From: Eubacteriales bacterium
GTDB lineage: Bacteria > Bacillota > Clostridia > Lachnospirales > Lachnospiraceae
Direction: 5' to 3'
NCBI GenBank assembly: GCA_030536575.1
Contig: JAUNPS010000011.1
Coordinates: 49,209 to 113,208 of the forward strand
Length of the DNA stretch: 64,000 nucleotides
Shown here: in pieces, positions 1-64,000 of the stretch
Layout: every line of letters starts with the position of its first letter
Position numbering within the stretch: position 1 is the stretch's first letter
Notes under the pieces: model-generated
The model's input: the letters and a program-made list of their open reading frames with translations, nothing else
The model's database searches: none
What the model was told of the DNA's origin: nothing
Made by a program: the position numbers and the translations under genes

Positions 1-507
1 CGTAATCCTTGCCAGATACATATGAAACGCATTATCCGCCTGAATCACCTTCTTCGGGTCCGCCGCTTCCCCGCCGACCGCCTCCTTCAGCTTCTCAAAC
101 TCCTCCCGAAGCCCCTCCAGATGCTCCTCCTTCAAAACCCCCATAATCTGGTAAAAAATCCCGGTATCAAAGACCTTCCGCATCTGAATAATATCCGACT
201 TAAACGTTTTCTCCAGAAGAATCCCATACAGCATCGGATCCAGCATCTTCTGATTATAGGTATCGTTGACAAAGGTTCCCTCCGCCCGCTTAATATAAAC
301 GACCCCATAAGCCTCCAGAATCTTAATCGCCTCGCGCACCGAATTCCGCCCGATCCCAAAGCTCGCACACATCTCCGGCTCCGTAGGGAGCTTGTCCCCC
401 GGCTTCAGTTCCCCGGCAATAATCGAATCCGTGATCTGCTTCACCACCTGATTCACCACCGATTCCCCGTGAAGTGGTTTTGCGTGAAATAAACTTCCTT
501 CTGCCAT
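1..507 (-). CDS. GntR/FadR-family transcriptional regulator (3' end cut by window edge)
   Basis: The reading frame stays open to base 1, giving 169 residues of a longer protein. The N-terminus is a GntR winged helix: residues about 15-75 contain GELKPGDKLPTEPEMC and GIGRNSVREAIKILEAYGVVYIKRAEGTFV. It is followed by the start of an all-helical FCD-type effector domain. The ATG at 505-507 has GGAAGGGAG just upstream. It lies 22 bp behind the BKACE gene and is probably the last known member of the otnK-like/BKACE operon, so it likely senses an acid-sugar or sugar-acid intermediate of that pathway (inference). FadR-subfamily proteins usually repress until a small carboxylate binds. Confidence 0.88.
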   Translation of the reverse strand, partial: MAEGSLFHAKPLHGESVVNQVVKQITDSIIAGELKPGDKLPTEPEMCASFGIGRNSVREAIKILEAYGVVYIKRAEGTFVNDTYNQKMLDPMLYGILLEKTFKSDIIQMRKVFDTGIFYQIMGVLKEEHLEGLREEFEKLKEAVGGEAADPKKVIQADNAFHMYLARIT

Positions 508-529
508 AATCTTCTCCCTTCCTGTTTCT

Positions 530-1330
530 TTACCGCACCGTCGTCCCCAGGATCTTCCTCGCTTCCTCTGTCGTCGCCGGTTCTCTTCCCATTGCCCGGA
601 TCAGCTCCACCAGCCGTTCCACCAACTGCCAGTTGTACTCCGCATCCTCCGTCTCCGTCAGATAATGGCTGTCCTCGAACCCAATCCGCACCGTGGACGC
701 CCCCATGGCAATCGCCGCCGCCAAAAACGTCCAATCCTGTCTTCCATAATGCGTCACGCCCCACTTCGCATCCGCCGGAACCCTGGAGCGGAACGCAATC
801 AAATCCTCGATATTCGCCTGCATGCCGCCCTGCTGCCCGAACACCAGATTATAAAACAGCGGCGTCCGGAACGGAATTTCGCCCCGCAGGCGCTCGATAT
901 TATAAAACATCCCAATATCAAACACCTCAATATCCGGAATCACACCCGCCTTATAAATCTCCTCCGAGCAATACCGGATTTCCGCCGCAGAATTGTGATA
1001 AACCGCCTCGCCCAGATTCGTCGAACCCGCATTCAGCGAAGCCGTCCCCACCTTCCGGTAAGCCAGCGGCCTGCACCGCTCCTCGATATTCATCTCCGAC
1101 ACGCCGCCTGTAGACGCCTGAAAAACAATATCACATTTCTCATCAATCTTCTCAAAACATTCTACCATATAAGAAATATCCGGCGTCAAACTTCCGTCCG
1201 GTTTTCTGCAATGCAGATGCACCATCGACGCTCCGGCCTTCGCCGATCTCGCCACATCCTCCGCCAGTTTTCCCGCATCCACCGGGTCGCCCGCTCGCAC
1301 CGGCGCCACCGATACTACAATTTTCTCCAT
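530..1330 (-). CDS. BKACE family beta-keto acid cleavage enzyme (DUF849)
   Basis: This 266-residue TIM-barrel protein is of the 3-keto-5-aminohexanoate cleavage enzyme (Kce) family. The family condenses a beta-keto acid with acetyl-CoA to give acetoacetate and a new CoA ester. The metal-site signature HLHCR is at residues 38-42 (H38, H40). The VRIGFED motif near residue 219 supplies the usual glutamate, and THYGRQ at 194-198 carries the conserved arginine. The ATG at 1330 is preferred over the in-frame upstream start because GAGGTG sits 7 bp before it. The gene starts 10 bp after the kinase gene stops, so the two are surely co-transcribed. The substrate is unknown; the neighbouring acid-sugar kinase suggests a short hydroxylated or phosphorylated keto acid (inference). 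Confidence 0.85.
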   Translation of the reverse strand: MEKIVVSVAPVRAGDPVDAGKLAEDVARSAKAGASMVHLHCRKPDGSLTPDISYMVECFEKIDEKCDIVFQASTGGVSEMNIEERCRPLAYRKVGTASLNAGSTNLGEAVYHNSAAEIRYCSEEIYKAGVIPDIEVFDIGMFYNIERLRGEIPFRTPLFYNLVFGQQGGMQANIEDLIAFRSRVPADAKWGVTHYGRQDWTFLAAAIAMGASTVRIGFEDSHYLTETEDAEYNWQLVERLVELIRAMGREPATTEEARKILGTTVR

Positions 1331-1340
1331 CTTCTTCACC

Positions 1341-2822
1341 TCACACAATTCGTTTCACCAAATCACCAAGTGTCTTCTCCGTGCCGACATTTCCAGGGAA
1401 AATAATGTAGGGCCTGCCAGGGAACTTCGCTTCCGCCCCCTGCCTCCACACCGGGATTCCTTTGTCCGCCTGGCCCATCACCAGCGCCTTTCGGATTCCC
1501 AGTCCGCGCACCGCTACATCACTGGACGTAATCCCGCCTTTCGCCAGGATAAACGCCGGTTCCTCCTCCAGCGCGCACACCACATCCGTCAGCGCCTCCG
1601 AAATCCGCACGGAAATCCTCAGGGCCTCCTCCTTGCTTCCGCCCTCCGGAAGCACCAGTTTCCGGCTGGTGTACAGCACCGCCGTGCGGCCAGTCCGAAT
1701 CACACGCTCCACTTCCCGGACAGCGCGTTTCGTCTCCGCTTCCAGAGCGCCTTCCTCCGCGGCATGTTCCGTAGAAAATTCCAGGAATTCCACTTCCGGC
1801 AGCTTCCGAAGCTCCTCCAACTGCTGATTTGTCTTTTTCACATGGGAGCCTACCACGACCAGGCCGCCGTTCGCGCCCTTGCCCGCATTCTCCAGAAGCT
1901 TCTCACGTCCCAGAAAGCCCTGTTCCGTGACGCCGCCTAAGACCTTCGGCACCGCAGCCGCACTCCGAATCAGGAAATGTTTTCCCTTTTCAAGGGCACC
2001 TGCAAGCGCTATCGCGAAGACTTTCAAATCCGCATATTCCAGCGCATTTACTACAATCTGCCGAAAGCCTTCGGCATCGCAGAGCTTCCTCTCGATCTGC
2101 TCATACTGCATCCCGCGCAGCTCTTCCAGTTCAATGCAGAGCACCTCGTCTGCTGGATACCGCCCCAGGCTCTTTTCTGCAATGTATTCCTTCAAGTCCG
2201 AAGCCTGAAATCCAAAAGTCGTATCCTTCGCAAACTCCGTCTCCCCCGCCGGAACCGCCGTCTCGCCTTCCAGGCAATAATGGACGTCTCCAGCCGTCAG
2301 GCGGCCTCCCTCCGGGAAAAACGGACACAAAATCAGCCCGTCCACCGCCGACGCGCCTTCTTCCTCCAGCGCCGCCCGCAGCGTGTCCGTCTCCAGCGGA
2401 TAGTGGCCCCGCAGCGTCGAATCCCCTCTGGAAATCAGCAGAAAATCCTTTCCCTGCTCCTTCGAAACCGCCGCCAGGCTCTTCGCGATCTGCCGGTGCA
2501 CCTGCTCCGTCTTCTCCTCCGAAAAGCTCCTGGAATTCGTCAGCACATAGAACATCCCATGCTCGTCCTGGAATCCCCGGCGCATCAGGTCTTCCGTCAT
2601 TTCCGCGGTTCCCCAGCCGGGAATCCCGCAGTCTGTCTCCGGTGCGGCCGTATATACATAGATATCATGCACCGTCTGCGTACCCGTCGGGTCGTCGTCC
2701 AGCACAACGATCTGGCTTCCCAGGCCGGACACCGCCGCCTGATACCGCGCCTCAATCTCTTCTTTCTGCTCCTCCGTATACGAAGGGTATCGCTTCTTTA
2801 ACTCTTCCAGCGTCATTCTCAT
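1341..2822 (-). CDS. Four-carbon acid sugar kinase family protein (DUF1537, OtnK/DtnK-like)
   Basis: This 493-residue protein has the two-domain layout of the DUF1537 kinases. The N-terminal domain has the hallmark LDDDPTGTQTVHD at 41-53, then YVLTNSRSF and SRGDSTLRGHYPLE. The C-terminal nucleotide-binding domain has FILAKGGITSSDVAVRGLG and ends with a glycine-rich FPGNVG motif. Known members phosphorylate D- or L-threonate, D-erythronate or 3-oxo-tetronate at C4. The ATG at 2822 has GGAG 8 bp upstream; the frame extends further but has no ribosome site there. It heads the operon with BKACE and the GntR regulator. Genus-level substrate assignment is not possible from sequence alone. Confidence 0.88.
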   Translation of the reverse strand: MRMTLEELKKRYPSYTEEQKEEIEARYQAAVSGLGSQIVVLDDDPTGTQTVHDIYVYTAAPETDCGIPGWGTAEMTEDLMRRGFQDEHGMFYVLTNSRSFSEEKTEQVHRQIAKSLAAVSKEQGKDFLLISRGDSTLRGHYPLETDTLRAALEEEGASAVDGLILCPFFPEGGRLTAGDVHYCLEGETAVPAGETEFAKDTTFGFQASDLKEYIAEKSLGRYPADEVLCIELEELRGMQYEQIERKLCDAEGFRQIVVNALEYADLKVFAIALAGALEKGKHFLIRSAAAVPKVLGGVTEQGFLGREKLLENAGKGANGGLVVVGSHVKKTNQQLEELRKLPEVEFLEFSTEHAAEEGALEAETKRAVREVERVIRTGRTAVLYTSRKLVLPEGGSKEEALRISVRISEALTDVVCALEEEPAFILAKGGITSSDVAVRGLGIRKALVMGQADKGIPVWRQGAEAKFPGRPYIIFPGNVGTEKTLGDLVKRIV

Positions 2823-2858
2823 ACTCGATTCTCCATTATCCGTTTTAATGCCCCAACA

Positions 2859-3040
2859 CGCCGCCAAATCCTATCCTCGGCCTGGGCAGCGCCGCGCGTC
2901 AGCACACATTTCCCATGCACCGACCCGCTCACCGCCAGATTCTATCCTCAGCCTGGGCAGCGCCGCGCGCCAGCACACATTTCCTATGCATCGACCCGCT
3001 CACCGCCAAATTTCATCCCTGGCTGGGGCGGCGCCGCGCG
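2859..3040. repeat. 71-bp direct tandem repeat, about 2.6 copies
   Basis: Copies begin at 2859, 2930 and 3001 (the last is partial) and share CCTGGGCAGCGCCGCGCG and CAGCACACATTTCC. The repeat fills the gap between the GH127 stop and the kinase start and is more GC-rich than its surroundings. It contains no plausible start codon with a ribosome site, and I see no clear promoter inside it. Confidence 0.9.
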
Positions 3041-3050
3041 ATCGCGGGCA

Positions 3051-5006
3051 TCAGCCATAATAAACCTGCATGTACACCCGCATTTCCCCAAACGCCCGGT
3101 TGTCCCAAGCATAATACGGCACCAGCTTCATCTCCTGCTCCGTAAAGCCCTTCACCCGCAGCGTCTGATACAACGCATCCGCCTCATGCTCCTCATACAC
3201 AATCCGCTTCATCTTCCCTCGCAGCGCCACAAACTTCTGCCCCGCGATCTCATCCGTCTCCGCAGAGAACTCCGCCTTCAGCGGCAGATACAACTCCGCC
3301 AGCGGCGTCCCATCCGCATCCACACCTTCCGCACAATACACCAGCGGCCCTCTCTCCACCGCCGCCTGCCCGGTCGTCTCCTCCACATACGAATGCGCCG
3401 CCGTCAGCCGCACCTCCATCGGAAGCACCAGCGTAAACTCCATCTCGTCACATCCTGAAATCTCCACCTTCGCATAGCCGTCCGCATCCGCTGAAAGCTT
3501 CTCCCGCTTTCCATCAATCTCGATTTCCGCCTGCGTGCACCATGCCGGAATCCGCAGCCGCACACTTGCCGGAACCTCCGGCGTCCGGTTCTTCACCGCA
3601 AAATGAATCGTCTCCTCAAACGGATACCCCGTCGTCTGCACAATGTCAAACTCCGCGCCATTCTCCAGATGGAAGCTTGCCTCACAGGACTCATACATGC
3701 CCGTGTAAACACAATCCTTCCCCTGAAGCCACGCATACTCCGCCGCTTCCGCCAGCGTCCGCGCCAGATTCGGCGGGCAGCAATAGCTCAGAATATACTC
3801 GCTCCTCGTCAGTGGCCAAACCAGCTTATACGGCAGCTCCTTCTCCCGGCGCAGCATATTCTCATAGAAAAATTTCTTTCCATCCATGCTCACCGCCGCC
3901 AGGTTCGTATTCAGCATCACCCGCTCGATCAGGTCAAAATATTCCGCCTTCGGATTCAGCTGGAACATCCGGTAAGCCCAGAACACCAGCCCAATAGACG
4001 CGCACGTCTCATTATAAGCCGTCGTATTCGGAAGCTGATACTCATACCCATACGCCTGATGCACCAACTGATGCGTGAAGAAATTCCCATAAGGCGAAGC
4101 CCCATTGTACAAAGCCCCGCATCCGCCCGTCACATAAATCTTCTGATTCACCAGGTTCTTCCAGACCTTGTCCAGCACTTCCAGATACTCCGCGTCCGTC
4201 TCCTCCATACAAAGATCCGCCAGACCCGCGTACAGATAATTCGCCCGCACCGCATGCCCGATAATTTTCTCATGCTGCTTCAGCGGAAGCCTGTCCTGAT
4301 TATCATCCAGTCCTTCCTTCACACTGTCCCGCAGCGTAATCGCCAGCTTCGCCAGCTCCAGATATTTCTTCTCGCCGGTCACCCGGTACAGTTCCATCAG
4401 CCCCATATAATGGGACGGGCACACCGCCGTTTTGACCTCGCCCTTCCTGGCGCTGTCCTCGTACATTTTCCGCAGATAGTCCGCCGCCTTCTCCGCCACC
4501 TTCAGGAACGAATCCTTTCCGGTCAGACGCTTGTACAGGGCTGCCGTTGTAAACAGATGGCCGAAATTATAGACCTCAAAATCATTGATATTCGCAAACC
4601 GCGCCGCGCCTTTCCCTTCCCGCTCCGCAATGATCTGCTTCGTAGAAATATAGCCGTCCGCCTGCTGCGCACGCCCGATCAGCGCAATGTAATCCTCCAG
4701 ATCCGCCAGCAGCTTCTCATCCTTCCCGGCCGCCGCCGCATACACCGCCGCTTCCATCCATTTATAGAAATCCCCGTCGCCGAAATCCGTCCCGTCGAAA
4801 GACCCTTCCGTCTCTCCCGCACAAATCCGGAAATTCTCCACCACATGGCTGATCTCCTTCTCCTCAAACATGTGCCGAAGGTGCGGAATCGTTTCCGCCG
4901 TCGTCCGGTCAACCACCGTCTTCCAGAAACCTTCCTTCAAAGAAATCTGCCCGAACGGAATCGGTGAAACTTTCGCATAGGGCGATTTTGTCGTATCTGT
5001 CAGCAT
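3051..5006 (-). CDS. Glycoside hydrolase family 127 beta-L-arabinofuranosidase
   Basis: The protein has 651 residues, the usual length of GH127. It is an (alpha/alpha)6 barrel enzyme that releases L-arabinofuranose from beta-linked arabino-oligosaccharides such as those on plant hydroxyproline-rich proteins. The zinc/nucleophile set of the Bifidobacterium HypBA1 type is visible: YNETCAS gives E333 and C335, and SYCCPPN gives C409 and C410, one of which is the nucleophile in this family. No signal peptide is present, so it acts inside the cell on imported oligosaccharides. The ATG at 5006 has AGGAGG 6 bp upstream. It is third in an apparent operon behind GH42 and the racemase-like gene, with a 101-bp gap before it. 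Confidence 0.92.
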   Translation of the reverse strand: MLTDTTKSPYAKVSPIPFGQISLKEGFWKTVVDRTTAETIPHLRHMFEEKEISHVVENFRICAGETEGSFDGTDFGDGDFYKWMEAAVYAAAAGKDEKLLADLEDYIALIGRAQQADGYISTKQIIAEREGKGAARFANINDFEVYNFGHLFTTAALYKRLTGKDSFLKVAEKAADYLRKMYEDSARKGEVKTAVCPSHYMGLMELYRVTGEKKYLELAKLAITLRDSVKEGLDDNQDRLPLKQHEKIIGHAVRANYLYAGLADLCMEETDAEYLEVLDKVWKNLVNQKIYVTGGCGALYNGASPYGNFFTHQLVHQAYGYEYQLPNTTAYNETCASIGLVFWAYRMFQLNPKAEYFDLIERVMLNTNLAAVSMDGKKFFYENMLRREKELPYKLVWPLTRSEYILSYCCPPNLARTLAEAAEYAWLQGKDCVYTGMYESCEASFHLENGAEFDIVQTTGYPFEETIHFAVKNRTPEVPASVRLRIPAWCTQAEIEIDGKREKLSADADGYAKVEISGCDEMEFTLVLPMEVRLTAAHSYVEETTGQAAVERGPLVYCAEGVDADGTPLAELYLPLKAEFSAETDEIAGQKFVALRGKMKRIVYEEHEADALYQTLRVKGFTEQEMKLVPYYAWDNRAFGEMRVYMQVYYG

Positions 5007-5107
5007 TCTTGTCCTCCTATCTGAAACGCTCCCGGAAGCCTGGAAATCGGCATGCCGCATTTCCCGCATTTTATCTGACCGGAAGCGCTTTCCCGCTGAA
5101 TTTTATT

Positions 5108-5776
5108 TTACAGGCTTCCCTTACTCTCCAGCGCCGCTTTCAGCGCTTTCGCCCCAAATGCCGGGCTGGAAACCGTATATTTCCCAGTTGCCTCTTCAAT
5201 GTCTTTCTCGCAGAACGCCATCGATCCCTGGCACAGCAGGATCACATCCACATCCTTCGCCACTTCCTGCGCCTTCGCAATCAGGCATTTCTTAAACTCT
5301 TCCTGTCCGGCCCCAAAAACCTCCACCAGGCCATCCACCAGTTCCACCTGTTTTCCCATCTCCCGCGCAACCCGCAGAATCGTATTCTTCGTCGGATTCA
5401 GCGTCGTCGGCAGCGTTGCCAGAACCCCGATCCGCTTCCCGCTTCTCACCGCGGCCCGGCACATCTCCTCATCGATCCGCACAATCGGCACACCCAGATA
5501 CCGCGCCATCTCCTGGACGCTGTCCGCCGCCTCGCCCACCGACGAGCAAATATTCAAAATCGCCTCCGCGTCATCCTGCACTGCCTGCAAAAACAGCCCA
5601 AACAGCCTTGCCGCCGCCTTCGCGGTCACATAACCGTGCTCTCTCGTCTCCGCCAGAATCGACGGATCCTGATAGGAAAGAAGCTCTACGCCCTCCCCCA
5701 GATTTTCCTTTACCTCTTTTTCCACCAGTTCAATCAATTCCGGTGTCGTACTCGTGTAAACTAACGCTGCTTTCAT
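5108..5776 (-). CDS. Aspartate/glutamate racemase-family protein
   Basis: This 222-residue protein is of the Asp/Glu/hydantoin racemase fold. It has the paired cysteines expected for a two-base mechanism in NICSSVGE (about residue 76) and LLCQGSMAF (about 181), plus the GVLATLPTTLNPTKNTI segment. The true substrate is not evident; many such proteins beside sugar genes are not amino-acid racemases. The start overlaps the GH42 stop by four bases (ATGA), so translation is coupled, and AAAGGAG lies upstream. Confidence is high for the fold and low for the reaction. Confidence 0.82.
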   Translation of the reverse strand: MKAALVYTSTTPELIELVEKEVKENLGEGVELLSYQDPSILAETREHGYVTAKAAARLFGLFLQAVQDDAEAILNICSSVGEAADSVQEMARYLGVPIVRIDEEMCRAAVRSGKRIGVLATLPTTLNPTKNTILRVAREMGKQVELVDGLVEVFGAGQEEFKKCLIAKAQEVAKDVDVILLCQGSMAFCEKDIEEATGKYTVSSPAFGAKALKAALESKGSL

Positions 5777-7791
5777 CTTTCTGATTCTCCTTTCTTTTTC
5801 AATACGGCCACATCCCGTCCGGTCAGGGAAAATGCTCCCTCCCGCTCACATTGGTGGGTCAGGTCTTCCCAGATGCCTTCCGGCAGGCGCACCGTTTTTT
5901 CCGCAATGTCATGATTCAATACAAAATAAAATTTCCCATTCTGGTTTTCCCGGCAGGTGGCTTCCACGCCTTCATCCGCGTCCAGCACCGGCAAAATCTG
6001 CCGCTCCTTGCACAGTCCTCCCAGAAAATCATCCAAAAACGCCGCATCCGGCTGCGTTCCCAGATAAAACGCCTTTCCATTTCCATAGGCATGCTCGGTC
6101 ACGCACGGCTCCCCGGCATAAAAATCCTTTTCATACCTTCCGAGCACCTTCGCGCCCTCCGTGCGAATCCGGTCACACAAAAATCCACTTACATAGGACT
6201 TCCCGCTGTCTTCCATCCGAATGCCATTTTGCTCCTCCGGGAACAATGCGTCCGTCTCCTCCACCCAGATACCAAACAGCTCCCGCAGCGGCCCCGGATA
6301 AGCCCCAAACACACAGCGGTCATTTTCATCCGCAAGGCCCGTCATATACGTCCCTACCACGGTTCCGCCCTGTTCCGCAAAGGCCTTCAGCCTGTTCGCC
6401 AGCCCCTCTTTCATCATATAAGCCAGCGGCGCGACAATCATTTTATATTGGCTCAAATCCGCCGTAAATTTCACAATATCCACCGGGATATTCTTCCTGT
6501 GGAACGCCCGGTAATAATGCGCCACCTGCGCCAGGTAATCCATATCACAGGTCGGCCCGCTGCAATTCTCCAGCGCCCACCAGTTATCCCAGTCAAAGAG
6601 GATTCCCACTTCCGCCTTCGTCCGCGCATCCAGAATCTGGCCTCCCAGCCGGTCAAGCTCTTCGCCCAACTGCTCGAACTCCCGGAAAATCCGGGTATCC
6701 GTCCGCCCCGAATGGGAAATGACCGCCCCATGGAACTTCTCCTGGCCGCCCACGGACTGGCGCATCTGGAAATACAGCGCGCTGTCCCCGCCGTGCGCAA
6801 TGCCCTGGTAAGCCAGAAGCCGCACCTCGCCGGGCCTCTTCAGCTTATTGTACGGCTGCCAGTTCTGCTGGTTCGGCGACTGCTCGGCCACCATATAGGA
6901 AGCCCCGTCCTTCAGCCCGCGCATAATGTCATGCTTCAGGGCCGGGAACGCGCTGTCGTCCTTCGGCGACGGATAATTGTCCCACCCCGCAAAATCCATA
7001 TTTCGGGTGAGCTGGAACTGATTCAGCTTCTTAATGAACCCGGAAATATTGCTGAACACCGGGATATCCGGCGTAATCCGCCGCAAAACATTCGCCTCAT
7101 TTAAGAAGCACTCCTCCGTGGTGTCCGTCACAAACCGCTGATAGTCGAGCTGCTTTGCCGGGAAAAACTTATCGTCGTCATTCCGATCCGTCGGCAGCAT
7201 AATCGTATCAAAATCATACACCGTCCGCCCCCAGAATGCCGTATTCCATTTCTCGTTCAGATTCTCGGTGGTGCCATATTTCTTTTTCAGCCACAGGCGG
7301 AACTTCTTCTCACAGTTCTCGCAATGGCAGAATGTGCTGTACTCATTGGCCACATGCCAGGCCACCAGCCCCGGAAAATCCTTGTACCGAAGCGCCATCT
7401 GCTCCGCCATCGCCGCGGCCCGCTCCCGGTATTTTTCACTGTTGACGCAATAAAAATTCCGCATGCCGTGCGTCCGTTTCAGTCCGTTATTGTCCACCGG
7501 CATGATTTCCGGGTATTTTTTGCTCATCCACTCCGGCTGTGCCGCCGTCGACGTCGCCAAGCAGACGTAAATCCCATTTTCCCAGATAATCGAAAGGATC
7601 TTGTCCAGCCACTCGAACTGATATACCCCTTCTTCCGGCTCCAGCTTCGCCCACGAAAACACCGGGAGCGCCACGTAATTGATATGGCAGCGTTTAAAAT
7701 ACTCCATGTCCTGGCGAATCGTCGCTTCGTCCCACTGATCCGGATTGTAGTCCCCGCCAAAATAGATGACCGGCGCAATCTGTTTTTCCAT
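5773..7791 (-). CDS. Glycoside hydrolase family 42 beta-galactosidase
   Basis: The protein has 672 residues with the GH42 three-domain layout. GGDYNPDQW opens the catalytic barrel. WHVANEY gives the acid/base E150 and MVAEQSPNQQNW the nucleophile E303. C115, C155, C157 and C160 form the metal cluster typical of the family. A glutamine-amidotransferase-like trimerisation domain and a small beta domain follow. It cleaves terminal beta-galactose from oligosaccharides in the cytoplasm. The ATG at 7791 has AGGAGG 9 bp upstream. The frame is open for 33 further codons upstream, but that stretch is a relic of a permease gene and lacks a ribosome site. The promoter is at 7977-8005. Confidence 0.93.
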   Translation of the reverse strand: MEKQIAPVIYFGGDYNPDQWDEATIRQDMEYFKRCHINYVALPVFSWAKLEPEEGVYQFEWLDKILSIIWENGIYVCLATSTAAQPEWMSKKYPEIMPVDNNGLKRTHGMRNFYCVNSEKYRERAAAMAEQMALRYKDFPGLVAWHVANEYSTFCHCENCEKKFRLWLKKKYGTTENLNEKWNTAFWGRTVYDFDTIMLPTDRNDDDKFFPAKQLDYQRFVTDTTEECFLNEANVLRRITPDIPVFSNISGFIKKLNQFQLTRNMDFAGWDNYPSPKDDSAFPALKHDIMRGLKDGASYMVAEQSPNQQNWQPYNKLKRPGEVRLLAYQGIAHGGDSALYFQMRQSVGGQEKFHGAVISHSGRTDTRIFREFEQLGEELDRLGGQILDARTKAEVGILFDWDNWWALENCSGPTCDMDYLAQVAHYYRAFHRKNIPVDIVKFTADLSQYKMIVAPLAYMMKEGLANRLKAFAEQGGTVVGTYMTGLADENDRCVFGAYPGPLRELFGIWVEETDALFPEEQNGIRMEDSGKSYVSGFLCDRIRTEGAKVLGRYEKDFYAGEPCVTEHAYGNGKAFYLGTQPDAAFLDDFLGGLCKERQILPVLDADEGVEATCRENQNGKFYFVLNHDIAEKTVRLPEGIWEDLTHQCEREGAFSLTGRDVAVLKKKGESER

Positions 7792-7812
7792 TCTTCGTAT
7801 CCTCCTGTTTTC

Positions 7813-7912
7813 TTTTACGAAACCCTTCTGCAAATGAAAGAACACTTCCAACGTCGGCAGCGTCGAAAGTACAATTCCTACTATCGTCATACCGTAATCC
7901 GGCGTAAAGCCG
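7813..7912 (-). pseudogene. Remnant of the 3' end of a second MalG-type permease gene
   Basis: This stretch aligns base by base, with scattered changes, to 8110-8209, the end of the neighbouring permease gene. Its conceptual product reads GIVLSTLPTLEVFFHLQKGF, against GIVLSTLPTLVVFFTLQKAF in the intact gene. Only about 33 codons remain, and the stop codon of the permease is gone. It sits between a duplicated promoter and the GH42 gene, in the GH42 frame, and looks like the scar of a transporter operon duplication followed by deletion. Confidence 0.85.
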
Positions 7913-7946
7913 CCGCCGTGTAAATTGGCCTTACACCCTCTTTTCT

Positions 7947-8005
7947 CTACATACTACGTAGGATGTTTATAAAAATATTATAGCGTACAAGAGATTTATT
8001 GTAAA
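7947..8005 (-). promoter_or_regulatory. Promoter and palindromic operator of the GH42 operon (copy 1)
   Basis: The -35 TTTACA (8000-8005) and -10 TATAAT (7977-7982) are separated by 17 bp. About 15 bp downstream is the palindrome CTACATACTACGTAGG (7947-7962). The same arrangement, with near-identical sequence, precedes the ABC transporter operon at 11148-11206, so one repressor probably controls both. A GntR- or LacI-type repressor is possible; no candidate gene lies next to it. Confidence 0.75.
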
Positions 8006-8024
8006 TGGACTTAATATCAAATTT

Positions 8025-8066
8025 GGGGACGCGCTTTTTAGCTATATTGCATAAAAAGCGCGCCCC
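8025..8066 (-). terminator. Hairpin after the ABC permease gene
   Basis: A long GC-rich stem (GGGGNCGCGCTTTTT paired with its complement) lies 20 bp after the permease stop. A similar hairpin occurs at 11227-11266 as part of the duplicated module. The stem itself contains A/T runs rather than a separate trailing T-run, so termination may work in both directions. Confidence 0.65.
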
Positions 8067-8085
8067 CTGTCCAAAGCATACAAAT

Positions 8086-8901
8086 TTATTTTACTGATCC
8101 AACCATTCCTTCTACGAATGCCTTCTGTAAGGTAAAGAACACCACCAATGTCGGCAGCGTCGAAAGCACAATTCCCACCATCGTCATGCCATAATCCGGC
8201 GTAAAGCCCGACGCCAGATTCGAAACCGCCAACGGAAGCGTAAACTTTTTCTCGCTCTGCAGGGCGATCAACGGCCACATATAATTGTTCCAGCTTGCCA
8301 TAAACATGAAAATTCCCGCCGCTGCATAGGTCGATTTCATCATTGGCATATAAATACGGAAAAAAATCTGATACTCATTCAGCCCGTCCACCCGCGCCGC
8401 TTCCAGCGTGTCCTTCGGAAAGGCATACGTATTCTGCTTGAAAAAGAAAATCAAAAATGGCGTCCCGATTGCCGGAAGAATAATCGCAAGATAGTTATTC
8501 AAAAGCCCCAGGTTCGCAAACATCCGGAACATCGGGATAATCTTCGCCGCAAACGGCACCATCATCGACGCAATCAGCGCCATAAACAAAATTTCTTTCC
8601 CCCTGCTTGGGAAAATCACAAACGCATACCCCGCAATCGAGCAGATCAAAAGCCCCAGAAACGTCACCACAAGCGCCAGAAACAGCGAATTTCCGAAAGC
8701 CCGGAACAGATTTGAATATGAAAACGCATTTTTTACATTTTCAATCAGCTTCGTCCCAAACGTCAGCTTCCCCTGAATAATATCCGAAGAACTGTTCGTC
8801 ATACCGACGATCATCCAGTAAAACGGGAACACACAGACCAGGGAAATGGTCATTAAAAAAATATGTTTGCACGCATTGCCAATTGTCTTCTTTTTAATCA
8901 T
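8086..8901 (-). CDS. Carbohydrate ABC transporter permease, MalG-like (CUT1)
   Basis: The protein has about 271 residues and six predicted membrane segments. The EAA loop reads EAARVDGLNEYQIFFRIYMPMM and contacts the ATPase. It is the second membrane subunit of a CUT1 sugar importer. The ATG at 8901 lies inside the last codons of the upstream permease (8-base overlap, coupled translation). A GTG at 8910 is an alternative start. As in many Firmicutes, no ATPase gene lies in the operon, so a shared MsmK/UgpC-type ATPase is presumed. The neighbouring GH42 and GH127 suggest galactose- or arabinose-containing oligosaccharides (inference). Confidence 0.92.
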   Translation of the reverse strand: MIKKKTIGNACKHIFLMTISLVCVFPFYWMIVGMTNSSSDIIQGKLTFGTKLIENVKNAFSYSNLFRAFGNSLFLALVVTFLGLLICSIAGYAFVIFPSRGKEILFMALIASMMVPFAAKIIPMFRMFANLGLLNNYLAIILPAIGTPFLIFFFKQNTYAFPKDTLEAARVDGLNEYQIFFRIYMPMMKSTYAAAGIFMFMASWNNYMWPLIALQSEKKFTLPLAVSNLASGFTPDYGMTMVGIVLSTLPTLVVFFTLQKAFVEGMVGSVK

Positions 8902-9778
8902 TCTGATCACCCGTCACTTTCTTCTGGAAAATCGTAATTACCACAATAATCAGCAGCACCACGTAAGACACCGCAGATGCATAGCCATAATTCGGCACAA
9001 AGTTAAAGGACAAATCGTAAATATATTCGGAAATGGTTCTGGTCGCATTGCCAGGCCCACCATTCGTCAAGTTCACCACCTCGTCGAAAAGCTGAAGGGT
9101 ATTCGTCACCGCCATAATACTGGTCAGAAAGACGATGGGCTTCAGAATCGGAAAGGTAATTTTGAAAAAGGACTGCCGGAAATTTGCTCCGTCAATCTTC
9201 GCCGCTTCATATACGGATTGATCCGTATTCTGGAGCGCCGACAAAAAGAAAATCATAAAATATCCGGTATACCGCCAGATCAATGCCACGATAATGACAA
9301 ATTTCCCCCAAAACGGATCTAACACAAAAGCAATCGGCGTTTCAATAATTCCAAGAGCCAGCAACAGGTTGTTCACAACGCCGTCCAGAGAAAAAATATT
9401 TTTAAAAAGAATCGAATAAGAAATCGGTGAAGTCACGCACGGAAGAAAAATACAGGTACGGTAAAAGCCCCGCAGCTTCAGGTTCGGCGTGTTTAAAAGC
9501 ACGGCAATCAACATTGCCAGAAACAGCATAATCGGAATCTGAATTACCGCATAGAGAAGCGTATTTCCAATGGTTGTCCAGAATACGTTGTCCTTCAACA
9601 TCCTGGCATAATTGGCCAGTCCGGCAAATGTCAGATTATTCCCCTTTCCAGTCTTCAGGGAAAGTAGGAAGGCCTGTACCATCGGCACATAGCTGAATAC
9701 CAGAATGAGTACGGAAGCAACCAGAACCATGCTCCACCCAATCCGTGAATTTTTTTTCTTAAGAGTCTTGCCTTTCAT
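8894..9778 (-). CDS. Carbohydrate ABC transporter permease, MalF/UgpA-like (CUT1)
   Basis: The protein has about 294 residues with six membrane segments, the first being WSMVLVASVLILVFSYVPMV. The EAA loop YEAAKIDGANFRQSFFKITFPIL is typical of the first permease of CUT1 systems. The ATG at 9778 follows AAAGGAG by about 11 bp; the frame runs 36 codons further upstream but without a ribosome site. The gene sits between the binding protein and the second permease in one operon. Confidence 0.92.
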   Translation of the reverse strand: MKGKTLKKKNSRIGWSMVLVASVLILVFSYVPMVQAFLLSLKTGKGNNLTFAGLANYARMLKDNVFWTTIGNTLLYAVIQIPIMLFLAMLIAVLLNTPNLKLRGFYRTCIFLPCVTSPISYSILFKNIFSLDGVVNNLLLALGIIETPIAFVLDPFWGKFVIIVALIWRYTGYFMIFFLSALQNTDQSVYEAAKIDGANFRQSFFKITFPILKPIVFLTSIMAVTNTLQLFDEVVNLTNGGPGNATRTISEYIYDLSFNFVPNYGYASAVSYVVLLIIVVITIFQKKVTGDQND

Positions 9779-9851
9779 TGCTTCCACAGCTCCTTTCTGC
9801 TGCTTTTTGCGGCGGAAACGGACGCCCGTCTCCGCCGCCTTTCTGCCGCGT

Positions 9852-11126
9852 TTACTGAACGCTTGCGTTAAACTGCGCGGCTGCACTTTCCAGTTCAGTA
9901 GCTAAATCGCTTCCATTTAAGATATTCGGTGTCACAGCCAGAAGGGCGCTCTGAGCCTCGGCGCTGTATACTCCTGTATTTACGGACGGAATCTGAGCTT
10001 CCCACTCAACCAGTGTCTTGTTGATCTGCTGACCGCTGAAGTATTCGGATTCTGCATCCAGTGCTTCCACTTCGGAGGCCGGGAGGTAGGTTCCGATGAT
10101 GTTGTTGCTCTTCAGCAGAGAGTCATACAGTTCCGTGCTTCCCCCAAAGGTGTTCGCCAGGAACTGAGCGGCTGCTTCTGCATTCTCAGAGTTTTTCAGA
10201 ACGAACCAGCTCGAACCGCCCTGGTTTGAATAATGGGTAGCGCCCTCGGTGCTCATTTTCGGAATCGGAGCCATTTTCCAGAGACCGCTCTGGTCTTCAC
10301 CTGCCATGATCGTGGAGGTGATCCAGCTTCCACGGATAACACATGCAACGTCGCCGCCATTGATCGCGCCCGCGAAGCCTGTCCAGTCGCTGACTACCTG
10401 ACAGAAATCGGATTCGTTCAGTTTCTTGAAGACATCATAGCACTCAGCCAGCGCTTCATTGTCCACAAAATCAGCCTGCCCTTCGTCGTCGGTGAACCAT
10501 TTTCCGGTAGACTGAAGCATAATCTGGAACTCAGCGATATCGTTCGGGTTATAGGTCTGGAGCATATGGCCTTTTTCCTTCAGCTTCTCGCCCAGAGCCA
10601 AATATTCTTCCCAGGTCAGATCCTGCATGTCTTCATCCGTCACACCGATTTCTTCCATGTAATCGGTACGATAGAACAATGCCGCCACGCCGGTATCGAA
10701 GGGAACGCCGTAGCCTACGCCTTCATAGGAAACCATTTCCTGTTTATAAGATGCGAAATCGTCATAGGAAATGTAGTCGTCTACCGGAAGAAATGCGTCC
10801 GGATAAGACATCAGATAGCCCTGTGCATTCAAGTCGCTGATCAGGACAATGTCCGGAAGGTCATCGGTCACGCCGGAAGCCAGAACCGTGTGGATCTTCT
10901 GCAGGCAGTCTGCCTTCGCCATCTCCACAAAGTTCACAGTTACGCTGTCATCCAGGCTGTCCGCAACTTCCATCGAAGTTCCGTTCATCGTCTTGTCCCA
11001 TGCCCATACGGTGATTTCAGTGGGTTCTTCCGCGGATACGGTAAGCGCGGAACCGCAGAGAGCGGTGGCAGTCATGCTGAGGGCCATCGCGGCGCCTGCG
11101 GCAGACTTAAACATTTTTTTCTTCAT
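9852..11126 (-). CDS. Extracellular sugar-binding protein of the ABC transporter (CUT1)
   Basis: This 424-residue solute-binding protein begins with a typical export signal (KKK, hydrophobic core, VSA/EE cleavage). A cysteine lies in TALCGS, but it does not fit a good lipobox, so membrane anchoring by lipid is uncertain. Most Gram-positive homologues are lipoproteins, so this is slightly unusual. The mature part opens with EITVWAWDK and has the family's LPDIVLISD segment. It is the first gene of the importer operon, with a duplicated promoter/operator at 11148-11206. The ligand is likely an oligosaccharide cleaved by GH42 or GH127 (inference). Confidence 0.9.
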   Translation of the reverse strand: MKKKMFKSAAGAAMALSMTATALCGSALTVSAEEPTEITVWAWDKTMNGTSMEVADSLDDSVTVNFVEMAKADCLQKIHTVLASGVTDDLPDIVLISDLNAQGYLMSYPDAFLPVDDYISYDDFASYKQEMVSYEGVGYGVPFDTGVAALFYRTDYMEEIGVTDEDMQDLTWEEYLALGEKLKEKGHMLQTYNPNDIAEFQIMLQSTGKWFTDDEGQADFVDNEALAECYDVFKKLNESDFCQVVSDWTGFAGAINGGDVACVIRGSWITSTIMAGEDQSGLWKMAPIPKMSTEGATHYSNQGGSSWFVLKNSENAEAAAQFLANTFGGSTELYDSLLKSNNIIGTYLPASEVEALDAESEYFSGQQINKTLVEWEAQIPSVNTGVYSAEAQSALLAVTPNILNGSDLATELESAAAQFNASVQ

Positions 11127-11147
11127 AAAGATACTTCTCCTTTCCTT

Positions 11148-11206
11148 CCTACGTACTACATAGGATGTTGTAAATATAATATAACACCTTTGTATTTTGT
11201 TGTAAA
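11148..11206 (-). promoter_or_regulatory. Promoter and palindromic operator of the sugar ABC operon (copy 2)
   Basis: TTTACA (11201-11206) and TATATT (11178-11183) are separated by 17 bp. The near-perfect palindrome CCTACGTACTACATAGG (11148-11164) lies 14 bp downstream. It is a paralogue of 7947-8005; conserved bases extend through TTTGATATTAAGTC upstream of the -35 into the hairpin beyond it. Confidence 0.78.
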
Positions 11207-11226
11207 CTGACTTAATATCAAATTTA

Positions 11227-11266
11227 AAGGCGCGCTTTTTGGTTATATTTCACAAAAGCGCGCCCC
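11227..11266 (-). terminator. Hairpin after the Rpn-like gene
   Basis: GGGGCGCGCTTTTGTG pairs with CGCGCC and flanking bases 9 bp behind the Rpn-like stop codon. It is the second copy of the hairpin at 8025-8066. Confidence 0.62.
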
Positions 11267-11274
11267 TGTCTTTT

Positions 11275-12243
11275 TCACTTTTTCAATTCTTCTGCGTATG
11301 CCGCCTGCTCAGATGTAGGAATCTGAAGAGCGTTCATCGCGCGTTCTGCCGACCAGCCAGTGCTATTCATTAAGTTCTTCAAGGATAAAAGAACTCCCTT
11401 TACAATCCCCTTTTCAATCCCCTTTTCGATACCTCTCTCTTCCACTCCTTTACTCAAATTACACATCGTCAATACCTCCCTTTCCAGTTCTCTGGTCATC
11501 TGAATCGAAAAATCTTCCTGCAAAATCCTCTTTTTCTCATCCGCTCCCCGCTCAGCGGAAAGAAGCACTTCCAACAATTTCAGAATTCCGGAATAATTCT
11601 CACCCTCCGCATCCCCCAGACAAATCATCACCGCAGTCAGCAAATCATAATCCCCCCTCTTCTCCCTCACATCCCCCACCAGATTCTCCTCCCTGATGGA
11701 ATAACGATTTATGCTGTTCCTGCGCTTCTTCGGCGGATTCATACAAATCCAAATACTGTAAACCTTTTTGATTTTTTCATAATGCGCATCCGTAAATTCG
11801 GTCCCATACTGAGCTGAAATCATGCGGCTGCAATAATAAATCCCACGCTTAATAATCGGATACCCCGGATAAAAATCATTCTGCGCTTCCACGTTAATAA
11901 TCAGCCTCATCCGTTCTCCGGACACCGGCGCCGCAGCCAAAAAACGGATATCATACGTAATCGTCCCTTCACCGATACTGCTGTCCTCCGTCGCCACGCC
12001 CCTGATCCGCTCCGCATCCGCCGCTTCATCCGGATTAACCGCGACTTCCCCAATCTGCGGCGTCCCCTCAATATAATTCTCAGCGATTTCATGGACATCA
12101 CAGGCCCGATACTCATCCAGACAGCTTTTCATAATCCACGCCAGGATCATCTTATTTGCAAGCAGTTTTTTACAGGCCGCATCATAGGATGCCTTTTCCC
12201 CTGCAGCAGTTATGCTTTTTGCCAGTGTATTTTCCACTTCCAT
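11275..12243 (-). CDS. Rpn-like PD-(D/E)XK nuclease-family protein
   Basis: This 322-residue protein resembles the Rpn/'PD-(D/E)XK nuclease family transposase' group. YDIRFLA (D98) and the strand LIINVEAQND (E119, Q121) fit the D...ExQ nuclease site. YYCSRMISAQYG and the C-terminal GIEKGIEKGIVKG repeat are typical of the group. E. coli Rpn relatives are DNA endonucleases that stimulate RecA-independent recombination. These genes are scattered and mobile-looking, although no terminal repeats are seen here. The ATG at 12243 has GGAGGGA 8 bp upstream. It is a single gene between the ABC operon and the Uma2 gene. Confidence 0.75.
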   Translation of the reverse strand: MEVENTLAKSITAAGEKASYDAACKKLLANKMILAWIMKSCLDEYRACDVHEIAENYIEGTPQIGEVAVNPDEAADAERIRGVATEDSSIGEGTITYDIRFLAAAPVSGERMRLIINVEAQNDFYPGYPIIKRGIYYCSRMISAQYGTEFTDAHYEKIKKVYSIWICMNPPKKRRNSINRYSIREENLVGDVREKRGDYDLLTAVMICLGDAEGENYSGILKLLEVLLSAERGADEKKRILQEDFSIQMTRELEREVLTMCNLSKGVEERGIEKGIEKGIVKGVLLSLKNLMNSTGWSAERAMNALQIPTSEQAAYAEELKK

Positions 12244-12358
12244 CCGCTGTTCCCTCCATTTTCTGATTTCTTTTAATTTTATCTTACCACAGCTATTTCA
12301 AATAAGCCATAACATTTCTTCCGCCTCCGGAAAATAACGCTCTTTCCTGAAAAATTAA

Positions 12359-13174
12359 TCACTCTTCCTCCGGCAACTCATATAAAAACCCGCAGTATTC
12401 CCTGATCTCTGCGAAATCCACCTCGCACTCTCCTCCAAAAATCCGCACAGGAACCTTCGCGTCAAATCCATAGATGACAGGAAGTTCTTCCTGTTCCAGA
12501 TCATAAACAATCACCTTTTCCTTCGCGGGGTCCACAAGCCAATATTCCCGCACCCCCGCGGCACTGTACTTATGAAGCTTCAGCGTCATATCCTTCTTCT
12601 TCGTGCGCTTCGATAAAACCTCAACGATGAAATCCGGCGCGCCATAGACGCAGCGCAGAATCAGCTTCCTCCGGTCGCAAAGAACCAGAACATCCGGTTC
12701 AACAATCGTTTTCTCATCACAGTCAAGCTGAACATCCGTCGGCGCAGTCAGCACAATGCAGTCCCCTTTTTTCCTGTGAATATAACTTTTCAGTACACTG
12801 GCGATTTCCATACTGATCATCTGATGAAGCGTGGACGGGCCAAGCATTTCATAAAAAACGCCGTCGATCAGCTCCACCCTCTTCTCTTCCGGAAGCGCAT
12901 AATAATCCGTTAATGTATAATCGCCCGGCTTTTTCGCCAGATAGGCACATCCGGCCTCGCTTACCCGGTCAGGCCATCTCTTCGACGTGCCGTAAAGCGT
13001 CGGGTCGGTAAACAGCGCTCTCTCCAAAGCGCGCATGGTCGCGAGGCGGGGCGCGGCCGTCACGCCGGAAAAAACTTTCTGGACGGTACTCAGCGGGATA
13101 TTCGCAAGTTCGGCAATGGTTTCATTCGTATAGCCAAGTTCTTTTTTACGTGCTTTCAGTTCTTCAACGGTCAT
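12359..13174 (-). CDS. XRE-type HTH fused to a Uma2-family putative endonuclease domain
   Basis: The protein has about 271 residues. Residues 1-50 form a helix-turn-helix (TNETIAELANIPLSTVQKVFSG). Residues about 95-265 are a Uma2 (DUF820) PD-(D/E)XK domain with EPDVLVLCDR, APDFIVEVLSKRT and a GVREYWLVDP motif. Uma2 domains are very common in cyanobacteria and some Firmicutes, with unclear biological role. The ATG at 13174 lies 8 bp after GGGG; upstream in-frame codons lie in the promoter and are not used. It is transcribed from its own promoter at 13199-13227, surrounded by three direct repeats that it may bind itself. Confidence 0.82.
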   Translation of the reverse strand: MTVEELKARKKELGYTNETIAELANIPLSTVQKVFSGVTAAPRLATMRALERALFTDPTLYGTSKRWPDRVSEAGCAYLAKKPGDYTLTDYYALPEEKRVELIDGVFYEMLGPSTLHQMISMEIASVLKSYIHRKKGDCIVLTAPTDVQLDCDEKTIVEPDVLVLCDRRKLILRCVYGAPDFIVEVLSKRTKKKDMTLKLHKYSAAGVREYWLVDPAKEKVIVYDLEQEELPVIYGFDAKVPVRIFGGECEVDFAEIREYCGFLYELPEEE

Positions 13175-13190
13175 TTCTCCGTCCCCTTTC

Positions 13191-13240
13191 TTTCCATTAA
13201 TATACCATTTTGTTTCCATTTTGTCAATTTCTTTTCCATT
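13191..13240 (-). promoter_or_regulatory. Promoter of the XRE-Uma2 gene with three AATGGAAA repeats
   Basis: TTGACA (13222-13227) and TATATT (13199-13204) are 17 bp apart. The octamer AATGGAAA (minus strand) occurs at 13191-13198, 13213-13220 and 13233-13240, that is, at 22- and 20-bp spacing on both sides of the promoter boxes. This suggests a helical array for autoregulation by the HTH domain (inference). Confidence 0.78.
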
Positions 13241-13378
13241 TCGCACAACAAAAGTTTCGCGCGACAAAATGGATTTCCGGGTTTCCCAAAAAGAAAAACG
13301 CATTGCTCCATAATAGAACAATACGTTTCCTATAAAATATCATTGTTCCGGCAATACGCCAAGCGCCGGGCATCTGGC

Positions 13379-14239
13379 CTACTCCGCCAGCAAATCCGCC
13401 AGCCTCGCAAACTCCTCCAACGTCAGCGCCTCCCCCCGCACACTCGCCGGCATCCCCAGCCGCTCGATCGCCTCCGCGATCTCCTCCTTGGAAAACGCCA
13501 GCTCCTGCGCATTGCTCAATCCATTCTGAAGCGTCTTCCTCCTCTGATTAAAGGACGCCCGGATAATCGCAAACAAAAGCTTCTCATCCTTCACCTTCAC
13601 CGGCGGCTCCTCATAACGCGTCAGCCGGATCACCGCGCTCCCCACATTCGGCCTCGGCATAAAGCAGTTCTGAGGCACATTCGCCGCAAGATAAGGCTTC
13701 GCATAATACTGCACCGCCAGCGACAGCGCGCCGTAATCCTTACTCCCCGGCCCGGCCTGCATCCGCATGGCAACCTCCTTCTGCACCATAACCGTAACGC
13801 TTTTAAGGGGAACGCTGCTTTCAAAAAGCCCCATGATAATCGGAGTCGTAATATAATAAGGCAAATTTGCCACGACTTTCATGGGCTGGCCGCCGTTTCG
13901 CTCCTTGGCAAGCTTCGCAAGATCCAGCTTCAGCACATCTTCATTGATAATCTGCACATTGTCATAAGCGCTCAGCGTGTCTTCCAGAATCGGAATCAAA
14001 TTTTTATCGATCTCGACGGCCGTCACTTCCCGCGCCGCCTCCGCCAGATACTGGGTCATTGTCCCAATTCCCGGCCCGATTTCCAGCACAAAATCCTCTT
14101 TCGTAATCTCAGCCGCCGCAATAATCTTATCCAGCACATGCGCGTCAATCAAAAAATTCTGGCCGAATTTCTTCTGAAAGTTAAACTGATATTTCTTTAA
14201 AATTTCGATCGTCTTCTGTGGATTCGATAATTTTTCCAT
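13379..14239 (-). CDS. rsmA: 16S rRNA (adenine1518-N6/adenine1519-N6)-dimethyltransferase
   Basis: This 286-residue enzyme dimethylates the two adjacent adenines in helix 45 of 16S rRNA. The motifs are FGQNFLID, EIGPGIGTMTQ (SAM site), VEIDKNL, NEDVLKLD and NLPYYITTPI (catalytic NLPY). The ATG at 14239 lies one base after the tatD stop, so the two genes are coupled. It is the last gene of the T-box-controlled metG-tatD-rsmA operon, a common Firmicutes arrangement. Confidence 0.97.
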   Translation of the reverse strand: MEKLSNPQKTIEILKKYQFNFQKKFGQNFLIDAHVLDKIIAAAEITKEDFVLEIGPGIGTMTQYLAEAAREVTAVEIDKNLIPILEDTLSAYDNVQIINEDVLKLDLAKLAKERNGGQPMKVVANLPYYITTPIIMGLFESSVPLKSVTVMVQKEVAMRMQAGPGSKDYGALSLAVQYYAKPYLAANVPQNCFMPRPNVGSAVIRLTRYEEPPVKVKDEKLLFAIIRASFNQRRKTLQNGLSNAQELAFSKEEIAEAIERLGMPASVRGEALTLEEFARLADLLAE

Positions 14240-14240
14240 A

Positions 14241-15023
14241 TCATGCCCTTTCCTGCTTTGGAATCCGGTACATCCGCATTGCATTCTCCCAGGTCGCCTG
14301 TTCCGCTTCCTCCCTGGAAATCCCTTTCAGCTCGGCAATCACATCCAGAACATACGCAATGTTCCTGGAGTCATTGCGCTTCCCCCGAAAAGGCACCGGC
14401 GCCAGATACGGACAGTCCGTCTCCACCAAAATCCACTCCAGCGGCACATACTGCGCCACCTCTTTTAACACTCTGGCATTCTTAAAGGTCACAACGCCGC
14501 CAATCCCGATATAATATCCCAGATTCAGATAATCTCTGGCCATCTCTTTCGAACCGGAATAGCAATGAATAACCCCTCCGGTGCTTCCCGCATGCTCCGC
14601 CTTCATAATGTCAAAAGTATCCTTCGCCGCCTCCCGGCTGTGAATCACCACCGGAAGCCCCGCTTCCTTCGCCATCGCAAGCTGACGCACAAACCACTTC
14701 TTCTGAAGCGCATGGGCCTCCTTGTCCCAGTAGTAATCCAGCCCGATCTCGCCCACGGCCACAATCTTTTCCCTGCCGCACAGGCCCTTCATCCAGGCAA
14801 TCTTTTCCTCATCCAGGCTCCCCACATCATCCGGGTGAATCCCCACAGCCCCATACACAAACGGATACTTCTCCGTCAGGGCCACCGTGGCTTCCACCCC
14901 CCGCAGGCTCGCCCCCACATTCACAATCGGGGACACCCCCGCCGCCGGCATCCCGGCCAGCAGGGCATCCCGATCTTCCGCAAACGCCTCATCGTCATAA
15001 TGGGCGTGACTGTCAAATATCAT
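14241..15023 (-). CDS. tatD: TatD-family metal-dependent DNase
   Basis: This 260-residue TIM-barrel hydrolase has the metal ligands in FDSHAHYD (HxH), GEIGLDYY, VIHSRE and ETDCPYL. TatD/YcfH-type enzymes are 3'-5' exonucleases and repair or turnover factors. The ATG at 15023 has AGAGGA upstream. It lies between metG (16 bp gap) and rsmA (1 bp gap). Confidence 0.95.
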   Translation of the reverse strand: MIFDSHAHYDDEAFAEDRDALLAGMPAAGVSPIVNVGASLRGVEATVALTEKYPFVYGAVGIHPDDVGSLDEEKIAWMKGLCGREKIVAVGEIGLDYYWDKEAHALQKKWFVRQLAMAKEAGLPVVIHSREAAKDTFDIMKAEHAGSTGGVIHCYSGSKEMARDYLNLGYYIGIGGVVTFKNARVLKEVAQYVPLEWILVETDCPYLAPVPFRGKRNDSRNIAYVLDVIAELKGISREEAEQATWENAMRMYRIPKQERA

Positions 15024-15038
15024 ATACCAGAATCCTCT

Positions 15039-16994
15039 TTAGCAGATTTCCGCGCCGGACGGCATTTCCTTTTCCGGCGTCATCAGGGCCAGATTTCCGT
15101 CCGCATCCTCGGCGCACAGCAGCATGCCTTCCGAGAGGACGCCCGCGAGCTTCGCCGGTTTTAAGTTCACCAGTACCATTACTTTTTTCCCAACCATTTC
15201 TTCCGGGGTGTAGTGGGCCTTAATGCCGGATACGATCTGTTTTACCTGGCTGCCGATCTTCACCTGGGAGCAGAGCAGCTTTTTGGATTTCTTCACGGCT
15301 TCGCAGGCAATGATTTCGCCCACCTGGAACTGCATTTTTCCGAACTCTTCGAAGGTAATCTCCTCTTTCGGCTCAATGTCGATCACCGCTTCTTCCTCTG
15401 CGGGCGCTTCCTCCGGCTCTGCCGGGTGCAATGCTTCCACTCTCGCAAGAACCTCTTTCAGATCCTGGCGCGCAAAGAGGATTTCCGGCGTGTCGGTCAC
15501 TTTCGTGCCGGATTCATACAGGCCGTAGGTATCCATTTCGTCCATCGAACGCTTTCTGGCGTTTAACTGGGCCAGAATCTTCTCGGAAGTTTCCGGCATA
15601 AAGGATTCCAGAAGGGCTGCGCCGATGCTGATGCTTTCGACCAGGTTATAAAGGACGGTGGAAAGGCGGTCCTGTTTTGTTTCGTCTTTTGCCAGGGCCC
15701 AGGGCATGGTTTCGTCAATGTATTTGTTGCAGCGTTTGAACAGGACGAAGATTTCGGAAATGGCATCCGCCACACGCAGGTCGTCCATCTTGGCCGCCAC
15801 TTTCTTCGGGGTTTCCAGGGCAATGGCTTTCAGTTCTTCATCAACCGGCTCTGCCGCGCCCTTATCGGCTACAACGCCGCCGAAATATTTATTTGTCATG
15901 GAAATGGTACGGTTTACCAGATTTCCGAGGGTGTTTGCCAGGTCGGAATTTAAGCGCTCCACCATCAGTTCCCAGGAAATCACGCCGTCATTTTCAAACG
16001 GCATTTCATGCAGCACGAAATAGCGCACCGCGTCCACGCCGAAGAAATCCACAAGTTCGTCCGCATACAGGACATTTCCCTTGGATTTACTCATTTTCCC
16101 ATCGCCCTGCAGCAGCCAGGGATGGCCAAATACCTGCTTCGGAAGCGGCAGATCCAAAGCCATCAGGAAAATAGGCCAGTAAATGGTATGGAAACGGATG
16201 ATATCCTTTCCGATCAGATGCAGGTCGGCAGGCCACAGTGCTTTAAATCTGTCGCTGCTCTCGCCGTCGCACTCGTAGCCGATTCCGGTGATGTAGTTCG
16301 TCAGCGCGTCCAGCCATACATAGGTCACGTGCTTCGGGTCGAAGGACACCGGAATGCCCCATTTGAAGGAGGTACGGGATACGCACAGATCCTGCAGGCC
16401 CGGCAGGAGGAAGTTATTCATCATCTCATTTTTGCGGGAGACGGGCTGGATAAATTCCGGATGCTCGTTGATGTGCTGAATCAGGCGATCCGCGTATTTG
16501 CTCATTTTGAAGAAGTAGGCTTCTTCTCTGGCAGGCTGCACTTCCCGGCCACAGTCCGGACATTTGCCGTCCACGAGCTGGGATTCTGTGAAGAAGGACT
16601 CACAGGGGGTGCAGTACATTCCTTCATAGTAGCCCTTGTAAATGTCGCCCTGGTCGTACAGTTTTTTGAAGATTTTCTGCACCTGGGCTTCGTGGTCTTT
16701 GTCTGTGGTGCGGATGAATTTGTCGTAGGAGGTGTTCATCAGATCCCAGATCCGTTTGATTTCACCGGCTACATTGTCCACAAATTCCTGGGGGGTAATG
16801 CCCGCATCCTGGGCTTTCAGCTCGATTTTCTGGCCGTGTTCGTCGGTTCCGGTCTGGAAAAAGACGTCATAGCCCTGGGCCCTTTTGAAGCGGGCGATGC
16901 TGTCGGCGAGGACGATTTCGTAGGTGTTGCCGATGTGGGGTTTGCCTGAGGTGTAGGCAATTGCGGTGGTGATGTAATACTTTTGCTTGTCCAT
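15039..16994 (-). CDS. metG: Methionyl-tRNA synthetase
   Basis: This 651-residue class I synthetase has the HIGN form of the HIGH motif near the N-terminus. A zinc knuckle CxxC...CxxC is seen in MYCTPCESFF and GKCPDCGRE, and KMSKSKGN binds ATP. A C-terminal OB-fold tRNA-binding domain (from about residue 545) begins at FGKMQFQVGEI. An acidic linker rich in Glu and Pro joins it to the anticodon domain. It charges initiator and elongator tRNA-Met. It is first in the operon behind the T-box leader. Confidence 0.98.
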   Translation of the reverse strand: MDKQKYYITTAIAYTSGKPHIGNTYEIVLADSIARFKRAQGYDVFFQTGTDEHGQKIELKAQDAGITPQEFVDNVAGEIKRIWDLMNTSYDKFIRTTDKDHEAQVQKIFKKLYDQGDIYKGYYEGMYCTPCESFFTESQLVDGKCPDCGREVQPAREEAYFFKMSKYADRLIQHINEHPEFIQPVSRKNEMMNNFLLPGLQDLCVSRTSFKWGIPVSFDPKHVTYVWLDALTNYITGIGYECDGESSDRFKALWPADLHLIGKDIIRFHTIYWPIFLMALDLPLPKQVFGHPWLLQGDGKMSKSKGNVLYADELVDFFGVDAVRYFVLHEMPFENDGVISWELMVERLNSDLANTLGNLVNRTISMTNKYFGGVVADKGAAEPVDEELKAIALETPKKVAAKMDDLRVADAISEIFVLFKRCNKYIDETMPWALAKDETKQDRLSTVLYNLVESISIGAALLESFMPETSEKILAQLNARKRSMDEMDTYGLYESGTKVTDTPEILFARQDLKEVLARVEALHPAEPEEAPAEEEAVIDIEPKEEITFEEFGKMQFQVGEIIACEAVKKSKKLLCSQVKIGSQVKQIVSGIKAHYTPEEMVGKKVMVLVNLKPAKLAGVLSEGMLLCAEDADGNLALMTPEKEMPSGAEIC

Positions 16995-17092
16995 TTTGGT
17001 TCATTCCTTTCTTTTTTCGCATGACGGCGGCTTTTGGTGCGCCCGCACATCCGGAGCGTCCCGCAGCTTTGGCGCTTTCGCGGCTTTGGCGT

Positions 17093-17410
17093 AAAAAAAG
17101 ACTCCCCTCCATACCTGAAGACGAGCCTTACTCCCGTGATACCACTTCAATTCGCTCTTTTCTCACAAAAAGAGCCTCCGCCAGTGCCTTTACACTGTCC
17201 CGCTGTAACAGGCGGACCTGTCGCAATCTGCTGTGAGTCCCAGACATCCCGCCCAACCGGCGGTTTCCCGGCGAGGCTCCCCTCTTCACTCACAGGTCGG
17301 TGCGCTGCTCAGAAGCCATCTTCCCTTCCTGTCTCCACGTCCCTCTCAGCCTCCGGGACTTCTCTGTAGTGGTCGCATAAAAGCTACTCTCTTCGTCATT
17401 GCGTTTGCCT
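17093..17410 (-). promoter_or_regulatory. T-box leader of metG
   Basis: The 320-nt leader contains the T-box core GTGGTATCACGGGAG (17131-17147 region), which in this class pairs with the uncharged tRNA 3' end. The antiterminator helix GAGC/GCTC encloses it. The competing terminator, GGCTCGTCTTC with GGAGGGGAGTC, ends in seven T at 17093-17099. An ATG in GGGAAGATGGCTTC is a plausible Met specifier. Uncharged tRNA-Met is expected to switch on metG-tatD-rsmA. Confidence 0.92.
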
Positions 17411-17416
17411 GTTTTT

Positions 17417-17445
17417 AGGCTAACACACACTTTCCGTTTCGTCAA
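17417..17445 (-). promoter_or_regulatory. Promoter of the metG T-box transcript
   Basis: TTGACG (17440-17445) and TAGCCT (17417-17422) are 17 bp apart. The -35 box overlaps the last codons of the MutS-like gene. Confidence 0.7.
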
Positions 17446-19178
17446 GGGAGATTTTTCGAAAAAGCCAGCATCTCATACGTCACCCCGTATTTCTCCGCAA
17501 TGTCCCGCGCATAGGACAAGCCGTCCGGCGGCGCCACCCGTACCCGGTAAGAACGTTTCCCCGCTTCCTCCGTCTCCGCCACCAGGCTCGCCACCTTGCT
17601 GTCTTCATTGTCCTTATTAAATTCCTCCATCTCCATCGCCAGCTTGTGCATATGCGTATTATAAATCGTCCGCACGCCCAGCCTGCACAGAACGCGCACC
17701 ACGTCCCGCGCAATGTAAAAGCCCTCCTCAAACGACGTCGTAGAGAACGATTCATTTAAAAGTAAAAGGCTCCTCGACGTTGCCGCCAGGAAAATATCCC
17801 GGAAACGCTTGGATTCCTCCCCCAACCTTCCCAAGTCCATGGTCTGGTTCTCATCCGCCGGATAATGGGTGAACAGATTATCCGCCGGGCTGAACGCAAA
17901 GGAATCCGCCGGAACGTAAATCCCTCCCTGGGCCAGCAGAAAGGCAATCCCCACCGCCTGGGTAATCGTGGTTTTCCCGCCCCGGTTCGCCCCGGTCAGG
18001 ATGTAAATCCGGTGCTCCGCGTCAAAATCCAGATCATTGGGCACAATGGATTCCGGGCCTTCTCCCTCATGCCCGTCCTGCTTCTCCAGGATCGCGCTGG
18101 CAAGCTTCAGATTATAAAGGCCCGCCGCCCGCATTTCCCGCTTTTCCGCGTCCAGAATCTGCGGTTTGCACAGTGAAAATCCCGCTTTCTGAAGCTTTTC
18201 CACATATTCCGCCCAACGGATATAATAGAGAAACTCCGGAATCAGCCCCACAATGACCTGGGTGCTTACAGACACATGCTGCGACAAAACGGATTTCAAT
18301 TTTTTCACAATGCGGGTCAGCATCGCGCTCACCGCCCGGTCTAACGTCCGCATCACGTCGCCGCTGCGGCTGTCGTCCGCTACCCCGGCCATTCCCGGAT
18401 GCGCGGCGGAAAAGCCTCTGGACGCGATCAGCATTGTGAACTTTTCCAATCCGGCCGTTCCTTCTCCGTCCCCGGCGGACGTCCGGAAAGTATAGTCCTC
18501 TTTCCACTCATTCCCCTCCTGAATCTCGTCCTTCCGGTTCAGGAAATCGCAGAAATTCGAAATCACGCCGGATTTTGTGAAGGTCTTCCCGTTAATGGAG
18601 ACAATTCCCACCTCCACCGGCTCGTAACGGTCATTCAGGTTCACGCCCAGGGTCACGCTTTTTACTTTCGAGGTGTCCACCTTCAGCGCGTCGATATCTT
18701 TCTTCAATTCTTCAAAGCCGTGATCTTCGTACAGCTTCCGCACATATTCTTTCAAAGCCAGAAGGCCCTCGGAGCGGACTTCGTTTTCCGTCAGGCATTC
18801 GTAGATGGCCCGGACACACTGGATGTACTCGTCCATTTCGTCCAGACGGTGTACCAGCTCCCAGACTCCCGCCGCGTCGGTATCCTTTCCAAAGCTTCCG
18901 TAGGTTTTCAGGAAATCCACCCGGTCAAGAAGTTTCTGCATCCGTTCCCGCAGTGGCGGAAAGCGGAGGATATCTTCAAAAACGTCACAGCGGTACTGGA
19001 TCACCCGCGGATCGCCTGTGATCTGCATCATGATGCGGCGGATCATTTTCTGTTCCGGTTCGGCCTGGGTTAAGCGGGCGCAGATGGCTTCCAGGGAGAG
19101 GTCATGGGCGGTTTCTTCCGGCAGGCGCTGATAGGCGGGTTTGGCCCCGGCGGGGTAAAGCAGGCTTAGTTCTTCCAT
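17442..19178 (-). CDS. MutS-related ATPase (MutS core/ATPase domains only)
   Basis: This 578-residue protein lacks the mismatch-recognition and connector domains of MutS. It has a helical lever region and a C-terminal ABC-type ATPase: Walker A TGANRGGKTT (395-404), then LFTHYPADENQTMDLGRLGEE and Walker B SLLLLNESFS. The Walker B end is NE rather than the usual DE. It belongs to a Firmicutes MutS-like family of uncertain role; no Smr nuclease domain is present, so it is not MutS2. The ATG has AAAGGAG upstream. It has its own promoter and is divergent from the MATE gene. Confidence 0.85.
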   Translation of the reverse strand: MEELSLLYPAGAKPAYQRLPEETAHDLSLEAICARLTQAEPEQKMIRRIMMQITGDPRVIQYRCDVFEDILRFPPLRERMQKLLDRVDFLKTYGSFGKDTDAAGVWELVHRLDEMDEYIQCVRAIYECLTENEVRSEGLLALKEYVRKLYEDHGFEELKKDIDALKVDTSKVKSVTLGVNLNDRYEPVEVGIVSINGKTFTKSGVISNFCDFLNRKDEIQEGNEWKEDYTFRTSAGDGEGTAGLEKFTMLIASRGFSAAHPGMAGVADDSRSGDVMRTLDRAVSAMLTRIVKKLKSVLSQHVSVSTQVIVGLIPEFLYYIRWAEYVEKLQKAGFSLCKPQILDAEKREMRAAGLYNLKLASAILEKQDGHEGEGPESIVPNDLDFDAEHRIYILTGANRGGKTTITQAVGIAFLLAQGGIYVPADSFAFSPADNLFTHYPADENQTMDLGRLGEESKRFRDIFLAATSRSLLLLNESFSTTSFEEGFYIARDVVRVLCRLGVRTIYNTHMHKLAMEMEEFNKDNEDSKVASLVAETEEAGKRSYRVRVAPPDGLSYARDIAEKYGVTYEMLAFSKNLP

Positions 19179-19222
19179 TTCGTATACTCCTTTCGCCCTG
19201 CAAATGTTGCAATGATAGGTTT

Positions 19223-19251
19223 ATTATAACAGGGTTCGCGAAAAATGTCAG
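19223..19251 (-). promoter_or_regulatory. Promoter of the MutS-like gene
   Basis: CTGACA (19246-19251) and a perfect TATAAT (19223-19228) are separated by 17 bp, 45 bp before the ATG. Confidence 0.75.
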
Positions 19252-19278
19252 CATTTTCGAATTCGGGGTTTTCTGCGA

Positions 19279-19317
19279 TTGACCTTATCTCGAATTTGCT
19301 ATATAATGGCCTGGCGT
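19279..19317 (+). promoter_or_regulatory. Promoter of the first MATE gene
   Basis: TTGACC (19279-19284) lies upstream of a perfect TATAAT (19312-19317). Part of the spacer reads TTGCTA just before the -10 box. The boxes are more than 17 bp apart if the full TTGACC is taken, so the exact -35 hexamer is uncertain; the -10 is clear. Confidence 0.55.
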
Positions 19318-19341
19318 GAAAAAATCCGAGGAGGTTCCTTT

Positions 19342-20712
19342 ATGGCAGTCGAAAACGATCTCGGCCGGGACAATGTCTTCCGCCTGGTCTGGCGCATCGC
19401 CCTTCCAAGTATGCTGGCGCAGTTCGTCAGCGTCCTTTACAGCATCATCGACCGGATGTACGTCGGCAACATCCCTTCCGTCGGAGCCATCGCCCTGGCC
19501 GGCGTCGGCGTATGCGGCCCCGTCGTGACCATGATCGGCTCCGTCGCATCCCTGATCGGCGTCGGCGGCTCCCCTATGGTCGGCATCCGCATGGGCGCCG
19601 GAGAGTATGGACATGCCAGGAAGATCCTGGCGAATTCTTTTCTCCTTCTGTGCGTTTTTGCGGTCGTTTTAACCGTTTTCCTGTTTCCGCTGCGCGGGAA
19701 TATGCTGCGCCTGTTCGGTGCAAGCGATATGACCTACCCCTATGCGGAAAAATATTTTACCATTTATCTTAGTGGGACGGTTTTTGCCCTGCTTTCTGCC
19801 GGAATGAACCAGTTTATTATCTGTCAGGGATTTGCGAATGTGGGAATGAAGTCCGTGGTTCTGGGGGCGCTTCTTAACATTGTGCTGGATCCGGTGTTTA
19901 TTTTCGTTCTGGGAATGGGCGTGCAGGGCGCGGCTTTGGCGACGGTCATCAGCCAGGCAGCCAGCGCGGCTTATGTACTGCATTTTCTGTTCGGGAACCG
20001 CGTTCCGATCCGGATTACGTTTGGCGGATACAGCCTGCGGATCATGGGGAAAATCCTGTTGATGGGCTTTACGCCTTTTGCGATTATTGCGATTGACAAT
20101 GTCATGATTATTGCCATGAATGCCGTTTTGCAGAAATACGGCGGCCCTGCCAGAGGCGATATCCTCGTGACCTGCAACACCATTGTCCAGAGCTTCATGC
20201 TGGTTCTCACCATGCCCCTGGGCGGCATCAGCGGCGGCACCCAGAGCATCATCAGCTTTAATTTCGGCGCAAACCGCCCGGATCGTGTCCTCCAGGCCCA
20301 AAAATACATTGTCATGCTGTGCGTCGCTTTTTCGTCGCTGATGTTTGTGCTGGCGCGGACGGCTGGGCCGCTGTTTGTTTCGCTGTTTACGAAGGACGAC
20401 GAGCTGGCGGCGCTGGCCTGCCAGGCGATTCGGATTTGTACGCTGGCGGTGATTCCATTGGGCGTACAGTATGCGCTTGTGGATGGATTTACGGCGATGG
20501 GGAAGGTGCAGATTTCGCTGCCGCTGTCTTTTTGGAGGAAGCTGGTGTATTTTATGGCGGTGTTTGCGCTTCCGGCGGCTTTTGGGGCGGAGGCGGCGTT
20601 TTATGCAGAGACGGTTTCGGATGTGTGCGGGCCGGTGGTGACGGTCTGTGTGTATGTGATTCTGATTCGGAAAGTCCTGGGGATTGCGGACAAAAAGCGG
20701 CTGCCGCGCTGA
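19342..20712 (+). CDS. MATE-family multidrug/cation exporter
   Basis: This 456-residue membrane protein has twelve predicted helices in two homologous halves. It begins VFRLVWRIALPSMLAQFVSVLYSIIDRMYVGNI, a typical MATE first helix, and has a second repeat at about residue 230. MATE transporters expel drugs or metabolites in exchange for Na+ or H+. The ATG at 19342 has GAGGAGG 7 bp upstream; a longer frame begins inside the promoter and is rejected. It stands alone. Confidence 0.93.
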   Translation: MAVENDLGRDNVFRLVWRIALPSMLAQFVSVLYSIIDRMYVGNIPSVGAIALAGVGVCGPVVTMIGSVASLIGVGGSPMVGIRMGAGEYGHARKILANSFLLLCVFAVVLTVFLFPLRGNMLRLFGASDMTYPYAEKYFTIYLSGTVFALLSAGMNQFIICQGFANVGMKSVVLGALLNIVLDPVFIFVLGMGVQGAALATVISQAASAAYVLHFLFGNRVPIRITFGGYSLRIMGKILLMGFTPFAIIAIDNVMIIAMNAVLQKYGGPARGDILVTCNTIVQSFMLVLTMPLGGISGGTQSIISFNFGANRPDRVLQAQKYIVMLCVAFSSLMFVLARTAGPLFVSLFTKDDELAALACQAIRICTLAVIPLGVQYALVDGFTAMGKVQISLPLSFWRKLVYFMAVFALPAAFGAEAAFYAETVSDVCGPVVTVCVYVILIRKVLGIADKKRLPR

Positions 20713-20736
20713 TTTGCGCAGCAGCCGCCTGTTTTG
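20697..20736 (+). terminator. Terminator of the first MATE gene
   Basis: GCGGCTGC (20697-20704) pairs with GCAGCCGC (20721-20728), and four T follow. The stem includes the stop codon of the exporter, so the end is very compact. Confidence 0.75.
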
Positions 20737-20738
20737 TC

Positions 20739-21533
20739 TTAGATTGAAACGATTTTCAGCTTCGAAGACCATTTCTTTCTGCCGTAGTGTCTCGCGTCAA
20801 CCCAATTGTAACTTTTTTTATTATTAAAGGTGACGGTCTGTTTCTTTACTGCATTTACCGTGAACTCATCCAGGTACACGTAGCCGGTTAACTTACTGGT
20901 GTCGCCGTGAACAACAAGTTCCGGAAGGATGGTATAGGTTTTCTTTGTATTGATTTTCTTATCTTTGCCTGTCTTGTAATCGTAATAGGTGCTGCCAAGT
21001 ACGTCTTTCATCGTGATGACATAGTATTTTCCCTCTTCTTTGACAGTGGCGTATTTTACTTTCTGGGTCTTTGTACTTTTGATTTCTACTTCGCCTTCCG
21101 TTTTATCGGTGGATTCATTATAAACGCTGAGGTAGGTCTTTTTTCCTTCCTTTCGTAACTGGCACCAGCGGGTTTTGTTTATGGAGCCGATTCCGGTATA
21201 GGTGTCTGTCTTTGAGTTATAGGTGTAGAGGTTCAGATCCATGCAGAACAGAACGGTATCGCCTGATTTTTTCAGCAGGGTCTTTGGCACGTGCAGCTTG
21301 TAGGTGACTGTCATTTTGTTTTTGACTTTGGTTGTTTTCGGCAGCTCGGAGATGATGCTGTAGGTGTTCTGATCCCAGTCGCCTTCGATGTCGCCGTTAA
21401 AGCTGACTTTCAAGCGGGCGGCTTTGTTTGAGGCGGCTAGGGCATCCTGCGGGAATACTGCGAATGAGAGCAGCAGCGCGAAGAGTGCGGCGATGGCCAG
21501 GGTTACGTAGGATTTTGCGGTTTTCATTTTCAT
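20739..21533 (-). CDS. Secreted protein of unknown function
   Basis: This 264-residue protein has a clear signal peptide (KMKTAKSYVTLAIAALFALLLSFAV, probable cut after ALA at about residue 33). The mature part is rich in Lys and Thr and alternates beta-strand-like segments (KKTYTILPELVVHGDT, VYLDEFTVNA). It has no catalytic motif that I recognise and no LPXTG, so it is likely released or loosely cell-wall bound. The ATG at 21533 has AAAGGAGG upstream. It is a single gene converging with MATE. Confidence 0.75.
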   Translation of the reverse strand: MKMKTAKSYVTLAIAALFALLLSFAVFPQDALAASNKAARLKVSFNGDIEGDWDQNTYSIISELPKTTKVKNKMTVTYKLHVPKTLLKKSGDTVLFCMDLNLYTYNSKTDTYTGIGSINKTRWCQLRKEGKKTYLSVYNESTDKTEGEVEIKSTKTQKVKYATVKEEGKYYVITMKDVLGSTYYDYKTGKDKKINTKKTYTILPELVVHGDTSKLTGYVYLDEFTVNAVKKQTVTFNNKKSYNWVDARHYGRKKWSSKLKIVSI

Positions 21534-21577
21534 AAGCTTTCCTCCTTTTGGTGTGGCTTAAACATATTGTTTTCCAA

Positions 21578-21919
21578 TTATGAGTTTCTGCTGATCCAGC
21601 GATTAATAATGGATTCCCAATCCATACCGTCCTGCAGTACACGAAGTACGGTGACTGTCGCCGTTTCTTCATTCACTGTATAAAACAGCAGGTGATTATT
21701 TTGCGGTTTCATATAAATATCGTATCCACGATACTGAAATCCTGTTTTTCCATGACCTGTCGGGAAAGTATCTAACTGCATGATTGCTCTTTTTATCATC
21801 TGTGAAAAATTTTCAGCATACTCCCGGTATTGAAACTGCTGAAGAATATATTTCTTTTTCTCTTTCACGTCCAACTTACCGGTTTCAGTAATCACGACTT
21901 TGTATTTTCTGCTTTCCAT
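21578..21919 (-). CDS. RelE/ParE-family toxin
   Basis: This 113-residue protein has the RelE/ParE fold pattern: an N-terminal YKVVITETGKLDVKEKKKYI, a helical pair, then YRGYDIYMKPQNNHLLFYTVNEETATVTVLRVLQDGMDW. The IxxRVLxxxMDW end is usual for ParE-like toxins (gyrase or ribosome-dependent mRNA targets). The start lies 10 bp after the antitoxin stop, and GGGGAAGG is the ribosome site. Which target applies cannot be told. Confidence 0.85.
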   Translation of the reverse strand: MESRKYKVVITETGKLDVKEKKKYILQQFQYREYAENFSQMIKRAIMQLDTFPTGHGKTGFQYRGYDIYMKPQNNHLLFYTVNEETATVTVLRVLQDGMDWESIINRWISRNS

Positions 21920-21928
21920 CCCTTCCCC

Positions 21929-22087
21929 TTATACTGCTTCTATTTCTTCCCACGCTTCTTCGATTGACTGTACTCTGCCATTTTCCATATCATCAATCGC
22001 TCCGTCCAGCTTCGCCAGCAGAACATCCATCGCATCATCCAATGTATACGTAATCTTACGAGACTTTTCTGCTTGTGCCAATGCCAT
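21929..22087 (-). CDS. Small antitoxin of the RelE/ParE pair
   Basis: The 52-residue product starts MALAQAEKSRKITYTLDDAM and ends EEAWEEIEAV. It is acidic and helical, as expected for an antitoxin tail that wraps the toxin. AAAGGGTGA precedes the ATG at 22087. A weak promoter (TGGATA, 17 bp, TATGAT) lies just upstream. No obvious DNA-binding domain can be named in such a short protein, though the N-terminal KITYTLDD could be one strand of a ribbon-helix-helix. Confidence 0.8.
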   Translation of the reverse strand: MALAQAEKSRKITYTLDDAMDVLLAKLDGAIDDMENGRVQSIEEAWEEIEAV

Positions 22088-22161
22088 AACAATCACCCTT
22101 TCTTAGCAGAAATCCTTATTTTCTTTATCATACCATATCTTTCGGTTAATATCCATTCTTT

Positions 22162-22881
22162 TTATAAATTTAAGCCCCCCTTCCGCGCAATCACAAACCA
22201 CGTCGTCCCATGCGCCTCGTCCCCTTCCAACAGACTGTCCGCCCATCGCACCACCTCAAACCCACACTTCCGCAGCATCCCGCACACCGCCTCCCTCTCA
22301 TGCACCGTCTCCACAATCTCCTCCTCAAATTCCTCCTTCCCTTCCTCAAACACCTTCGTCCGCAAATGAATCCGCCCCCGCGCATCCCGCAAAACCGAAA
22401 ACTCCGCTTTCGTCTTCTCGTCAAACTCCAGCTCAAACGGCTCCTCCGACGGAATCTCCTTCTCATTCAGAATATCAAAAATAAAATAACCGCCTTCATT
22501 CAGATACGCATAGACATTCCGGAAAATCCGCTCCACATCCTCCAAATCCAGAATGTGGTTCAGCGCATCCCCCGTACACGTCACCAGATCAAACCGCTTA
22601 TCCGGGCAATATTGAATCATATCCGCCACTTCATAACAGATTTCCGGATGGTTCTCCCGCGCAATGGCAATCATCCCCTCCGAAAAATCCATCCCGCTCG
22701 CCTGGATCCCATGCGCCGAAAGAATCTCGCACAAAATCCCCGTCCCGCAGGCCAGATCCAGGCTCGTCCGCACCGTGACCTGATTCTGCTCAATCCATTT
22801 CAGCAATTGTTCGCCGAAAGCCTGCGGAAAATAATTCCAGCCAAATTCATTATAAACCTTACAAAACGCTTTGCTGTACAT
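22162..22881 (-). CDS. Class I SAM-dependent methyltransferase, small-molecule type
   Basis: This 239-residue protein has the SAM-binding motif LDLACGTGILCEIL at about 41-54, then MDFSEGMIAIAREN (motif II) and FDLVTCTGDALNHILD (motif IV-like). The C-terminal part is a beta-rich lid. The family contains many small-molecule methyltransferases and the substrate is unknown. It lies 62 bp behind the URO-D-like gene on the same strand and could be read through from the pectin operon, though no coupling is evident. Confidence 0.85.
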   Translation of the reverse strand: MYSKAFCKVYNEFGWNYFPQAFGEQLLKWIEQNQVTVRTSLDLACGTGILCEILSAHGIQASGMDFSEGMIAIARENHPEICYEVADMIQYCPDKRFDLVTCTGDALNHILDLEDVERIFRNVYAYLNEGGYFIFDILNEKEIPSEEPFELEFDEKTKAEFSVLRDARGRIHLRTKVFEEGKEEFEEEIVETVHEREAVCGMLRKCGFEVVRWADSLLEGDEAHGTTWFVIARKGGLNL

Positions 22882-22943
22882 GATGAAACCTCCAGCCCCT
22901 ATTCACTACATCGCCAGCCGCAAATTCCGTTTTCCGCCCGCAT

Positions 22944-23987
22944 TTATCCCTTAATACTCCGGCACGCATCCAGGAAACTCAGAATCTGGGCGTCCGTCAC
23001 ATTCTTATCAATTCCCACACAGGAAACCGACAGGTTCCCGCCGTTCTCCCGGCCGTCCCGCACCAGCGCCGCCACCTCTTCATGCACCTCCGCATCCGTG
23101 GCCTTCATCAGCCGCACCGGGCTGTACCGCGCATTCAGGAACACCCCCGGCAGCTTCGCGCGCACCGCCTTCATATCCGAAAACGCCCCCACTTCCGCAA
23201 ACTCCAGCCCGCGGATCTTGCTGTAACCATCCACCACATGTTCCATACTCTTCCCGCAATGATGCACGCCAAACGCCCCAAACACGTCCGCCATTTCCTG
23301 ATCCCATTTCAGCAGGAACCGCTCATACAGATCATTCGAAATCATTTCCACCGAACAGTTCGACGTCAGGTAAACCTCCGGCTTTGTCTGCCGCACGATC
23401 GCCGTCACCCCGCCGGAAATATCATTGGACAGCGCCTTGAACCGTTTCCCCACATCGATGGAAAGCTTCGTAATCTCTTCCAGCAGAACCTCCACCTCGT
23501 CCGGGGCCGTATAATACGCCAGCATAATCTCCTGCCCCATTAAATCCATGGCAATGTTCTGGATTCCCATCAAATTCACATACGTTTCCACATGGCCATA
23601 CTTATCCTTCAGATAATCGATCTGCTTCTGCGTCCTGCTCCAAACCTCGCTCTCATCCAGATTCGGCGCTTTGATGCCCTCAATGGAATCCTCATCCAGG
23701 TTCCGGCAGACCACCTGGGGAGAATTATCCGGCTCATAGCGGATTTCGCATCCCATCAGCTCCGACAGCAGATAGCCCGCCGCCAGCAGATCCGTTCCCA
23801 GCAGCGGCCGCTTCTTCGGCTCCTTCTCCCCGATTCCATATTCCCCGAAATGCTCATAAAGTGTCCGTCTCATGCGTACATCGCATTCCATACGGTACTC
23901 CGGATCGTCAAAAAATTCCTGCGTAAAGTCCACGCCTGCATTCGCGTGCCACCAACTTGGATGAAACGTAATATCGTATTTCATCAT
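22944..23987 (-). CDS. Uroporphyrinogen decarboxylase-superfamily protein, MtaA/CmuA-like (B)
   Basis: This 347-residue protein is of the URO-D TIM-barrel superfamily. A zinc-site pattern His-X-Cys...Cys is seen in FGVHHCGKSM (H242, C244) and LSVSCVGID (C323), as in cobamide-dependent methyltransferases such as MtaA. It lacks the arginine-rich RQAGRY start of true HemE, so it is not a heme enzyme. The start overlaps the stop of the companion URO-D gene by four bases. It terminates the pectin operon. No corrinoid protein or MtaB partner lies in this window. Confidence 0.82.
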   Translation of the reverse strand: MMKYDITFHPSWWHANAGVDFTQEFFDDPEYRMECDVRMRRTLYEHFGEYGIGEKEPKKRPLLGTDLLAAGYLLSELMGCEIRYEPDNSPQVVCRNLDEDSIEGIKAPNLDESEVWSRTQKQIDYLKDKYGHVETYVNLMGIQNIAMDLMGQEIMLAYYTAPDEVEVLLEEITKLSIDVGKRFKALSNDISGGVTAIVRQTKPEVYLTSNCSVEMISNDLYERFLLKWDQEMADVFGAFGVHHCGKSMEHVVDGYSKIRGLEFAEVGAFSDMKAVRAKLPGVFLNARYSPVRLMKATDAEVHEEVAALVRDGRENGGNLSVSCVGIDKNVTDAQILSFLDACRSIKG

Positions 23988-25120
23988 CCTCTCTCCTCCA
24001 TTTCATGTAACCGTCTGTATAATTCCGCCTGTTCTTCCACCGTCTTGCAGTAAGTCACCGCAATCAGCTTCTGCTTTGGCCGCCACAGCTTCTCAAAAGC
24101 CGCAAAGCTGTTTTCAAGATTTCCAACTGCCCGCGCATTCAGGATAATGCCCGTTCCATTGAACGCATCCGCAAAGGCCTCCGGCCTGTTCGGGCTGGGA
24201 TCCGTCTCGATGGTAAACGCCCCGTCCGCCATGAAAATGTTCCGATAGCTCTTCACCATCTCGATCTTCTTCTCCCACACCCCGCAGGAGTGATAGACCA
24301 CGCCGCCGAACACATCGCCCAGCTCCTCATCCATCTCCTTGAAAATGTCCACATAATCGTCTTCCTGCAGCATGATAGACGTATCGTTGCTCAGGCCCAC
24401 GCCGCGGAATGTCCGGCTGCTGGCAAATCCATGCCCCGGCCGCGCCAGCGCATCCCCGATCAGCTCCTGCTGCTTCAGCAGAAAGTCCTTTAAAAGATCC
24501 GCGCACAGCTTCGCCGCCTTCTGCACCGTCTCCGGATCGTCATAAATTTCCAGGAACATGTCCGTCACCGGAAGAAGGTACGTCAGCATATTCATAGGCG
24601 ACTGGATATCGCCAAACGACACCGGAACTTTTCCCTTCGTCTTATCCATGAAATATTCGATCATTTCCAGATTGTATTTCCCTTCCGTCGTCTGCGCAAT
24701 GGGTACGAAATCCGAATCCAGAATCTCCTGCGCGCTGGAAAACTTCGGCTCCACACTGGGCGCCTGCTCCGGCAGCCACTTATACGTGCTCCCAAAACAC
24801 GACGCAATGTACCCGATCCCGTACCAAGGCTCCAAAAAATTCGCAATGTCCGCCTGATACGGCATACTCGCCTTCAGCGCGCCCAGCTGCAGCTCCAGCG
24901 ACTCCTTATAATCCCTGCATTTGTCATAAAAAACGCCGTTCGCCCGCACCCGGCGGTACACCAGCAGCCCGTGGCCGCTCTCCGCAAATTTCCGGTTCTT
25001 CTCCAGCATGCCGGCTTCATATTCCGCGTAGGCGTCAAAGTCGAAGTCTTCCGGCTTGACCGGGAGGACTTCGGTGCCCTGGGAGTCCCGGAGGGTTGTG
25101 TCAAATTTTGCTTCACTCAT
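23984..25120 (-). CDS. Uroporphyrinogen decarboxylase-superfamily protein, MtaA/CmuA-like (A)
   Basis: This 378-residue relative of the next gene has the same zinc pattern: VVYHSCGVW (H277, C279) and VTYCKT (C358). The two are divergent in sequence, suggesting a hetero-oligomer or two substrates. It begins 12 bp after the AraC-type response regulator stop, so it is part of the operon that starts with the galacturonide binding protein. It may handle a methyl group from pectin (inference); evidence for this is only the neighbourhood. Confidence 0.82.
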   Translation of the reverse strand: MSEAKFDTTLRDSQGTEVLPVKPEDFDFDAYAEYEAGMLEKNRKFAESGHGLLVYRRVRANGVFYDKCRDYKESLELQLGALKASMPYQADIANFLEPWYGIGYIASCFGSTYKWLPEQAPSVEPKFSSAQEILDSDFVPIAQTTEGKYNLEMIEYFMDKTKGKVPVSFGDIQSPMNMLTYLLPVTDMFLEIYDDPETVQKAAKLCADLLKDFLLKQQELIGDALARPGHGFASSRTFRGVGLSNDTSIMLQEDDYVDIFKEMDEELGDVFGGVVYHSCGVWEKKIEMVKSYRNIFMADGAFTIETDPSPNRPEAFADAFNGTGIILNARAVGNLENSFAAFEKLWRPKQKLIAVTYCKTVEEQAELYRRLHEMEERG

Positions 25121-25132
25121 GATAAAAACTCC

Positions 25133-26620
25133 TTATTTCTGTATATTTTTCAGATATGCGCCAGGCGTACAGCCCGTATACCGCTTAAAAACCTGCCGGA
25201 AATACTGGGGATTGTTCCCAAACCCCACCTGGCATGCAATATCCGTAATATTCTCATTATGATAAAAATGCATCAGACGTTTCGCCTCGTCCATCCGAAC
25301 CCGGTTCAGATAATCCGAAAACCGAATTCCCTCTTCTTTCACAAACTGCTTGCTCAGGTAGCCCACACTGACAAACAGATAGTTTTCCGCAATCCATTTC
25401 AGCGATAAATACTCCTCCCCGTAATGCCGTTCGACATACGTCTTCACCAGCGCGATATTCGAGCTGTTCCGCTTCTCTTCTCTCCCGGCCGCCTGCCGCA
25501 CGAAATCCCGGATTTCCTCCACCTCCGTACAGTTATAAAGCTTCCTGAAAAAGTCGCACGCAATGTCTAACGGCTGTTCTGCCTGCACGGGATTCCATTT
25601 CAGAAACAACCCCAGCGCCAGGTTCCGCGCCGTCTCAATCGGCATCTGCGCCACAAACACCTGCTTTAAAATCTCCGGAATCCGCGCCTCATCCGCCCCG
25701 CGGATCTCTCCGCTTAACTGTTCGATCCGGGAATCCGACGCAATCCGGTGGCTGATCACCCGTTCTTCTCCCTCCGCATCCAGCATGCGGATCTGTTCAA
25801 ACCTCGCAATTTTCGCAAACACATTTTCAAACAGGCCTGCGGTATCCCCGTGAAGAATCTGTATCTCCAGGGCTACGCATTGCCCCGGATACCAAAGCTG
25901 TCCCAGCAGCGTCTTCACCCGTTCACACTGTGCAAGGCCCTGCATTTTCAGGATCAGAACCGCATTTTCCCGCACATACAGAATCGGAAACGCCAGCAGC
26001 TCCTCCCTTCCCGAAAAGGATCGGTACACATCCGCCGCAAATTTTTTCAAAAAACTCTCTTCCACAAACGAGCAGACAAAAGCCGCCAGACCCGTTTCCG
26101 GAAACGAAAGAAGCGGCTGGTATTTCCGGAAAATCGCCGGGAACGGTTCCTCCAGCTCCACGGCTTCTTTTACAAAACATTCTTCCAGAGGCAGCCGCAT
26201 TTTCCGCAAAAAGCTTTCCTGCTCCTTCCGCCTCCGGGCTTCTTCCTGTGTACGCTCCTGGCGGACATCCTGCAAAACTTCGATCAGCTCGTTTTTGTCG
26301 GTAGGTTTCAGGAGATAGTAACGCACTCCATAACGCATAGCCTGTTTGGCATATTCGAATTCATTATAACCGGACAGCAGAATAAAAGTAATCCGCGCAT
26401 CGGCCTTCATGGCCCGCTCGATCAATCCCAGCCCGTCCAGCCCCGGCATCCGTATATCCGTAATCACCACGTCCGGATACTCGTCGCAGATCAGGTCGTA
26501 AGCCTCCATCCCATTTTTCGCCGCCGCGATCAGCGTATACCCCAGGGCCTCATAGTCAATCATTTCCGCCAGGGCTTCCCGGATGATCTCTTCGTCATCC
26601 ACAATCATTAATCTCATCAT
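25133..26620 (-). CDS. YesN-type response regulator (receiver + AraC HTH)
   Basis: This 495-residue protein has an N-terminal receiver domain with acidic pocket D8, D9 and phosphorylation site D55 (VVITDIRMPG), and the lysine in LLKPTDK. A central region of about 250 residues follows. The C-terminal AraC domain (last about 100 residues) has two helix-turn-helix units, SVGYLSKQFVKEEGIRFSDYLNRVRMDEAKRLM and the ITDIACQVGFGNNPQYFRQVFKRYTGCTPG signature. The start at 26620 overlaps the kinase gene by 26 bases; upstream GTG is possible. It probably activates the SBP promoter at 32723. Confidence 0.93.
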   Translation of the reverse strand: MMRLMIVDDEEIIREALAEMIDYEALGYTLIAAAKNGMEAYDLICDEYPDVVITDIRMPGLDGLGLIERAMKADARITFILLSGYNEFEYAKQAMRYGVRYYLLKPTDKNELIEVLQDVRQERTQEEARRRKEQESFLRKMRLPLEECFVKEAVELEEPFPAIFRKYQPLLSFPETGLAAFVCSFVEESFLKKFAADVYRSFSGREELLAFPILYVRENAVLILKMQGLAQCERVKTLLGQLWYPGQCVALEIQILHGDTAGLFENVFAKIARFEQIRMLDAEGEERVISHRIASDSRIEQLSGEIRGADEARIPEILKQVFVAQMPIETARNLALGLFLKWNPVQAEQPLDIACDFFRKLYNCTEVEEIRDFVRQAAGREEKRNSSNIALVKTYVERHYGEEYLSLKWIAENYLFVSVGYLSKQFVKEEGIRFSDYLNRVRMDEAKRLMHFYHNENITDIACQVGFGNNPQYFRQVFKRYTGCTPGAYLKNIQK

Positions 26621-28376
26621 ATCCGTCACTTCTCTTCTGGGGAATGGTCAGGACGACCACCGCCCGGTCTTCGTCGTTGTAAAAGCGCAGGCCGTATTGC
26701 TCGCCATAGAGGAGCTTCAGCCTGGAGTGGATGTTCGTCAGCCCCACGCCTGACCCGTTGGAAGCAAGCTGCCCCTGCTCCATTTTTTCGAATAAGTCCT
26801 CCGCGAACTGCGACCCAGTGTTGGAAACCTGAATGCGGCACAGTTCCCCGCTCACCTGGATCTGAACATAAATATAACAGATCTCGTCGCTATATTCCAG
26901 TGCATGTTTTAACGCATTTTCCACCAAGGGCTGAATGCACAGCTTTGGCACCTGAATGCCGGAAATATCGTCCGGAACCTCCATCTGGAACGCCAGCCGG
27001 TCGCGGAAACGGATTTTCTGAATGCGGAGGTAATTGTCCAGAACCACCAGTTCTTCCGCCAGGGGAATCCGGTCGTCTGTTCCGTGAATGGAGGCGCGGA
27101 ACAGGTTGCCAAGGGATTTCGCCATTACCGAAATTTCTTCTACGCCGTATTTCTGCGCCATCCAGTTGATGGTGTCCAGCGTATTGTATAAAAAATGCGG
27201 ATTGATCTGCTGCTGAAGCATTTGAATCGTCGCCTCCTGCAGCAAAATCTGCTTTTCATAGTTTTCATCCCGCAGGGTCTTCACATTGCAGGTCATCTGG
27301 TCAAAATTTCGATGCAGTTCCCCGATTTCGTCCTGCCGGGTTTCATAATGGTACGTTTCGTCCTGCTTTGGAAGCTCGCGCCCCTCGCCGAAGCGCTGCA
27401 TCTTTTCAATCAGAAAATCAAGATGCTTCAGCACATGCCGGAACACCATCCAGAACACGAACACCATCAGCGCTGCCACCAGAATCATAAAGACCAAAAT
27501 CCGGATCTTGACCCGTTGCATGCTCCGGTAAATCAATTCATAATCCTTAAAATACAGATACTGCCAGGGAGTGTCCGGAATCTCCCCTTGGATAATCAGC
27601 TTTTCCCGTCCTTCCATCTCGGCGACCAGATACGCATTTCCGGTCTCCTGCATCGTCTCCAGCACTTCCGTGCAGACTTCATCGAAGCAAGGCACAGAAG
27701 GATAAATTCTTCTGTACCTCTCAAGCAGGACAAACTCCGATTCCTCCGTGGAATAGCCGTTGTCTTCCAGCGCATCCTGAATCAGCTTCCGGATATCCAC
27801 CACCAGATAAACGTCCGCCAGTTTTTCAAATGTCAGGTATTTCTGCTGGGAGAACTGCCGGTAGCAGACCACGCTGTTTCCGGCTTCTTCGGGTGCCTCC
27901 CATTTTAATTTTCCTTTGTTTTTCTCTGCTTCTTCCTCCAGTTTTTCCAGGTCGAACGCGGTGAGATCGTCGGTGTTTCCCATGCAGATATTGCTTCCGT
28001 CTTTCAGGACAATGTGGATGGATTTTACATAACTGTTAAACGTATAGGCGTAGAGTGCCTGATAGACGTTTCGCTTCCACCGCGCGGTCTGCTCCTGTTC
28101 GGGATCTTTCAGCTCATACAGATTATCCTGAATCACGGAGTCCCCGATGATATGATCCGAAATAGCTTCAATCGCCTGCATTTCCGCCGTAATCGTGGTG
28201 GAAATGTCGTTCAGGGACTGCGCATGAGCCTCGTACAGTTCCTGTTCGTAATACTTCGCCAGATACCGGATATTTGCATAAAAGACCAGACAGACGCCGG
28301 CCAGGCCTACCGCCGTAATCAGCACAATTTTTTTGTGCAGCGACAGATTTTCAAACCAGATTTTTCCTTTTTCCAT
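26595..28376 (-). CDS. YesM-type sensor histidine kinase
   Basis: This 593-residue kinase has a first membrane helix (IVLITAVGLAGVCLVFY), about 260 extracellular residues, a second helix (ILVFMILVAALMVFVFWMVF), a HAMP linker, and a His_kinase domain with QQINPHFLYNTLDTINWMAQ. The GHKL ATPase domain has QPLVENALKHALEY and GSGVGLTNIHSRL. The extracellular sensor probably detects a galacturonide directly or through the binding protein (inference from the B. subtilis YesMN arrangement). The start lies inside the end of the GH28 gene. Confidence 0.93.
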   Translation of the reverse strand: MEKGKIWFENLSLHKKIVLITAVGLAGVCLVFYANIRYLAKYYEQELYEAHAQSLNDISTTITAEMQAIEAISDHIIGDSVIQDNLYELKDPEQEQTARWKRNVYQALYAYTFNSYVKSIHIVLKDGSNICMGNTDDLTAFDLEKLEEEAEKNKGKLKWEAPEEAGNSVVCYRQFSQQKYLTFEKLADVYLVVDIRKLIQDALEDNGYSTEESEFVLLERYRRIYPSVPCFDEVCTEVLETMQETGNAYLVAEMEGREKLIIQGEIPDTPWQYLYFKDYELIYRSMQRVKIRILVFMILVAALMVFVFWMVFRHVLKHLDFLIEKMQRFGEGRELPKQDETYHYETRQDEIGELHRNFDQMTCNVKTLRDENYEKQILLQEATIQMLQQQINPHFLYNTLDTINWMAQKYGVEEISVMAKSLGNLFRASIHGTDDRIPLAEELVVLDNYLRIQKIRFRDRLAFQMEVPDDISGIQVPKLCIQPLVENALKHALEYSDEICYIYVQIQVSGELCRIQVSNTGSQFAEDLFEKMEQGQLASNGSGVGLTNIHSRLKLLYGEQYGLRFYNDEDRAVVVLTIPQKRSDGYDEINDCG

Positions 28377-28377
28377 C

Positions 28378-29652
28378 TTACGTTTTCACCGTTACTTCCA
28401 CATCGTTCAGGCTCAGGTTCTCCACCTGGCGGATGCTTCCAAATTCTTTTGCCGTTATGCGCACGTGTTCCATCCGGACATTCCGGATCGGGTGGCTGTC
28501 GTAGGCCTGGATAAAAAAGGCCACGGATTTTCCGGTGTAAGATTCCTCATAAGTCGCGGTGAGGGAGGAAATCCGCATGTCACGCACCTCAGGCATTCCT
28601 TTTCCCGCCGGGACTTTTTCTGTCAGCAGCTTCCAGCGTTTCGGAATCTCTCCCTGGTAATCCGCCGGAATCTGCGGATAGCTGAAATCCGGGAACCAGT
28701 TCGTGTTCAGGTTTACGGCATAGCCCACATTGACCATATGCAGATTTTCCACCCGGATATGGTCGAGGAAGCCGCCCCGGATTTTGGCGGATTTGACGTA
28801 GACGCCATTGTCTGTCCCCCGAAACTGAAGGTCGTGGAGGTAAATCTGGTCGATTCCCCCCGCCATATCGCTTCCGAATGCCAGACCCATGCCCTCGCGC
28901 AGGATACAATTCCGCACTTCCACTTTTTCGCAGATGCGGTTTACCCGCATGCCGTCCGCATTCATTCCGGCTTTCAGGACAATGTTGTCGTCATTACAGG
29001 AAATGTCGCAGTTTTCCACCAACACTTCGCTGCTGGAATCGATATCGATCCCGTCGGTGCTGGGACCCTGTGCATCCGTGATCCGGATTCCGGAAATGCG
29101 GACGTCCTGGCAGTAGCAGACATGCAGATTCCAGAATCCGGAACGGGTCAGATGGAAGTCTTCGCACACGACATGTCTGCAGTTCCGAAGCTGAACCAGT
29201 CTGGGACGGATGCAGTCGTAGTCGGCGGCCCAACGGAGGCCTTTTTCCGCGTAATCCCGGCACATGCCGCCGTTTCGGTCTTTCCCCCAGAATTTCTCCC
29301 ACCAGATTTCACCCTGGCCATCCAGGGTTCCCGGCCCGGAAATACGAATGTTTTCACAGTCAATAGCATTTAATAGCGCGCCCATCCATTCCATCTCGAT
29401 TCCGGCCGCCCTGGTCTGCATCAGCGGATAGGCCGCTTCTTCCTGGCTTCCCAGCAAAACCGCTCCTTCTTCCAGATGCAGTTCCATATCGCTGTGCAGA
29501 AACAGGCTTCCAGTCCGGTATATGCCTCTCGCGACTACCGCACATCCCTTCTCTTTCCCGGCGTCGTCAAGAAGTTTCTGAAGCTTTCCCGTAACATCGG
29601 TTTGCCCGTCGGCTTCGATCTGATAATCGGCCGTTGAAAAAATTCTTCTCAT
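28378..29652 (-). CDS. Glycoside hydrolase family 28 polygalacturonase-type enzyme
   Basis: This 424-residue right-handed beta-helix protein has the GH28 active-site segments STDGIDIDSS (for NTD), CNDDNIVLKAG (for DD), GLAFGSDM (for GHG/GSE) and NGVYVKS (for RIK). It cleaves galacturonic acid linkages. It has no signal peptide, so it probably acts on imported oligogalacturonides as an exo-enzyme. The ATG at 29652 has AGGAGG 6 bp upstream. It lies between the permeases and the sensor kinase in one operon. Confidence 0.92.
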   Translation of the reverse strand: MRRIFSTADYQIEADGQTDVTGKLQKLLDDAGKEKGCAVVARGIYRTGSLFLHSDMELHLEEGAVLLGSQEEAAYPLMQTRAAGIEMEWMGALLNAIDCENIRISGPGTLDGQGEIWWEKFWGKDRNGGMCRDYAEKGLRWAADYDCIRPRLVQLRNCRHVVCEDFHLTRSGFWNLHVCYCQDVRISGIRITDAQGPSTDGIDIDSSSEVLVENCDISCNDDNIVLKAGMNADGMRVNRICEKVEVRNCILREGMGLAFGSDMAGGIDQIYLHDLQFRGTDNGVYVKSAKIRGGFLDHIRVENLHMVNVGYAVNLNTNWFPDFSYPQIPADYQGEIPKRWKLLTEKVPAGKGMPEVRDMRISSLTATYEESYTGKSVAFFIQAYDSHPIRNVRMEHVRITAKEFGSIRQVENLSLNDVEVTVKT

Positions 29653-29662
29653 GGTTCTCCTC

Positions 29663-30517
29663 CTATCCCTTGATTCCTGTGGACGCAATCCCTTCCACCA
29701 AATACTTCTGCATTGTGACAAAAATCAGGAAAATGGGGATCAGGGACAGCGCCGCCATCGCAAACATGGCCCCCCAGTCCGAACCCACCGTGGGATCGGA
29801 AAACATTTTCAGCGCATAACTGACCGGATAGGTCAGCGGATCATTCAGATAAATCAGCGCGGAAAGGAAATCGTCCCATCTCCACATGAAGGAGAAGATG
29901 GCGCTTGTCACCAGGGACGGCTTGATCAGCGGCAGGATAATCCGCCAGAAGATTCCGTAAAGACTACAGCCGTCCATTTTCGCCGCCTCGTCCAGGTCTT
30001 TGGGAATCCCTTTGATAAACTGCACATTCAGGAAAATAAAGAAGCCCTGGCCGAAAAACTGCGGAACGATAATCGGCAGATAGGTGCCGACCCATTTCAT
30101 TTTATTAAACAGAATGTACTGCGGAATCATGATCATCTGAAACGGCAGCATCATCGAGACCAGCATGCATGCGAACCAGAGGCCTTTTAGCGGGAACTGG
30201 CACCTTGCGAAGCCAAAACCGATCACCGCTGAGGAAATTACGGCTCCGACTGTGGAAATTCCGGCGATTACAAACGAATTTTTGAAAAAAATCCCGAAAT
30301 CATACCCGGCAAACCCCTGCCATCCGTTCTTATAATTTTCCAATGTAAACGTGCTCGGAATCAACTGTGCCGCAGTCTGAAAAATATCCCCGCTTTCCTT
30401 GAAGGAACTCAGGATCATCCATACCAGCGGGTAAACCATGACACATGCCCCCGCAAGCGTCACGGCATGGTACAGCACGCTGCGTCCGCGTTTTCTGCCT
30501 TTAGCCTTCGGACTCAT
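29663..30517 (-). CDS. Carbohydrate ABC transporter permease, MalG-like
   Basis: This 284-residue protein has six membrane segments and the EAA loop DEAAKMDGCSLYGIFWRIILPL. It overlaps the preceding permease by 17 bases. It resembles the YesQ/LplC type of importer for pectin fragments, consistent with GH28 next door. No ATPase gene is present. Confidence 0.93.
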   Translation of the reverse strand: MSPKAKGRKRGRSVLYHAVTLAGACVMVYPLVWMILSSFKESGDIFQTAAQLIPSTFTLENYKNGWQGFAGYDFGIFFKNSFVIAGISTVGAVISSAVIGFGFARCQFPLKGLWFACMLVSMMLPFQMIMIPQYILFNKMKWVGTYLPIIVPQFFGQGFFIFLNVQFIKGIPKDLDEAAKMDGCSLYGIFWRIILPLIKPSLVTSAIFSFMWRWDDFLSALIYLNDPLTYPVSYALKMFSDPTVGSDWGAMFAMAALSLIPIFLIFVTMQKYLVEGIASTGIKG

Positions 30518-31403
30518 AGTACACCCACCTTTTCTGTGTTTTGAACAGAATCAGCGTCACCAGGCCGATCAGCAGGATCATGAACCAGGCCATTGCGCAT
30601 CCGTACCCAAGTTTGTTGTACGTAAAGGAATTCTGGTACATGTACACCGCATAAAAGCGCGTGCTGTCGCGGGGGCCGCCCTGCGTGATGATATAACTCT
30701 GCGTAAAGGTCATAAAACCGGTAATTAACTGGTTAATCAGGTTAAAGAAGATGGACGGGGTCAGCATTGGCAGCGTAATGCGGAAAAATTTCTGAACCGC
30801 GTTCGCACCGTCTAAAATGGCCGCCTCGTAAAGGTTCACCGGAATCTGCTTCAGGCCTGACAAAAAAATCAGCATAGAAGAACCGAACTGCCAGACTGCC
30901 AGCAGAATCAGCACCCAGATCGCCGTATCGGAGCGTCCCAGCCAGGAAATTTCACATGGAATTCCTATAGACTGGAGCAGCGTATTGATGACGCCGTCTG
31001 ACGCAAACATCCGCTTCCAGAGAATTGCTACCGCTACGCTGGAGCCCATGATCGACGGAAGGTAGTAGAGCGCCCGGTAAAGACCTGAGAGCTTCGTATT
31101 TTTTACCAGCAGCAGTGCAACCGCCAGCGCCATGATCAGCCGAAGCGGGACAGAAAAGACCACATAATACAGGGTCACGCCCAGCACCTTCCAGAACTTG
31201 GAGTCCTGCGTCAGCATCGTCACATAGTTTTCCAGCCCAATCCATACCGGAGACTCCAGAATATTGTATCTGGTGAACGAAAATCCGAAGGACAGTGCCA
31301 TCGGCAGGGCCAGAAATGCGAAAAATCCGATGAGGAAGGGCAGGATAAAGACATATCCTGCGACCTTCTCTTTGTTTAATATGCGCATCAGTTTCCTGGT
31401 CAA
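30501..31403 (-). CDS. Carbohydrate ABC transporter permease, MalF-like
   Basis: This 300-residue protein has six membrane segments, the first of which (YVFILPFLIGFFAFLALPMALSF) is typical. The EAA loop is YEAAILDGANAVQKFFRITLPML. It follows the binding protein by 13 bp. Homologous to the YesP/UgpA type. Confidence 0.93.
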   Translation of the reverse strand: MTRKLMRILNKEKVAGYVFILPFLIGFFAFLALPMALSFGFSFTRYNILESPVWIGLENYVTMLTQDSKFWKVLGVTLYYVVFSVPLRLIMALAVALLLVKNTKLSGLYRALYYLPSIMGSSVAVAILWKRMFASDGVINTLLQSIGIPCEISWLGRSDTAIWVLILLAVWQFGSSMLIFLSGLKQIPVNLYEAAILDGANAVQKFFRITLPMLTPSIFFNLINQLITGFMTFTQSYIITQGGPRDSTRFYAVYMYQNSFTYNKLGYGCAMAWFMILLIGLVTLILFKTQKRWVYYESEG

Positions 31404-31416
31404 TGGAACATTCCCC

Positions 31417-32691
31417 CTACTTCGCTGCCTCGTCCAAGATTCGTTTTGCTTCGGTCATGAAGGAATCCGTGGCTTCTTCTACGGTGATATCTCCGTAGCG
31501 CAGATTTTCCACAGTGGTATTGCACAGGGCGTCCACTTCGGCTCTTCCTTCCGGTTCCAGCGGGTCAACGGACTCGGCCACTTCCGATACGGCGGCAACG
31601 TAATCGAAGACTTTCTGGAATACCTCATCGGCGTTTGGCTTGATGGCTTCGGAGACTTCGGAGTTTACCGGGATGCCGCGTTCGGCCATCAGGATTTCGT
31701 TGCATTCGATGCTGTTGATAAACCAGTCGATGAATTTCGCGGCTTCTTCTTTATTCTCCGAGGTTTCTGCAATGCTTAAGAATGCCGCGGGCTGCAGATA
31801 CATGGGCTGCGCTTCCATTTCTTCGGGCATCGGATACATGGTCATTTCAAGTTCGCGCCCGGCGGTACTGCTGATGCTGATAAACTGATTACAGAATGAA
31901 AAGTCATTCCAGGTGGTTCCGTCGTTGATCGGCTTCGTTTCCACGACGTAAGGGTTTTTCTCCGCGAGCAGTTCCGGTGTGATCGCAAATTCGGCTTTTG
32001 CAAATTTGTCTACCAGTGCAAAATGCTCTGCAACGGAGGTGCTGTCGCCTGCGTTGATTTCGTCGTACAGGTTGGTTCCGTTGGCTCTGGACAGGTAGCG
32101 GAGCGTATTCAGACCGCCGTCAAAGTAGGTCATGGCTCCGGTTTTCTCGTAGATTTCCGCGGAAATGTCATAAAATTCGTCAAAGGTCATCTGATCCGGA
32201 ATTGTGACGCCTGCTTCTTCCACAATGGCTTTGTCGTAGTCCATCATCAGGGCTGTGACGCCGCTGCTGATTCCGTAGCATTTTCCGTCGATGGTGCTGC
32301 TGTCGATGACGGAAGCATTGATTTTGCTGGTGTCGATCACTCCGCTGTCAATAAACTCCGTCAGGTTGGCGAGCTGGCCACTGCTCTGGTAGCTGTTCAG
32401 ATAGGATGCATCCTGCTGCATGATATCCGGCAGGTTTCCTCCGGCTGCCATTGTAGACAGTTTGTCCCAGTAGCCCGTCCAGTCAGTGAACTCCACCTTG
32501 ATTTCTACGTTCGGGTTTTGTTCCATGTACAGGTCTACCGCTTTTTTCGTCAGGTCGTTTCTTGTCTGGTTTCCCCACCAGCAGAAGCTTAGTGTGACTT
32601 TCTCTTCTCCGCCGGAAGCGAACGCCATGGATGAAATTGCTGTTGTCAGGATGCAGGATGCAAGTACTGCTGTTAAAATTCGTTTTTTCAT
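31417..32691 (-). CDS. Extracellular binding protein of the galacturonide ABC transporter
   Basis: This 424-residue solute-binding protein has a signal peptide (KKRILTAVLASCILTTAIS). LASC could be a lipobox, but it leaves a very short hydrophobic part, and a second cut after AFA is also possible. The mature domain contains VTLSFCWWGNQTRNDL and the family segment LPDIMQQDASYLNSYQ. It is first in the operon and has a promoter at 32723-32751. The likely ligand is an oligogalacturonide or related pectin sugar (inference from the operon). Confidence 0.92.
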   Translation of the reverse strand: MKKRILTAVLASCILTTAISSMAFASGGEEKVTLSFCWWGNQTRNDLTKKAVDLYMEQNPNVEIKVEFTDWTGYWDKLSTMAAGGNLPDIMQQDASYLNSYQSSGQLANLTEFIDSGVIDTSKINASVIDSSTIDGKCYGISSGVTALMMDYDKAIVEEAGVTIPDQMTFDEFYDISAEIYEKTGAMTYFDGGLNTLRYLSRANGTNLYDEINAGDSTSVAEHFALVDKFAKAEFAITPELLAEKNPYVVETKPINDGTTWNDFSFCNQFISISSTAGRELEMTMYPMPEEMEAQPMYLQPAAFLSIAETSENKEEAAKFIDWFINSIECNEILMAERGIPVNSEVSEAIKPNADEVFQKVFDYVAAVSEVAESVDPLEPEGRAEVDALCNTTVENLRYGDITVEEATDSFMTEAKRILDEAAK

Positions 32692-32722
32692 TTGGAAAAC
32701 CCTCCTTCTTTTTGATACTTTT

Positions 32723-32751
32723 ATTCTAGGAGGAAGGGGCTTTTCCGTAAA
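32723..32751 (-). promoter_or_regulatory. Promoter of the pectin/galacturonide operon
   Basis: TTTACG (32746-32751) and TAGAAT (32723-32728) are 17 bp apart, 32 bp before the ATG. A weak -35 box is what one expects for a promoter that needs the YesN-type activator. Confidence 0.65.
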
Positions 32752-32796
32752 GTAAAAAAAGCGTTTTCGGGATGGTAAAAAAAGGCTGAAATTACA

Positions 32797-32831
32797 AAAC
32801 GGCAGTTACGGAAAAGTCCGCAACTGCCGTG
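32797..32831 (-). terminator. Terminator of uxaA-uxaB
   Basis: ACGGCAGTTGCGGA pairs fully with TCCGTAACTGCCGT, and TTTTGT follows, 13 bp after the uxaB stop codon. Confidence 0.9.
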
Positions 32832-32844
32832 CTGACCGACGCCT

Positions 32845-34335
32845 TTATGCGTTCAGGCACTTCTCCATAACCGCATAGGTGCCCTTCTCCCTGGACATCT
32901 CCAGCGCTTCCGTAACCGCCTCCAGCAGTCCCGGAATCTCCGTCAGATCCTCGCCCCAGAAATCCGTATTCTTCAGAACCGCACTTGCCAGATCCGCCGC
33001 AGAATCCTCTTTGTGCGCATCATAGAATTTCAGGATCGGAAGATCGTCCTTGATCTCGTATTCATTCTCGCCGCGCTGGCCGATGAAGCTCGTTCCTTCC
33101 AGGCGTTTGCCGCAGTAGAACTGGATGTAGAAGGCCAGGGACGCCGCGATGCAGGGCGGAACCTTACCGAATTTCTCCACGTAGCCTTTCAGGGACGGCA
33201 TTACGCGGGCTTTCCACTTGGAGGTGGAGTTCAGGGAAATGGCTAACAGGGCATGGTCTACGAACGGATTGTTGAAACGTTCGGTAACGGCTGCCGCGAA
33301 TTCCTTTAACTCCTCTTCCGGAAGGGTCAGGGTCGGGATGATTTCGTCGTAAATGGTCTTATTCATGAAGCCGCAGATCACTTTGTCATTCATGCAGTCC
33401 CGGACAATGTTCTGGCCTGCCAGGTATGCGCCCAGAACCATGGAGGTGTGCGCGCCGTTCAGGATGCGGACTTTTCTCTGTTTGTACGGCTTGTGGTCGT
33501 CGCAGATGATGACCGGAAGGCCTGCTTCTTCGAAGGGAAGCTCTTTCTTTAAGGACTGGGGGCCTTCGATTACCCAGAAGCCGAAGACTTCGCCGGTGTC
33601 GATCAGGTTATCTTCGTAGCCCAGCTCTTCGCAGATCTGCGCGGCTTCGCTTCTCGGATAGCCGGTTACGATCCGGTCTACCAGGGTGGAACAGAAAATG
33701 TTCTCTTCTTTTACCCAGGTCTTGAATTCTTCGCCCAGGTTCCACTGGTCTACGTACTGGAGCACGCATTTTTCCAGTTCTTTTCCGTTGTTGTCGATCA
33801 GTTCGCAGGAGAGGATGATGAAGCCTTTGCCTTTTTCCTGGCCGAAATGTTTGAAGCGCTCGTATAAGAACTGGGTCAGTTTTCCGGGGTAGCTGGAGGC
33901 CGGAACGTCGGTGAACTGGCAGGCCGGGTCGTAGGCAATGCCGGCTTCGGTGGTGTTGCAGCTAATGAAGCGCAGATCCGGGTTTTTCGCGCAGTCCAGG
34001 ACGGCCTGGTAGTCGTCGTAGGGGTTCAGGCAGCGGCTTACGCTGGAGATGACGCGCTTGGCGTTTACCTTCTGGCCGTTTTCGAAGCCGCGCAGGAACA
34101 GGGTGTATAAGCCTTCCTGCTCGTTGATCATTTTGTACATCTGGGCGTCGATAGGCTGAACCAGGACAACTTTGCTGTTAAAGCCGACGCGTTCGTTCAT
34201 CATGTCGAACCAGTAGTCTACGAAGGCGCGCATGAAGTTTCCTTCGCCGAACTGGATCATGCGTTCCGGGGCTTCTTTTAACAGGTAGCCGTCGTAGTTT
34301 AATTCTTCCAGGGTTTGATAGCTTAATTTTTTCAT
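32845..34335 (-). CDS. uxaB: Tagaturonate reductase (altronate oxidoreductase)
   Basis: This 496-residue polyol-dehydrogenase-family enzyme reduces tagaturonate to altronate with NADH. The start is MKKLSYQTLEEL, with MIQFGEGNFMRAFVDYWFD as the nucleotide-binding fold, NTTEAGIAYDP, and the family motif VRILNGAHTSMV with catalytic lysine upstream. The ATG at 34335 has AAGGAGG 11 bp upstream; a longer frame upstream is rejected. It lies 109 bp behind uxaA in one operon and follows UxaC in the pathway. Confidence 0.95.
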   Translation of the reverse strand: MKKLSYQTLEELNYDGYLLKEAPERMIQFGEGNFMRAFVDYWFDMMNERVGFNSKVVLVQPIDAQMYKMINEQEGLYTLFLRGFENGQKVNAKRVISSVSRCLNPYDDYQAVLDCAKNPDLRFISCNTTEAGIAYDPACQFTDVPASSYPGKLTQFLYERFKHFGQEKGKGFIILSCELIDNNGKELEKCVLQYVDQWNLGEEFKTWVKEENIFCSTLVDRIVTGYPRSEAAQICEELGYEDNLIDTGEVFGFWVIEGPQSLKKELPFEEAGLPVIICDDHKPYKQRKVRILNGAHTSMVLGAYLAGQNIVRDCMNDKVICGFMNKTIYDEIIPTLTLPEEELKEFAAAVTERFNNPFVDHALLAISLNSTSKWKARVMPSLKGYVEKFGKVPPCIAASLAFYIQFYCGKRLEGTSFIGQRGENEYEIKDDLPILKFYDAHKEDSAADLASAVLKNTDFWGEDLTEIPGLLEAVTEALEMSREKGTYAVMEKCLNA

Positions 34336-34444
34336 TTTTTTATTTTCCTCCTTATTTGTGCGCGAACCCTTGAGGGACGCGAGAGATTCTTGTAAAACGG
34401 ACATCCGGATGCCGCTCTGGCCTAGACATACCGGGCCAGGCTGC

Positions 34445-35926
34445 TTACAGTGTAACGCCCTGCTTAAAGATTGCCATATCATGGAAACCTTTTTCCTCGG
34501 CTTTCACTTTTTCGCCGGATGCCACGGCCAGCACATAGTCAAACAGCTTCTGCGCCGTCTCTTCCAGAGTGGCGTCTTCGACCATGCTTCCGCAGTTAAA
34601 GTCAATCCAGTTCTCTTTCTTCTTGCTGAGTCCGGTGTTCGTAGAAATTTTCATCGTCGGAACCGGGGAAGCGAAGGGCGTCCCGCGTCCGGTGGTAAAC
34701 AGTACCATGTGTGCGCCGCTGGCGGCCAATGCGGTGGAGGCCACCAGATCATTGCCCGGCGCACTTAACAGGTTCAGGCCCTTCTCGTGAACCACTTCCC
34801 CGTAAGCCAGCACGCCTTTTACAGCCGCGCTGCCGCTCTTCTGGGTACATCCAAGGGACTTGTCCTCCAGGGTGGAGATGCCGCCCGCTTTATTTCCCGG
34901 AGACGGATTCTCGTAGATGGTCTGGTTATGGCTCTGGAAATACTGCTTAAAATCATTAATCAGCGCAACGGTCTTTTCAAACAATGCCTCATTTTCGCAG
35001 CGGTTCATCAAAATCGTCTCCGCGCCGAACATTTCCGGTACTTCCGTCAGGATGGTTGTCCCGCCCTTGGAAATCAGCAGGTCGGAGAATGCGCCTACGG
35101 CCGGATTCGCCGTGATGCCGGAAAGGCCGTCGGAGCCGCCGCATTTCATGCCGATGATCAGTTCGCTGGCGCTGATTTTCTCTCTGGAGAAGCCTTTCAC
35201 GTAGGCCGCAAGGTCTTCCAGGATGGCGCAGGCTTCTTCAATTTCGTCTTCGCATTCCTGGGATACCAGGAAACGGACGCGCTTTTCGTCGTAGGGGCCG
35301 ATGTATTTTTTCAGTTCGGTGATGTTGCTGTTCTCACAGCCGAGGCCCAGGACAAGGACGCCACCTGCGTTCGGGTGGTTCACCAGGTCAGCTAAAATCT
35401 GCCGGGTGTGCTCCTGGTCGTCACCCATCTGGGAACAGCCGTAGGGGTGCGGGAAGGCGGCGACTTCTTCCAGGGTGCCGCCCACCAGGGCTTTGGCCCG
35501 GCGCTCGATGGCGGTGGCAACGTTATTCACACAGCCGACCGTAGGGATGATCCAGATTTCATTCCGGATTCCCACTTTCCCGTCCGGGCGGCGATATCCC
35601 ATAAAGTAGGCTTCTTCGGTCTTCTCCAGGTCGGTGGGGACTTTTTCGTAAGTGTAGTCCAGCAGGTCGCCAAGGCCGGTCTTTAAATTGTGGGTGTGCA
35701 CCCATTCTCCCTGGGCAATGTCTTTCACGGCTACGCCGATGGCGTTTCCATACTTCAGGATCTGGCTTCCGGACGGAATGTCCTGCAGGGCGAATTTATG
35801 GCCCTGGGGGATGTCTTCCTTTAAACAGACCTGCTGGCCGTCCAGTTCGCAGACCGTTCCGGCGGTGAGGGGCGCAAGGGCCACGGCTACCATGTCCTTT
35901 GGATGGATTTTCAGATAGTTTTGCAT
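34445..35926 (-). CDS. uxaA: Altronate dehydratase
   Basis: This 493-residue enzyme converts altronate to 2-keto-3-deoxygluconate. It has the N-terminal SAF-like domain (KDMVAVALAPLTAGTVCEL) and the C-terminal catalytic domain with PHPYGCSQMGDD, LGLGCENSN and IGMKCGGSDGLSGI, the cysteines and histidine that bind iron. The ATG at 35926 has AAGGAG 9 bp upstream; the longer frame overlaps the promoter. The promoter at 36050 carries a LacI-type operator, so the divergent LacI protein probably represses it. Confidence 0.96.
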   Translation of the reverse strand: MQNYLKIHPKDMVAVALAPLTAGTVCELDGQQVCLKEDIPQGHKFALQDIPSGSQILKYGNAIGVAVKDIAQGEWVHTHNLKTGLGDLLDYTYEKVPTDLEKTEEAYFMGYRRPDGKVGIRNEIWIIPTVGCVNNVATAIERRAKALVGGTLEEVAAFPHPYGCSQMGDDQEHTRQILADLVNHPNAGGVLVLGLGCENSNITELKKYIGPYDEKRVRFLVSQECEDEIEEACAILEDLAAYVKGFSREKISASELIIGMKCGGSDGLSGITANPAVGAFSDLLISKGGTTILTEVPEMFGAETILMNRCENEALFEKTVALINDFKQYFQSHNQTIYENPSPGNKAGGISTLEDKSLGCTQKSGSAAVKGVLAYGEVVHEKGLNLLSAPGNDLVASTALAASGAHMVLFTTGRGTPFASPVPTMKISTNTGLSKKKENWIDFNCGSMVEDATLEETAQKLFDYVLAVASGEKVKAEEKGFHDMAIFKQGVTL

Positions 35927-36009
35927 ATCCCATTCTCCTTCTGCATGTTTTCCGGAAGTGGGTGCCGTCCGCGTATGATTTTCGCGGCAAAACCCGGTTT
36001 CCGGGAAAT

Positions 36010-36055
36010 TGTAAGTGCTTACATTTATAATTACACTTTTCTGGGAATATGTCAA
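36010..36055 (-). promoter_or_regulatory. uxaA promoter with LacI-type operator 1
   Basis: TTGACA (36050-36055) with AATTAT 17 bp further (36027-36032). Immediately downstream is the palindrome TGTAAGTGCTTACA (36010-36023), matching a second site at 36107. Binding there should block initiation or early elongation. Confidence 0.82.
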
Positions 36056-36074
36056 TATTTTTTCCAAAAAAATC

Positions 36075-36120
36075 TTGATTTTTCTTATATACCACATTAT
36101 AATGTTTGTAAGTGCTTACA
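36075..36120 (+). promoter_or_regulatory. lacI promoter with LacI-type operator 2
   Basis: TTGATT (36075-36080) and perfect TATAAT (36098-36103) are 17 bp apart. The operator TGTAAGTGCTTACA at 36107-36120 covers the start site, suggesting autorepression. The two identical operators are 97 bp apart, so a DNA loop between the divergent promoters is possible. Confidence 0.85.
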
Positions 36121-36155
36121 CTTTCGATCACTTATCATAGAAATGAGGAATGTTT

Positions 36156-37160
36156 ATGAATATCTACGACATTTCCCAGAAGAGCGGCGTTTCCATTGCC
36201 ACGGTCTCCCGCGTCCTGAATAACAGCAAGAATGTCAGTGAAAAAACCCGCCAGAAAGTGCTCGCCGTCATGGAAGAAGCCGATTACCAGCCGAACGCTT
36301 TTGCCAGAGGCCTGACGCTGAATACGATGCAGACCATTGGCCTGCTCTGTGCGGATTCCTCAGACCCGTATCTTGGCAGCGCGATTTCTTATCTGGAGCA
36401 GGGGCTCCGGGCCCACGGCTACGACACCCTTCTATGCTGCACCGGTTACGACTGGGCTCAGAAGGAAAAGTGCACAGATATGCTGCTTTCCCGGCATGTG
36501 GACGCGCTGATTTTCATTGGTTCGACTTTTATTGAGAAGACGGATGAGAAGAATGCTTACCTTGCACGCGCCGCGGCCCAGGTTCCGATTATTATCGTAA
36601 ACGGCTATCTAAAGGGAAATAATATTTACAGTGTCCTCTGCGACGACGTGGAGGCCTCCTATGCGGCCACTATGCGCCTGCTCCGGAGCGGTTCGAAGCG
36701 CCCGCTGTTTCTGACGCGTTCCCTCTCCTTCAGCGGCATGCGTAAACAGGCCGGATTCGAAAAAGCATTCCAGGAAACTGGCGTTCCTCTGAAAAGTGAG
36801 CACATTTTACAGAACAGCGGCTCCCTGAGCGAAATCCGCGAGGCGCTGCTCCGGCATTACGAGGCCAGCCCTTTTGACGCCGTTTTGGCCACGGATGATG
36901 AGATGGCGATTGCCGTATTAAAGTTTGCAAAGAAGCGCGGGCTTTCGATTCCGAATGATTTAGCGGTGATTGGTTATAATAATTCTCTGCTTTCGATCTG
37001 CTGTGAGCCGGAGCTTTCCAGTGTGGATAACCGGCTAGAGTATTTGTGCAGTACGTCGGTGGCGCTGCTGATGAGCCTGATGGATGGGAAGAAGGCGCCG
37101 GAGAAGACGGAGGTTTCGGCGGAGCTGATTTTGCGGGGTACGACGCCGGAGGGATTTTAA
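36156..37160 (+). CDS. LacI-family repressor of galacturonate genes
   Basis: This 334-residue protein has the LacI helix-turn-helix NIYDISQKSGVSIATVSRVLNNSKNVSEKTR at residues 2-33 and a hinge helix (ARGLTLNT) followed by a periplasmic-binding-protein-like effector domain. The ATG at 36156 follows GAGG by 7 bp; another ATG 6 bases earlier is less likely. Gene position between uxaA-uxaB and uxaC, plus the two operators, points to control by a galacturonate-pathway metabolite (inference). Confidence 0.92.
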   Translation: MNIYDISQKSGVSIATVSRVLNNSKNVSEKTRQKVLAVMEEADYQPNAFARGLTLNTMQTIGLLCADSSDPYLGSAISYLEQGLRAHGYDTLLCCTGYDWAQKEKCTDMLLSRHVDALIFIGSTFIEKTDEKNAYLARAAAQVPIIIVNGYLKGNNIYSVLCDDVEASYAATMRLLRSGSKRPLFLTRSLSFSGMRKQAGFEKAFQETGVPLKSEHILQNSGSLSEIREALLRHYEASPFDAVLATDDEMAIAVLKFAKKRGLSIPNDLAVIGYNNSLLSICCEPELSSVDNRLEYLCSTSVALLMSLMDGKKAPEKTEVSAELILRGTTPEGF

Positions 37161-37194
37161 AAGCCGTTTGGGCGCGCCGCCGCTTTATTCCACA

Positions 37195-37425
37195 AGCGTC
37201 CCGGCACGAAAATACGCTTTTACCGGCCATTCATGAACGCCCCGCCTGGTGCCCAGCACGAAAATGCGCTTTTTCACTTTCGCCGCGCGAGCGCCCTGCC
37301 TGGTGCCCCGGCACGAAAATACACTTTCACTTTCGCCGCGCGAACGCCCCGCCTGGTGCCCCGGCACGAAAATGCGCTTTTTCACTTTCGCCGCGCGGGC
37401 GCCCCGTTGGCGGTTCCCGCCGCCC
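37195..37425. repeat. 53-54-bp direct tandem repeat, about 3.5 copies
   Basis: CCTGGTGCC recurs at 37245, 37299 and 37352, each followed by CGGCACGAAAATGCGC-like and CACTTTCGCCGCGCG segments; the outer copies are degenerate. It lies between lacI and uxaC. Open frames across it are just the repeat read as protein and have no ribosome site. The GCCGCGCG core also occurs in the 71-bp repeat at 2859. Confidence 0.88.
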
Positions 37426-37459
37426 CTAAATTTGAGCTTTATAAATTTTTAAATCAAAG

Positions 37460-37579
37460 ACCCCGCTGCAAGCAACTGAGTATCAAACTTGCAACGCTAT
37501 AAAGCAGCGGGGTATTTGACCCTCGCGGCAGTCGCCAAATATCCGCATAAATGCGGCTGCTTGGCTCGTTGCTCGCGAG
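37460..37579 (+). other. Highly structured element directly before uxaC
   Basis: A first stem pairs ACCCCGCTGC (37460-37469) with GCAGCGGGGT (37504-37513). A second pairs CTCGCG (37522-37527) with CGCGAG (37574-37579) and holds inner helices GCCAA/TTGGC and CCGCA/TGCGG. The element ends about 10 bp before the AGGAG of uxaC. It could be a regulatory leader of uxaC or a dispersed repeat with RNA-like structure. I see no known riboswitch signature. Confidence 0.7.
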
Positions 37580-37602
37580 AATAAATATAGGAGATGATAC
37601 CC

Positions 37603-39018
37603 ATGAAACCATTTTTAGACAAAGACTTTCTTCTTGAAACCCCCACCGCCCAAAAACTCTACCATGAGTACGCGGAAACCATGCCGATCGTGGACTACCA
37701 CTGCCACATCAATCCCCAGGAAATCGCCGAAGACAAAATCTTCTCAAACATCACAGAAGTATGGCTGGGCGGCGACCACTACAAATGGCGCCAGATGCGC
37801 TCCAACGGCGTAGACGAATACTACATCACCGGCGACGCCACCCCCCGCGAAAAATTCCAGAAATGGGCCGAAACCCTCGAAAAAGCCATCGGCAACCCCC
37901 TCTACCACTGGAGCCACTTAGAGCTTCGCCGCTACTTCGGCTACGAAGGCGTCTTAAACGGCCGCACCGCTGAAGAAGTCTGGAACCTTTGCAACGCCAA
38001 ACTCCAGACCAAAGAAATGTCCGTCCGCGGCCTCATCAAAATGTCAAACGTGAAGCTCATCTGCACCACCGACGACCCGGTAGACGACCTGCACTGGCAT
38101 CAGGTACTGAAGGCTGACGAATCCTTTGACGTGAAAGTCCTTCCCGCCTGGAGACCGGACAAAGCCATGAACCTGGAAAAAGATTTCTATCTGGATTATA
38201 TCAAGCAGCTTTCCGATGTGAGCGGCATTGCCGTAAAAGATTTCGCATCCCTGAAAGAAGCCCTGTCCGTGCGTATGGATTACTTCGCGGAAAACGGCTG
38301 CAGCGTTTCCGACCATGGACTGAACTTTGTATACTACAGCCCCGCTTCCGACGAAGAAGTGAATGCAATCCTGTGCAAACGTCTGGCCGGCGAAAGCGTT
38401 TCCTACGAAGAGCAGTTAAAATTCAAGACCGCATTCATGCAGTTTGTCGCGAGAGAATATCACCGCCGGAACTGGGTAATGCAGCTCCACTTCGGCTGCA
38501 AGCGCGACAACAACGCCCTGATGTACGCCAAACTCGGCCCGGACACCGGCTACGACTGCATCGACAACTACGCACCCTCCGCTACGGCCGCTGATTTCCT
38601 GAACTCCCTGATCGCCACCGACCAGCTTCCGAAGACGATCCTGTACTCCCTGAATCCGAATGACAATGCCTACATCGGCACACTTCTGGGATGCTTCCAG
38701 GATTCCTCCGCAGTCGGCAAGCTTCAGCAGGGCAGCGCCTGGTGGTTCAACGACCACAAACACGGCATGACCGAGCAGATGATTTCCCTCGCCAACCTTG
38801 GCCTTCTCGGAAACTTCATCGGCATGCTGACCGACTCCAGAAGCTTCCTGTCCTACACGAGACACGAATACTTCCGCAGAATTATGTGCAATCTGATCGG
38901 CGGCTGGGTAGAAAATGGAGAATATCCGGACGATTACGAAGCTTTGGAAAACATTGTAAAAGGAATCTCTTATAACAATGTTGTAAGATATTTCCAGTTC
39001 CCGGTTGAAGAAGCTTAA
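37603..39018 (+). CDS. uxaC: Glucuronate/galacturonate isomerase
   Basis: This 471-residue amidohydrolase-fold isomerase converts galacturonate to tagaturonate (or glucuronate to fructuronate). The metal-site motif VDYHCHINPQEI is at about 31-42, and HFGCKRDNN and FNDHKHGMTEQM carry further conserved residues. The ATG at 37603 has AGGAG 9 bp upstream, whereas the ATG 9 bases earlier lies too close to it. It is the first enzyme of the pathway and is placed apart from uxaA-uxaB on the other strand. Confidence 0.96.
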   Translation: MKPFLDKDFLLETPTAQKLYHEYAETMPIVDYHCHINPQEIAEDKIFSNITEVWLGGDHYKWRQMRSNGVDEYYITGDATPREKFQKWAETLEKAIGNPLYHWSHLELRRYFGYEGVLNGRTAEEVWNLCNAKLQTKEMSVRGLIKMSNVKLICTTDDPVDDLHWHQVLKADESFDVKVLPAWRPDKAMNLEKDFYLDYIKQLSDVSGIAVKDFASLKEALSVRMDYFAENGCSVSDHGLNFVYYSPASDEEVNAILCKRLAGESVSYEEQLKFKTAFMQFVAREYHRRNWVMQLHFGCKRDNNALMYAKLGPDTGYDCIDNYAPSATAADFLNSLIATDQLPKTILYSLNPNDNAYIGTLLGCFQDSSAVGKLQQGSAWWFNDHKHGMTEQMISLANLGLLGNFIGMLTDSRSFLSYTRHEYFRRIMCNLIGGWVENGEYPDDYEALENIVKGISYNNVVRYFQFPVEEA

Positions 39019-39028
39019 GACTTGAAAA

Positions 39029-39061
39029 GGGCGCGGCCAAATCTGGCTGCGCCCACTTTTT
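39029..39061 (+). terminator. Terminator of uxaC
   Basis: GGGCGCGGCC pairs with GGCTGCGCCC (one mismatch) and ACTTTTT follows. Confidence 0.87.
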
Positions 39062-39062
39062 G

Positions 39063-39683
39063 TCAGCGGATAAAATTCGTTCTCGCGCCCCGCTCCGTCT
39101 CCGGAAGACAGACGCCCTGTTGCTTCCCGGCCTCGAAACATTTCATCATCCAGGCCAGGTTCCGCGCAAGGTTCCGCATGGTCTGCATACCTTCCTCATC
39201 CAGCGCCGATTCGCCCGGCGCTCCTCCGTGCGCAAGGTTCCAATACGTCGAACCCGCAACCGGCATCTGCGAAATTCCAAAGTATTTGTTCATACAATCG
39301 AAAGACGCCGACGTGCCCCCTCTCCGTGCAACCGCAACCGAAGCCCCTGGCTTAAACTGAAAAGCCTTGCTTCCGCTGTAAAAAACCCTGTCCAGGAATG
39401 ACAAAATGCGTCCGCTGGGATGCGCGTAGTAGACCGGGGTTCCGAATACGAAGCCGTCTGCTTCTTTTGCTTTTGCCAGGAAGTCGTTGACGCCGTCGTC
39501 GGTGAAGACGCAGCCGTTTTCGGTGCATTTGCCGCAGCCGATGCAGTCGCGGATGGGTTTGCCGCCGATTTGGACGATTTCGTAGGCAATGCCTTCTTTT
39601 TCGAGCTGTTTGCCAACTTCCAAGAGGGCGGTGTAGGTGTTGCCCGCGGGTTTGGCGCTTCCGTTTAACATTAATACTTTCAT
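39063..39683 (-). CDS. Flavodoxin-family FMN reductase with a cysteine cluster
   Basis: This 206-residue protein starts with MKVLMLNGSAKPAGNTYTAL, the FMN phosphate loop of the NADPH-dependent FMN reductase/iron-sulfur flavoprotein type. DCIGCGKCTENGC at about 46-58 is a cysteine cluster that may bind iron-sulfur or be redox active. The FGTPVYYAHPSG segment contacts the flavin. The substrate is unknown; such proteins reduce quinones, metals or nitro groups. It converges with uxaC, and the two ends are only 2 bp beyond the terminator. Confidence 0.87.
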   Translation of the reverse strand: MKVLMLNGSAKPAGNTYTALLEVGKQLEKEGIAYEIVQIGGKPIRDCIGCGKCTENGCVFTDDGVNDFLAKAKEADGFVFGTPVYYAHPSGRILSFLDRVFYSGSKAFQFKPGASVAVARRGGTSASFDCMNKYFGISQMPVAGSTYWNLAHGGAPGESALDEEGMQTMRNLARNLAWMMKCFEAGKQQGVCLPETERGARTNFIR

Positions 39684-39694
39684 GGTGTTACCTC

Positions 39695-40120
39695 CTATAA
39701 TAAATTTTTTTGTCTGAAAATCTCTTTCAAATCATCAATCGCCATCTCAACATCAAAGGTATGAAATCCGAGCCAGCATTCTTTCATCGTCTCCGAATCA
39801 GCAGCCTGATAAATTTCACGGCTGGATTCTTTTGTATAATAATGCCAGTAACGATAGGTATAGCCTGCCCAATACAGGACTTCCTGTGGATAAAGGATGC
39901 CTGCCTTCTTCAGGCCGCCCACCTCCTCATTAAGTTCCTCCAGGATGTATTCTTCACCGGCCCATTGCAGACGGTCGTAGATATCGTCGAGGGAAGCGGC
40001 CGTTTTGCTGTTCATAAAAGACTTTATAAAGAAAGGGGAATCATATCCGTTTTTCCGCGAAAGCTCAAACAGCCGCCCCTGAATATCGCAAAGCTGGCGT
40101 TTTTCAAGCGTTAAATTCAT
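39695..40120 (-). CDS. Uncharacterised partner of the DUF3990 protein (possible antitoxin)
   Basis: The product has about 141 residues, is helical and acidic, and contains FIKSFMNSKTAASLDDIYDRLQWAGEEYILEELNEEV, then a YWAGYTYRYWHYYTKE segment rich in aromatic residues. The ATG at 40120 follows AAGGTG by 7 bp, inside the end of the DUF3990 gene. The overlap and order (suspected toxin first, partner second) fit a two-gene module. I do not recognise the family and no DNA-binding motif is evident. Confidence 0.7.
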   Translation of the reverse strand: MNLTLEKRQLCDIQGRLFELSRKNGYDSPFFIKSFMNSKTAASLDDIYDRLQWAGEEYILEELNEEVGGLKKAGILYPQEVLYWAGYTYRYWHYYTKESSREIYQAADSETMKECWLGFHTFDVEMAIDDLKEIFRQKNLL

Positions 40121-40796
40121 ACGGTTCACCTTCTTCTAAAATTTCATCAAAAAACCGGCCTTCCCGGCGGTATTTCCGGCAGATTTCATCTGCCAGCGCA
40201 ATGCCCTGGGAACGGTTCGCTTCGCTTTCCTGCTTGAACTTCTCCCGTTCCTCCTGGGAAAGTTCGTGTTCTTCAAGGATTTTTATGTTTTTGCACGCTT
40301 TTTCCGTCCGGGCCACATATTGTTTCCCAAGTTTCAGTGCGGAAAGACTGTGAATCAGAGCCTGATCCGTGATCTCCCCACGAAAAAATCGATCCAGTAC
40401 GACAAACATCCGATCATTCGCGATATAGCCAATGACCATATCGCATCCTTTGCTCAAATCCGCAATACGCCTATAGATTTGGGTATCTTTCGCTGATTCC
40501 ATCTTACCGCGATGATAGGCAACGAACATCGCCCAATCCAGTCCCACCTCTACATCAAGAAGTTTCAAATTTGATAGTTCTGCACTTAAAGTATAGATTT
40601 TGGCGCTGGGATAATTACAAATTAAAGTAAGCGGCTGCATGCGGTCTGTTCCCATGTAAAACCCTTTTCCGAAATCACAATGTGCACGGCTTATTGGTGC
40701 AATGGCACCGCAAATCCCGGATTTTGAACCATGGTAAAGCGTGACTGTTCCGCTTGTATGAGAAATCGGCTTTCCTCCGTTTTGAAAAAGCTCCAT
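40104..40796 (-). CDS. DUF3990 protein, ADP-ribosyltransferase-like
   Basis: This 230-residue protein has the DUF3990 signature VTLYHGSKSGI, then ISRAHCDFGKGFYMGTDRMQPLTL and KIYTLSAELSNLKLLDVE. To my knowledge this family belongs to the ADP-ribosyl clan, in which the H of YHGS and the Y of GFY contact NAD. An acidic C-terminus with ELSQEEREKFKQESEANRSQ follows. The upstream palindrome ATGTCCTG...CAGGACAT at 40808-40827 looks like an operator. A toxin/partner role is an inference from these points. Confidence 0.78.
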   Translation of the reverse strand: MELFQNGGKPISHTSGTVTLYHGSKSGICGAIAPISRAHCDFGKGFYMGTDRMQPLTLICNYPSAKIYTLSAELSNLKLLDVEVGLDWAMFVAYHRGKMESAKDTQIYRRIADLSKGCDMVIGYIANDRMFVVLDRFFRGEITDQALIHSLSALKLGKQYVARTEKACKNIKILEEHELSQEEREKFKQESEANRSQGIALADEICRKYRREGRFFDEILEEGEPYEFNA

Positions 40797-40807
40797 AAGA
40801 AACCTCC

Positions 40808-40854
40808 ATGTCCTGTATCCAGGACATCACTCTATCGAAAAATACCCAGGACAT
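40808..40854 (-). promoter_or_regulatory. Palindromic operator upstream of the DUF3990 module
   Basis: ATGTCCTG/CAGGACAT with a TATC spacer (40808-40827) is a perfect 8+8 palindrome that begins 11 bp before the ATG. A further CAGGACAT occurs at 40847-40854. Their placement suggests autorepression by the encoded pair. Confidence 0.65.
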
Positions 40855-40896
40855 GTCACATTCCTGATCTCCGGTTCCCGCTGCGCGAAAAAGGTA

Positions 40897-41658
40897 CTAC
40901 AGCAGCTCCCTGCACAGCGCCCCTTTCGCCTCCAAAAGATACCCCTTCAGCTCCTCAATCCGCTCATCCGTCATCCGCACCAGCGGCCCGGAAATACTGT
41001 ACGCATACCGCGCATTTCCCACCTTCCCCGGAATCGCCGCCGCAATGCACCGCACGCCAATCTCATGCTCCTCATTGTCCAGTGCATACCCCGCCTCCCG
41101 GATTCGCTCACACTCCTCCAGGAAAACCGGCAGCTCCGTAATGGTATGCTCCGTCCACTTTTTGATCTCGCTGGCATTCCAGATCTTCCGGATATGCGCC
41201 TCGTCCATCTCCGCCGCGATGGCCTTCCCCACCCCGGAACAGTAGACCGGAACCCGGCTGCCAATCCGGGAAACCAGCCGGATTGTATTCATCTGGGACT
41301 CTACCTTATCAATATAAACCACCTCGGCCCCGTCCAACTGGACAAAATGCACGGTCTCCCCGGCCTGCTCCATGAGCCGCTGCATGATCGGATGGGCCAG
41401 CTCCAGCACATCATTGTTCTCCACCATTTTATTCGACAGCTCCATGATTTTATAGGTCAGGCGATACTTCCCCGTTTCTTCTTCCTGGACGGCGTAGCCC
41501 ATGTAAATCAGGGAATTCAGCAGGCGGTGCACGGTGCTCTTATGCAGATTCAAAAGCTTGCTTAATTCGACCAGTCCGGTGGCGCCGCGTTCCGCCAGCA
41601 TTTCCATGACCTGAAACAGCCTGTCGGCTACCTGGATTGGGTTCTTCTCTTCTTCCAT
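40897..41658 (-). CDS. IclR-family regulator, KdgR-like
   Basis: This 253-residue protein has a winged helix (residues about 10-70, TGLVELSKLLNLHKSTVHRLLNSLIYMGYAVQEEETGKYRL) and an IclR effector domain with SRIGSRVPVYCSGVGKAIAAEM and YALDNEEHEIGVRCIAAAIP. KdgR members respond to 2-keto-3-deoxygluconate. It is divergent from kdgA-kdgK, whose promoter carries TGAAACC-A-GGTTTCA, the kind of site bound by KdgR proteins. It is therefore likely their regulator. Confidence 0.92.
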   Translation of the reverse strand: MEEEKNPIQVADRLFQVMEMLAERGATGLVELSKLLNLHKSTVHRLLNSLIYMGYAVQEEETGKYRLTYKIMELSNKMVENNDVLELAHPIMQRLMEQAGETVHFVQLDGAEVVYIDKVESQMNTIRLVSRIGSRVPVYCSGVGKAIAAEMDEAHIRKIWNASEIKKWTEHTITELPVFLEECERIREAGYALDNEEHEIGVRCIAAAIPGKVGNARYAYSISGPLVRMTDERIEELKGYLLEAKGALCRELL

Positions 41659-41705
41659 ACGTTCCTCCTGCCTTTCCTGAATCGTAACACTGTCCTCATT
41701 ACTGT

Positions 41706-41786
41706 CACTCGTACCTCGTTCCAGTAATGCTTCGCAGGCTCATTTTAAGTTTTGCTTCGCAAAAGAGCCTGCTCACACCTGAATCA
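41706..41786. repeat. 81-bp intergenic repeat with hairpin, copy 1
   Basis: Nearly identical (77 of 81 bases) to 43656-43736. It includes GCAGGCTC...GAGCCTGC with an inner TTTTGC-TTCG-CAAAA stem, and starts CACTCGTACCTCGTTCCAG. No protein is encoded. The two copies flank kdgA-kdgK. Confidence 0.9.
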
Positions 41787-41831
41787 TAACACTGTCCACA
41801 TTGTAACACGAACAAAATTTGCTGGCAAGCC

Positions 41832-41897
41832 TTGACATTTCCCCCGCAGGGAGTATAATTCAAATTAGTAAGTATTGTATCATGAAACCAGGTTTCA
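41832..41897 (+). promoter_or_regulatory. kdgA promoter with KdgR-like operator
   Basis: TTGACA (41832-41837) and TATAAT (41854-41859) are 16 bp apart. About 24 bp downstream is TGAAACC-A-GGTTTCA (41883-41897), a perfect palindrome, followed by a half site GTGAAAC. The E. coli KdgR consensus has the same TGAAAC/GTTTCA half sites. Repression by the divergent IclR protein is expected. Confidence 0.88.
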
Positions 41898-41935
41898 CAT
41901 TGTGAAACTTATTAAAAAGAAAGGATGAGAAAAAC

Positions 41936-42571
41936 ATGAACATTTCCGAATCAATCAAAGCAATGGGCGTCGTTCCCGTCGTAGTCCTGGAGGACGCCAA
42001 AGATGCCGCTCCTCTGGCCAAAGCCCTGTGCGAAGGCGGCCTTCCCTGCGCCGAAGTAACCTTCCGCACCGCCGCCGCCGAAGAGTCCATCCGCATCATG
42101 ACCGAAAACTACCCGGATATGCTGGTAGGCGCAGGCACCGTCCTGACCACCGACCAGGTAGACCGTGCCGTAAACGCAGGCGCGAAATTCATCGTATCTC
42201 CGGGCTTCGACCAGGAAATCGTTTCCTACTGCCTGGAGCGCGACATCCCGGTATTCCCCGGCTGCGTGACCGCTACCGAAGCCGCTATGGCTGTGAAGAG
42301 CGGGCTGAAAATCATTAAATTCTTCCCGGCAGAGACTTCCGGCGGCGTTGCAGCCATCAAAGCCCTGGCCGCTCCCTACACCGACCTGTCCTTTATGCCG
42401 ACCGGCGGCGTAAACGCCAAGAATCTGAAAGATTACCTGAGCTTCAAGCGCATCATTGCCTGCGGCGGAAGCTGGATGGTAAAAGGTGACCTCATTAAAG
42501 CCGGCGAATTCGACAAAATTAAGGAGCTGACCGCAGAAGCCGTTAATCTGGTAAAAGAAATCAGAGGATAA
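41936..42571 (+). CDS. kdgA: 2-keto-3-deoxy-6-phosphogluconate aldolase
   Basis: This 211-residue class I aldolase cleaves KDPG to pyruvate and glyceraldehyde-3-phosphate. Glu in AEVTFRT (E40) and the Schiff-base lysine in GLKIIKFFPAE (K128) match E. coli Eda E45 and K133. The C-terminal phosphate site is FMPTGGVN and ACGGSWMV. The ATG has AAGGATGA upstream and the gene is first in a two-gene operon with kdgK. Confidence 0.96.
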   Translation: MNISESIKAMGVVPVVVLEDAKDAAPLAKALCEGGLPCAEVTFRTAAAEESIRIMTENYPDMLVGAGTVLTTDQVDRAVNAGAKFIVSPGFDQEIVSYCLERDIPVFPGCVTATEAAMAVKSGLKIIKFFPAETSGGVAAIKALAAPYTDLSFMPTGGVNAKNLKDYLSFKRIIACGGSWMVKGDLIKAGEFDKIKELTAEAVNLVKEIRG

Positions 42572-42574
42572 TCC

Positions 42575-43597
42575 ATGGAGAAAACATTCGACCTTCTGGC
42601 GCTGGGCGAACTGCTCCTGCGCCTTTCCCCTCCGGATAACGAACGCCTTACCCGCGGGGATACCTTCACCAAGCAGGTCGGCGGCGCGGAATTTAACGTG
42701 GCCTCCGGCGCATCCCTGCTTGGCCTGCACACCGGGATTCTCTCCAAACTTCCGGCGAACGACGTGGGAACCTACATTAAAAACCGAATCCGTTTTAACG
42801 GTGTGTCCGACGACTACCTGGTATATGACGAATCGAAAAATGCCCGCCTGGGCGTCTATTACTACGAAAACGGCGCGCATCCCAGAAAACCGCGCATTGT
42901 GTACGACCGCATGAACACCTCCTTCCAGCAGATTTCTCCCGCGGATTTTGAGGAATCCATGTATGCCAGCACCCGCTGCTTCCACACCAGCGGGATTACC
43001 CTGGCGCTGGGGGACGGCCCGCGGGAAACTGCCGTTACCATGATCCGAAAGTTCAAGGAGCAGGGGGCGCTGATCTCCTTTGACGTGAACTTCCGCGGGA
43101 ATCTCTGGACGGGAGAAGAAGCCAGAGTCTGCATCGAGCAGCTTCTGCCCTATGTGGATATCTTCTTCTGTTCCGAGGACACCGCCCGCCTGACCTTCCA
43201 TAAAGAGGGTACCCAGGAGGAGATCATGAAGAGCTTTACGAAAGACTATCCGATTTCCATCGTGGCTTCCACGAAGCGGACGGTACATAGCCCGAAAGTC
43301 CACACATTCCAGTCTATGATTTACAGTGCGAAGAATGACTGCTATTTCACGGAAGAGCCTTATCGGAATATTGAGGTGGTTGACCGGATTGGCAGCGGGG
43401 ACGCTTATATCTCCGGCGTGCTGTACGGGCTGCTCTCCGATCCGGACGACCTGCAGCGGGCGCTGGAATACGGGAATGCCGCCAGTGCGGTGAAAAATAC
43501 GATTCCGGGCGATCTGCCCGCTTCCGATAAACGGGAGCTGGATTCGATCCGGAAGGCGCACACGGCCACCGGAATACAGCTTGAAATGGATCGCTGA
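42575..43597 (+). CDS. kdgK: 2-keto-3-deoxygluconate kinase (PfkB family)
   Basis: This 340-residue sugar kinase begins LLALGELLLRLSPPDNERL with the GGAEFNVASGASLLG substrate motif. The PfkB signature near the C-terminus is VDRIGSGDAYISGVLYG, with catalytic D276; the usual GAGDAF is changed to GSGDAY. It phosphorylates KDG just before the KdgA step. The start is 4 bp after the kdgA stop. Confidence 0.93.
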   Translation: MEKTFDLLALGELLLRLSPPDNERLTRGDTFTKQVGGAEFNVASGASLLGLHTGILSKLPANDVGTYIKNRIRFNGVSDDYLVYDESKNARLGVYYYENGAHPRKPRIVYDRMNTSFQQISPADFEESMYASTRCFHTSGITLALGDGPRETAVTMIRKFKEQGALISFDVNFRGNLWTGEEARVCIEQLLPYVDIFFCSEDTARLTFHKEGTQEEIMKSFTKDYPISIVASTKRTVHSPKVHTFQSMIYSAKNDCYFTEEPYRNIEVVDRIGSGDAYISGVLYGLLSDPDDLQRALEYGNAASAVKNTIPGDLPASDKRELDSIRKAHTATGIQLEMDR

Positions 43598-43606
43598 CCT
43601 TCACAG

Positions 43607-43640
43607 ATCCCGTAGGAATTTCGATTCCTGCGGGATTTTT
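43607..43640 (+). terminator. Terminator of kdgA-kdgK
   Basis: ATCCCGTAGGAAT pairs with ATTCCTGCGGGAT (one G-T pair) around a TTCG loop, and TTTTT follows. Confidence 0.93.
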
Positions 43641-43655
43641 ACAGTCGTTACTGCT

Positions 43656-43736
43656 CACTCGTACCTCGTTCCAGTAACGATTCACAGGCTCATTTTAAGT
43701 TTTGCTTCGCAAAAGAGCCCGCTCACACCTGAATCA
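43656..43736. repeat. 81-bp intergenic repeat with hairpin, copy 2
   Basis: Copy of 41706-41786 in the same orientation. It lies within the 362-bp gap between kdgK and the next gene, which otherwise holds a terminator and a promoter. Confidence 0.9.
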
Positions 43737-43886
43737 CGTTCTTACGTACCTGATCAGGTACTGTCTGAATAGTAACTTACAGTCTCCTGCATCACCCAAA
43801 TCTCCTTGATACCAACGCCAAATTGCGGGCCTATGCCCCGGAACCAGCGTCTTCCCGGCCGCTCCAAATCTTTATGCGAATCCCCG

Positions 43887-43915
43887 TTGACAATTCATTT
43901 TATTTCCCATACAAT
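43887..43915 (+). promoter_or_regulatory. Promoter of the second MATE gene
   Basis: Perfect TTGACA (43887-43892) and TACAAT (43910-43915) are 17 bp apart, 45 bp before the start codon. Confidence 0.8.
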
Positions 43916-43959
43916 AAATCCCAGTATGCCATACATTTTCACACAAAGGAGGATTCTTT

Positions 43960-45327
43960 TTGACAACTTCATCCACACCCACCCAGGGCAACAAAATGGG
44001 CTACATGCCTGTCCCTAAACTACTTTTCTCCATGGCGCTGCCCATGATTCTGTCCATGCTGGTCCAGGCCCTCTACAACATCGTCGACAGCGTTTTCGTC
44101 TCCCGTATCACCGAAAACGCCCTGACCGCCGTCTCCCTGGCCTTCCCCATGCAGAACCTGATGATCTCCGTAGCTTCCGGAACCGCCGTGGGCATCAACG
44201 CCCTCCTGTCCCGCAGCCTCGGCGCCGGCGACCGGAAAAACGTCACCCTCTCCGCCCTCAACGGCATTTTCCTGGAACTGATGAGCTTCGTCGTCTTTGC
44301 CCTGATCGGCCTTTTCGGCTCCCGCCTGTTCTTCCTGTCCCAGACAAGCGACCCGGAAATCGTCTCCTACGGCACCCAGTACATGACCATTGTCCTGGTA
44401 TGTTCCTTCGGCATGTTCATGCAGTTCGCTTTCGAGCGTCTTCTGCAGTCCACAGGACGAACCTTTTTCACAATGATTACCCAGGGAACCGGCGCGATTA
44501 TTAACATTATCCTGGACCCGATCCTGATCTTCGGGTTTTTCGGACTGCCGAAAATGGGCGTTGCAGGCGCGGCTGTTGCGACGGTCATCGGCCAGATTAT
44601 CGCGGCATGCCTTGCCCTCTATTTCAACCTGACGAAAAATACGGATATCCGCCTGAATTTCCGCGGCTTCCGCCCAAACCTGGAAACCATCAAAAACATT
44701 TATAAGGTTGGTATCCCGTCCATCATCATGATGTCCATCGGCTCCGTCATGACTTTTGCAATGAATAAGATCCTGCTGATGTTCAGCAGTACAGCCGCCG
44801 CCGTCTTCGGCGTATATTTTAAGCTCCAGAGCTTTGTCTTCATGCCGGTTTTCGGCCTGAATAACGGAATGGTGCCGATCATCGCCTTTAACTACGGCGC
44901 ACGGAACCGGAAGCGTATCATGGATACGGTCAAACTCAGCGTCATTTTCGCGGTATCCATTATGGTTCTGGGCTTTGCGGTTTTCCAGCTTATTCCGGAT
45001 GTCCTTCTGAGCCTCTTCAATGCCTCTCCCGATATGCTTCAAATCGGTGTACCGGCGCTTCGGACGATCAGCTACAGTTTCCTCTTTGCAGGCTATTGCA
45101 TCTGCGTCGGCTCTGTTTTCCAGGCTCTCGGCAACGGAATTTACAGCCTGATCGTCTCGGTGGCCAGACAGTTGGTGTTCCTGGTTCCGCTGGCATATCT
45201 TTTCGCGAAACTTTGGGGGCTGAACGCGGTTTGGTGGAGCTTTCCGCTGGCCGAACTGGTTTCCCTGGGAACCACGACTTTCTTCTTCATAAAAATTTAC
45301 CGGGAACGGATCAAGCCCCTCGGATAA
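43960..45327 (+). CDS. MATE-family exporter with a TTG start
   Basis: This 455-residue protein has twelve predicted membrane helices. The first is VPKLLFSMALPMILSMLVQALYNIVDSVFVSRI, with a GAGDRKN loop as in NorM/DinF relatives. The TTG at 43960 is chosen because a strong AAAGGAGG lies 8 bp before it, with the promoter 45 bp upstream; the next in-frame ATG lies 12 codons in and has no ribosome site. It is unrelated to its neighbours in function and could protect against toxic compounds. Confidence 0.9.
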   Translation: MTTSSTPTQGNKMGYMPVPKLLFSMALPMILSMLVQALYNIVDSVFVSRITENALTAVSLAFPMQNLMISVASGTAVGINALLSRSLGAGDRKNVTLSALNGIFLELMSFVVFALIGLFGSRLFFLSQTSDPEIVSYGTQYMTIVLVCSFGMFMQFAFERLLQSTGRTFFTMITQGTGAIINIILDPILIFGFFGLPKMGVAGAAVATVIGQIIAACLALYFNLTKNTDIRLNFRGFRPNLETIKNIYKVGIPSIIMMSIGSVMTFAMNKILLMFSSTAAAVFGVYFKLQSFVFMPVFGLNNGMVPIIAFNYGARNRKRIMDTVKLSVIFAVSIMVLGFAVFQLIPDVLLSLFNASPDMLQIGVPALRTISYSFLFAGYCICVGSVFQALGNGIYSLIVSVARQLVFLVPLAYLFAKLWGLNAVWWSFPLAELVSLGTTTFFFIKIYRERIKPLG

Positions 45328-45336
45328 TCCTTATGC

Positions 45337-45373
45337 CAAAAACGAACCAGTCAAATAAACTGGTTCGTTTTTT
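45337..45373. terminator. Bidirectional terminator between MATE and clpB-DUF4250
   Basis: AAAAACGAACCAGT and ACTGGTTCGTTTTTT form a stem with T-runs on both strands. It overlaps the last codons of the DUF4250 gene. Confidence 0.9.
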
Positions 45374-45524
45374 CATCATACGTATAATCCACCAATGCCA
45401 GCTTTTCCAGCAGCTCCTTCCGATCGATTCCAAGCCCGACACACATCTTCTCCAGGCTCGGATAATGGTCGCGAAGCTGGGTATTCACATAACTCAGCAG
45501 AATAAACGGGTCTTTGGGTATCAT
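45351..45524 (-). CDS. DUF4250 small protein
   Basis: The 57-residue product begins [19 protein letters not shown] and ends [13 protein letters not shown], matching the DUF4250 pattern of short Clostridia proteins. Its function is unknown. The ATG overlaps the clpB stop by four bases, so it is translated with clpB. Confidence 0.85.
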
Positions 45525-48112
45525 TTCTTCGGTATCCTCTCTGCCACAAGCTCCCCGTTAAACACATTCAGGAGAATCACATCCCCTTCCAGGATCTCCC
45601 CGGACAAAATCTCTTTCGCCGCCAGGGTCTCCACGTGTTTCTGGAGGTAGCGTTTTAACGGCCGTGCCCCGTATACCGGGTCATATCCGCCTTCTATAAT
45701 AAAGTCTTTTGCGGCAGGTGTCAACTCCAGAGTAATCTCCTGATCCTTCAGCCGGCGGTTCAGATCCGCCATCATCAGATCCACAATGTTTCCAATATTC
45801 TCCTTCGTCAGCGGCTTAAACAGGATAATCTCATCCAGCCGGTTCAGGAACTCCGGACGGAAGCTGGCGCGCAGGTCGCGCATTACCAGTTCCTCGCTCT
45901 CCTGGCTGATTTCCCCATTCTCCTGAATACCGTCCAGCAGGTAGGACGAGCCGATATTCGATGTCATAATCAGAATCGTGTTCTTAAAGTCTACCGTGCG
46001 TCCCTGGGAATCCGTAATGCGCCCGTCGTCCAGCACTTGAAGCAGGACATTAAACACATCCGGATGGGCCTTCTCCACCTCGTCAAACAGCACGACGGAG
46101 TACGGTTTTCTCCGGACAGCCTCGGTAAGCTGGCCGCCCTCTTCGTAACCGACGTATCCCGGAGGCGCTCCGATCAGGCGGGATACGGAATGCTTCTCCA
46201 TATATTCGCTCATATCGATCCGCACCATGTTCTGCTCGTCGTCGAACAGGCTGGCCGCCAGCGCTTTCGCAAGCTCGGTTTTCCCGACGCCGGTGGGGCC
46301 AAGGAACAGGAAGGAACCAATGGGCTTCGTCGGGTCTTTGATCCCGGCTTTGGAACGGATGATCGCGTCGGTGACTTTACTCACGCCGTCTTCCTGGCCG
46401 ATGACCCGTTTATGAAGCTCTTCGTCCAGATGGAGGATTTTACTCCGCTCGCCCTGGGTCAGCTTCGCCACCGGGATTCCCGTCCATTTCGAGACGATCC
46501 GGGCAATCTCTTCGTCCGTCACACTCTCGTGCACCAGCGAAAGTTCTTTACTCTTCACATTCGCTTCTTCAATGCTTAACTGCTCCTGAAGCTTCGGCAG
46601 CTCGCCGTACTGCAATTCCGCGGCGCGGTTCAGGTCGTATTCCTGTTTCGCTTTCTCGATTTCTTTATTCATATTCTCGATCTGCTCGCGCAGTTTCGAG
46701 AGGTTTTCTACGGAATGCTTTTCGTTATCCCACTGGGCTTTCTTCGCGTTAAACTCGTCGTGCAGCTCTGCCAGCTCTTTCTGGAGATTCGCCAGACGCT
46801 CCTTGCTCTGGTTATCCGTCTCCTTTTTCAGGGCAGCTTCCTCGATCTCCATCTGCATCACCTTCCGGCGCAGTTCATCCAGCTCGGTCGGCATAGAGTC
46901 CAGCTCCGTTTTAATCAATGCGCAGGCCTCATCCACCAGGTCAATGGCCTTATCCGGCAGGAAACGGTCGGAAATGTACCGGTGAGACAGGGTCGCAGCC
47001 GCCACCAGCGCGCCGTCCGTAATCTTCACGCCATGGAACACTTCATAGCGCTCTTTCAGCCCACGTAGGATGGAAATCGTGTCCTCCACGGTGGGTTCAT
47101 CCACCATGACAGGCTGGAAACGGCGTTCCAGTGCCGCGTCTTTTTCAATATACTGGCGGTACTCGTCAAGGGTCGTAGCGCCGATACAATGCAGCTCGCC
47201 TCTGGCAAGCATGGGCTTTAACATATTGCCCGCATCCATGGCGCCCTCGGTCTTCCCCGCGCCGACGATCAGATGCAGCTCATCGATAAACAGAATAATC
47301 TCGCCGTCGCTCTTCTTCACTTCTTCCAGCACGGCTTTCAGACGCTCTTCGAATTCGCCGCGGTATTTGGCGCCGGCTACCAGCGCGCCCATATCCAGGG
47401 CGAAAATCTTCTTATTCTTCAGGGCGTCCGGCACGTCCCCGCGGACAATCCGCTGGGCCAGGCCTTCGACGGCGGCGGTTTTCCCGACGCCGGGTTCACC
47501 GATGAGCACCGGGTTATTCTTCGTCTTTCTGGAAAGGATGCGGATCACGTTCCGGATTTCGCTGTCGCGGCCGATGACCGGATCCAGTTTCTGGTTTCTG
47601 GCTTTTTCCACCAGATCCTGGCCGTATTTATTCAGGGTGTCATAGGTGGCCTCCGGGTTATCGCTGGTGACCCGCTGGTTTCCGCGGACGGTGGAAAGGG
47701 CCTGAAGGAAACGTTCTCTGGTAATACCATATTCTTTAAACAATTCTTTCACGCTGCTGCTCGGATAGCGGAGAAGCGCCAGGAACAGATGCTCGACAGA
47801 TACGTACTCGTCACCCATGGCTTTCGCCTCATCCTCGGCGCTGACCAGGACGCGGTTTAAGTTCTGGCCAATGTAGACCTGGCCGCCGGACACCTTCGGC
47901 CGCTTCTCCAGGGCTTTCTGAACGCTCATGGCGAAATGTTCTTTCTGAATCTCCATTTTCTCAATCAGCTTCAGGATCAGGCTGTCCTCCTGATTTAAGA
48001 GGCTGTAGAGCAGGTGCTCCTGCTCGATTTCCTGGTTCCCGTATTCGTAAGCGACTTTTTCCAGATCGTTTACGGCCTGAAGAGATTTCTGTGTGAATTT
48101 GTTAATATTCAT
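45521..48112 (-). CDS. clpB: ATP-dependent disaggregase ClpB
   Basis: This 863-residue AAA+ protein has the N-terminal Clp repeat ([25 protein letters not shown]), NBD1 with Walker [10 protein letters not shown], a long coiled-coil middle domain (about 410-530), and NBD2 with Walker [11 protein letters not shown] and Walker [21 protein letters not shown] pore loop and sensor motifs are present. It rescues aggregated proteins with DnaK. The ATG at 48112 has GGAGGG upstream. No CtsR or CIRCE operator was seen in the promoter at 48184. Confidence 0.97.
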
Positions 48113-48183
48113 AATCAATTCCCTCCTTCTATCAGAACCGGCAGAGGTCTGCCGGGAACATCGTATGCGTTTGTTCTATATCT

Positions 48184-48211
48184 ACTATAACATAGATTTT
48201 CAAAAATGCAA
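48184..48211 (-). promoter_or_regulatory. clpB promoter
   Basis: TTGCAT (48206-48211) and TATAGT (48184-48189) are 16 bp apart. Confidence 0.65.
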
Positions 48212-48235
48212 GCACTTTTTTAAAAAAAGTTTTCT

Positions 48236-48270
48236 CAGAAAAACAGCCCCGGATTCCTCCAGGGCCATTT
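48236..48270 (-). terminator. Terminator of the flotillin gene
   Basis: GGCCCTGG pairs with CCGGGGCT (with G-T pairs), a loop AGGAAT between, and TTTTT follows, just after the stop codon. Confidence 0.75.
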
Positions 48271-48273
48271 TCT

Positions 48274-49812
48274 TTACTCAGCCGCTTCGTCGGCCGCCTT
48301 CTTCACCTCTTCGGCAGCCTCCTCATTCAGCCCGGTAATATTAATATTCCGATTTACCTTCGCATCATACGTTCCGGCCTTCATGATCTCGCCAAGATCG
48401 ATCCCGACCGTCTCCTTCATGGACTCAAACAGCTTCGCCATCACCGCCGGGACATTTCCCGCCACATTGTCAACGCCGCTGCCGTCTCCTCCGATGATCG
48501 TAATCTTATCGATCTGCGTCAAAGGCTCCGCAATCTTGCCCGCAATATCCGGCAATACCTTAATCAGCATCTCCGCCATCGCCGCATTGTTATACTTCTG
48601 ATAAGCCTCCGCCTTCTTCTCCATGGCCTGGGCCTCCGCCAGACCTTTCGCCCGGATCGCCTCTGCTTCCGCTTCGCCGACCCTGCGGATACCTTCCGCT
48701 TCCTGCTCTCTGGTGTAGCGGTCCGCCTCGGCCTTCGCTCTCTGGGCCTGGGCTTCCTGCTCCATCTCGAACTTCTTCGCTTCCGCGCTCTTCTCGATCT
48801 CGATCTTCTTCGCCTCAGCATCCTTCTGGCGCTCATACAGCTCGGCTTCCGCCTTCTGCTGGCGCTCGAAACGCTCCGCTTCGGCTTTCTTCCGGATCTG
48901 GGCATCCAGCGATTTTTCCATAACCTCGGCTTCCTTCTGTTTCAGCAGGATCACCTTTTCTTCCTTCGCAATGTCCGCCTCGGAAGCGGTTACTTCGATG
49001 GTCTTTCTCTGCTCTTCCTTCTGGATTTCGTAAGCCGCGTCCGCTTCTGCGCGCTTGGTGTCCGCGACTTTCTGCAGGTCGGATTTCTGGATATCCAGCT
49101 CGTTATTTTTGATGGCAATTTCGCGCTGGGCGTTAATCCGCGCGTCGTTGGCCTGTTTATCCGCTTCGGCTTTCGCCACGGCGATTTCTTTTTCCGCCTC
49201 AGCCTTTGCAATGGCGGCTTTTTTCTTGATCTGGGAAATGTTATCGATACCAAGGTCGTCGATAACGCCGTTTCCATCGGTGAAGTTCTGGACGTTAAAG
49301 CTTACAATGTCCAGGCCCATGGCCGCCAGATCCGGGTCGGCATTTTCTTTGACCAGGTTCGCGAATTTCTGGCGGTCGCCCACCATCTCTTCCAGGCGCA
49401 TGCGTCCGACGATCTCACGCATATTGCCTTCCAGGACTTCCCGTGCAACCTGGGCAATGTACTGGGTGTTCTGGTTTAAGAAGTTCTCTGCCGCCAGAGA
49501 AAGCTTTTCCCGTTCGCTGCTGATCTTTACATTGACTGCCGCGTCCACCTGAATATTAATATAATCCGCGGTGGGAACGGCGCTGGACGTTTTCACGTCA
49601 ATGGGGATCAGCTTCAGGCTCAGCTTATCCATTCTTTCCAGAAACGGGATCTTAATGCTCGATTTCCCGATGATGATTTTCTTTCGCAGGCCCGAAATAA
49701 TAAAGGCGGTATCGGGCGGCGCCTTCACATAACCGGTGGCAATGATAGCAAGAACCAGAATGACTACTAGAATCCCAATAAAAATTCCCGTGTTTTCCAT
49801 AATAAAATCCAT
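48274..49812 (-). CDS. Flotillin-like SPFH/band-7 membrane protein
   Basis: This 512-residue protein has an N-terminal membrane segment (IFIGILVVILVLAIIATGYV), the SPFH domain (about 30-190), a long Ala/Glu/Lys-rich coiled coil (about 195-430: EAEKEIAVAKAEAD, AEAERFERQQ, AKKIEIEKSAEAKKFEM) and a short C-terminal tail. Flotillins organise membrane microdomains and influence secretion, signalling and lipid order. The usual NfeD partner gene is absent. A riboswitch-like leader lies upstream at 49984. The ATG has AGGAAGAGG upstream. Confidence 0.93.
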   Translation of the reverse strand: MDFIMENTGIFIGILVVILVLAIIATGYVKAPPDTAFIISGLRKKIIIGKSSIKIPFLERMDKLSLKLIPIDVKTSSAVPTADYINIQVDAAVNVKISSEREKLSLAAENFLNQNTQYIAQVAREVLEGNMREIVGRMRLEEMVGDRQKFANLVKENADPDLAAMGLDIVSFNVQNFTDGNGVIDDLGIDNISQIKKKAAIAKAEAEKEIAVAKAEADKQANDARINAQREIAIKNNELDIQKSDLQKVADTKRAEADAAYEIQKEEQRKTIEVTASEADIAKEEKVILLKQKEAEVMEKSLDAQIRKKAEAERFERQQKAEAELYERQKDAEAKKIEIEKSAEAKKFEMEQEAQAQRAKAEADRYTREQEAEGIRRVGEAEAEAIRAKGLAEAQAMEKKAEAYQKYNNAAMAEMLIKVLPDIAGKIAEPLTQIDKITIIGGDGSGVDNVAGNVPAVMAKLFESMKETVGIDLGEIMKAGTYDAKVNRNINITGLNEEAAEEVKKAADEAAE

Positions 49813-49983
49813 ATGTTTTTTCCTCTTCCTTTCTTAATTTTATCCGTTTTCGGTTCCGCAGTCCCCTTTTTGGCCGCCTCCTTTCCGTTTCCGGCCATCC
49901 GGCTGTCTCTGCGGCAATGCTCCGCTTCGCCGAACCTTTTCAGCAAAGCGCTTTTTTCTTCTATATTTATTCTCCATATAAAA

Positions 49984-50115
49984 GAAAAAAGACTTTTACC
50001 GCAGTCAAATACTGTAATAAAAGTCTCGCGCATTTCATTCGATACGGATTTTTCAATCGTCCTGACGATTTCGAATCACTCCTGGATAAGAGTGTCGGCT
50101 ACTCCCTTTTATGTT
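49984..50115 (-). promoter_or_regulatory. yybP-ykoY-like manganese riboswitch with terminator
   Basis: The leader has the conserved AAAAGGGAGTAGCC (L1) after the 5' strand of P1 (ATAAAAG), CGTCA in the internal loop, a hairpin CGTAT/ATGCG (P4-like) and GCGAGAC before the 3' strand of P1 (CTTTTAT). The same CTTTTAT is the 5' strand of a terminator, GACTTTTA...TAAAAGTC with TTTTTT at 49984-50025, so ligand binding would favour read-through. The pattern matches the Mn2+-sensing yybP-ykoY class. Confidence 0.78.
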
Positions 50116-50121
50116 GAAAAT

Positions 50122-50150
50122 ACTATACCATTTCCTCAAAATATTGTCAA
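50122..50150 (-). promoter_or_regulatory. Promoter of the riboswitch-flotillin transcript
   Basis: TTGACA (50145-50150) and TATAGT (50122-50127) are 17 bp apart, a strong match. Confidence 0.88.
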
Positions 50151-50347
50151 TAATTTAACATTATTTATTTTTTAAGATTTTCTTAGGAATACTTCAGAAA
50201 TTATATGACAATTTTATCTTTTGTGTTCTATTGTAAAATACAGCCTTTTTCCGTCCCCATCCTTCTACAAAATCCGCATAGCAAAATGCACAATTTTTCG
50301 ATTCCCCGTAAAATTTCATACACATCCCAGGTGGACAAATCCCCGTT

Positions 50348-50419
50348 TTATCCACATTCCAAATTTCTGTTTTTGGGGGAAAAATGGACTTATACACCAA
50401 GTTATCCACATTATCCACA
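50348..50419 (+). other. Cluster of DnaA boxes
   Basis: Perfect TTATCCACA occurs at 50348-50356, 50402-50410 and 50411-50419 (the last two abut). Near matches are TTATACACC at 50390-50398 and TTATCCCAA at 50481-50489, all in one orientation. The surrounding 540 bp have no gene and are AT-rich. No dnaA, dnaN or rpmH lies near, so this need not be the origin; B. subtilis has similar clusters outside oriC that titrate DnaA. Confidence 0.8.
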
Positions 50420-50695
50420 CTTTTTACCCACTTTTCCGTGGTTTACATAGGTTTGTTTTCCAAACGGATGTTTTGTGAAGTTATCCCAAATGGACTTTTT
50501 TCCGAAAAAAAGTCGAACATCCTGTCGTCTGCGAACTCCATTCTTTTTTCTGAAAATTTCAGGCATTTTCCTGCCCGGAGTTTCGAAAACTTTTCGAATT
50601 TCCAGCTCCATGTTAATCCTGGGTTTACCGTTCTGGTTTATGATACCCCTTGTAAAAATTCTGCCCTCATGGCATTTGAAAGAGGAGGACTCTCA

Positions 50696-52219
50696 ATGAA
50701 AAATCAAGAAACACGTAAGAAAAGGAAATGGCCCATCGTCGTAGCCATCCTGGTTCTGCTCCTGCTCGCGGCGATCCTGTCCCTTTTCATTCTTGGGCGC
50801 AAGGCGACTACAGCCATCCAAAACAGCGTCACCACGGAAGCCGTTTTCACAGGCTCCATTTCCGTGACCACCGAAGGAAGCGGTTCCGTCGAAGCAGCTT
50901 CCACCAAAGCCCTTGCCCTGGAATATGACGGCAAATTGGAAACCATCTACGTAGAAAAAGGCGACCAGGTACAGCCTGGCGACGTCCTGGCCATCTACGA
51001 TACCGATGCGCTGGACAGCGTCATTGAAGCAAAAGAAGCGGAGCTTGAGCAGTTAAACAGCACGATTGTTGCCACGGACGATTCCGGCTCCACCTCTATC
51101 ACAGCCCCGGTGACCGGACGCGTGAAACGCATCTACGCCTCCACAGACGATGTGGTTTCCAATGTGGTGGATGCCAACGGCGGCCTTGCGGAAATTTCCG
51201 CCGACGGAAAGCTGAAAGTGGAATTCCCGCTTCCCGAAACCACGCTCTACGAAGGGGATTCCGTAACCGTTGATTTCGACTCCAAGTCTGCGGACGGCAC
51301 CGTCGAAAAAATCGAAGACGGCATTGTCCGCGTAACGATCAAAGATGACACGGAATATATGGTGGATACCACCGCCGTCGTGCGCGGGAAATCCGGCGTG
51401 AAGCTTGGAGAAGGCATCCTGCTTTCCAATCATCCGTACCTCGTCACCGCTTCTTATGGAATCATCGACTCCGTGGAAGTCACGAAAACTTCCTTCGTCA
51501 ATGCAGGGGACGTCCTGTTCACCCGCCGGGACGCAGCCTATAATCAGACCTACCTGGATCTGCTGACCGACCGGGAGGAACTCATCGAGGAGCTTCAGGA
51601 ATTGAAAGAATATCAGAAAAATCCGGTCGTTACTGCCGACTGCGAAGGCTACATTGTCTCTCTTGACGTGCTGGAAGGCATGCCTTACGAGAAAGACCAG
51701 CAGTTCTGCACCATTGCGGACGCGCAGACCCTGAATCTGAAAGTGGAAATCGACGAGCTGGATATCGACGGCGTGGAAGTTGGCCAGCATGCTTCCGTGG
51801 TATTTGACGCTTTCGAAGACGAAACTTACGACGGCACTGTGGAAAAAATTTCCGGCGTAGGAACAAATTCCGGCGGAGTAACGACCTATACCGTAACCAT
51901 TGCCCTGGAAGGCGACACCCATCTGAAAAACGCCATGAGCGCCACCGCCGCCATCACCCTGGCGAGTAAGGACAATGTCCTGCTGATTCCGGTGGACGCC
52001 ATCGAAACCATTGAGGGCCAGAAATACGTTCAGGTTATGGACGGCGATCTGATCACCCAGACCCCGGTAACCCTTGGCCTAGTCAACACGGAATACGCCG
52101 AGGTCACGGAAGGCCTCACAAGCGGCCAGCAGGTTGTCGTCAACACCCGAACCAGCACCGACATTCTTTCCGCCATGATGGCGCAGCGGGATTCCATGAT
52201 GGGCGGCAGCAGAAATTAG
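50696..52219 (+). CDS. Membrane fusion protein, HlyD/MacA-like
   Basis: This 507-residue protein has an N-terminal anchor helix ([23 protein letters not shown]), lipoyl/barrel-sandwich halves ([31 protein letters not shown] and [18 protein letters not shown]), a short coiled coil ([10 protein letters not shown]) and a beta-barrel domain with [27 protein letters not shown]. In Gram-positive cells it works with a MacB/YknYZ exporter. The start at 50696 follows AGAGGAGG by 7 bp; the open frame upstream (from 50384) is intergenic. It forms an operon with the two ABC genes. Confidence 0.9.
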
Positions 52220-52230
52220 GAGACAGCCTT

Positions 52231-52926
52231 ATGATTGAATTGGAAAATATTAAAAAAATCTACAGCTTAGGCGGTGAAGAGGTTCATGCGCTGGACGGCG
52301 TGACTTTAAATGTCTGCGAGCACGAATTCGTTGCCATCGTGGGGGCCTCCGGAAGCGGGAAATCCACGCTGATGAATATCATTGGCTGCCTGGACACGCC
52401 GGATGAGGGCAATTATTACATTGACGGGCAGGACGTGACGTCTTTAAGCGAACGGGATCTCGCCACGATGCGGAACCGGAAAATCGGCTTTATTTTCCAG
52501 CAGTTTAACCTCCTGCCGAAGCTGACCGCTTATGAAAATGTGGAGCTTCCGCTGATTTACCAGGGCGTTCCGGGAAAGGAGCGCCGGGAACGGGCAGAGG
52601 AGGCCCTGGAGCGTGTGGGCCTGTCGAAACGGATGCACCACCGTCCCAATCAGCTTTCCGGCGGACAGCAGCAGCGGGTAGCGGTTGCCCGCGCTCTCGC
52701 CACAAGGCCTTCCCTGATCCTGGCCGACGAGCCCACCGGAAACCTGGATTCCAAGTCCAGCCGGGATATTATGGGGCTGATTCACGAACTGCATGAGCAA
52801 GGGAACACGATCATCCTGATCACGCACGACGACAGCATTGCGGAAAAAGCCGAGCGGCAGGTGCGTATTATGGACGGGAAAATTATTTCGGACAGCAAAG
52901 ACCAGTTAAGGGGGTATCCGGCATGA
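52231..52926 (+). CDS. ABC transporter ATPase, MacB/LolD type
   Basis: This 231-residue ATPase has Walker [10 protein letters not shown] at about 36-44, Q-loop FQQFNLL, signature [15 protein letters not shown], Walker [13 protein letters not shown] and H-loop ITHDD. It powers the FtsX-like permease next to it. The start is 11 bp after the fusion protein. Confidence 0.96.
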
Positions 52927-54089
52927 AATTAAAACAGTCCTTTAAAATGGCGGTTTCCGCGATTTCCTCTAATAAAATGCGTTCATTCCTGACCATGCTT
53001 GGAATCATCATCGGCGTTCTCTCCGTCACCCTTCTGATCTCCATCGTGCAGGGCGGGACGGGAAGTATTCTGGATTCTATGGAGGATTTGGGGGGCGATC
53101 AGATTATTGTCACGGTTACGGATCGCCATAAGAAGCTGACTTACAGTGAACTGAACGAACTTTCCGGCGCGGACGGCATTAACCAGGTTTCGCCCTATCT
53201 TTCCGGAAACGGCATTGCGAAAGCCGCCGGAAATTCCACGGATATCTCCATTACCGGCGTCACCCCGGTTTACCAGGACGTACAGGGTTTTGATCTGGAG
53301 CTTGGGCGGAATTTCACTGATCTGGACCTGGAAAACCGGCTGGATGTGTGCATCGTCGGCACCGGCGTGGCAATGGATTTGTTCGGAACCACCAACGTCT
53401 GCGGAAGCAGCATCCGCATTTCCGGCATTGACTACCAGATTATCGGCGTTCTGGAAGAGGACGACACGGCGATGATGGGAAGCGATAACAGCAGCGTTTA
53501 CCTGCCTCTGACGAACGCCCAGCGCCTGTTAAAGCAGACCGCCATCACGACTTTTTATATCACGGCCGCGGATGAAAACAATCTTTCGGAGGCGCAGGAT
53601 GCCATCGACCATTATCTTCTTCAGAAATTTGGCTCCGATGACAGCTACACGATCATCAATATGTCCAATATCATGGATATGATGAATACGGTTCTGGATA
53701 CGCTTTCGATCATGCTGGCGGGCATTGCGGCGATTTCCCTTCTGGTAGGCGGAATCGGCATTATGAACATTATGCTGGTGTCTGTGACGGAGCGCACGAA
53801 GGAAATCGGAATCCGGAAGGCCATCGGGGCGCAGCGCAGCGATATTACCGTGCAATTTATGATTGAGTCCGTGCTTATTTCGCTGATTGGTGGTATAATC
53901 GGAATGGTAATCAGCCAGTTGGTTCTGTCGATTCTGAATGTGCTGTTTACGGATTATCATTTTGCGATTTCCCTTCCGGTGGGGGCGCTGGCGCTGGGAT
54001 TTTCCATTGGCGTCGGCCTGATTTTTGGTATTTATCCGGCCAATAAGGCGGCGAAGTTAAAGCCGATCAATGCCCTGCGCTTCGAGTAA
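52923..54089 (+). CDS. ABC transporter permease, MacB/FtsX type
   Basis: This 388-residue protein has a first helix ([25 protein letters not shown]), a large extracellular MacB-like domain (about 45-270) and three C-terminal helices with [20 protein letters not shown] between. Start overlaps the ATPase stop by four bases. Such systems export peptides, toxins or respond to envelope stress. The following regulators suggest induction by the exported or attacking compound (inference). Confidence 0.95.
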
Positions 54090-54142
54090 GCATTGCTCTG
54101 GTTTTCGGATGGGCTGTTCCCGGAAGGGGCTGGGAGGTTGCT

Positions 54143-54814
54143 ATGTTTCAGATTATGGTTGTGGAAGATGATAAAAGCGCTGCCCGTCTCCTGCGGGCAG
54201 TCTTATCCCATGCCGGGTATGAGGTGGCGGCGGCGGAAAACGGCCTGGAGGCCCTGGCGCTGCTGGACAGCCGTCATGTGGATCTCATTGTGATGGATCT
54301 GATGATGCCTGGGATGGACGGCTATACCCTGACGGAGAATCTGCGCAGTTCCGGAAATACGGTTCCGATTCTGATGCTGACGGCGAAGCAGCTTCCCGCC
54401 GACAAATACCGCGGCTTTCTGGCCGGAACGGACGATTATATGACGAAACCGTTCGACGAGGAGGAATTTCTGCTGCGGATTAAGGCGCTGCTTCGCCGGG
54501 CCGGGATTTCCAGCGAACATCGTCTGCGCATTGGCAATGTTACGCTGGATTACGACGCCCTGAGCGTGAGCCGTGGGGACGAAGTGCAGACTCTCCCGCC
54601 CAAGGAATTTTATCTGCTTTACAAACTGTTATCCTACCCCGGAAAGATTTTTACCCGCATCCAGCTCATGGACGAAATCTGGGGAATGGAATCGGAATCC
54701 GTGGATACCACGGTCAATGTACACATCAACCGGCTCCGGAAGCGTTTTGACCACTACCCGGAGTTTGAAATCGTCGCCATCCGCGGCATTGGTTATAAGG
54801 CGGTCGTCCTATGA
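54143..54814 (+). CDS. OmpR-family response regulator
   Basis: This 223-residue protein has a receiver domain (acidic D9, D10; phosphoryl site D52 in LIVMDLMMPG; lysine in YMTKPFD) and a winged-helix DNA-binding domain (about 125-220: LPPKEFYLLYKLLSYPGKIFTRIQLMDEIWG, VDTTVNVHINRLRKRF). It lies 53 bp after the ABC permease and overlaps the kinase start by four bases. Confidence 0.97.
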   Translation: MFQIMVVEDDKSAARLLRAVLSHAGYEVAAAENGLEALALLDSRHVDLIVMDLMMPGMDGYTLTENLRSSGNTVPILMLTAKQLPADKYRGFLAGTDDYMTKPFDEEEFLLRIKALLRRAGISSEHRLRIGNVTLDYDALSVSRGDEVQTLPPKEFYLLYKLLSYPGKIFTRIQLMDEIWGMESESVDTTVNVHINRLRKRFDHYPEFEIVAIRGIGYKAVVL

Positions 54815-55890
54815 AAAAAACTTCGCATTCTTCTGAAATTCCCGATAAATTCTGCCACCGGGCCGGTTTGACCCTGTGGATGGTGATTCTGATTTTTTTC
54901 ATGATGCTGCTGGATATCTGCATCAGCTTTGGGCTGCTTTTGCTGTTGGGCAGGCTGGGGCTGCTCTCGGACAGGGGATCGCGCCATCCGCTGGTTATGC
55001 TGGCGCTGATCAGCATTATTCTGGGCATTGGCCTTTCTTTCATATTCAGTTGGAAAATTTTAGAGCCTATGCGGAAGGTGATTTCATTTACGGAGGAGCT
55101 GGCACGCGGAAATTTTGACATCCGCATTGACACCGGAGATATGCCTAAATTCCGGGAAATGTATGTGCTGACGGAAAGTTTTAATCATTTGGCTGAGGAG
55201 CTTGGAAGCCTGGAGATGCTGCGCTCGGATTTTGTCAATGATTTTTCTCATGAGTTTAAGACGCCGATTGCTTCCATCCGCGGGTTTGCCAAAATGCTCC
55301 AGCGGGACGATCTGACGGCTGAGGAGCGGGAAGAGTATCTGGAGATCATTGTGCGGGAGTCGGGGCGGCTGACGGATCTGGCGACGAATGTGCTGAATCT
55401 TTCGAAGATTGAGAATCAGACGATTCTGACCGGGCAGACGGTTTATAATTGTTCGGAGCAGATCCGGAGGATGATTGTGCTGCTGGAGCCGAAATGGGCG
55501 CGGAAACGGCAGCGGATTTTTCTGGAATGCGACGAGGTGGAGATTTATGCGAACATGGAGCTGATGGAGCAGGTTTGGATTAATCTTCTGGATAATGCGA
55601 TTAAGTTTTCGCCGGAGGATGGGGTGATTGAGTTGTTTCTGCGAAAGCGCCCTGGGGGTGTACTTTTGTCGGTGAAGGATTGTGGGCCGGGGATTGCGCC
55701 GGAGGCGGCGGAGCATATTTTTGATAAGTTTTATCAGGGGGAGGAGGCGAGGTCGGAAGCGGGGAATGGATTGGGGCTGGCGATTGCGCAGAGGATTGTG
55801 GGGCTGCATGGCGGGGAGATTTGGGTGGAAAAAACCGGGGAGAAAGGGACGACATTTGGGGTGAGGGTGCCGATGGAGGAGGGAATCTAA
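54811..55890 (+). CDS. Sensor histidine kinase of the efflux operon
   Basis: This 359-residue kinase has two membrane helices (about 20-48 and 60-80), a very short outside loop (about 12 residues), HAMP, a HisKA dimerisation helix with DFSHEFKTPIASI (H147), and HATPase boxes WINLLDNAIKFSPEDG, DCGPGIAPEAAEHIFDKFY and GNGLGLAIAQRIV. The tiny outside loop suggests an intramembrane sensor that detects the stress through the membrane or the transporter, as in BceS-type kinases. Confidence 0.95.
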   Translation: MKKTSHSSEIPDKFCHRAGLTLWMVILIFFMMLLDICISFGLLLLLGRLGLLSDRGSRHPLVMLALISIILGIGLSFIFSWKILEPMRKVISFTEELARGNFDIRIDTGDMPKFREMYVLTESFNHLAEELGSLEMLRSDFVNDFSHEFKTPIASIRGFAKMLQRDDLTAEEREEYLEIIVRESGRLTDLATNVLNLSKIENQTILTGQTVYNCSEQIRRMIVLLEPKWARKRQRIFLECDEVEIYANMELMEQVWINLLDNAIKFSPEDGVIELFLRKRPGGVLLSVKDCGPGIAPEAAEHIFDKFYQGEEARSEAGNGLGLAIAQRIVGLHGGEIWVEKTGEKGTTFGVRVPMEEGI

Positions 55891-55929
55891 GCGGCGTTCG
55901 CTTTGCATACAGCTTCAGATTTTTCGTAT

Positions 55930-55963
55930 ACAAAAAGCCCAGCGTAATCACACTGAGCTTTTC
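55930..55963 (-). terminator. Terminator behind tRNA-Val (also converges on the kinase)
   Basis: AAAAGCTCAGTG pairs with CGCTGGGCTTTTT around TGATTA; T-run at the end on the minus strand. Confidence 0.82.
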
Positions 55964-55967
55964 TAAA

Positions 55968-56040
55968 TGGAGACGACAGGACTCGAACCTGCGACCCTTT
56001 ACACGTCAAGCAAATGCTCTCCCAGCTGAGCTACATCTCC
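55968..56040 (-). tRNA. tRNA-Val (anticodon GAC)
   Basis: A 73-nt cloverleaf with acceptor GGAGATG/CGTCTCC, D arm GCTC-AGCTGGGA-GAGC, anticodon stem TTTGC/GTAAA with loop TTGACGT (anticodon GAC), T arm GCAGG-TTCGAGT-CCTGT and discriminator A. CCA is not encoded. The GAC anticodon reads GUC/GUU valine codons. Confidence 0.95.
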
Positions 56041-56201
56041 AATGCATACAGCATACCAGATTTTTGTGAAAAGGTCAACTGGAAAGATTTATTTTTTTCA
56101 TAAAAATTGTCGCCTGACTTTTTCGTCCGATCGTCCGGTGGGGTGCCGCGCCCATTTATTTTTCCCTTGCAATCACTGTTCTGATATGTTATAGTAAGAA
56201 T

Positions 56202-56300
56202 AGAGAAAGGGAAAGCCAGAGACACACGGCCTACCCTCCAATCTAACGTGCTATAAAGTAACAGCCGTTCACTATTGGCAGTAGTGGGCGGCTATTTTCT
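56202..56300 (+). ncRNA. Antisense RNA antitoxin, copy A
   Basis: Promoter TTGCAA (56167-56172), 17 bp, TATAGT (56190-56195). The RNA runs through AAGCC...CGGCCTACCCTCC and ends at the hairpin AACAGCCG...GGCGGCT followed by ATTTTCT (56259-56300). Its end is antisense to the last codons and 3' end of the toxin mRNA, the layout of type I antitoxins. Confidence 0.8.
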
Positions 56301-56387
56301 ATCCTTAAGAATCTGATAAATCAGACTGATAAGGGATACCAAAAATGTACAAAACAGGAAAAATTCCTCGTATGTAATCACTGGCAT
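56292..56387 (-). CDS. Small hydrophobic type I toxin (holin-like), copy A
   Basis: A 31-residue peptide MPVITYEEFFLFCTFLVSLI continuing to SLIYQILKDRK: one membrane helix with a basic end, like the holin-like toxins and TxpA/BsrG peptides of Firmicutes, which damage the membrane when overproduced. AAAGGAGGGAG lies 1-3 bp before the ATG. The 5' leader contains CCCTCC segments able to pair with this ribosome site, so translation of the primary transcript is probably blocked. Upstream in-frame codons lie in the leader and are not counted. Confidence 0.82.
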   Translation of the reverse strand: MPVITYEEFFLFCTFLVSLISLIYQILKDRK

Positions 56388-56475
56388 CTCCCTCCTTTCT
56401 TTCGTCCGGAGGGTCAGCCCCTCCGATGTGTGGAGGGCAGGCCGCCTTTTCTGTGCTTTGGCTTTCCATAATTTC

Positions 56476-56504
56476 AGTATAGCATAGTTTCTCTTGTCAT
56501 ACAA
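56476..56504 (-). promoter_or_regulatory. Toxin promoter, copy A
   Basis: TTGTAT (56499-56504) and TATACT (56476-56481) are 17 bp apart, with an extended TATGC before the -10. Confidence 0.7.
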
Positions 56505-56564
56505 TTCCATTTTTCCATTTATTTTCTGCTTGCAATCCTTGTTCTGATATGTTATAGTAAAGAT

Positions 56565-56663
56565 GAAAAGGGAAAGCCAAAAACACACGGCCTACCCTCC
56601 GAATAATTTAAAGCTATTTTTTCAACAGCCGTTCACTATTGCAGGTAGTGGGCGGCTATTTTC
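56565..56663 (+). ncRNA. Antisense RNA antitoxin, copy B
   Basis: Promoter TTGCAA (56530-56535), 17 bp, TATAGT (56553-56558); ends with AACAGCCG...GGCGGCT and ATTTTCT. The segment before the hairpin (AATAATTTAAAGC) differs from copy A, which may separate the two RNAs' specificities. Confidence 0.8.
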
Positions 56664-56751
56664 TATCCTTAAAAATCTGATAAATCAGACTGATAAGGGA
56701 TACCAAAAATGTACAAAACAAGAAAAATTCCTCGTATGTAATCATTGGCAT
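56656..56751 (-). CDS. Small hydrophobic type I toxin (holin-like), copy B
   Basis: A 31-residue peptide differing from copy A at two residues only (MPMITYEE and IFKDRK). Same ribosome site and leader structure. Both copies appear intact. Confidence 0.82.
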   Translation of the reverse strand: MPMITYEEFFLFCTFLVSLISLIYQIFKDRK

Positions 56752-56839
56752 CTCCCTCCTTTCTTTCGTCCGGAGGGTCAGCCCCTCCGATGTGTGGAGG
56801 GCAGGCCGCCTTTTATGTGCTTTGGCTTTCCGTGATTTC

Positions 56840-56868
56840 AGTATAGCATAGTTTTTCTTGTCATGCAA
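56840..56868 (-). promoter_or_regulatory. Toxin promoter, copy B
   Basis: TTGCAT (56863-56868) and TATACT (56840-56845) are 17 bp apart. Confidence 0.7.
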
Positions 56869-56934
56869 TTCCATTTCCCCTATTTTTTCAATTTCAGCAA
56901 CACATTAGAATCCTGAAAACCTTCGACGAAACGC

Positions 56935-56963
56935 TTGCTTTTTCCGCAAAAATATGGTACACT
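56935..56963 (+). promoter_or_regulatory. queT promoter
   Basis: TTGCTT (56935-56940) and TACACT (56958-56963) are 17 bp apart, just before the riboswitch-like leader. Confidence 0.68.
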
Positions 56964-56967
56964 ACAC

Positions 56968-57075
56968 CTCGTTGCAAAGCCCTAAAACCAAGGTCTTATC
57001 GGGCTTGCCGCCGATTCCCGGCGTTAAATGAATCGAGTGTTCGAGACCTTCCACTCGTAAAACAAAACTAAAGGA
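56968..57075 (+). promoter_or_regulatory. preQ1-type (preQ1-III-like) riboswitch of queT
   Basis: Helix AAGCCC/GGGCTT encloses a loop containing AAGGTCT, which pairs with AGACCTT further downstream, so an H-type pseudoknot forms. Additional hairpins GCCG/CGGC and CGAGTG/CACTCG lie between. The downstream part runs into the AAAGGAG ribosome site, so ligand binding likely closes translation. The gene behind it is QueT, a transporter of queuosine precursors, which supports a preQ1 ligand; the layout resembles class III, known upstream of queT. Confidence 0.75.
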
Positions 57076-57086
57076 GACAACTGAAT

Positions 57087-57578
57087 ATGAGAAACAAACA
57101 CGTACTCTACACCGTCCAAGCGGCCGCGATCGCCGCCATCTACGTCGTCCTGACCGTCGTCTTCGCCCCCTTCGGCTTCGGCGAAGTCCAGGTCCGCATT
57201 TCCGAGGCCCTGACCGTGCTTCCCTACTTTACACCGGCCGCCATACCGGGACTTTTTGTGGGATGCCTGATCGGGAACCTGTTTGGCGGCGCGATCCCTC
57301 TGGACATTGTATGCGGAAGTCTGGCGACGCTGGCCGCCGCCGGCTGCTCTTACCTGCTGCGCAAGAAGAAGTATCTGGTGCCGCTGCCCCCGGTGATTTT
57401 CAACGCACTGGTGGTTCCCTTTGTCCTGTACTATGGATACGGGGTGAATCTGCCGATTCCGGTCATGATGCTGACGGTTGGCGTGGGCGAAGTCCTTTCC
57501 TGTTATGTCATTGGACTCGTCCTGCTGATGGCGCTGGATCGCTACAAAGGTGTTATTTTTAAAAACGCTGTCGCTTAA
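57087..57578 (+). CDS. queT: QueT-family queuosine precursor transporter (ECF S component)
   Basis: This 163-residue integral membrane protein has five to six helices (AAAIAAIYVVLTVVFAPFGFG, ISEALTVLPYFTPAAIPGLFVGCLIGNLF, VMMLTVGVGEVLSCYVIGLVLL). The FGEVQVRISEALTVLPYF motif is typical of QueT. It would deliver preQ1 or queuine through a shared ECF ATPase module not encoded here. AAAGGAG precedes the ATG by 11 bp. Confidence 0.92.
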   Translation: MRNKHVLYTVQAAAIAAIYVVLTVVFAPFGFGEVQVRISEALTVLPYFTPAAIPGLFVGCLIGNLFGGAIPLDIVCGSLATLAAAGCSYLLRKKKYLVPLPPVIFNALVVPFVLYYGYGVNLPIPVMMLTVGVGEVLSCYVIGLVLLMALDRYKGVIFKNAVA

Positions 57579-57722
57579 AAGATCTGCTTGTTTCGCCATC
57601 TTTTGGCGGTGACGCGAATGGCCTGGAGCCGGTCAGCTTCTATGCTGCACCGCACTTCGGGCTATTTTTATATCCTTCCCCTCCCGCGGAATGATTAAAA
57701 CAATGATAGGAGAATACGCATT

Positions 57723-58637
57723 ATGAAAAAAATATTGGTTATTGGAAGTCTGAATTTAGATATGGTGGCTGTTGTGGATCATGCACCTGCGGTAGGGGAA
57801 ACCGTTCTGTGTTCGAACATGCAGTTGATTCCCGGCGGAAAGGGAGCCAATCAGGCTTATGCGGCCGCGGCTCTCGGCGGGGATACAACGATTCTGGGGG
57901 CTGTGGGCGCGGATTCTTATGCGGAGCTTTTAAAGGAAAGCCTGTGTCGTTCCGGCGCGGACATTTCCCGGCTGATTACGCGGCCGGACAGCAGTACCGG
58001 AATTGCGGTCATTACGGTAAACCGAGATGGGGATAACAGCATTCTTGTCATTTCCGGCGCAAATGCTTCGCTTATGCCGGAAGATATCGAAAGAAACCGG
58101 CCGCTTCTGGAAGCATGTGATCTGGTGATCCTTCAGATGGAAATTCCGTTGGAAACGGTTCTCTACAGTGCGAAGCTGGCGAAGGAGCTTGGCAAGCTGG
58201 TTTTGCTGGACCCCGCCCCGGTTCCGAAGCATTTTCCGGAAGAGCTGTATCATTATGTGGATCTTTTGAAGCCGAATGAGACGGAGCTTTCGATGCTCAC
58301 GGGGATGGAGCAGATTGATGCACGCCTGGAGGAAGCTGCTGCCTGGGTTCATGGAAAAGGGTGCCAAAATTTGATTGTTACCCTGGGGGAAAAGGGGCTG
58401 TATCTGGATTCTGTGCAGGAGGGTGCCTGCCGCATTCCCGCGCGGAAGGTTGCGGCGGTGGATACGACGGCCGCTGGGGATACGTTTACCGCCGCTCTGG
58501 CGGTTAAGCTCATGGAAGGCGCGGGCCTGAAAGAGGCCGCAGAGTTCGCCAATTTGGCATCCTCAATTGTGGTGACGCGCAAAGGTGCGCAGTCTTCGAT
58601 TCCAAGTCGAGAAGAAGTAGAACTGCTCCGCGCGTGA
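57723..58637 (+). CDS. rbsK: Ribokinase
   Basis: This 304-residue PfkB-family kinase begins KILVIGSLNLDMVAVVDHAPAVGET and has the ribokinase substrate loop GGKGANQAYAAAALGG and the PfkB signature VDTTAAGDTFTAALAVKL with catalytic Asp. It phosphorylates ribose at O5. No ribose transporter lies beside it. GATAGGAGA lies upstream of the ATG. The 180-bp gap behind it is GC-rich with GAAGCGCGCA repeated at about 58654 and 58692. Confidence 0.93.
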   Translation: MKKILVIGSLNLDMVAVVDHAPAVGETVLCSNMQLIPGGKGANQAYAAAALGGDTTILGAVGADSYAELLKESLCRSGADISRLITRPDSSTGIAVITVNRDGDNSILVISGANASLMPEDIERNRPLLEACDLVILQMEIPLETVLYSAKLAKELGKLVLLDPAPVPKHFPEELYHYVDLLKPNETELSMLTGMEQIDARLEEAAAWVHGKGCQNLIVTLGEKGLYLDSVQEGACRIPARKVAAVDTTAAGDTFTAALAVKLMEGAGLKEAAEFANLASSIVVTRKGAQSSIPSREEVELLRA

Positions 58638-58751
58638 CGTGGAAAACAGGCGAAGCGCGCATGGCACGGCGCATAAAATTCCGGCGCCGAAGCGCGCACA
58701 GCCCGACGCGCATAAGCCCCCCGCAACAGATCCCACAGATCACAGGCGCAC

Positions 58752-58788
58752 AAAAATCCCGGAGCCAGCTTTTCCGCCGGACTCCGGG
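58752..58788 (-). terminator. Terminator of the hsp20 gene
   Basis: CCCGGAG pairs with CTCCGGG, with an inner TCCGGC/GCTGG pairing, and ATTTTTG follows on the minus strand. Confidence 0.85.
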
Positions 58789-58821
58789 TCGCTCTATTCG
58801 AATCTATAAAAAGAGGGGCCA

Positions 58822-59286
58822 TTATCCCTCGATGGCAATGTAGTTTTTCTCTTCAACTTCCGGCTTCTTCTCTTCCGCCTTCGGAATGCGCAGTTTCAAA
58901 ACTCCGCTCTCATACTTCGCATGAATCTCTTCCTGCTTTACATCCTCCCCTACATAGAAGGATCGGGTCATGCTGCCTGCGTAGCGTTCGCGGCGGACAT
59001 ACTGGCCAGTTTCTTTATCCTGTTCGTCTTTCGTAAATCCTTTCGCCGCACGAACCACCAGACATCCATCTTTCAATTCCACGGAAAGTTCTTCCTTTCG
59101 GAATCCCGGAAGTTCAATATCCACTTCGTAATGATCCGCGTGCTCCTGCACATCCATCTTCATCCTGTTCGCCATATGGAATCCGTACAATTCTTTCTTC
59201 GCCTGATCATCCAGTGCCCGCAAATCAAAATAGTCATCAAAGAAATCGTCCATTAAATTTTCTCCAAAAATGCTGGGTCTCATCAT
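58822..59286 (-). CDS. Small heat-shock protein (Hsp20/alpha-crystallin)
   Basis: This 154-residue protein has an alpha-crystallin domain (about 42-140: MDVQEHADHYEVDIELPGFRKEELSVELKDGCLVVRA, with the ESGVLKLRIPK near the C-terminus). Short flexible N-terminus DDFFDDYFD. It holds unfolding proteins in the cytoplasm. The start at 59286 has AGGAG 9 bp upstream and the promoter lies at 59370-59398; no CIRCE element is seen. Confidence 0.95.
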   Translation of the reverse strand: MMRPSIFGENLMDDFFDDYFDLRALDDQAKKELYGFHMANRMKMDVQEHADHYEVDIELPGFRKEELSVELKDGCLVVRAAKGFTKDEQDKETGQYVRRERYAGSMTRSFYVGEDVKQEEIHAKYESGVLKLRIPKAEEKKPEVEEKNYIAIEG

Positions 59287-59369
59287 AAGTCATCGCTCCT
59301 TTCTATGAAACCTCCAAACAACGGTTCCCCGGAACTTGGGATTGATTTCTTTTCCTTTGTTCTATTTGT

Positions 59370-59398
59370 GTTGTAACACATACAGGAGCGTTCGTCAA
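59370..59398 (-). promoter_or_regulatory. hsp20 promoter
   Basis: TTGACG (59393-59398) and TACAAC (59370-59375) are 17 bp apart. Confidence 0.7.
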
Positions 59399-59447
59399 GT
59401 CCGAACACTCCTGTTTTTTGTGAATTTTTTGTGTTTTTCTGAAAAAT

Positions 59448-61919
59448 TTATTCGGAAATCGGGTCCCAATAGGTCAGGAATACATTGCCCGCCTCTTCAA
59501 ACAGCGCGGTACTGTCATCCGATCCGTAATAAAACGTCTCTTCTCCTCCGGGCTGAAGCAGGATCGTATTGTATTCATCATATCCTGCAATAATAATCAC
59601 GCCATAAGGGAATTCATCCGTTACCGGCGTCTTCGCCACCACTGGCGTTCCCTCGCTGACGTAATACAGAACCGAATCCAGCGTGCAGCCGCTCAAATCC
59701 AGCGCATTGTCCCCAAAGGCACTCTCCCATGCCGTCACATCCAGGGAACCCTGCATGACAAGGCTGGGGAATTCGTCGATATTCAGGCGCGTTTTCGTGG
59801 CTTTGTTTCCGCGCTCCCAAATGTTCTGCCAATTGCTGTTTACGACAACGCCAAGTTGGTCGTTGGCACGGTTGACCGCCTGGCTGATCGCGGTGTAGGT
59901 GCTGTCCAGCTTTCCTTTGGCATACACATAATAGAGATTCTGGTCGGTCTCTTTTGGCTCCAGAGTAACGATTTTCGAACCTTCGTAAATCACCTGACGG
60001 CTACGGACGATCTGGGATGCCTTTCCGGCTTTCAGGGTTTTGCCTACCCGCAGGATCATTTCGGTTTGTTTCCGGCTTGTTACCTGAGTGGTCAGGCCAT
60101 AGGCGCTTTCTTCGTCGGCCGTACTGCTTACAATGTGATCCTGGGAAGCTTCCTCGAAATCAGTCCCCTGCTTCGTCGCACGATCCAGCGTCAGAAGGTT
60201 CTCCTCAATGGTGATTCCTGTCACGTAATAGCCGGATGCTTCGTAGGTTTTTACCGTTTCGCCTTCACCGTTCACAATATAGATCACTTTCATCGGGAAG
60301 ACTTCGCTCCCTTCGTGTTCCGTGTCAATGTCCGAAACATTCGCAATCCCGTAAATGAGGTCTTCACCCATAAATCCCAATGGACGGATGCGTTCCGTAT
60401 CGGCGCAAGAAATTTCTCTGGTTTCCAGGGTATTGAAGTCAATCACCGTAATCTTCGTGGAATTGAAGGGCTGGTTCTGCTGAAGCCATGCAAAATAGCG
60501 GCCGGATTCGGAGGTTACGAAGCAGTCCGCGCGGACGTTTTCCGCAACAGTGGACACCTGGCGGGTATCCAGTTGGATTCCGTAGATGGTGCTTTCCACG
60601 CAGATGTAGAAGCGGTTCCGGTCTGCGGAAACGTAGGCCAGCGCATCCGCGTCTTTGCGCAGCAGCTCGTAACATTGCGTCGTATCCACAAACAGGCACT
60701 CTTCCACGCTGGAAACCGCAGAGTCGAAGTAATAAACCGCCACGCCGGATTCTCCCTCGTGAGCGCCCCGGTTCATGTAGCCGCAGATCAGGAAATACAT
60801 GTTCCCGCTTTCGTCGATGCTGATAATCTGTATGTCGTTCTGGTTATAGGTGTCGCGCAGGTCTGAGCCGTATGCCTGGGGGAAGCTGAAGACTTCCGTG
60901 ATGCGGTTCGTATCGGTGTCAAACAGCCAAAGGGTCCCCTGCAATGCGAAGCCGAAATAACGGCTGTTCAGGTCATTTTTATACTCAATGTCTTTTCCGT
61001 TAATTCCCAGATTAATGCCTTTGCTGGTCAGAATTTCCGCTTCCGGATCGAAAACCTGACTGGTGTCCCGCTCGAAATCCAGGAGCATGATGCGCTCTTC
61101 CGTGTAGCGCAGGCGGTAGTATTCGGATACCTGGTAATATTCGGTCGTGCCGCTGCCGCTCTGGGCGGTGATCATGTAATCCAGAAGGATTGTGGCGGTG
61201 TTTTCGTTGATTTCTTTAATGCTTGGGGTGGGCTTATAGTACACCTGGGGGCTTAAGTCCGCCCAGGAAAGCTGATCCATGCTGCAATGGATATCCATGT
61301 GCGCCATCGTAGAGTTATTTCCGGTTTCATCCGGCTCGATGTAGGCCGCAATGGTGTCCAGGTCGGTTCCGGTGAGGCAGCGCTCGTAAAAGCCCATGGC
61401 AAAATCCAGGTACTCGTTCGTGTGGAGGTTGTCCTCGTAAATGATGCGAGTGTAGAAATACACGGGGGTATCGTCTGCTTTTACCTGAATTTTCAGGACA
61501 TATTCGGTATTGATCAGCATTTTCTGCTGCATTTCCAGGGTGGCGTCAATGTAGCTGTCCCCCTCGGAAACTTTCGTAACTTTCGTATTTTCCAGCGACT
61601 GGGAGCCGTCAGAGGAGAGGACTTCAAAGCTGATATCGGTAATTTCGTTCTGGAACGGCTGTATCTGGATCTCCAGAGTCTGGGTGGTGGCCAGCGGAGT
61701 CAGGGTATCGCGCATGGCGGTAACGGTCATTTCTTTTGTGTAACCGTGCAGGCAGTTTAGCTGGGTGCCGTCGCTCACCATATAGACAAGCGGAAGGCTG
61801 GCAAGTTCCATTGTTTCGGATGTGCTTCCGGTCTCCTGGTTCAGAAAATGAACGCTGGTCAGAAAGGCGGCAATAAAGACGGCCACAAGCGTTATGATTT
61901 TGATAATTCTTTTTTTCAT
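59448..61919 (-). CDS. Large secreted/anchored protein with a C39-peptidase-like C-terminus
   Basis: This 823-residue protein starts with a signal-anchor (KKRIIKIITLVAVFIAAFLTSVHF). The following 600 residues contain repeated strand-like segments (NRFYICVESTIYGIQLDTRQV, GRYFAWLQQNQPFNSTKITVIDFNTLE) that look like a beta-propeller. The last 120 residues (ALDLSGCTLDSVLYYVSEGTPVVAKT, VIIIAGYDEYNTILLQPGGEE) resemble the papain-like C39 fold, but the usual GHYVVV histidine is replaced, so it may be a pseudo-enzyme. The ATG at 61919 uses the GGAGG within the end of the preceding gene. Role unknown; likely wall or surface. Confidence 0.78.
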   Translation of the reverse strand: MKKRIIKIITLVAVFIAAFLTSVHFLNQETGSTSETMELASLPLVYMVSDGTQLNCLHGYTKEMTVTAMRDTLTPLATTQTLEIQIQPFQNEITDISFEVLSSDGSQSLENTKVTKVSEGDSYIDATLEMQQKMLINTEYVLKIQVKADDTPVYFYTRIIYEDNLHTNEYLDFAMGFYERCLTGTDLDTIAAYIEPDETGNNSTMAHMDIHCSMDQLSWADLSPQVYYKPTPSIKEINENTATILLDYMITAQSGSGTTEYYQVSEYYRLRYTEERIMLLDFERDTSQVFDPEAEILTSKGINLGINGKDIEYKNDLNSRYFGFALQGTLWLFDTDTNRITEVFSFPQAYGSDLRDTYNQNDIQIISIDESGNMYFLICGYMNRGAHEGESGVAVYYFDSAVSSVEECLFVDTTQCYELLRKDADALAYVSADRNRFYICVESTIYGIQLDTRQVSTVAENVRADCFVTSESGRYFAWLQQNQPFNSTKITVIDFNTLETREISCADTERIRPLGFMGEDLIYGIANVSDIDTEHEGSEVFPMKVIYIVNGEGETVKTYEASGYYVTGITIEENLLTLDRATKQGTDFEEASQDHIVSSTADEESAYGLTTQVTSRKQTEMILRVGKTLKAGKASQIVRSRQVIYEGSKIVTLEPKETDQNLYYVYAKGKLDSTYTAISQAVNRANDQLGVVVNSNWQNIWERGNKATKTRLNIDEFPSLVMQGSLDVTAWESAFGDNALDLSGCTLDSVLYYVSEGTPVVAKTPVTDEFPYGVIIIAGYDEYNTILLQPGGEETFYYGSDDSTALFEEAGNVFLTYWDPISE

Positions 61920-61924
61920 ATCGT

Positions 61925-63091
61925 TCAGGCCTCCTCTTTCTTCAGCAGGTGTCCCAGCAGCGGATCGACGCCCAGAAGCTTGGTGCATGTTTCATAGCCG
62001 GTGTCCTGCTTCTCTTTTCCGGTTTTGACAGCACGGATCAGGATGTTTTTCGGGGTGTGTTCCATGTCAATGAATTCGAGAATCTGGACTTGGTAGCCCC
62101 ATTCTTCGAGTTTCGCGGCGCGCAGGCCGTCGGTGACAAGGGCGGCTATGCGTTCTTTCAGCAGGCCGTATTTTAGAACGGGTTCCAGCTCTTCGCAATG
62201 GATTTGTCCGTTTAGTTCGTGCTGACAGCAGGGAACGGACAGGATGACTTTGGCGTTCCATTTTACGGCTTTTTCCAGGGCGTAGTCGGTAGCGGTGTCG
62301 CAGGCGTGCAGGGTCACGACCATGTCGACCTGGCTGCTTCCGGTGTAGGAGGCAATGTCCCCAGTCAGGAAGGTGAGTTTTTCATAGCCGTATTCTTTGG
62401 CCAGCCGGCTGCAGTTTTCGATGACTTCCTGTTTCAGATCCAGGCCGATGATGCGGACGTCCAGGCCTTTTAATTCCCGCAGGTAATAGTACATTGCAAA
62501 GGTCAGGTAGGATTTTCCGCAGCCGAAATCCAGAATGGTGACTTCCCGGTCGGCAGGAAGTTTGGGAAGGATGTCTTCGATGAATTCCAGGAAGCGGTTG
62601 ATCTGGCGAAATTTGTCGTAGCGGGCGTGGATAATTTTGCCTTCCGGGGTCATGACGCCCAGATCCTGCAGGAAGGGAACCGGGGTTCCTTCTTCCAGGA
62701 TGTAGTGTTTTTTCCGGTTATGGGAGAGGTCGGCGGCAGGGATGTTTGGCTGCTGCTTTCTCTTTTGTTTTATGGTGACGGTGCCTTTTTTGCTGACGAG
62801 GGCCTGGGCCGTGTGGGTGGTGGTTTCCAGTTGGAGTTGTTTGAAGTCCTGGGCCAGGCTGGTGCAGATTTTTGCAATGGCTTGGTCTTTGGTGAGGTTT
62901 TCGTGGAATTCCTGTTTGCCGATCTGGGTGGCGGCTTGGAAGAGTAGGGCGCCTTTGTGGCGGATGGGGCGCAGGCGGAGGCGGGTGGGGCCGTCCGCGC
63001 GGCGGGGGGCACAGAGGGTTAAAAGGAGCAGGAATTCGTTTAGGTTTTCTATTAATAAGGTTTGTAATTTTTCGATTTGTAAATTTTCCAT
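61925..63091 (-). CDS. SAM-dependent methyltransferase, Methyltransf_32/METTL25-like
   Basis: This 388-residue protein has an N-terminal helical region, then ILDFGCGKSYLTFAMYYYLRE (SAM motif I), VRIIGLDLKQEVIENC, LTGDIASYTGSSQVDMVVTLHACDTATDYAL and LSVPCCQHELN. The HACDTATDYAL and PCCQHE segments are those of the Methyltransf_32 group. Substrate (RNA or small molecule) unknown. The ATG at 63091 has AAGGAG 10 bp upstream; the longer frame crosses a terminator and is rejected. It overlaps no gene but its end carries the ribosome site of the next. Confidence 0.88.
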   Translation of the reverse strand: MENLQIEKLQTLLIENLNEFLLLLTLCAPRRADGPTRLRLRPIRHKGALLFQAATQIGKQEFHENLTKDQAIAKICTSLAQDFKQLQLETTTHTAQALVSKKGTVTIKQKRKQQPNIPAADLSHNRKKHYILEEGTPVPFLQDLGVMTPEGKIIHARYDKFRQINRFLEFIEDILPKLPADREVTILDFGCGKSYLTFAMYYYLRELKGLDVRIIGLDLKQEVIENCSRLAKEYGYEKLTFLTGDIASYTGSSQVDMVVTLHACDTATDYALEKAVKWNAKVILSVPCCQHELNGQIHCEELEPVLKYGLLKERIAALVTDGLRAAKLEEWGYQVQILEFIDMEHTPKNILIRAVKTGKEKQDTGYETCTKLLGVDPLLGHLLKKEEA

Positions 63092-63150
63092 GGAAATGTT
63101 CTCCTTGCGTGTGTGTGCGTCATGGGGAAGTTCGCGCGATGAATCTGCGA

Positions 63151-63184
63151 AAAAATAGAGCCATGGGAGCACCATGACTCTATT
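63151..63184 (-). terminator. Strong hairpin with T-run before the methyltransferase gene
   Basis: AATAGAGTCATGG pairs with CCATGGCTCTATT around TGCTC and is followed by six T. Just upstream on the same strand are TTGAGA (63205-63210) and TACAAT (63182-63187), 17 bp apart, so an RNA started here would fold this hairpin at its 5' end; whether it is a terminator of the upstream gene or an attenuator is open. Confidence 0.75.
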
Positions 63185-63370
63185 GTAAAGGTTCTGTAAT
63201 AAAATCTCAACAAAAATTTTCTTAATTTCCATCCCTGTTTCCCAGGCGACTTCGATGCGTGCGGCGGGGGAGCGGCAGCGTGGCCGTGAAAGTAGCCGTT
63301 CCACGCTCCCCGGACGGCTTCAGCGCGGGCGTCTGTTTATTGGCGGCAGGCGAAAAGCTCACCTGCGCCG

Positions 63371-64000
63371 TCAGTACCACTTGCGGCAGTTCCGGTGGCG
63401 GCACCTCCGCCTGTGCATCTCCTGAAACAGAATAACCTGGATCATATCGCCCAGCCAATTGGCTCCCGGCGGATAACGGCGGCGCGTCTCCTGGTTCATG
63501 GCCATAGCCTCGTCGGTATCGTCCCCTTCCGGGAGTTCGAAGCGGTCTTTCATGCGATCATAGATACTGCGGACAATGCGTTCCAATTGAACCTGATCGG
63601 GCTGTTCGTCGAACATCATGCTGCCTTCGTATTCCATTTTGTCGCATTCCTCTTCGACATACTGGAGGATTTCTCTGGCAACGTCCGGATACATTTCTTT
63701 GAGGCGTTCCATGTCGCGGTCGTTTTCGCGCTCATTGGCGAAGTCCATGGGGAATTCAAAGGCACGGTAGTAAGGCATGGGCTGAGGCGGCATAGGCCAG
63801 GCTGGGCCGTAGGGAGGCATCATGCCAGGTGTCTGGCCGGGCCAGAAGTAGCCGGGCATGCCGGGCTGGGGCGGCGGCATACCGGGGCCGGGACGGCCGG
63901 GCTGTGATGGCGGCATACCAGGGCCAGGGTAGCCAGGCCGCGACGGCGGCATCATACCGGAACCAGGGCGGCCAGGTTGTGATGGCGGCATACCAGGGCC
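63371..64000 (-). CDS. Pro/Gly-repeat protein with conserved C-terminal domain (5' end beyond the window)
   Basis: The frame stays open to the right edge, giving 209 residues. The N-terminal part repeats a 12-residue unit MPPSQPGRPGPG about four times (MPPSRPGYPGPG, MPPPQPGMPGYF), encoded by 36-bp DNA repeats. Then PAWPMPPQPMPYYRAFEF and a helical acidic domain (DMERLKEMYPDVAREILQYVEEECDKMEYEGSMMFDEQPDQV) end in MHRRRCRHRNCRKWY. I do not recognise the family; the Pro/Gly repeats resemble spore-coat or surface proteins (weak inference). It is followed by a hairpin region at 63270-63340. Confidence 0.75.
   Translation of the reverse strand, partial: GPGMPPSQPGRPGSGMMPPSRPGYPGPGMPPSQPGRPGPGMPPPQPGMPGYFWPGQTPGMMPPYGPAWPMPPQPMPYYRAFEFPMDFANERENDRDMERLKEMYPDVAREILQYVEEECDKMEYEGSMMFDEQPDQVQLERIVRSIYDRMKDRFELPEGDDTDEAMAMNQETRRRYPPGANWLGDMIQVILFQEMHRRRCRHRNCRKWY

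Follow-up and report, generated by a model that had tools for sequence, protein, structure and literature searches.

A predicted yybP-ykoY-class riboswitch in front of a flotillin gene in a Lachnospiraceae genome

Two described yybP-ykoY riboswitches come closest to the leader studied here. The Mn2+ riboswitch in front of Lactococcus lactis yoaB has the same L1-L3 pocket and an L3 that likewise counts 7 nt and follows UCANNNC (UCA41AUUC), in which N7 of A41 contacts Mn2+ (PMC6754395), and the 3' strand of its P1 competes with an intrinsic terminator (PMC6754395, PMC11087558). Binding of Mn2+ stabilises P1.1, and the terminator is prevented (PMC11087558). It differs from our leader in having a four-way junction with a P4 helix, which ours lacks, and in serving a transporter instead of a flotillin. 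The Streptococcus pneumoniae mgtA riboswitch is, like ours, a three-way junction without P4; however, its target is a Mn2+/Ca2+ P-type ATPase, and according to a review its aptamer has, in vitro, a higher affinity for Ca2+ than for Mn2+ (PMC9495176).

On the protein side, the relatives are FloT and FloA of Bacillus subtilis, which belong to the same family as the flotillin of our locus. To our knowledge, no riboswitch precedes either floT or floA. The flotillin studied here carries a Pfam Band_7 domain (PF01145, residues 40-208, 84.5 bits) and, in its C-terminal region, a Flot domain (PF15975, residues 372-449, 41.9 bits), both over the cut-off; it matches the NCBIfam FloT model with an E-value of 7.7e-90, yet stays under the cut-off of that family. 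Its nearest solved structures are flotillin-1 and -2. Within the texts it reached, which did not extend to the target lists of the founding papers, our literature search, judged by titles and opening lines of abstracts among the papers listed, returned no report linking a yybP-ykoY riboswitch to flotillin, HflK or SPFH proteins, nor any tying a riboswitch to YccF or a yybP-ykoY element in Lachnospiraceae to flotillin.

The locus lies in a 64-kb stretch of a Lachnospiraceae contig, hereafter the window. A first reading of the sequence alone had placed a flotillin gene 170 bp behind the terminator of a yybP-ykoY riboswitch; flotillin is indeed the next gene, and the distance is slightly larger when counted from the terminator stem (Table 1). 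The promoter, a strong one by its sequence, is separated from the aptamer by only a few bases, and the aptamer overlaps the terminator stem. A scan of positions 49700-50720 for sigma-70-type sites returned a single site on the minus strand, and six on both strands where 2.4 were expected. None lies between the terminator and flotillin, a position in which a promoter would have spoken against control by the leader, and an internal promoter was therefore set aside. The predicted fold of the leader is more stable than all 200 of 200 shuffled sequences (z -3.6). The next large gene on the same strand as flotillin is clpB. We also set aside an 88-aa frame (49767-50033) as a gene, as it has no Pfam match.

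Table 1. Predicted features of the flotillin leader in the window, and further copies of the element in the same genome
Feature	Position	Strand	Remarks
Promoter TTGACA-17-TATAGT, extended -10 (TG)	50122..50150	minus	11/12 consensus matches
yybP-ykoY-type aptamer, three-way junction without P4	50015..50114	minus	R2 64.9 bits; R1 104.1 bits (high by construction)
P1 (switch helix) 5' arm ATAAAAG	50106..50112	minus	pairs with 50017-50023
L1 core GGAGTAG	50099..50105	minus	invariant across eight aligned flotillin leaders; altered in L094
P2 hairpin	50077..50094	minus	compensatory changes among relatives
P3, L3, P3.1 domain	50037..50076	minus	two-sided changes in 4/6 P3 pairs
P3 arms	50071-50076 and 50037-50042	minus	
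P3.1	50047-50058	minus	
L3 loop TCAGGAC	50059..50065	minus	third base A = 50063
P1 3' arm CTTTTAT, shared with terminator 5' arm	50017..50023	minus	7/7 bases pair in terminator
Intrinsic terminator	49985..50026	minus	stem 50026-49991, T-run 49990-49985; -14.3 kcal/mol
Flotillin gene, 512 aa	48274..49812	minus	ATG at 49812, 178 nt past terminator stem
Own-genome copy	C93		before flotillin
Own-genome copy	C8		before orf-YccF operon
Own-genome copy	C73		before HflK gene (TIGR01933 226.9 bits, cut-off 159.4)
Own-genome copy	C23		before P-type ATPase gene
Own-genome copy	C55		directly before Pfam-confirmed MntP; E 0.02 genome-wide; matching terminator

The Rfam model of the class, RF00080, gave no match at the flotillin leader, neither at its gathering cut-off nor at E<=10, in searches of the window and of its genome, and no match over the cut-off in any of 116 genomes (the source genome and its relatives). 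At E<=10 it listed a single locus in the source genome (L001), in which we see no aptamer and which neither of our own models matched, and it missed that genome's own mntP leader. Since this mntP leader was also missed, and since the mntP leaders of two relatives (L118 and L119) score only 22.8 and 20.3 bits, we give the poor RF00080 score little weight. RF00080 is insensitive to this group of leaders, which is a limit of detection and not a structural feature of the leaders; members with a three-way junction seem to be under-represented in it.

As RF00080 was silent at the leader, the same element was sought at other loci. A pattern scan of 111 loci (110 flotillin loci and L001) gave eight flotillin leaders, that of the window included, from which a covariance model (R1) was built; three matches to a relaxed pattern (L049, L103, L111) were dropped because R1 gave no match there. 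Of the 14 loci with a weak RF00080 match in relatives, R1 matched 12. Behind leaders matched in this way, Pfam names MntP (L118, L119), GDT1 (L113, L125), a P-type ATPase (L122) and a Na/Ca exchanger (L116). The converse test, which is the stronger one, used a second model, R2. It contains no flotillin row and was built from the leaders of 54 P-type ATPase and Na/Ca-exchanger-like genes, its structure being predicted from these leaders themselves. They come from 63 such loci, three being skipped for their length and six left out as divergent-looking. R2 recovered one of the two loci missed by R1 (L120); the other (L123), matched by neither model, appears by eye to be a chance RF00080 match inside a reading frame.

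Searched against the whole window at E<=1, R2 returned one match, the flotillin leader (E 3e-13), and it also matched all 13 other flotillin leaders, with the caveat on its independence that its 54 exporter leaders had been found with R1. Across the order, R2 matched in 158 of 392 genomes. The covariance search that the sequence-only reading had proposed for the class splits, with a poor score for RF00080 and a strong one for R2. The R2 match, the letters of the pocket and the covariation described below support the assignment of the leader to the yybP-ykoY class, and by this comparison the flotillin leader is a predicted riboswitch of a known class with an unusual target.

Among the eight flotillin leaders, compensatory two-sided changes are found in 7 of 27 pairs, a count reached by 2 of 500 shuffles; for the covariation score the figure is 9 of 500, and for the number of further pair types it is 134 of 500, which is unremarkable. 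In the exporter set used for R2, two-sided changes occur in 21 of 26 pairs (0/500 shuffles), the structure being the consensus of the same alignment. P1, P2 and P3 meet in a junction that this covariation supports, and which is three-way because P4 is absent; by eye, P4 is absent also from the mntP leaders L118 and L119.

The letters of L1 and L3 are invariant across the eight aligned flotillin leaders. The GGAGUA(G/A) core of L1 is present in the window leader; over 14 flotillin rows, L1 reads GGGAGTAG in 13 and GGGAACAG in L094, and that of the L014 leader reads GGGAGTAA. L3 has 7 nt with an A in third place in 14 of 14 scored flotillin rows out of 15, or 13 of 13 scored out of 14 distinct leaders: the script demands flanking CG/CG pairs and P3.1 and leaves L036 unscored, and L153 duplicates L033. 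Among 51 P-type ATPase leaders, L3 has 7 nt in 42 and 8 nt in five, four being unscored, and the A is present in 47 of 47 scored. The third base of the window L3 corresponds to the Mn2+-contacting A41 of L. lactis.

How would such a leader control flotillin? In all 14 distinct flotillin leaders (the window, L003, L014, L032, L033, L035, L036, L037, L038, L094, L154, L180, L202 and L218), the 5' arm of the terminator takes 5-7 of the 7 nt of the P1 3' strand (raw count). The same overlap, with 7 of 7 nt each, is found in the other four leaders of the genome (L145, L151, L261, L264). This arrangement matches that of L. lactis, and an ON switch for Mn2+ is therefore predicted. At low Mn2+, the P1 3' strand would pair into the terminator and RNA polymerase would halt before flotillin. 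With Mn2+ in the L1-L3 pocket, P1 would be locked, the terminator blocked and flotillin transcribed. Flotillin would thereby join a manganese regulon with the exporter genes mntP and P-type ATPase, with hflK, whose product is a modulator of FtsH (NCBIfam TIGR01933 match), and with the orf-YccF operon, and could help the membrane or the secretion machinery to withstand high Mn2+.

We consider it quite probable that the leader is a transcriptional Mn2+ ON switch of the yybP-ykoY class, which places flotillin in a manganese regulon together with genes of membrane quality control. Mn2+ is the likely ligand; we infer both the ligand and the ON direction from comparison with the described riboswitches. 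One of the two explanations offered at the outset, that the level of flotillin is tied to manganese, gains support from pocket letters like those of exporter leaders, from the competition between P1 and the terminator and from the retention of the leader with flotillin.

The genes found behind this element bear on the nature of its ligand. R1 matched in 136 of 397 Lachnospiraceae genomes at E<=0.001. Among the matches listed, 135 loci (27 + 28 + 80) were examined for their downstream genes, those from this family-wide search down to about 54 bits; weaker matches and three near contig ends were left out. Genes were classed by BLASTP to seed proteins, only some of which are named by Pfam. The classes are P-type ATPase (51), orf-YccF operon (32), Na/Ca-exchanger-like (12), HflK-type SPFH (12), flotillin (7), OadB (6), a family of unknown function (2), AI-2E-type (1) and unclassified (12), frequencies that are biased because R1 leans toward flotillin leaders. 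Still, 19 of the 135 leaders are followed by SPFH genes; with only a few such genes in some 3,000, we estimate that genes picked at random would yield well below one.

OadB, the beta subunit of a Na+-pumping decarboxylase, lies behind six leaders (L136, L144, L146, L194, L226, L248; assigned by BLASTP to a Pfam OAD_beta seed), which one would not expect of a Mn2+ sensor. Judged by eye, the genes behind five further leaders (L223, L236, L247, L237, L255) look like CNNM/CorC-type proteins in three cases, a permease for ions in one and a potassium transporter of the Kup type in one. In the orf-YccF operon, a conserved 149-aa protein is encoded ahead of YccF behind the riboswitch, in the source genome (L145:759-1205, on C8) and in 19 relatives. 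It has no Pfam or NCBIfam match; its predicted structure is a helical bundle (mean pLDDT 78.6), for which a comparison with solved structures gave no match at E<=0.001.

The leaders of the orf-YccF operon also depart from the others in the pocket. Their L3 has 6 nt instead of 7 in 24 of 32 (e.g. L155, L158, L160, L165), and three leaders (L168, L169, L176) carry U in place of the discriminator A (UCUUCUU). A 6-nt L3 is found in three HflK leaders as well (L191, L201, L231). Judging from these letters, the YccF-type leaders with an altered L3 may sense another ion.

Could the flotillin leader itself respond to another ion? The main rival to Mn2+ as ligand is Ca2+: the leader would be a yybP-ykoY variant for another divalent ion, most likely calcium, to which flotillin would then answer. 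Related leaders precede Ca/Mn-type P-type ATPases, Na/Ca-exchanger-like proteins and OadB; the mgtA aptamer has the in vitro preference for Ca2+ mentioned above, and yybP variants that bind something else have been anticipated by Breaker and colleagues (PMC7266159). However, the flotillin leaders retain the 7-nt L3 with the counterpart of the Mn2+-contacting A41, the same genome places this class before mntP, and transcription of mgtA itself is activated more by Mn2+ than by Ca2+ (PMC9495176). We regard a calcium response as unlikely.

The second explanation offered by the sequence-only reading was that an exporter had been lost and its leader captured by flotillin. That no metal transporter is near holds for the surroundings of the locus and fails for the genome. 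Searched at E<=10, the genome contains five copies of the element matched by R2 (Table 1), of which R1 matches the flotillin, orf-YccF and HflK copies only. Exporter loss is unsupported because mntP and a P-type ATPase gene remain, each behind its own riboswitch. Their leaders (L261 and L264) resemble the flotillin leader in matching R2 and in the terminator overlap; they differ in their target genes and in scoring lower (27.7 and 39.0 bits). By eye, the L3 of the mntP leader (ACAUAAU) belongs to the other known type, unlike the UCAGGAC of the flotillin leader. Compared in this way, the flotillin leader appears to be an RNA metal sensor of the type that stands before the genome's own manganese exporter.

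Most flotillins have no such leader, a point against a manganese-controlled flotillin: R1 found it at 10 of 110 flotillin loci, a count that includes duplicates, and R2 found nothing at the other 100 at E<1. In a tree of 95 flotillins (five duplicates removed), a clade of 11 that includes the window (SH-aLRT 97) carries the leader in 10 of its 11 members, or in 9 of 10 without L154, which had been added to the tree, like L180, L202 and L218, as leader-bearing. By eye, the eleventh member (L034) has a promoter close to the start codon and no leader. Outside the clade, the leader is found at L014, L180, L202 and L218, whose flotillins are 49-54% identical to that of the window over about 400 residues. 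The leader label changes 6 times on the tree, at least 5 of them forced by supported branches, compared with 13.4 for shuffled labels, a count that is not an unbiased rate because the four leader-bearing rows were added, and that is further limited by the long branches on which several of them sit. Moreover, the neighbouring genes vary among the leader-bearing loci compared (the window, L032, L033, L035-L038 and L094; L035, L037 and L038 share some), so that the leader and flotillin stay together while their surroundings change.

These results bear directly on the possibility that the leader is left over from an exporter since lost, its metal response gone. The class usually precedes transporters, and one flotillin leader, L094, has a changed L1. 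Nevertheless, both exporters persist with leaders of their own, the L1 and L3 letters and the competition between P1 and the terminator are kept across species, and almost the whole flotillin clade retains the leader; a relic is very improbable. That the leader is unrelated and with its terminator merely resembles the class, for which the missing RF00080 match at E<=10 would speak, is scarcely credible in view of the cross-detection of flotillin and exporter leaders by R1 and R2 in both directions, the covariation and the shared letters of L3.

Returning to the manganese switch, what would flotillin do in such a regulon? In B. subtilis, MeeF and its paralogue MeeY (YkoY, the protein of the Mn riboswitch) are both raised by Mn; they co-immunoprecipitate with the Sec translocon, FtsH, FloT and FloA, FloT with MeeF only, and cells devoid of both need FtsH (PMC10246235). 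At high Mn2+, FtsH and the rhomboid protease YqgP degrade MgtE, which protects the cell (PMC7231995). In Escherichia coli, overproduced MntP has been proposed to be toxic to the membrane (PMC11647493). The formation of mycobacterial metal-efflux foci without flotillin (PMC9374683) counts against a simple role of flotillin as an efflux platform. A Mn2+-driven response of flotillin and HflK would fit the upkeep of membrane proteins and of the translocon, a tie that we infer from the company of genes and from this literature.

The triggers of bacterial flotillin are poorly understood, and a metal sensor before flotillin and hflK offers a candidate, manganese overload, which fits the B. subtilis reports on FtsH and YqgP (PMC7231995) and on MeeY and MeeF with the translocon, FtsH and flotillins (PMC10246235). 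More tentatively, and with somewhat less than even confidence, we propose that in Lachnospiraceae a class of metal riboswitches runs a membrane-maintenance regulon, in which exporters, flotillin and HflK as SPFH scaffolds, and the orf-YccF operon of membrane proteins would be turned on at Mn2+ overload, and of which a YccF-type sub-branch (6-nt L3, three members lacking the discriminator A) would have been retuned to another ligand. If this proposal were true, metal stress and the quality control of membrane proteins would be wired together at the RNA level. A flotillin gene apparently under such a sensor hints that, in a gut bacterium, metal overload is tied to the upkeep of the membrane, which was not expected. 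Since RF00080 overlooks members of the class in gut Clostridia, the regulon there exceeds what such a scan would return.

Finally, a separate group of genes lies divergently from the leader, at 50696-55890 of the window. The first encodes an HlyD-type adaptor (Pfam) and is followed, as judged by eye, by an ABC ATPase, a permease, a response regulator and a histidine kinase, an arrangement that resembles a MacAB-type export locus.
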